20,285 bases of DNA, taken from the IMG/VR virus record IMGVR_UViG_3300020055_001144, positions 1 through 20,285 of that record; one strand, written 5' to 3'. Position numbers and translations under genes: made by a program. The notes under the pieces were generated by a model, which saw nothing but the letters and a program-made list of their open reading frames with translations, was not told where the DNA came from and searched no databases. This stretch comes from a virus. Shown in pieces: positions 1-20,285 of the stretch; positions within the stretch are counted from its first letter, which is position 1; every line of letters starts with the position of its first letter.

Positions 1-420
1 ATCGATGGTCTTCTTGATTTCGACGCTCTCGATTACGGAGAGCTCGACATGGATTTATTAGAAGAAGATTTCTCTTTTAATGAATTAGATATAGATTATC
101 TAGCAGGAGACTTTTTAGAAGACCTGCTAGAAGTCATAGAAAAAATAGACGAATTAGATTCAGAAGAATTAGCATCTGTTGGCATCGCGCCAGTAGATAT
201 AAAAGGCACTACTTTCGGACAAGATTCCTCTACACAAATCACTACATTTGGTGACGCAGAGTTTCTCACTATAATGCGTCAAGTAAATCAAAGTGTTAGG
301 CTAGATATAAATGGACAAACTGGATATAATATCATACTCGAGCAAGATGGTAAAAGTTATAATGTTGTCATTGGCAGTGGCGCCGATGTCATTATTAGCA
401 TACGACAAGGCTCAGGTTGA
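1..420 (+). CDS. Acidic protein, 5'-truncated by window edge
   Basis: The frame is open from base 1, so the N-terminus lies outside the window; the first ATG inside is at 49 but need not be the start. The visible 139 residues open with a highly acidic Leu/Asp/Glu-rich stretch (roughly residues 2-60, with LLDF, LLEED and FLEDLLE patches). A more ordinary, beta-rich-looking C-terminal part follows, with TTFG, NGQTGYN and GKSYNVVIGSG segments and no visible membrane segment. I do not recognise the family. It is the first of three overlapping genes ending in a membrane cyclase. In bacteria CHASE2 cyclases often sit beside FecR-domain or other surface proteins, so a sensor partner role is possible, but nothing in the visible sequence proves it. 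Its last 74 bases also encode the signal peptide of the next gene in another frame. Confidence 0.6.
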   Translation: MDGLLDFDALDYGELDMDLLEEDFSFNELDIDYLAGDFLEDLLEVIEKIDELDSEELASVGIAPVDIKGTTFGQDSSTQITTFGDAEFLTIMRQVNQSVRLDINGQTGYNIILEQDGKSYNVVIGSGADVIISIRQGSG

Positions 421-790
421 GGCAGATGCAGCCCTGATAAGAGCATATGAAGAAGAAAGAAAAATATTCAAAGATTTAGAATGGCATAATGAAGCTACAA
501 CAGGTCAGTATGTCACTTTCTGGACTTTACAAACACTCGATGTTTATAGCACATATCGTGGACTTAAGTACGACTGTGTTCGTGAAATAAATCCATTTTT
601 AGGAAGTAACCCAAGTATTGGGCAAATGGTTACTCACAAGACTATATTTTTAAATCCTTTTTATCTTCTACCAGGAGAAGGAGTGATTACAGAATATGAT
701 ATGGAATGGATAAACATAATGATGGCAACCGTTGTTCACAATAATTACAAAGTATGGGATAGAGCGCACAAAAGATGTATCAGAAGATAA
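347..790 (+). CDS. Small exported protein with signal peptide (DUF5658-like?)
   Basis: This 147-residue protein starts with a good signal peptide: MVKV, then a hydrophobic run (IMLSLAVAP), ending near LLA-YDKA (cleavage near residue 18). I prefer ATG 347 over the upstream in-frame ATG 311 because it gives the cleaner signal peptide; ATG 362 is also possible, and ATG 386 would destroy it. The mature part begins with charged helix (AQVEADAALIRAYEEERK). It then has a hydrophobic segment with LDVYSTYRGL and EINPFLG, a Dxx-ST...E-NP pattern that recalls small DUF5658-type membrane proteins, and another hydrophobic region near the C-terminus. Two Cys (YDC, RC near the end) could form a periplasmic disulfide. 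It overlaps the preceding gene by 74 nt and the cyclase by 16 nt, suggesting co-expression. Function unknown; a partner of the cyclase's outer domain is an inference. Confidence 0.65.
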   Translation: MVKVIMLSLAVAPMSLLAYDKAQVEADAALIRAYEEERKIFKDLEWHNEATTGQYVTFWTLQTLDVYSTYRGLKYDCVREINPFLGSNPSIGQMVTHKTIFLNPFYLLPGEGVITEYDMEWINIMMATVVHNNYKVWDRAHKRCIRR

Positions 791-2559
791 TAACAATAAC
801 AATATTTATGGGAATCCTAATCTGGAATCCAGGTATCATGCAAAGACTCGAACTAATTGGTTACGACTATTTGATTATGAATACCGAACCAGTGCAAAAT
901 GAAAACATATTAATAGTTGATTTAGATGAAGACTTTATAAAAAATAACGGAGGTTGGCCATTACCAAGAAGTGTTTATGGAGACTTAATCACAGAAACCT
1001 CTGGAATATCTGGAATTACAGTGCTTATGCCAAATCCAGATATCCGAGGAGCACAGCAAGATGCGTATTTTGTACTCAGATTGCCTTACAAACCAACAGT
1101 CCTTGCTTCAGCAGCATCGACACAAGTAACTGGGACAAATCCTCATGTAGGCACTGCTCAGTTAGGGGAGGACCCATTACCATGGCTATTCGAATATCCA
1201 GGAATTTTACCTACAGAACCTACGCTGGCGTTAAACGCAAAGGGACTAGGGCTAGTAACCGCTACGCCGGAAATAGACGGGGTTACGCGTCGTATTCCCC
1301 TAGTCGTAAACGTGCAGTCAAAACTTTACCCGAGTTTCGCCTTGGAACTCTTAAGAGTCGCAGTAGACGATCCTTCGTACCAGCTAAAAACAACACCAGA
1401 AGGCGTGCAATGGGTTAGAGTCCCTAGTTACCCTTTAATGAATACAGATGCGAATGGTCGTATCTTTTTAAACTGGAATACAAAATTTTACAAACAAACA
1501 GGACTGGAGTTTATGGAAAATCCTATACAAGCTCCCTTTGTTATATTCGGCACGACTGCAGAGGGTATAACAAACCCTGTGCCGACCCCTGCGGGGGCTA
1601 AATACCCACATGAAATACAAGCAAACATTTTACATAATCTTATTACTGGTAGTGCTCCTTCTACCCCTACTTGGTCTCTTGGAGCTGAGCTGGCAGGAGG
1701 ATTATTTGCATTACTACTTATTGCAATCGCATCAAGGTCTATTTGGTATTCCGTACCTACTTTAATATTAATAGTAGGTGGGTCACTATATGGAGCCTGG
1801 TATAGTTATCAATCTTCTTATTTGTTTGACGTCAGCGGAATCGTAATTATCTCCATTTTGTTTTGGAGTATTCATACATTCCTGAGTTTCTTATCCGAGT
1901 ATCGTCAGAAACTTCGAATCAAACAACAATTCGGGACATACGTAAGTCCAGACTTAGTGAAAAAATTACAAGAAGACCCAAGTTTACTGAGATTGGGTGG
2001 GTTAACTTCACGACTCACTTTTCTTTTTTCGGATATTCGAGGATTTACCCCGATCTCGGAAAAATACCAGAAGAATCCACAAGGACTTACTACTCTGATT
2101 AATCGTTTTCTTGACAATCAGACTGAGATTATTCTCAAGCATGGAGGAACAATAGATAAATATATGGGAGATTGCATCATGGCATTTTGGGGTGCGCCAT
2201 GTCCAGACGAGAATCATGTTGAAAATGCAACAAAGGCAGCTCTCGAAATGAGAGTGGCATTGGGAGAATTGAATGAAAGACTCGCAGAAGAAGGCCTGGA
2301 TCAAATTAATACAGGAGCGGGCATCAACACGGGAGACTGTGTCGTCGGAAACTTTGGCAGTAGTACTCGTTTTGATTACAGTGTCCTTGGTGATAGTGTC
2401 AATCTAGCCGCTAGACTAGAGTCTAGTTGTAAAGAATATGACGCAGATTTAATTATATCCGAGTACAGTTTAGTAGATGGTTATGACTACGAATTTCTTG
2501 ACGAGGTAACTGTCAAAGGTAAGTCAGAGCCTGTAAAAATCTATACCATACGAAAATAA
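775..2559 (+). CDS. CHASE2 sensor - class III adenylate/guanylate cyclase
   Basis: This 594-residue membrane protein would make cAMP (or cGMP) from ATP (or GTP) in the cytoplasm under control of an extracytoplasmic CHASE2 domain. An N-terminal membrane segment (about residues 4-18) leads to CHASE2 (about 28-300), with GGWPLPRSVYGDLI near residue 60 and DGVTRRIPLV, both typical of the family. Three closely spaced membrane helices follow (about 303-375), then a linker helix (RIKQQFGTYVSPDLVKKL) and the catalytic domain. Metal-binding Asp are D420 (FSDIRGFT) and D466 (DKYMGD). K462 is the purine-binding Lys, the partner position is S536 (FDYSVLGDS), and N543 and R547 are the transition-state residues in VNLAARLE. 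Ser at position 536 instead of Asp fits class IIIb. All the catalytic residues checked are present, so it should be active. It overlaps the exported protein gene by 16 nt. ATP is more likely than GTP, but specificity cannot be read with certainty. Confidence 0.95.
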   Translation: MYQKIITITIFMGILIWNPGIMQRLELIGYDYLIMNTEPVQNENILIVDLDEDFIKNNGGWPLPRSVYGDLITETSGISGITVLMPNPDIRGAQQDAYFVLRLPYKPTVLASAASTQVTGTNPHVGTAQLGEDPLPWLFEYPGILPTEPTLALNAKGLGLVTATPEIDGVTRRIPLVVNVQSKLYPSFALELLRVAVDDPSYQLKTTPEGVQWVRVPSYPLMNTDANGRIFLNWNTKFYKQTGLEFMENPIQAPFVIFGTTAEGITNPVPTPAGAKYPHEIQANILHNLITGSAPSTPTWSLGAELAGGLFALLLIAIASRSIWYSVPTLILIVGGSLYGAWYSYQSSYLFDVSGIVIISILFWSIHTFLSFLSEYRQKLRIKQQFGTYVSPDLVKKLQEDPSLLRLGGLTSRLTFLFSDIRGFTPISEKYQKNPQGLTTLINRFLDNQTEIILKHGGTIDKYMGDCIMAFWGAPCPDENHVENATKAALEMRVALGELNERLAEEGLDQINTGAGINTGDCVVGNFGSSTRFDYSVLGDSVNLAARLESSCKEYDADLIISEYSLVDGYDYEFLDEVTVKGKSEPVKIYTIRK

Positions 2560-2562
2560 TAC

Positions 2563-2591
2563 TTGACATCAGGTATCGAATTTGATATAAT
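2563..2591 (+). promoter_or_regulatory. Consensus sigma70 promoter
   Basis: TTGACA at 2563-2568 and TATAAT at 2586-2591 are separated by exactly 17 bases. Both hexamers are perfect matches to the housekeeping sigma70 consensus. It begins 4 bases after the cyclase stop codon and would start transcription near 2598, just before the RBS (AAAGGAAA) of the gene at 2631. It probably drives the run of small genes up to the terminase by host RNA polymerase. Confidence 0.9.
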
Positions 2592-2630
2592 TATCATGTA
2601 TTTAATACAAAAGTTTTAAAGGAAACAATA

Positions 2631-2828
2631 ATGGATGCCGAGACAGTAGCAAACGATTTAGCCAAGCACGAAGCCGTCTGCGCGGAGCGATGGAAAACTG
2701 CATTTAACCGCTTTGATGACTTAGATGAAAATGTTAAGAGAATCGAAACAATACTTATATCAGCGGCAGGCGCCATAATAGTTGCAGGATTTGGAATCTT
2801 CGTAACTTTATGGGTAAATCATATGTAG
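2631..2828 (+). CDS. Small holin-like membrane protein (XhlA-type layout)
   Basis: The 65-residue protein has a charged, probably coiled-coil N-terminal half (residues 1-41, with AKHEAVCAERW and FDDLDENVKRIE). A single membrane segment follows (about 42-63, ILISAAGAIIVAGFGIFVTL), ending in WVNHM. This layout, soluble helix plus C-terminal TM, is that of XhlA/hemolysin-type phage holin accessory proteins. No second TM or lysis enzyme is seen nearby, so a lysis role is an inference; it could be another inner-membrane phage protein. It is the first gene behind the consensus promoter, with AAAGGAAA about 7 bases before the ATG. Confidence 0.75.
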   Translation: MDAETVANDLAKHEAVCAERWKTAFNRFDDLDENVKRIETILISAAGAIIVAGFGIFVTLWVNHM

Positions 2829-2837
2829 GAGAAAACA

Positions 2838-3026
2838 ATGCAAATGGACTATGATAAAAAAGATATTACTAAAGCACCGAAAGTGAAAAAAGTAGTGAAA
2901 GAAGAGCCAGTGCTACCAGCAGGGGCTGAATTAAGCTTTAACGGTACAGCCTGGAGAGTTAAATTTAATGGTGAGACAAAAATGTACAAAACCAAAGAGG
3001 AAGCAATAGAATGGCTAACGAAATAA
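2838..3026 (+). CDS. Small protein with C-terminal WRVKFNGE domain
   Basis: This 62-residue protein has a Lys-rich N-terminal part (residues 1-25, KDITKAPKVKKVVKEEP). A compact segment follows (about 33-61: LSFNGTAWRVKFNGE...KTKEEAIEWL) that looks like a beta-hairpin plus helix, similar in layout to small AP2-like DNA-binding modules. The resemblance is weak and I would not assign a function. The RBS TAGGAGAA lies 8 bases before the ATG. Its last codons overlap the next small gene. Confidence 0.7.
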   Translation: MQMDYDKKDITKAPKVKKVVKEEPVLPAGAELSFNGTAWRVKFNGETKMYKTKEEAIEWLTK

Positions 3027-3166
3027 AAGAAGCTTTGAAAAAAGCTGTGGAGAAGTCAGAAGAAACAAACGAAGCTCCAGAACTATCAGGCAGAGTTAAA
3101 AAACTACTCGCAAGAAAAAGAAATTTACAGAGAAAAACCCACAATCCAAAGCGTAGTAGAAAGTGA
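3011..3166 (+). CDS. 51-residue basic helical protein
   Basis: ATG 3011 lies inside the end of the preceding gene and the frame runs to TGA 3164-3166. The product begins MANEIKEALKKAVEKSEE, an amphipathic helix. It ends in a strongly basic tail (KKLLARKRNLQRKTH... RSRK). It bridges two genes without leaving a gap: its stop overlaps the GTG start of the next gene in a GTGA junction, which argues that it is translated. The basic tail suggests nucleic-acid binding. Family not recognised. Confidence 0.6.
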   Translation: MANEIKEALKKAVEKSEETNEAPELSGRVKKLLARKRNLQRKTHNPKRSRK

Positions 3167-3669
3167 TTTCAAAACAACGACTAGAGGAAGAATATATTTG
3201 GGTTCATAAAAATACTACTACAATGAGTGGCGGTACTACTATGAAACAAAAGGATAAAATACACGATATTATTCGTAAAGTAAAACCTTTTAGTGTATTA
3301 GATTTTGGGTCTGGAAAAGGTTTACAATATAGTAAACATGAAGTTCACAAAGAATGGGGAATACCAAAACCAACTCTTTATGACCCTTATGTAAAAGGTA
3401 TAGATAAATTACCAGCAGTAGGAACAAAATATTACGATTTAGTACTATGTGTAGATGTGATGGAACACATACTACCAGAAGAAGTAGACGAAATACTACA
3501 TTCAGTTTTCTTCTTTGGAAATTTTATATATTTTCACATTGATACTAAACCAGCATTAAAGAAATTTAGTTGTGGTACTAACTTTCATGTCAGTCTACAC
3601 CCCAAAGAGTGGTGGATTGATAAATTACAAGAGTTCGGAGATAATTTCCATGCGGACTTCGAAGAATAA
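3163..3669 (+). CDS. Small class I SAM-dependent methyltransferase-like protein
   Basis: This 168-residue protein carries motif I of class I methyltransferases (VLDFGSGKGLQYS, about residues 45-57). It also has a motif II/III-like segment, YYDLVLCVDVMEHILPEEV (about 90-108), in which D-x-MEH is the usual pattern of Methyltransf_11/23-type enzymes. A hydrophobic strand (GNFIYFHID) and LHPKEWWIDKL follow, resembling the late strands of the fold. It is shorter than most cellular enzymes but of ordinary size for phage versions. The substrate is unknown. The GTG start at 3163 overlaps the previous stop; in-frame ATGs lie at 3223 and 3241, just before motif I. It sits with a glycosyltransferase-like gene, so modification of a small molecule, glycan or protein is as likely as DNA. 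Confidence 0.8.
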   Translation: MISKQRLEEEYIWVHKNTTTMSGGTTMKQKDKIHDIIRKVKPFSVLDFGSGKGLQYSKHEVHKEWGIPKPTLYDPYVKGIDKLPAVGTKYYDLVLCVDVMEHILPEEVDEILHSVFFFGNFIYFHIDTKPALKKFSCGTNFHVSLHPKEWWIDKLQEFGDNFHADFEE

Positions 3670-3820
3670 AATACCACATACGGACAGAATAGCGATATGT
3701 CAAAAGTGCCCAAACTATAGTAAGTTTTGGAAAACTTGTAAGATATGTCATTGCTTTATGCCCCTCAAAACAAAGTTAAGATGGGCTGAGTGTCCAGACG
3801 AGCCACCTCGTTGGACTTAG
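3650..3820 (+). CDS. Cys-rich zinc-binding microprotein
   Basis: I start the gene at ATG 3650 because GGAG (3637-3640) is 9 bases upstream; a longer frame from 3572 would lie wholly inside the methyltransferase gene. The 56-residue product has CQKCPNY, then CKICHCFMPLKTK and ECPDEPPRW. This Cys spacing with the K-hydrophobic patch and final CP...W is a recurrent small phage zinc-ribbon family (DUF6171-like layout). Five or six of the Cys could bind one zinc ion. The role is unknown. It overlaps the methyltransferase end by 20 nt. Confidence 0.8.
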   Translation: MRTSKNKIPHTDRIAICQKCPNYSKFWKTCKICHCFMPLKTKLRWAECPDEPPRWT

Positions 3821-3830
3821 GGAGATAGAA

Positions 3831-3890
3831 ATGCCAGGACATTACGGAAAAGGTAAAAAGAAAAAGAAAAAAGGCAGTAAGAAAAAATAA
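3831..3890 (+). CDS. 19-residue poly-Lys peptide (MPGHYGK type)
   Basis: ATG 3831 follows a strong RBS (AGGGAG, 3820-3825). The frame encodes MPGHYGKGKKKKKKGSKKK and stops at TAA 3888-3890. Tiny peptides beginning MPGH and continuing as Lys runs recur in marine phages, and the strong SD here supports translation. The product would bind nucleic acid or phosphate-rich surfaces purely by charge. Confidence 0.6.
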   Translation: MPGHYGKGKKKKKKGSKKK

Positions 3891-3909
3891 ACTAAAAAAG
3901 TCCAATTAG

Positions 3910-3919
3910 AGGAGGTGAT
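3910..3919 (+). promoter_or_regulatory. Orphan perfect Shine-Dalgarno
   Basis: AGGAGGTGAT is complementary over 10 bases to the usual bacterial 16S 3' end, the best SD in the window, yet no ATG, GTG or TTG sits at a normal distance downstream. ATG 3938 is 18 bases away and opens only MTLY-stop. ATT 3925 has ideal spacing and would open a 13-codon frame ending at 3966. A CACCT at 4009-4013 can pair with AGGTG at 3913-3917 and could mask it. Confidence 0.55.
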
Positions 3920-3930
3920 TATAGATTTAC

Positions 3931-4009
3931 GGAGTGGATGACCTTATACTAAGCACAAGAGCATGAAGATATTTCATGACACGGAAAAATATCGAGGGGT
4001 CTCCGCTCC
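3931..4009 (+). ncRNA. Candidate structured RNA / leader element
   Basis: GGAGTGG (3931-3937) pairs with CCGCTCC (4003-4009), with one G-U. After a small internal loop, GACC (3940-3943) pairs with GGTC (3998-4001). Inside, CATGAA/TTCATG forms a hairpin (3962-3967/3973-3978). It competes with an alternative 7-bp helix, GATATTT (3968-3974) with AAATATC (3987-3993). The region is non-coding and lies immediately before the RBS (AAGGA, 4016-4020) of the glycosyltransferase gene, so it could be a leader that controls it or a free RNA. No T-arm is present, so it is not a normal tRNA, and I recognise no riboswitch or ribozyme core. Confidence 0.45.
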
Positions 4010-4026
4010 ACCTTTAAGGACTAGAA

Positions 4027-4878
4027 ATGAAGAAAAAAGTACTTGTACTTGTAGCAGACGATAATTATATAGAACACTGTAAAGCAGTAATTCATTCAGC
4101 AGTAACAGTAGGCAAATGGGATGGCGACATAAGAGTGATTGTACCCCTCGGCACTACACTGCCAAGTGACTTTAAACACGAAGTATTTGAAGTCGAAATG
4201 CATACTACTGAAAATAGGTATAATAAATTTTTCCTTTTTCACGATTATTTTAAAAAGTGGGATTGGATATTTTATACTGACTTAGATGTTTTATTTATTG
4301 ATAAAATAGAATTAGATTTAGAAAAAAGGGATACTCGATACTTGTATGCTAATCCTGATGGAAATAAAGACATACAATATCAATACAAAATTCGATTGTG
4401 GGAATTAAAAAACATGATGGAATTTGTAACAAGCGCTGTTCATAGTCCTGGACAAATAGCACTACGAACAGGTTGGTTAGATTTAATTAATTTAAAACCT
4501 AATCAACAAGCATTTCAATCTTGTTTTATGCTTTTTAATAGAAGATTAATAGCAGCAAAAACTTTTAGAAGATTGATAGATGCAGCATGGAGTCTAAACC
4601 CTTTTGTAAAATTTGAAGACCAGGGTATATTTAATACAGTTTTACATGATAAATGGAAACCTTTATCAAACAAATTTGAAAACAGATGTCCAGTGTTAGA
4701 CCAAATAGATTGGCACTATCACAAAATACATGAAGTAGATGGACACTGGGACAGAAATGAATATGAAGATATGTGTGCTATTCATTTCTTTAGATACTTT
4801 ACACCATGGATGCCACAGAATAAAAAATGGTACCCCGTGTATAGAGAACACTTAGAAGGGTATGAACAATTATTTTAA
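4027..4878 (+). CDS. GT8-like glycosyltransferase
   Basis: The 283-residue protein starts with a Rossmann-like strand (KKVLVLVADDNYIEHC). It has the GT-A layout: YNKFFLFHDYF..WDWIFYTDLDVLF (about residues 65-90), where D85-x-D87 is the metal/nucleotide-sugar DxD motif. Next come QSCFMLFNRRLI (the acceptor-side 'fN.g.m' region of GT8 enzymes), FEDQGIFNTVL, and a late CAIHFFRYFTPW that matches the C-terminal His region. It would transfer a sugar from a nucleotide-sugar to an unknown acceptor in the cytoplasm: a virion protein, hydroxylated base or cell-surface glycan. No signal peptide or membrane segment. It has its own RBS and a structured leader just upstream. Confidence 0.8.
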   Translation: MKKKVLVLVADDNYIEHCKAVIHSAVTVGKWDGDIRVIVPLGTTLPSDFKHEVFEVEMHTTENRYNKFFLFHDYFKKWDWIFYTDLDVLFIDKIELDLEKRDTRYLYANPDGNKDIQYQYKIRLWELKNMMEFVTSAVHSPGQIALRTGWLDLINLKPNQQAFQSCFMLFNRRLIAAKTFRRLIDAAWSLNPFVKFEDQGIFNTVLHDKWKPLSNKFENRCPVLDQIDWHYHKIHEVDGHWDRNEYEDMCAIHFFRYFTPWMPQNKKWYPVYREHLEGYEQLF

Positions 4879-4954
4879 AAAGTTTTGGGAGTTTTTGAAA
4901 GGACTATTTCTTAGACGAAAACTAACAAAAGTAGACACCTTTAAACCGAAGTGA
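4862..4954 (+). CDS. 30-residue cationic peptide
   Basis: ATG 4862 overlaps the glycosyltransferase end by 17 nt, with GAAGGG just upstream. The product is MNNYFKKFWEFLKGLFLRRK plus ten further residues, an amphipathic aromatic and basic helix. The stop TGA 4952-4954 overlaps GTG 4951 of the next gene. The amphipathic character could allow membrane or nucleic-acid binding. The junction spacing is the main evidence for translation. Confidence 0.5.
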   Translation: MNNYFKKFWEFLKGLFLRRKLTKVDTFKPK

Positions 4955-5070
4955 GAAGGAAATGGTCTATATCGCGTAAGCGTAAAATAAACTGTGCGAA
5001 TCCTAGAGGTTTCTCACAAAAGCAGTACTGTAAGCGTCAAAAAAGAGGCGGCAAGTACAAAAGGAGATAA
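4951..5070 (+). CDS. 39-residue basic Cys-containing peptide (PRGFSQKQYC family)
   Basis: GTG 4951 overlaps the previous stop. The product contains SRKRKINCANPRGFSQKQYC followed by a Lys/Arg tail (KRQKRGGKYKRR). The NC..P.GFS.K..C pattern is a recurrent tiny protein of marine phages, which supports the frame despite its size and GTG start. Two Cys flank the GFS segment and may bind a metal or form a disulfide. It belongs to the basic protein run that continues to 6831. Function unknown; nucleic-acid binding is likely from charge. Confidence 0.65.
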   Translation: MRRKWSISRKRKINCANPRGFSQKQYCKRQKRGGKYKRR

Positions 5071-5073
5071 TCT

Positions 5074-5250
5074 ATGTTAGATTTCTTAGAATGGGTAATC
5101 AGATGGATTCAAGTTATTCCATGGCTGGTTATGGGAGCATCCGTTATAGCGGCTCTAACACCTACTCCAATAGATGATGGTATAGTCAAAAAAGTATATA
5201 AAGTAATTGACTGGTTTGCTATCAATGTTGGTAAGGCTAAAGATAAATAG
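5074..5250 (+). CDS. 58-residue membrane protein, holin-like candidate
   Basis: ATG 5074 follows an excellent RBS (AAGGAGAT, 5061-5068). The product starts with an amphipathic aromatic helix (MLDFLEWVIRWIQVIPW). A hydrophobic helix follows (about residues 15-30, IPWLVMGASVIAALTPTP), then a soluble tail (DDGIVKKVYKVIDWFAINVGKAKDK). The ALTPTP..D.....K.YK.ID..A.N.GKAK pattern is common in small marine phage proteins sometimes called holins. With only one clear TM it would be a class III-type holin or other inner-membrane protein. Probably translated in the same transcript as its neighbours. Confidence 0.75.
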   Translation: MLDFLEWVIRWIQVIPWLVMGASVIAALTPTPIDDGIVKKVYKVIDWFAINVGKAKDK

Positions 5251-5259
5251 CAACAGGGG

Positions 5260-5287
5260 GTATCGTGGGCTGAAACGCCCACGGTGC
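5260..5287 (+). other. GC-rich hairpin in mRNA
   Basis: CGTGGGC (5264-5270) and GCCCACG (5277-5283) form a perfect 7-bp stem around a TGAAAC loop. It extends by wobble and A-T/G-C pairs to 5260/5287. It lies between the stop at 5250 and the RBS (AGGGGGAG) of the next gene. There is no T-run after it, so it is more likely a partial terminator, RNase barrier or processing site than a full terminator. Confidence 0.6.
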
Positions 5288-5302
5288 AATTAGGGGGAGA
5301 AA

Positions 5303-5503
5303 ATGGCAGTCAAAAGACGAAGAAAGACCGCTAAAAAACGTCCAGTACCTACAAATCCTACTCTATATGCGAGAGTAAAAGCAGAAGCAAAGAGGAAATT
5401 TAAGGTATATCCATCAGCGTACGCTAATGGTTGGTTAGTAAAAACTTACAAAGCCCGAGGCGGAAAGTATCGAATGGGTACTGGCCGTAAAAGGAGGAAG
5501 TAA
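5303..5503 (+). CDS. Basic small protein, DUF5872-like (KVYPSAYANGWLVK)
   Basis: This 66-residue protein has a basic N-terminus (MAVKRRRKTAKKRP), then NPTLYARVKAEAKRKFKVYPSAYANGWLVKTYKARGGKYR, then a GRKRRK tail. The central KFKVYPSAYANGWLVK.YKARGG block is a strongly conserved motif in phages and giant viruses, usually annotated as a domain of unknown function (DUF5872, name from memory). Virion or DNA association is plausible from its charge and its place among structural genes, but not proven. The RBS is AGGGGGAG, with a one-base overlap with the next gene (TAATG). Confidence 0.85.
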   Translation: MAVKRRRKTAKKRPVPTNPTLYARVKAEAKRKFKVYPSAYANGWLVKTYKARGGKYRMGTGRKRRK

Positions 5504-5790
5504 TGGCACGAAAACCAAGCGGAGGACTTACCAAGTGGTTTAGAGAGGGGTGGGTAGACATCTCTCGAAAAAGAAAAGGTGGAGGACATCCACCTTGCGG
5601 TAGAAAGTCAGCAAGAGGTAGTAAAGCTGGAGGATATCCAAAATGTGTTCCTGCAAGTAAAGCCGCTAGAATGACAAAAGCGCAAAAGCGTTCTGCCGTA
5701 ACAAGAAAAAGAAGAGCAGGAAATCCAGGTGGTAAGCCTAGAAATGTTGCTACTTTTGCAAAACGAGGTAGAAAGAAAAAAAGGAGGTAA
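5503..5790 (+). CDS. Basic protein with GLTKWF..WVDISR / PKCVPASKAARM motif
   Basis: The 95-residue protein has SGGLTKWFREGWVDISRK at residues 6-23. It then has HPPCGRKSARGSKAGGYPKCVPASKAARMTKAQKRSAV and a Lys/Arg-rich end. The WVDISR and CGR...YPKCVPASKAARM blocks recur with the KVYPSAYANGWLVK block, sometimes as one protein, in phages and large DNA viruses. Here the two are separate genes joined by TAATG. Two Cys (CGR, KCVP) suggest metal binding. A DNA-binding, virion-packaged role is inferred from charge and context only. Confidence 0.85.
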   Translation: MARKPSGGLTKWFREGWVDISRKRKGGGHPPCGRKSARGSKAGGYPKCVPASKAARMTKAQKRSAVTRKRRAGNPGGKPRNVATFAKRGRKKKRR

Positions 5791-5792
5791 TT

Positions 5793-5993
5793 ATGAGCAA
5801 TGCTCATAAACTCAGACAAAAGTCAGAAATGGCAAATGAACTTAAAGCGATTGAAAAAACAATGGCAGAAGTAATTTTTACTCGAAGAAACAGATTAGAA
5901 AAATTAAAAAAACTGAAAGAATATATTACCATGAGGAAATGTACCTTTCGAGATAAGCAATTAAAAAAGCTTATAGGAGAATACAATGGCTAG
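5793..5993 (+). CDS. Small coiled-coil protein
   Basis: The RBS AAGGAGGTAATT sits directly before ATG 5793 and is one of the strongest in the window. The 66-residue product is almost wholly helical and charged (KLRQKSEMANELKAIEKTMAEVIF, then EKLKKLKEYI), so it probably forms a coiled coil. It ends RDKQLKKLIGEYNG. It has less positive charge than its neighbours. It overlaps the next start by 8 nt. I do not recognise the family. Confidence 0.7.
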   Translation: MSNAHKLRQKSEMANELKAIEKTMAEVIFTRRNRLEKLKKLKEYITMRKCTFRDKQLKKLIGEYNG

Positions 5994-6258
5994 AACAGGC
6001 GGATTCTTAAGCGGACCTACTGGAGTACATAGTACTCAGAAGATTCGTAAACACAGACTCAAGCGAGGAGTCACAAGAGACATGAATGCTGCAGCAGGTA
6101 CTTTAGTAAATACAAAAGATGCTTACAGTGTTGGTGCAATGAGATATGGAGCAAGACCTAAAGCAATCGGTCCTAGATTTGGCAAGACTGTTAGACCAAA
6201 ATCAGCAAGATTTGGTAGAGGCGGTGCAGGAAGAATTTTACCAAGAAGAGGTAGATAA
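5986..6258 (+). CDS. Arg/Gly-rich basic protein
   Basis: This 90-residue protein is rich in Arg, Lys and Gly. It opens GGFLSGPTGVHSTQKIRKHRLKRGVTRDM and ends RPKSARFGRGGAGRILPRRGR. It has almost no acidic residues and looks disordered apart from a short central part (YSVGAMRYGARPKAIGPRFG). Such composition fits nucleic-acid binding or packing inside a particle. The RBS TAGGAGAA is 6 bases before the ATG. Its stop overlaps the next ATG (TAATG). Confidence 0.7.
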   Translation: MARTGGFLSGPTGVHSTQKIRKHRLKRGVTRDMNAAAGTLVNTKDAYSVGAMRYGARPKAIGPRFGKTVRPKSARFGRGGAGRILPRRGR

Positions 6259-6506
6259 TGAAAGCAATACTGAGAGGTAATAAAATTATACTCAAAGGTG
6301 GACATACTGATGCTGCTTCTGCTATAAATAGTTGCAAGACTATTATGTCACATTGTCAGATGATACTTGACAATATAGATGAAAATGCAGAAATGATGCC
6401 CACTTGGTGGACAAATAAATTAGCAGTTTCAGAACACGAAGTAGTACAGGCCGCTAACGCACTAGTTAACGGATTGGATGATGACCATGGCTCTGACAGC
6501 GAGTGA
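6258..6506 (+). CDS. Small helical hypothetical protein
   Basis: The 82-residue protein begins with a short beta-hairpin-like stretch (KAILRGNKIILKGG). Helices follow (TDAASAINSCKTIMSHCQMILDNI, then AVSEHEVVQAANALVNGL) with a MMPTWWTNKL linker and an acidic tail. It is mildly acidic and stands out from the basic proteins around it, so it could be a partner that neutralises or chaperones one of them. That role is an inference. Its end overlaps the next gene by 20 nt. Confidence 0.7.
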   Translation: MKAILRGNKIILKGGHTDAASAINSCKTIMSHCQMILDNIDENAEMMPTWWTNKLAVSEHEVVQAANALVNGLDDDHGSDSE

Positions 6507-6831
6507 GAAATCTAGATTAAAACGAGCAGGACTAACTCGATTAAATAGTCCAAAAAGAACTCCTAATCATAAAACAAAGAAAGCTGTAGTAGCTGTTCGT
6601 GTTGGGGGTAAAGTAAAAATAATTAGATTCGGTGCGCAAGGCATGGGTCATAATTATAGTCCAGAAGCAAGAAAAAGTTTCAAAGCAAGACACGCTAAGA
6701 ATATTCGTAAGGGTAAATCTTCAGCAGCTTACTGGGCAAATAAAGTCTTTTGGGCAGGCAAAGGCGGTTCTAAAAAACGACCACCTAAATCCCAAAAGCA
6801 TGTTAAAGGAATTAAACGAAGAAGGAGATAA
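6487..6831 (+). CDS. Basic protein with SFKARHAKNI..AAYWANKVFW motif
   Basis: I start at ATG 6487 (MALTASEKSRLKRAGL); ATG 6478 or 6481 would add a few residues overlapping the previous gene. The 114-residue product has KVKIIRFGAQGMGHNYSPEARKSFKARHAKNI and GKSSAAYWANKVFWAG. This FGaQG...KSFKARH.KNI..GK.SAAYWANK signature is widespread in phages and large viruses as a domain of unknown function (DUF6321-like, from memory). It ends in a Lys/Arg tail. Its position near the terminase suggests a DNA-packaging or virion role, which is not demonstrated. Confidence 0.8.
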   Translation: MALTASEKSRLKRAGLTRLNSPKRTPNHKTKKAVVAVRVGGKVKIIRFGAQGMGHNYSPEARKSFKARHAKNIRKGKSSAAYWANKVFWAGKGGSKKRPPKSQKHVKGIKRRRR

Positions 6832-6833
6832 AT

Positions 6834-7070
6834 ATGGCGGTACCTACTATAGATGGCAGAAAACTTTGGTTAGAAGAAGGTTTAGTGCATGGTGGTAATT
6901 TTTTAGCAAAGATGATTTCGGAAGAAGCAAAAAGACCTCTTTCGAGTGCAGAACTAAAATTTAAACACTTAGCAGCCGCTTATATTTATCTTTACGAGAA
7001 AGCAAAAGACGCTGGAGTTTTAAACGAAAGTGATGAAGAATTTATTTTTAACAACGAGACTATACATTGA
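6834..7070 (+). CDS. Small helical protein before TerL; weak TerS candidate
   Basis: The RBS AAGGAGAT precedes ATG 6834. The 78-residue product has a short N-terminal part (AVPTIDGRKLWLEEGLVHGG) and long helices (SSAELKFKHLAAAYIYLYEKAKDAG), ending acidic (ESDEEFIFNNETIH). Terminase small subunits normally sit just upstream of TerL, and this is the gene in that place. But it lacks a clear helix-turn-helix and is much shorter than usual TerS proteins, so the call rests on position only. Its TGA overlaps the TTG start of TerL. Confidence 0.65.
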   Translation: MAVPTIDGRKLWLEEGLVHGGNFLAKMISEEAKRPLSSAELKFKHLAAAYIYLYEKAKDAGVLNESDEEFIFNNETIH

Positions 7071-8365
7071 TAAATATTAGTAGATTAGATATTGACTCAG
7101 AAAATCTGATGAAATTCGATGATCGTAGATTTATTAAGTTACCTATTGAAGGTTATATGGAGTTGCTGGGTATTAATCCTAATACTAGTCAAACAGCAAT
7201 AATTAATGCAATAAACAATCCTAAATATCGTTTTATTACTGCCGCTGTTTCTAGAAGACAGGGTAAAACTTATATTGCAAATATTATTGGTCAGTTAATT
7301 ACTTTAATTCCAGGTGCTAATGTTTTACTTATGTCACCTAACTATTCCTTATCGCAAATTTCTTTTGATTTGCAAAGACAATTAATCAAGCATTTTGATT
7401 TGGAGGTATTACGAGATAATGCAAAAGATAAAGTTATTGAACTATCGAATCATAGTACGATTCGTATGGGTTCCGTTAACCAAGTTGATTCGGTCGTGGG
7501 TAGGTCTTATGACCTCATCATATTTGACGAGGCCGCTCTCGTTGACGGGCGGGATGCTTTCAATGTTGCGCTCAGGCCCACACTAGACAAGGATAATTCA
7601 AAAGCACTCTTTATATCTACGCCAAGGGGTAGAAATAATTGGTTTGCAGAATTTTGGCATCGTGGTTTTTCAGACGAATATCCTGAGTGGGCTTCTATAC
7701 GAGCAACTTACCACGAGAATCCTAGATTATCAGAATCAGATATAAGTGAAGCAAAGAAAACAATGTCTGAAGCTGAATTTAACCAAGAGTATATGGCTGA
7801 CTTTAATGTCTTTGAAGGGCAGGTATGGGCATTTAATCACGAGGAATGTGTAGCAGATTTATCTGAACTAGAAACTAGTAGAATGGATATATTTGCAGGA
7901 ATGGACGTTGGGTACAAAGACCCGACCGCTTTCTGTGTAATCGCATATGATTGGGACACAGAAAAATATTACTTACTAGACGAATATTTAGATTCTGAAA
8001 GAACTACAGAACAGCACGCAATGGAAATTCGTAAACTTATTGAAAAGTGGAATATAGATTATATTTACATTGATTCTGCAGCGCAACAAACTCGTTTTGA
8101 CTTTGCACAGAACTATGATATTACTACTATTAATGCGAAAAAATCAATACTAGATGGTATTGGACAAGTGGCTGGAATTGTAGACAATGATAAACTTATT
8201 GTACATCAATCATGTAAAGAATCACTAACAAGTTTAGACCAGTATCAATGGGACCCAAATCCAAATTTATTAAAAGAAAAACCAAAACATAACTATGCCT
8301 CTCACATGGCAGATGCCATTCGTTATGCACTCTATTCATTTGAGACAAGCGCCACTACATTTTAA
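7067..8365 (+). CDS. terL: Terminase large subunit
   Basis: The 432-residue DNA-packaging motor has the two expected domains. The ATPase part shows Walker A SRRQGKT (residues 62-68), Walker B LIIFDE (D154, E155) and the coupling STPRG segment. The RNase H-like nuclease part shows metal-binding D280 (GMDVGYKDP), D336 (YIDSAA) and D416 (HMADAIRYAL). Both active centres look intact, and the length is normal. It cuts concatemeric DNA and pumps it through the portal. The start is uncertain: TTG 7067 overlaps the previous stop (TTGA), while the first ATG is at 7109 without a clear RBS. Both leave the Walker A region intact. It is the last gene before the next promoter. Confidence 0.97.
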   Translation: MINISRLDIDSENLMKFDDRRFIKLPIEGYMELLGINPNTSQTAIINAINNPKYRFITAAVSRRQGKTYIANIIGQLITLIPGANVLLMSPNYSLSQISFDLQRQLIKHFDLEVLRDNAKDKVIELSNHSTIRMGSVNQVDSVVGRSYDLIIFDEAALVDGRDAFNVALRPTLDKDNSKALFISTPRGRNNWFAEFWHRGFSDEYPEWASIRATYHENPRLSESDISEAKKTMSEAEFNQEYMADFNVFEGQVWAFNHEECVADLSELETSRMDIFAGMDVGYKDPTAFCVIAYDWDTEKYYLLDEYLDSERTTEQHAMEIRKLIEKWNIDYIYIDSAAQQTRFDFAQNYDITTINAKKSILDGIGQVAGIVDNDKLIVHQSCKESLTSLDQYQWDPNPNLLKEKPKHNYASHMADAIRYALYSFETSATTF

Positions 8366-8387
8366 TAACCCCTTGAAAAAATAGTTC

Positions 8388-8416
8388 TTGACATACGCTC
8401 AAAATTTTGTTAAAAT
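8388..8416 (+). promoter_or_regulatory. Near-consensus sigma70 promoter for structural genes
   Basis: TTGACA (8388-8393), a 17-base spacer and TAAAAT (8411-8416, one mismatch to TATAAT) fill the gap between the TerL stop (8365) and the HNH start (8437). Transcription would begin near 8423. This also shows that the HNH gene starts at ATG 8437, not at an upstream TTG (8407) lying inside the promoter. It likely drives the head and tail genes. Confidence 0.85.
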
Positions 8417-8436
8417 TCTATTATACAAGTAGGTTT

Positions 8437-8808
8437 ATGACTTTAAAAAGAGATTTAGTTAAATATGTTCGTGACAAAGCCAAGTCGAAATATAAAAAAG
8501 AGACGGAATGTTACATTTGCGGAAGTACAGAAAATCTGGACTTTCATCACTTTTACGGACTAACTGAGTTATTAGAATGGTGGATGAATAAAAATAACAT
8601 CACCATTGAAACCGAGGAAGAAATATTAGCACTTCGTGAACAATTTATAAAGGAAAACGAAGAACAAGTTTACAACCATGCTGTTACACTATGTCATGCA
8701 CATCATCTTAGATTGCATCAAATATATGGAAAACGCCCAAAATTGGTAACAGCACAAAAACAAGAGAGATGGGTAGGAATACAACGAGATAAATATGGCA
8801 TGGTATGA
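8437..8808 (+). CDS. HNH endonuclease
   Basis: The 123-residue protein has the Cys4-type HNH layout: C25-x-x-C28 (ECYICGS), LDFHHFYGL with H37-H38, and a distant CHAHHLRLH with C86, H87, H89 and H90. About 40 acidic, helical residues separate the His pair from the last Cys, so this is a long-loop variant. HNH proteins beside terminase and portal genes are known to work with TerL in HK97-like packaging, so a DNA-cutting role in packaging is the best reading; a free homing enzyme is the alternative. SD AAGTAGG is close to ATG 8437. It overlaps the portal gene by 14 nt. Confidence 0.88.
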   Translation: MTLKRDLVKYVRDKAKSKYKKETECYICGSTENLDFHHFYGLTELLEWWMNKNNITIETEEEILALREQFIKENEEQVYNHAVTLCHAHHLRLHQIYGKRPKLVTAQKQERWVGIQRDKYGMV

Positions 8809-10009
8809 TTTTTTACTAGGAAGGCAAGAAAAGGATTTTGAAAAAGAAAATCCTGCTCAATATGTCATTTCTAGAGATCAAGGTATCACTATTGATACCC
8901 GTGAAAATGTCACGAATTACAGAAATGCTTACGAAACATTAGAAGTCGTAAACCGAGCAGTTAACATGATAGTGGATGACTCTGCGGAAATACCTTTTGA
9001 TGTAGGCGAAAAAATAGTTGGACTAAATTCTATTAAAAAAGACCTTAGAAGAACTAGAGTAGACTTACTTTTAAATAAAGAGCCTAATCCATTTCAAGAT
9101 GTAAGTACATTTAAAAGAAATTTGATAATTGACTTACTGATTGATGGAAATATCTTTGTTTATTTTGATGGTGCTCATCTGTACCATCTTCCAGCAGACC
9201 ATGTAACAATACATAGTGATGATAAGACATATATAGAAAAATTTACTTATGACCACAGTATTGATTACAGTCCTAGTGAGATAATTCATATCAAAGAAAA
9301 CAGTTTTAATTCTATTTATAGAGGAGTACCGAGACTAAAACCAGCTTTTAGAACCATGCAATTAATGGGAAGCATGAGAAAGTTTCAGGATAACTTCTTT
9401 AAAAATGGAGCTATACCAGGATTGGTATTAAAGTCACCAAACACTCTTTCTGAGAAAATCAAAGAAAGAATGTTACAGGCTTGGATTGCTAGATACAATC
9501 CACAGTCTGGTGGAAGAAGACCACTATTTTTAGATGGTGGGTTAGAGGTAGAAAACCTAAGTGAAATTAATTTTAAAAATTTAGATTTCCAAGAAGCTAT
9601 TAAGGATAATGAAAAAGTAATTCTTAAAGCATTAGGTATTCCACCAATTTTAATGGATAGTGGTAACAATGCAAATTTGCGACCTAACCACCGTCTTTAT
9701 TATTTAGAAACCATACTACCTATTGTTAATAAAATAGCGTATGCTTTCGAGAGATACTTCGGTTTCAAACTTGATGAGAATGTATCAGGTATTCCTGCTC
9801 TACAACCAGAGTTAAGAGACCAAGCAGGCTATTATGCCACACTTGTGAACACTGGAATAATGACACCGAATGAAGCAAGGGAGGCGTTAAGGCTTGAGAA
9901 GATCAACGGATTTGATACACCAAGAGTTCCTGCAAATATCGCAGGCTCTGCAGCAAATCCCGAAGAAGGTGGTAGACCACAAGAAACACCGCCTAGCGAG
10001 GAACAGTAA
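8795..10009 (+). CDS. Portal protein (HK97 type)
   Basis: The 404-residue protein matches the HK97-like portal family in order. The N-terminal part has TLEVVNRAVNMIVDDSAEIPF. DLLIDGNIFVYF follows, then the wing (LYHLPADHVTIHSDD). Next come HIKENSFNSIYRGVPRLKPA, the stem region (KFQDNFFKNGAIPGLVL), and LKALGIPPILMDSGNNANLRPNHRLYYLETILPIVNKI with PELRDQAGYYATLVNTGIMTPNEARE. These last blocks (GIPP, N....R.FY..ti.P, N.G..T.NE.R) are diagnostic. It forms the dodecameric ring at one head vertex through which DNA passes. The C-terminal tail is Pro/Glu-rich and probably disordered. Confidence 0.95.
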   Translation: MAWYDFLLGRQEKDFEKENPAQYVISRDQGITIDTRENVTNYRNAYETLEVVNRAVNMIVDDSAEIPFDVGEKIVGLNSIKKDLRRTRVDLLLNKEPNPFQDVSTFKRNLIIDLLIDGNIFVYFDGAHLYHLPADHVTIHSDDKTYIEKFTYDHSIDYSPSEIIHIKENSFNSIYRGVPRLKPAFRTMQLMGSMRKFQDNFFKNGAIPGLVLKSPNTLSEKIKERMLQAWIARYNPQSGGRRPLFLDGGLEVENLSEINFKNLDFQEAIKDNEKVILKALGIPPILMDSGNNANLRPNHRLYYLETILPIVNKIAYAFERYFGFKLDENVSGIPALQPELRDQAGYYATLVNTGIMTPNEAREALRLEKINGFDTPRVPANIAGSAANPEEGGRPQETPPSEEQ

Positions 10010-10272
10010 TGACAAAAGACATGATGATAAAGGCTTTGTCCGATTTTATGGTAAAAAATAAAGTTCAAACAATGGACTTAGCTGAGTACAAAAGTTATGG
10101 CAACGATGTACCTGTCAAAGACTATTTGCTTAGAAGAGCATTTGGTTCGTGGAACAGAGTATTATCACAAGTTGCTAAAAGACATCCTGTCCCAGCTCCA
10201 GTCGTTAAAAAGGAAGTGAAAAAAGTAACTCCTAAAAAGACTGTGAAAAAGGAAGTTAAAGATGTCGAATAA
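10009..10272 (+). CDS. Small protein with homing-endonuclease-associated-repeat-like motif
   Basis: The 87-residue protein has an N-terminal helical domain (residues 1-58) with YKSYGNDVPVKDYLLRRAFGSWNRVLSQV. The FGSWN..L pattern (45-49) resembles the homing-endonuclease-associated repeat, a DNA-binding add-on usually fused to HNH enzymes. A low-complexity Lys/Val/Pro tail follows (KKEVKKVTPKKTVKKEVK). If the match is right, this is a stand-alone version placed two genes after the HNH. It overlaps portal (TAATG) and the next gene. Its position between portal and protease is also where small head proteins sit. Confidence 0.6.
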   Translation: MTKDMMIKALSDFMVKNKVQTMDLAEYKSYGNDVPVKDYLLRRAFGSWNRVLSQVAKRHPVPAPVVKKEVKKVTPKKTVKKEVKDVE

Positions 10273-12316
10273 AATTTATCACTGGACGAGTACCTTCAAA
10301 ACTTTAGGCGAAACTGATGATGGTGGAATAAACATCAAAGGTTCTGCAAGTACAAATGCACTAGATAGAGCTGGCGATATTATCGAAACAGAAGCATGGA
10401 CAAAAGGCGGTTTAGAGAATTTTAAATCTAATCCAATTATTCTTTTTAACCATGACTATAATAAGCCTATCGGTAGAGCAACAAGTTTAGAAGTCACTGA
10501 CAAAGGTTTAGATATTACTGCAAAAATATCTAAAGCAGCTGGTGATATTACTCATTTAGTGAAAGATGGAGTCCTTGGAGCATTTTCTGTTGGTTTCAGA
10601 TGCAAGGATTCTGAATATATGACTGAAACCGATGGATATAAAATAAAGGACGCGGAGCTTTTCGAAGTTTCTGTAGTATCAGTGCCTTGCAACCAAGGGG
10701 CAACCTTTGGATTAGCAAAATCATTTGATTCTATGGAAGAATACAGAAGCTACCAAAAAGAAATTTTACAGGCTAACTCAACCGCAGCAGCAGACGCTGT
10801 TAAAATTGAGCAGCCAAGCGAGGAGAAATCCTCATCAACGGAGACTGATATGTCAGAAGAAAAGAAATCTCCTGAAACTTCAATCGACTTGGAAGCATTT
10901 GCAAAAAAAGTAGCAGAAGATACTGCAGCTAAGATTGCAATGAAGCAAGCCGAAGCAAAAGCAGCAGAAGAAAAAGCAAAACAAGAGCAGGCTGAAAAGC
11001 AAGCTCAAGTGGAAGCTGAAGAAAAGGCTGCTCAAGAAGCAAAACAGGAAGAGCAAAAAACAGTTATCGAAGCTGGACTATCAGGCGCTGAAAGACTAAT
11101 GGATGATGTCGAGAAAAGAGTTAACGAAAAACAAGAAGATCTTGCAAAAGTAGTTAAGGAACTCGAAAAATCATTAGCTGAGAAGTCAGAAGAAATCATG
11201 AGTATTCGTGAATCAAAAAGACATTTCTCAGACAGACAAGGTCAAGGCGACTGGAAAAAAGCTTACGAGAACGATATTATTGATGCAAAATTTGCTGGTT
11301 TAGCAACTGGTAAAGGCTGGGACAATGATTATGCAAAAGGAATAATGCAAAAAGTGAACGAACATTCAGGTGTTCAAGTATCTTCAGCTGACTTTGAGCA
11401 AATCGTTTCAACTAACATCGAAAGAGATATTCAGAACGAATTGGTATTAGCACCTCTATTTAGAGAAATCCCAATGACTTCTGCTAATATGATTATACCA
11501 ATCTTACCAGATAGCGGTTATGCTGAATTTGCTTCAGCTCAAACAGCTGCTGGTTCATCACCACATGGTAACTTAGCCTCAAGAGGCGACACTTATGGTT
11601 CACCATTTGGAGGTGTTGATTTAACAGAAAGAACTCTTTCAACTAAAAAACTTATCTCACAATCTTACTTAGGTAACGAGACTGAAGAAGATGCAATTAT
11701 GCCAATACTTCCTTTAATTAGAGAGTCAATGGTAAGATCACACGCTAGAGCAATTGAAAATGCTGTCTTAGCTGGTGACGATGCTGACGGTGCTTTTGGT
11801 ACTGGCGGTGCTTCTTTCGAAGGTCTATTACACTTAGCAAGAAATGACAGTGACTATACACAACCATCAGGAACATTTGCTTCTGGTGACAGTGTAACAG
11901 CTGCTGACTTACTTGCAATGAGAAAGAATATGGGTAAATATGGTGTTAACCCTAATGATGTTGTTTACATCGTATCACAAGATGTATACTACAATCTATT
12001 AGAAGATGCTGAGTTCCAAGATGCTAACCTAGTTGGCGACATGGCTACTAAGCTAAGTGGTGAAATCGGACAGGTATTCGGTTCAAGAGTACTATTATGT
12101 GACGAGTTCGCAACTAAAGCAGCAGGCAAATTTAACGCTATCGCAGTTTATACAAGAAACTATGTAATGCCAAGATTAAGAGGTGTTACAATTGAGTCAG
12201 ACTACGAAGTAGCTAACCAAAGAAGAGTCCTTGTGGCTTCACAAAGACTTGGTTTCATCGATTTAATTGATGGCGCAACTTCAAAATGGGCACAAATGTA
12301 TAAAGCTTCTGCTTAA
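10262..12316 (+). CDS. Fused prohead protease - scaffold - major capsid protein
   Basis: The 684-residue polyprotein holds three parts normally encoded separately. Residues 1-160 are an HK97-type prohead protease (U35): LDRAGDIIE, catalytic H64 (ILFNHDYNKPIG), S109 (GAFSVGFR) and E135 (FEVSVVSVP). Residues about 190-330 are a Glu/Lys/Ala/Gln-rich coiled coil acting as scaffold or delta domain. Residues about 365-684 are an HK97-fold capsid domain (NIERDIQNELVLAPLFREIPM; VVYIVSQDVYYNLLEDAEF; NYVMPRLRGVTIESDYEV). The protease should cut itself and the scaffold free during maturation. An internal ATG at 10850 (Met197) with its own SD could make scaffold-capsid alone. A hairpin terminator follows the gene. 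RBS GGAAG is at 10251-10255. Confidence 0.93.
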   Translation: MSNKIYHWTSTFKTLGETDDGGINIKGSASTNALDRAGDIIETEAWTKGGLENFKSNPIILFNHDYNKPIGRATSLEVTDKGLDITAKISKAAGDITHLVKDGVLGAFSVGFRCKDSEYMTETDGYKIKDAELFEVSVVSVPCNQGATFGLAKSFDSMEEYRSYQKEILQANSTAAADAVKIEQPSEEKSSSTETDMSEEKKSPETSIDLEAFAKKVAEDTAAKIAMKQAEAKAAEEKAKQEQAEKQAQVEAEEKAAQEAKQEEQKTVIEAGLSGAERLMDDVEKRVNEKQEDLAKVVKELEKSLAEKSEEIMSIRESKRHFSDRQGQGDWKKAYENDIIDAKFAGLATGKGWDNDYAKGIMQKVNEHSGVQVSSADFEQIVSTNIERDIQNELVLAPLFREIPMTSANMIIPILPDSGYAEFASAQTAAGSSPHGNLASRGDTYGSPFGGVDLTERTLSTKKLISQSYLGNETEEDAIMPILPLIRESMVRSHARAIENAVLAGDDADGAFGTGGASFEGLLHLARNDSDYTQPSGTFASGDSVTAADLLAMRKNMGKYGVNPNDVVYIVSQDVYYNLLEDAEFQDANLVGDMATKLSGEIGQVFGSRVLLCDEFATKAAGKFNAIAVYTRNYVMPRLRGVTIESDYEVANQRRVLVASQRLGFIDLIDGATSKWAQMYKASA
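10840..10852 (+). promoter_or_regulatory. Internal RBS and start inside capsid polyprotein
   Basis: GGAG (10840-10843) lies 6 bases before an in-frame ATG (10850-10852), which is Met197 of the polyprotein, exactly between the protease domain and the coiled coil. Another AGGAG is at 10821-10825. Start here would yield a 488-residue scaffold-capsid product, as lambda makes Nu3 from inside gene C. Inferred from sequence only. Confidence 0.6.
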
Positions 12317-12330
12317 TACTATGATGGTTT

Positions 12331-12359
12331 TGGTGGGTTTCCTTAAACCCACCACTTTT
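12331..12359 (+). terminator. Rho-independent terminator after capsid gene
   Basis: TGGTGGGTTT (12331-12340) pairs perfectly with AAACCCACCA (12345-12354) around a CCTT loop, followed by CTTTTA. It lies between the capsid stop and the next ATG (12364). The T-run is short, so it is likely a partial terminator that keeps capsid mRNA more abundant than the connector and tail message, or a 3' stabilising end. Confidence 0.85.
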
Positions 12360-12363
12360 AACT

Positions 12364-12960
12364 ATGGCAAATTTAATAACAGTATCAGAATATAAAGATG
12401 CAGAGGGGCTCAGAGGCGAGAAGGACGATGATCGTCTTGCAGTAATTGTTCCCCAAGTTTCTGACTTAGTTAAAAAATATTGTGGAGTAACATTTATCGA
12501 TTACTATACTACTGATAAAGTTGAAACTTTTTCAATAACTGACACAAGTACTAGCACCATAATAGTGAGTGAAAGTCCACTAGTAACAGTTGATTCAGTA
12601 GAAGAAAGAACAAGTTATTCTGAAAGTTATAAAACATTAACTACAGGAAATTACGAATATTATGTAGACTATGAAGCAGACGCAATTATTAGGACTACAA
12701 AAGAAGGTAATCCTACTCCATTTCCAAAAGGAATGGGTAGTGTAAAAATAACATATAATGCTGGATATTCTGCAACGCCAAGTGATTTAAAACTTGCAAT
12801 TTTTGATTTAGTAAACTACTATATGAAAGATGAGCATAAAGAAAGAAGAACATTGGGCGGTGCACAATTACAGAATCAAGGTACAGCTGGTATTAGAACT
12901 TCTACGGATTTTCCAGACCACATCAAAAGAGTACTTGATTTATATAGAGTTGTAATTTAG
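12364..12960 (+). CDS. Head-tail connector / adaptor (HK97 gp6-like)
   Basis: The 198-residue protein starts MANLITVSEYKDAEG and has DDDRLAVIVPQVSDLVKKYCGVTF. A beta-rich middle follows (VETFSITDTSTSTIIVSESPLVTVDSV), then GSVKITYNAGYSATPSDLKLAIFDLVNYYMKDE. The two end helices around a beta insert, the Y.AGY...P.DLK.A...L..Y motif and the position after the capsid gene fit gp6/gp15-type connectors that form a ring below the portal. ATG 12364 has no visible SD and begins 5 bases after the terminator's T-run, which would make translation weak or dependent on RNA processing. Confidence 0.85.
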   Translation: MANLITVSEYKDAEGLRGEKDDDRLAVIVPQVSDLVKKYCGVTFIDYYTTDKVETFSITDTSTSTIIVSESPLVTVDSVEERTSYSESYKTLTTGNYEYYVDYEADAIIRTTKEGNPTPFPKGMGSVKITYNAGYSATPSDLKLAIFDLVNYYMKDEHKERRTLGGAQLQNQGTAGIRTSTDFPDHIKRVLDLYRVVI

Positions 12961-14573
12961 TGGCTTTAAAAGACTTGTTTCATGAAATTGAAACTGCACT
13001 AACTACTTATAAAGACGAGTCTTATCAAAGATATGTAAGAGAACAGTCTGGTAAGTATGTAACCGAAATGTTTTATACTGAAAAATGGACATCAGGAGTT
13101 GTAATAGAAAACTTTAAAAGGATGTTGAGAAGAGACAAAGTTCCAGTCACAGCGCTTGAATTAAAAAGAATTGAAACTCAAGCAATATCAGCAGTTAAAG
13201 GATATAACACCGTAGCAGCCTGGAAAGCAGCCTTAGAAAAACAGCAATTTGTAGTTAGTCCAAATGATGTAGAAATAATTTCAAAAGGTAGTACAATACT
13301 TTTAAAATTTAATAAAAGTTTTACAATGGGAGAAGGTAGAGAAGGAACTCGTAAAGACGGTAGAAAATTTATAGACCCAGACAGACATTATAGAGCGCAA
13401 AAAGAAGTAATAGATGAAATAGCAAGACAAACTGCTATAAATCTAGAAAACGATAGCTCATTTGTCGGAGAGAATCAAAAACGTTTAGCAAGCACTGGGG
13501 AAGATTCTTTTGGAACTATTGACAAAGATGCCGATGAATTTAAAAAAGGAGCTAGACGAGGTAGTAGATTACACACTGGGGACTTTAAAGCTGGTGGTGC
13601 AAACGATAGAACATATAAAAGAAATGACTCAACAGTAAAAATGGTACATTTCTTAGAAAAAATGCAAAGCAAAGATTTTCAAGGTATGTTTGAGTATGGT
13701 GGAAACAGAAATGGAACACGATATAGTGCAGATGCTGTTCAAACTATAGCAAAAGAAGTAAATGAAAAATTTAATGCAGCTTATTCCTTAGAGGGGTTTA
13801 GTGAAATTGATTTATTTAATGATAACTTTGCTGAAAAAGATTTAAAAATAAAAATTGTATTTGGTTTAGGGTCAGATAATAGATTAGCTAATGCAGCTGA
13901 CTCAGGAAAATATGAGAAAGGCGATAAAAGATTAGATGGATTCTTTGCACAACTAGAGCAAGATTTATTGGAAAAATTCGCAAGAGATGCCGAAAAAACA
14001 GCTTCTTTATCTATAGCAGAAATGATGGAAAGAGGGGTATTTGCAAAAGTACCAAAAGCCATGAAAACTGCAAGTGGCATGCCAGACATGAGATTTAAAA
14101 TCAATAAAAAACTGGTTAAAGAAGCAAAGTATAAAGAAAAAGAAAGAACAAGAGCAAGAACAAAACAAATACAAAAAGAAAAGTCTAAAACTATACGAAA
14201 GTTTGGCGGAAAAACTAAAAAGACACCAATGAAAACAACGGAGTCAATGAAAACCGCAGACAATCCTTTAGCATTAGAAGCTTTATTAAATGCATCTTTA
14301 CCAGAGGTAGTTGCAAGTAAAATGACAAGTCCTGCACTAAATTATAGAACAGGAAGATTTGCACAAAGTGTAGAAGCAGAAGATGTCATGGTTGGGCCAA
14401 GAGGTGGTTTACAAGTAAACTATACTTATATGAAGAATCCTTATCAAACATTTGAACCAGGATTTAGACAAGGAAGTACATATAGAGACCCAAGAAAAAT
14501 TATTGGAGAATCTATAAGAGAAATAGCACAGAGTATTATAGGAGAAAGATTTCTCAAAGTTAGGAGAGTATAA
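12960..14573 (+). CDS. Large neck protein with gp10-like C-terminus
   Basis: The 537-residue protein starts at GTG 12960, overlapping the previous TAG. The N-terminal 110 residues are mostly helical (LFHEIETALTTYKDESYQRYV; VKGYNTVAAWKAALEK). The middle has a strand region (VEIISKGSTILLKFNKSF), charged segments with RKDGRKFIDPDRHYRAQKEVIDEIARQ, and a Lys-rich linker (about 385-425). The C-terminal part has LNYRTGRFAQSVEAEDVMVGPRGG (from about residue 461) and YTYMKNPYQTFEPG...RDPRKIIGESIREI. The RTG.F..S motif and final helix match HK97 gp10-type tail completion or neck proteins, normally about 130-150 residues, so this one has a large unexplained N-terminal extension. Its place between connector and tail terminator agrees. 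Confidence 0.7.
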   Translation: MALKDLFHEIETALTTYKDESYQRYVREQSGKYVTEMFYTEKWTSGVVIENFKRMLRRDKVPVTALELKRIETQAISAVKGYNTVAAWKAALEKQQFVVSPNDVEIISKGSTILLKFNKSFTMGEGREGTRKDGRKFIDPDRHYRAQKEVIDEIARQTAINLENDSSFVGENQKRLASTGEDSFGTIDKDADEFKKGARRGSRLHTGDFKAGGANDRTYKRNDSTVKMVHFLEKMQSKDFQGMFEYGGNRNGTRYSADAVQTIAKEVNEKFNAAYSLEGFSEIDLFNDNFAEKDLKIKIVFGLGSDNRLANAADSGKYEKGDKRLDGFFAQLEQDLLEKFARDAEKTASLSIAEMMERGVFAKVPKAMKTASGMPDMRFKINKKLVKEAKYKEKERTRARTKQIQKEKSKTIRKFGGKTKKTPMKTTESMKTADNPLALEALLNASLPEVVASKMTSPALNYRTGRFAQSVEAEDVMVGPRGGLQVNYTYMKNPYQTFEPGFRQGSTYRDPRKIIGESIREIAQSIIGERFLKVRRV

Positions 14574-15034
14574 TGGAATCGGGATTAGCAAGAAGATATT
14601 CGACGCGTCGCAGAGCCATTGTAGAAGCACTAGCTCTGAAACTGGAGAATATAAATGGGCAAGCTCCTTTTAGGTCGTCAGTCGCTAAAGTAGAAAGGCG
14701 ATTGAAATTCTGGGATGAAGTATCAGAGTTCCCTACAGTTCATGTAGGAGCAGGTAATGAAACTAGAGAATATGACGGCGGAGGATTTAGATTTAGATTT
14801 TTAAGATTAACAATTCGTTGCTATGTGTCAGACGATGATGATGTCATCGAAGCACTAGAAGAGTTGTTAGAAGATGTTGAAACAGTGTTAGAGGACAATG
14901 ACCCTCTTACATATTACGATTCAACGGGAGCGTCTCAGACTACTGTACAGACAACAATCGGAGCAGTAGCAACAGACGAAGGTGTATTAGAACCTCTCGG
15001 TGTCGGCGAGATAACCGTAGAGATTCGATATTAA
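14573..15034 (+). CDS. Tail terminator protein (gpU-like)
   Basis: The 153-residue protein follows the neck gene with a TAATG junction and precedes the tube gene, the standard place of the tail terminator. It starts with a helix (RRRAIVEALALKLENING), then FRSSVAKVERRLKFWDEVSEFPTVHVGAG, where the FP.v.v..G..tr.y pattern is typical. Next are strands (FRFRFLRLTIRCYVSDDDD), a helix (VIEALEELLEDVETVLEDN) and a final GVGEITVEIRY strand. This alternation is that of gpU-fold proteins, which cap the tube and set the joining point to the head. Confidence 0.8.
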   Translation: MESGLARRYSTRRRAIVEALALKLENINGQAPFRSSVAKVERRLKFWDEVSEFPTVHVGAGNETREYDGGGFRFRFLRLTIRCYVSDDDDVIEALEELLEDVETVLEDNDPLTYYDSTGASQTTVQTTIGAVATDEGVLEPLGVGEITVEIRY

Positions 15035-15047
15035 ATAGGAGAAAATA

Positions 15048-16349
15048 ATGGCATTTTTCTTTAATAGAGATACCAAAGTATTTATGGAGTGGAGCTATGA
15101 TGGAGCCTCTGCTAACACAGCTCTTTTTGAGATTCCTGTGTTAGATGGTTTTTCATTCTCACAAGGCACAAATACTTCTGAAGTTACTCTAAATGAAGCA
15201 GCCAATTCAACAGGTTATAGCAAAAGAGGTAGAGCAATGTTTACTGATTCTTTTGCACCTGCAGAATGGAGTTTCTCTACTTACATGAGACCTACTCTGT
15301 CAACCAGCGGAACTGCTGGAGCAAGTGGAAACCATGCAGGTGGTAGTAATGAAGTATTCGCAGTAGAAGGTCCTTTATGGGCATCTATGTCAGCAAATAC
15401 TTATGACAGAGCCATCGGAAGTAGTGGAACAGGAGACTTTGCAAATAATGCTGCAACTTACGAGCCAAAGCATTTTGATTGGGGTAACTCCAACCAAGTA
15501 ACACTTGGAACATTTAATATGTACTTTGTGCTTGGTGCTGCTAAAGATAACTCAACAGGTGTCTATGAAACAGGTCAAGACGGTGTAACAGTTTACAAAT
15601 TGGTAGATTGTTCTACAGGTACAGCGTCTATTGATTTTGACATTGATGGAATCGCACAGATTGCATGGTCAGGTCAAGCAAAAAATATTGATGAAGTATT
15701 AGCAATTAATACAGGAACATCCGCTAGCACTTACGCTAACGGTGATGCATTAGCTACTACTACAACATTAGGTCTAATTAGACAAGGGGTAGACTCTACT
15801 TCTAACTTTATTAGACAAAAATTAACAAACCTAGCATTAACTTTTGATATAAGTGACGCTACAGGTACAGTAAATAACTCAGCACTTGATGTAGCTGCTG
15901 ACGGAACTACTGATACAGATTATGGTAGTAACATCACTTTAACAGGTGGTAATATTACTATTGAAAATAATCTAAGTTATCTAACACCTGAAACACTTGG
16001 TCAAGTTAATTTACCACTAGGACATGTGATGGGAACTAGAACAGTATCCGGTAACTTTACTTGTTACTTAAATGATACTGCAAACGGTTCAAGAGATTTA
16101 TTTGAGAGACTACAAGAATCAAGAGGCGTTATCACAAATAACTTCGACCTTAAATTTAGCATAGGTGGAAGTAGTGAAGCAAATCATTGTAATGTTCATG
16201 TAGCAAACGCTCATTTAGAATTACCAACACACAGTTTTGAAGATGTAATATCAGTCGATGTCAATTTCCATGGCTTATCAACAGATTTATCTTCATCAAC
16301 AGCAGCAGACGCAACAAACGAAGTTGCAGTAACATACGCAGCTGGCTAA
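15048..16349 (+). CDS. Major tail tube protein
   Basis: The 433-residue protein is Thr/Ser/Asn/Gly-rich and beta-rich, with few Cys and Lys. FNRDTKVFMEWSYDGASANTALFEIPVLDGFSFSQGTNTSEVTLNEA opens it, a typical tube start in which the first strands fix the ring. Later blocks are MYFVLGAAKDNSTG, YKLVDCSTGTASIDFDIDGIAQIAWSGQ, and NITIENNLSYLTPETLGQVNLPLGHVMGTRTVSGNFTCYLN. It is longer than lambda gpV (246) and probably has a second decorating domain. RBS TAGGAGAA lies 7 bases before the ATG. A UUCG hairpin follows the gene. Confidence 0.88.
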   Translation: MAFFFNRDTKVFMEWSYDGASANTALFEIPVLDGFSFSQGTNTSEVTLNEAANSTGYSKRGRAMFTDSFAPAEWSFSTYMRPTLSTSGTAGASGNHAGGSNEVFAVEGPLWASMSANTYDRAIGSSGTGDFANNAATYEPKHFDWGNSNQVTLGTFNMYFVLGAAKDNSTGVYETGQDGVTVYKLVDCSTGTASIDFDIDGIAQIAWSGQAKNIDEVLAINTGTSASTYANGDALATTTTLGLIRQGVDSTSNFIRQKLTNLALTFDISDATGTVNNSALDVAADGTTDTDYGSNITLTGGNITIENNLSYLTPETLGQVNLPLGHVMGTRTVSGNFTCYLNDTANGSRDLFERLQESRGVITNNFDLKFSIGGSSEANHCNVHVANAHLELPTHSFEDVISVDVNFHGLSTDLSSSTAADATNEVAVTYAAG

Positions 16350-16363
16350 AATTAATTAAACTC

Positions 16364-16386
16364 GGGAGGCTTCGGCCTCCCACTTT
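16364..16386 (+). terminator. UUCG-capped hairpin after tail tube gene
   Basis: GGGAGGC (16364-16370) and GCCTCCC (16375-16381) close a TTCG tetraloop with the favoured C(UUCG)G closing pair, giving a very stable stem. Only ACTTTAT follows, so termination would be partial; protection of the tube mRNA 3' end is equally likely. It separates the abundant tube message from the tail-chaperone genes. Confidence 0.75.
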
Positions 16387-16397
16387 ATAGGAAAATT

Positions 16398-16832
16398 ATG
16401 GAAGAAAAGAAAGTAAAACAACCAGTATCACTAAAGAGTTTGTTAACTCCAAGCAAGACAGTAGGAATCGAATTTCCAGGAATGGATGGTTTCGAAGTCA
16501 AACTAACATACTTAGCAAGAGAAGAATTGCTAAAACTTAGAAACAGAAGTGTAAAACAAGTTCTAAATAAAAGGACTAGGGCTTATGAAGAACAGCTTGA
16601 TAATGACAAATTCTTAGTAGAATATGCTAAGGCAGTTGTAAAAGGCTGGAAAGGATTAAAGTATTCTTACTTAGAAGAGCTTCTATTAGTAGATACTAGC
16701 GATGTAGACCCTAATGATGAACTTGATTACTCAGAAGAAAACGCAGAGATTTTATTAAAAAATTCAGGCGATTTTGATAATTGGGTTTCTGATATGTTAG
16801 GTGATTTGGAAAATTTTACGAAGAGCAAGTAA
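16398..16832 (+). CDS. Tail assembly chaperone, short form (gpG-like)
   Basis: The 144-residue protein follows the tube gene and precedes the tape measure, with the slippery sequence near its end, as in lambda G/GT. It has a compact domain (VGIEFPGMDGFEVKLTYLAREELLKLRNRSVKQVLN...) followed by FLVEYAKAVVKGWKGLKYSYLEELL and an acidic C-terminal part (DTSDVDPNDELDYSEENAEILL...WVSDMLGDLENFTKSK). FEV.LTYL.REEL.KL and VVKGWKGL are typical of tail chaperones. It keeps the tape measure protein soluble and loads tube subunits around it. RBS TAGGAAA. Confidence 0.88.
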   Translation: MEEKKVKQPVSLKSLLTPSKTVGIEFPGMDGFEVKLTYLAREELLKLRNRSVKQVLNKRTRAYEEQLDNDKFLVEYAKAVVKGWKGLKYSYLEELLLVDTSDVDPNDELDYSEENAEILLKNSGDFDNWVSDMLGDLENFTKSK

Positions 16833-17206
16833 AAGAAATACTTGCTCTATTAAAAAGACAATATTCTGATAAGAGTATTGACCTAGACAAATACCTCGCT
16901 ATATGTGAGCAGTTAGGACAAGAACCTGACCCTGAAAAAATGCCACCTGCTATGGATATGTATCCATTTGAAGTGCAGATGGCATTTTTCATACATGGAC
17001 TACTACAAGACACATGGGATGGAATGAGTGGTTACTACATGGGCAAGAACATGTCAGGACTTGGAGAACTGCTAGACATCTATGAAGTAGAAGATAAAAA
17101 GACAGTAGTGTTTTTTCTAAAACACATTGATTCACAAAAAGCAACTTCTATAAATGAAGAAGTAAGGCGTAAGTCGAAAGAGGCTTCGAGAAAAGCAAAA
17201 AGGTAA
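16805..17206 (+). CDS. Tail chaperone -1 frameshift extension (gpT-like)
   Basis: This frame is open from 16805 and has no good start before ATG 16940. It is read by -1 frameshift from the preceding gene at AAATTTT (16811-16817), giving a fused protein of about 269 residues (140 from the short form plus 129). The extension reads YEEQVKEILALLKRQYSDKS, then LDKYLAICEQLGQEPDPEKMPP, then MDMYPFEVQMAFFIHGLLQD and a basic helical end (EEVRRKSKEASRKAKR). The helical, tape-measure-binding T-type domain fits lambda gpT. Its stop overlaps the tape measure ATG (TAATG). Confidence 0.85.
   Translation, partial: FGKFYEEQVKEILALLKRQYSDKSIDLDKYLAICEQLGQEPDPEKMPPAMDMYPFEVQMAFFIHGLLQDTWDGMSGYYMGKNMSGLGELLDIYEVEDKKTVVFFLKHIDSQKATSINEEVRRKSKEASRKAKR
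16811..16848 (+). promoter_or_regulatory. Programmed -1 frameshift site with hairpin
   Basis: The zero-frame codons AAT TTT form the slippery heptamer A AAT TTT (16811-16817), from which both tRNAs can re-pair one base back. Four bases later a perfect 9-bp stem AGAGCAAGT/ACTTGCTCT (16822-16830/16840-16848) with a 9-base loop follows; the zero-frame stop TAA (16830-16832) is at the stem-loop border. Slippery site, spacer and stem are the standard parts of a -1 frameshift signal. Confidence 0.85.
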
Positions 17207-20200
17207 TGGCAGGAAAAAAGAAATCAGGTGGTCAGGTAGACTTTAAGGTAACCGCTAGTGGGTTAAATAAAGTTGAAAAAGACGCTAAAAAAGCCGGTTC
17301 AGGCTTTAATACATTAGATAAAAACGCCAGGTCGGCAGATAGAGGTATGAAAGGTGCCTCTCAAATGTCATCTAATGCTACTAAAAATTTCAGTAAAATG
17401 TCACAAGGTATCTCTGGAGGCCTTGTTCCCGCATATGCTACTTTAGCAGCCCAATTATTTGCTCTCGATGCTCTATTCAGATTTTTAAAAGACGCCGCTG
17501 ACTTTAGAGTACTAGCACAAGGTCAAGAAGCTTTTGCAGCTACTACGGGTAGAGCAATGAAAACTATTGCCCGTGAAATACAAGCAGCTACAGCTGCTCA
17601 AATAACATTCAAAGAAGCGTCCCAGGCAGCTGCTATAGGATTAGCGGCGGGACTATCACCACAGCAAATGAAAGAGCTTGGTGAAGCTGCCAAAGTAATT
17701 TCTGTTGCACTCGGTCGAGATGTAACTGATTCATTTAACCGTCTTGTTCGTGGTGTCACCAAAGCGGAACCTGAACTCTTGGACGAACTCGGTATTATAC
17801 TAAGATTAGAAGAAGCTTCTGTTAGATATGCTTCTGCTTTAGGTCTTAATAAAAACCAACTTACCACTTTTCAAAAATCTCAAGCTGTTGCAAATGAAGT
17901 TCTTCGTCAATCAGAAGAGCGATACGGAGCTATTGCAGAAATGCTTGGAGATGACAGTGTTAATCAGCTTAATAAATTATCAGTAGCTTTTGACGAAGTA
18001 CTAAATAGATTTAGAAACTTTATTGGACCAATTGCTGAATTCTTCGGAACTTTCTTAGTAAACAATATTGAGTCAGCAACCGCAGCTATGGGTATATTTG
18101 CAGCTAGTATTACTGGAGGGTTATTAAGACAGGCAATACCAACAATTGATACTAGAGGTGCTGCTAGTCAAGTACAAGAAAATTTAGGAAACTTACTATT
18201 AGAAGGGGACACCGATGCTTCAAAAGCAAGAAAAGCAAGAATGCTTGCTGGTACAGCCGATGAAAAAGATTTAGCAATATATCAAAGGTCTTTAAAAGCA
18301 AAAGAATCAAGTCTTTTATCTTTCGAAAAAGTAAGTAGAGCAGAAGCTACTCGAACATTTAACTTACTCAAATTACAAAGACAACAAATGGTAGTAGAAT
18401 CTTCAGTTGGTTTTGCAAGAATGAGAGCAAAATTTGTTATGGAATTATATACTATGCAAGCAGAGCATGGTAAAGTAATGGGTGCTATAAAAATGGGATT
18501 CGTTAGCTTAGGACGAGTTGCTTCAGGTATAATGAGATTCGCAGGGTTTATAGGTATGGCCGTCATGATTTTCCAGATGGCAAAACAACTTATTAATCAA
18601 TTTAGAAAAGTAGACAAGACTATTGAAGAACTAGAAAATAAAACGGAATCTCTTACAAGAGCGCAAGAACAGTTAAATGATGAACTTAGAAAAACAAGAG
18701 ATGTATTTCAAAAAGGTTTATTTAAAACTGCTTCTCAAGAAATAGAAGCAATTGGTAATGCATTTCAAAGTGCTGATTTAACAAATAGAATACATGACTA
18801 TAATGCAATGAAAATAGCATTAGGTGCAAATAATGAAAAAGTACAAGAATTTGGTTCAGAATTAAGAGATACTTTATTAATTCTAGGAGAATATAATCCA
18901 CGATTTAAAGAGTTTGCAGAAATGGTGGAGCACCAGCCTGACCAATTAAATAAATCAGCGGGCGAACTTAATCAATTAAGCCAAGAATATATACTACAAG
19001 GACAAGCAATAAAAGCAGTAGCAGAAGCTACAGCAAATGCAAGTAAACAGTTAAACAATTATATACAATCTTTACCAAAAGTAGCATACCAAGATGTGAT
19101 AATAAGTATGGAGCAAATGAGACTTGGTTATGAACAAATAATAGCAGGACAAGAAAAACACGGTAACGATGCAACAGAATTCAAAAATAAACTAGCACAA
19201 GTAACAGGACAAATGGATGCGTATTCAGTAATATCGAAAGCTGCTTTTGAAAATACTTCTATGTTAAATGAAGTTCAACTACAAATGGCAAAAGGTAAAC
19301 ATGCTATATTTGGAGATAAAGGACAATTAGATAGACTTAAAGCAGTAAGTACTGATATGAGAAAAATGTTTGATGCTCAAATAGCAGTATTCCAAGCAGA
19401 AAGCAATCTTAGAGATGCTGAAAGAAATGGCGGGGAAGCACTATTAGAAATAAGAAAACAACAACTACTAACTGCAAAACAAATGGAAGATATTGCACTA
19501 AATACTTTAGCTTCAAGTGTTGCTATGGAAAATGTAGCTTTTAGAGTAAATAAAATGATAATGGAAGGGCTAACTGATGAACTAGGGAATGCTTTAGGAA
19601 AAGTTTTAAGAGGAGAAACTGGTGCATTTGAAAACTTTGGAGATGCGCTCGCAAAGAAATTAACTGATGCTATTGGAGACAAGATTGCTGAAAATATAAT
19701 GAAAATAACTTATGGCGGAACTCCACTTGACCCAACATATCAGCAAGAATTATTTAAACAATCATTAAAAGATTCTTTTAAAGAAGGCTTTAAAGATAAG
19801 GATTCGCCTTTACAAAGAGGAGGTGTCTCGGTAGCAGGAACAATATACTCTGCTATGATAGATGCTGGAAATGCTCATGTAAAAGGATTATATGATGCAC
19901 AAATTGGATTACAAGAAGCAAGAGTAGCAGAAGCCAAAGGAAGACAAACTACTCAACAAAACATAGTAACAGGGTATAAAAACACAATAGAAAGGTATAA
20001 AACAGGCGGAGTATTAGAAAAAGAACAAGCAGAAAACAAATCAGACATTGAGAAGCTACAAGCTCAAATGGAAGCAGAATATAATAGAGTTTTATCTGCA
20101 AGAATGGAATTCCATGCACAAGGTGGCGGTGGTGAAAATGCATTTATAAGATTCTTACATAAATATACTACTCCTAACGGTATTGCAGCACTGTTAGGAG

Positions 20201-20285
20201 GGTCAACTGAAGCTGACAAAAAATATGCAGAGAACTTCTTAAAAGAGGATAAAGAATATCAAGTATTAGAAAAAAACTTAAGCAA
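17206..20285 (+). CDS. Tape measure protein, 3'-truncated by window edge
   Basis: The frame is open from ATG 17206 to the window end, at least 1026 residues, so the true protein is longer. It begins MAGKKKSGGQVDFKVTASGL, then a helical region with GLVPAYATLAAQLFALDALF (about residues 72-91). QEAFAATTGRAMKTIAREIQ and FNRLVRGVTKAEPELLDELG (about 170-205) follow, the latter typical of tape measure N-terminal domains. A hydrophobic segment (about 432-457, with VASGIMRFAGFIGMAVMIF) could enter the membrane at injection. Long coiled coils follow (KTIEELENKTESLTRAQEQL onwards). It sets tail length and is released at DNA ejection. At roughly 0.15 nm per residue it implies a tail of at least 150 nm. 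No lytic-transglycosylase motif is seen in the visible part. Confidence 0.93.
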   Translation, partial: MAGKKKSGGQVDFKVTASGLNKVEKDAKKAGSGFNTLDKNARSADRGMKGASQMSSNATKNFSKMSQGISGGLVPAYATLAAQLFALDALFRFLKDAADFRVLAQGQEAFAATTGRAMKTIAREIQAATAAQITFKEASQAAAIGLAAGLSPQQMKELGEAAKVISVALGRDVTDSFNRLVRGVTKAEPELLDELGIILRLEEASVRYASALGLNKNQLTTFQKSQAVANEVLRQSEERYGAIAEMLGDDSVNQLNKLSVAFDEVLNRFRNFIGPIAEFFGTFLVNNIESATAAMGIFAASITGGLLRQAIPTIDTRGAASQVQENLGNLLLEGDTDASKARKARMLAGTADEKDLAIYQRSLKAKESSLLSFEKVSRAEATRTFNLLKLQRQQMVVESSVGFARMRAKFVMELYTMQAEHGKVMGAIKMGFVSLGRVASGIMRFAGFIGMAVMIFQMAKQLINQFRKVDKTIEELENKTESLTRAQEQLNDELRKTRDVFQKGLFKTASQEIEAIGNAFQSADLTNRIHDYNAMKIALGANNEKVQEFGSELRDTLLILGEYNPRFKEFAEMVEHQPDQLNKSAGELNQLSQEYILQGQAIKAVAEATANASKQLNNYIQSLPKVAYQDVIISMEQMRLGYEQIIAGQEKHGNDATEFKNKLAQVTGQMDAYSVISKAAFENTSMLNEVQLQMAKGKHAIFGDKGQLDRLKAVSTDMRKMFDAQIAVFQAESNLRDAERNGGEALLEIRKQQLLTAKQMEDIALNTLASSVAMENVAFRVNKMIMEGLTDELGNALGKVLRGETGAFENFGDALAKKLTDAIGDKIAENIMKITYGGTPLDPTYQQELFKQSLKDSFKEGFKDKDSPLQRGGVSVAGTIYSAMIDAGNAHVKGLYDAQIGLQEARVAEAKGRQTTQQNIVTGYKNTIERYKTGGVLEKEQAENKSDIEKLQAQMEAEYNRVLSARMEFHAQGGGGENAFIRFLHKYTTPNGIAALLGGSTEADKKYAENFLKEDKEYQVLEKNLS

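Follow-up and report, generated by a model that had tools for sequence, protein, structure and literature searches.

A predicted nested capsid start inside a conserved RNA structure of a phage protease-scaffold-capsid fusion gene

Analysis of a 20,285-nucleotide stretch of viral DNA (IMG/VR record IMGVR_UViG_3300020055_001144, positions 1 to 20,285; hereafter the window) revealed one open reading frame encoding a prohead protease, a delta scaffold and an HK97-fold capsid protein. The explanation proposed here is that this single frame has two translation starts, the second being a nested, ancestral capsid start embedded in a conserved RNA leader. Taken as a whole, this explanation is considered highly probable, and the features on which it is built are listed in Table 1.

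Table 1. Features of the fused gene and its internal start (positions in the window)
Feature	Position	Strand	Details and evidence
Fused ORF	10262..12316	+	684 aa; prohead protease, linker, delta scaffold and HK97-fold MCP
Peptidase_S78 (prohead protease) domain	10358..10735	+	Residues 33-158; Pfam PF04586, E 3e-16
Block of synonymous-site constraint	10751..10882	+	Codons ~164-207; observed/expected ~0.25, z to -9.9
Hairpin P1	10771..10815	+	GGCT-aa-CTCAA...TTGAG-c-AGCC, inner stem CAGC/GCTG; RNAalifold, pair counts
Hairpin P2	10820..10833	+	GAGGA-gaaa-TCCTC; 5' arm is the 'second AGGAG'
Shine-Dalgarno (SD) motif of internal start	10840..10843	+	GGAG; also 5' arm of weak stem P3
Internal in-frame ATG (Met197)	10850..10852	+	ATG in 282/282 distinct relatives among the matches listed
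Predicted nested product	10850..12316	+	488 aa, delta scaffold and capsid; aligns with the entire separate T5-like MCP gene
3' arm of possible SD-pairing stem P3	10869..10872	+	CTCC; weak support
Delta (scaffold) helical region	10889..11251	+	~residues 210-330; AlphaFold2 helices 210-289, 294-320
HK97-fold capsid domain	11471..12253	+	Residues 404-664; Pfam PF05065, E 4e-7

Both Pfam domains of the fusion score above the gathering threshold, the protease domain with 60.3 bits (cut-off 21) and the capsid domain with 30.1 bits (cut-off 24.2). In the AlphaFold2 model, the confidence of which is low for the capsid part, the protease domain folds to about residue 172, residues 172-210 have a pLDDT of about 30, and a long helix occupies residues 210-289. 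According to this model, residues 172-210 are a disordered linker joining the protease domain to the delta scaffold, and the long helix fits the latter. Met197 is located between the domains, since this segment of low pLDDT separates the protease domain from the helix. Upstream of the fusion, between the portal and protease genes, an ORF of 87 aa with a Lys-rich tail (10009-10272, plus strand) takes the position of the T5-like pb10 decoration gene; it has no Pfam match.

The internal start consists of the SD motif, a gap of six bases and an ATG that shares its frame with the full-length start at 10262, and its product would begin with MSEEKKSPETS. The earlier note had described this signal as lying at the domain boundary, which is confirmed by the sequence, Pfam and AlphaFold2. 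The arrangement GGAG-N6-ATG occurs 11 times in the window, while 1.63 occurrences are expected from shuffled sequences and none of 100 shuffles reaches 11. It is a usual start signal for this phage, because seven of the 11 occurrences open listed ORFs (starting at 2838, 5503, 5793, 5986, 6834, 14573 and 15048). Mean pairing with the anti-SD amounts to -6.7 kcal/mol at the internal start and -6.8 kcal/mol at the full-length start, as compared with -2.0 kcal/mol at other in-frame ATGs. Initiation at ATG 10850 is very likely. The cost of opening the site is 7.3 kcal/mol for the internal start versus 5.7 kcal/mol for the full-length one, the internal site being slightly less open. SD strength by itself does not predict an excess of the short product. 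The proposal that few full-length chains are made along with many short ones is plausible and finds no support here, given the equal SD energies and the slightly higher opening cost of the internal site.

Related fusions were collected from IMG/VR and GTDB as the best 80 loci per query ranked by similarity, mostly metagenome contigs, and removal of duplicates left at least 282 distinct sequences ranging from near-identical to 38% protein identity. Because loci chosen in this way are related to each other, counts of relatives are not independent and the sample is incomplete. As in the window, protease and MCP are encoded by a single ORF in all 282 distinct relatives among the matches listed (38-100% protein identity), and every one of these also carries an ATG at the boundary, preceded by an SD-type motif (GGAG, AGGAG or AGGA) at a spacing of 6-9. 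Conservation of SD and ATG at the boundary of related fusions had been put forward as a check on the nested start; both are kept by 282 of the 282 relatives listed, down to 38% identity. Relatives L146-L148 came from a second scan of cellular genomes, the first scan having given none, and the ATG of L148 was read directly from the sequence, the alignment being off by two columns there. In 29 diverse fusions E194, M197 and S198 never change, whereas the linker around them is variable for the most part, including by insertions and deletions. A lone relative, L283 (ORF beginning at 2854), has an in-frame TGA in the protease part (GF*VKD) and an intact internal start. Judging from its sequence, L283 could still make the capsid protein; the TGA could also be a sequencing error. 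It was rejected as a split gene, since its protease part is interrupted by one TGA only and the internal start is retained.

Comparison with phages in which the two proteins are encoded separately bears on the origin of this start. T5-like phages (Demerecviridae) carry the same gene order of portal, small gene, protease, MCP and head completion, and the proteins are homologous, with 38-39% identity; however, their protease and MCP are encoded by two genes 7-26 nt apart, whereas here there is one fused ORF. In six T5-like phages the start of the separate MCP aligns with Met197, and the simplest reading of this alignment is that the nested ORF represents the old capsid gene, whose start signal was kept after fusion. 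In T5, the protease pb11 cleaves the N-terminal scaffolding domain from the head protein (PMC5292684).

A second fused lineage is represented by Pseudomonas phage IME307, the single-gene fusion of which is 27% identical; here an in-frame ATG at the boundary follows AGGAGG at a distance of seven bases. Seven further relatives of this type, located on plasmids and 41-51% identical, have an in-frame boundary start (6 ATG, 1 GTG) with an SD-like motif, so that such a start is present in all eight members. In Acinetobacter and Moraxella relatives of this lineage a separate capsid gene begins at the boundary. A single gene is said to encode protease, scaffold and MCP in MD8-like Pseudomonas phages (PMC8508860), and IME307 presumably belongs to this MD8 type, which combines the three functions in one ORF, as here, in a different lineage. 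The terms 'internal' and 'start codon' are absent from the text of the MD8 paper (PMC8508860). Judged from both lineages, protease-capsid fusions seem as a rule to retain a capsid start in their interior. The idea of a nested start for a scaffold-capsid protein without protease, advanced in the earlier note, thus gains support at the sequence level from the universal SD and ATG among the relatives listed, the homologous start of the T5-like gene and the second lineage.

The HK97 genes gp4 and gp5 likewise encode an S78 protease and a capsid protein whose N-terminal domain is a delta scaffold; these are separate adjacent genes, with no fusion and no nested start. In the C/Nu3 system of phage lambda, a scaffold product lacking the protease arises from an in-frame start within the gene, downstream of the protease domain. 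The resemblance to Nu3 noticed earlier extends to the in-frame start and SD between the protease and scaffold parts. It does not extend to the product, since the short product of lambda is scaffold only, with capsid protein E encoded by a separate gene, whereas the short product here would comprise scaffold and capsid; for this reason the arrangement differs from that of lambda. The C and Nu3 proteins have been described (PMC3224144).

Nucleotide conservation around the internal start extends beyond the signal itself. The constraint block contains the deepest synonymous-change windows of the whole gene, with about one quarter of the expected changes, and the constraint starts about 95 nt upstream of the ATG, beyond the needs of an SD. 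Two weaker synonymous dips are present elsewhere in the fusion, at codons ~254-262 (~11021-11047) and at codon 590 (~12029). The earlier note had recognised the start signal and overlooked the conserved RNA fold around it. RNAalifold applied to the codon alignment gives three elements, P1, P2 and P3, which together span positions 10771-10875. In a 45-sequence MAFFT alignment standard pairs are found in 94.4% of the pair cells versus 29-44% with slid partners. In P1, double changes from G-C to A-U are found in L138 and in the L328/L333/L334 group, and in distant relatives its sequence differs while the shape is the same. The stem of P2 takes the forms GAGGA/TCCTC, GGGC/GCCC, GGGA/TCCC, GACGG/CCGTT, GAGG/CCTC, ACAGTC/GACTGT, GCAGAC/GTCTGC and others, and its loops are variable among relatives. 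At least 26 changes in this stem were counted on the tree of the capsid part, and the hairpin was never lost. Comparative sequence analysis thus establishes P1 and P2 as RNA hairpins kept by compensatory changes. The AGGAG at 10821-10825, previously regarded as a second SD, is in fact the 5' arm of P2; it is located 25 nt from the ATG, and it is conserved as part of a hairpin and not as a sequence.

Of 102 representatives, 98% have a hairpin as strong as P2 located 3-10 nt upstream of the SD; among synonymous shuffles the figure is 33%, and elsewhere in these genes it is 4-58%. A simple z-test of P2 against synonymous shuffles gave about 7.4 and was set aside, as one control position reached 6.0 owing to the relatedness of the sequences; the tree count and the position profile were used instead. 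A short hairpin was also observed about 265 codons after Met197, in the capsid part, in 58% of sequences versus 19% of synonymous shuffles. Among 45 windows along the gene, the folding z-score is lowest for the region that ends at the ATG. In the window, the end of P2 lies 16 nt before ATG 10850, where the footprint of an initiating ribosome has its 5' edge.

The third element, P3, may pair the SD with CTCC. In the first set of sequences this arm (codons 203-204) is free of synonymous change, and the pairing is broken in 4 of 33 sequences (A3); in some distant relatives with AGGA as the SD, a different predicted stem covers the SD. A covariance model of the element (R1), built from 33 sequences, recovers diverged fusions at E-values, which are rough, of 1e-4 to 1e-17. 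Neither another strong copy in the window nor a match in six T5-like loci was found with it. In L344 and others R1 also matches weakly at the full-length start of the fusion; these matches fall within Ala/Lys/Pro-rich repeats and were judged to be due to chance and rejected as a second copy of the RNA. A search against Rfam 15 gave no matches at gathering score in the window, and merely chance-level ones around 10700-10960.

From these data we infer a course of events that covers translation at the internal site, the relative amounts of the two products, their co-assembly, the direction in which the genes fused and the role of the RNA. Initiation at 10262 would yield a 684-residue protease-delta-capsid chain, while the internal SD and ATG (10840/10850) would yield a 488-residue delta-capsid chain. 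The two could co-assemble, because the scaffold and capsid parts are common to both, and the prohead would thereby receive some protease. Co-assembly into the same prohead is suggested by analogy with HK97 and T5. In those phages the scaffold domain is cut off by the protease, and here too the protease would remove the delta domains, and presumably itself. The internal start would be that of the ancestral separate capsid gene, retained after fusion. The leader formed by P1, P2 and the weaker P3 shares its nucleotides with the coding sequence and most likely determines or regulates how often internal initiation occurs, for which it might keep the site open, couple it to ribosomes translating the protease, bind a protein or protect a processed mRNA end. 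A more specific and tentative reading, plausible without being probable, is that a widespread cis-acting RNA within the coding sequence controls internal translation of the MCP, possibly through binding of a phage protein or through coupling to protease-translating ribosomes, and in this way determines how much protease the prohead receives relative to capsid.

Two other explanations concern how the start is used, and both appear rather unlikely. The SD and ATG could serve mainly on a separate, shorter mRNA, generated by a processing site, a protected 5' end or an internal promoter, so that the ratio would be set at the RNA level. Such an mRNA would account for a constraint that extends upstream of the ATG by about 95 nt, farther than an SD would require, and for the two stable hairpins immediately 5' of the SD, a placement that resembles 5'-stabilising structures. 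However, the block lacks a conserved -10-like element, and a conserved sigma-70-like promoter at TTAAAATT, upstream of P2, was rejected since codons 181-182 vary; the stems also seem short for RNase III. Comparably doubtful is the possibility that the RNA is a regulator. In that case P1/P2 would be bound by some protein of the phage or the host, such as the capsid, scaffold or protease precursor, and binding would either repress the internal start or free it, providing feedback on capsid synthesis. The retention of the fold despite large sequence change is consistent with such a function, as is the potential of P3 to mask the SD, but the variable loops disfavour a sequence-specific loop contact, and P3 is kept in some relatives and broken in others.

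Compared with these, it is very improbable that the start is an unused relic of a recent gene fusion. The separate capsid genes of T5-like relatives do begin at the same point, but full retention of the SD and ATG down to 38% identity, together with the strong synonymous constraint, needs continuing selection. An overlapping gene in another frame as the cause of the conserved nucleotides has practically no likelihood and is refuted by stop codons, for although the window contains a 62-aa ORF in the +1 frame (10725-10913), the alternative frames are not conserved, the +1 frame being open in 80 of the 282 listed relatives, the +2 frame in none and the antisense frames in 1, 91 and 0.

Some other genes of the contig are also of note. 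A gene at 775-2559 (plus strand) encodes CHASE2 and adenylate/guanylate cyclase domains and represents a phage-encoded nucleotide cyclase. Its relatives are common in IMG/VR, several of them on contigs that also bear the protease-capsid fusion, and are found in Pelagibacter phage HTVC008M and Methylophilales phages (36-39%). A glycosyltransferase family 8-like gene (4027-4878, plus strand) and a weakly methyltransferase-like gene (3163-3669, plus strand), at and below the Pfam cut-off, respectively, precede the packaging genes. Upstream of the terminase gene lies a run of short ORFs of 66-117 aa, very rich in Arg and Lys (5303-6831, plus strand), the sequences of which look like small basic DNA-binding proteins.

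Single-gene fusions of protease, scaffold and capsid are already known (PMC8508860). No report of a nested start in protease-capsid fusions, or of the P1-P2-P3 RNA, was found in the open-access literature, a result that is weak evidence of absence.

Fusion of protease and capsid protein raises the question of how a phage avoids having one protease per capsid subunit, and a nested start at the boundary would be a simple answer. It implies that annotations of protease-capsid fusion genes with a single product are incomplete. The presence of a covarying RNA outside Rfam suggests that RNA structure tunes the ratio of the products in phages common in marine metagenomes, and that the coding sequences of phages can conceal RNA regulatory elements missed by gene-based surveys.
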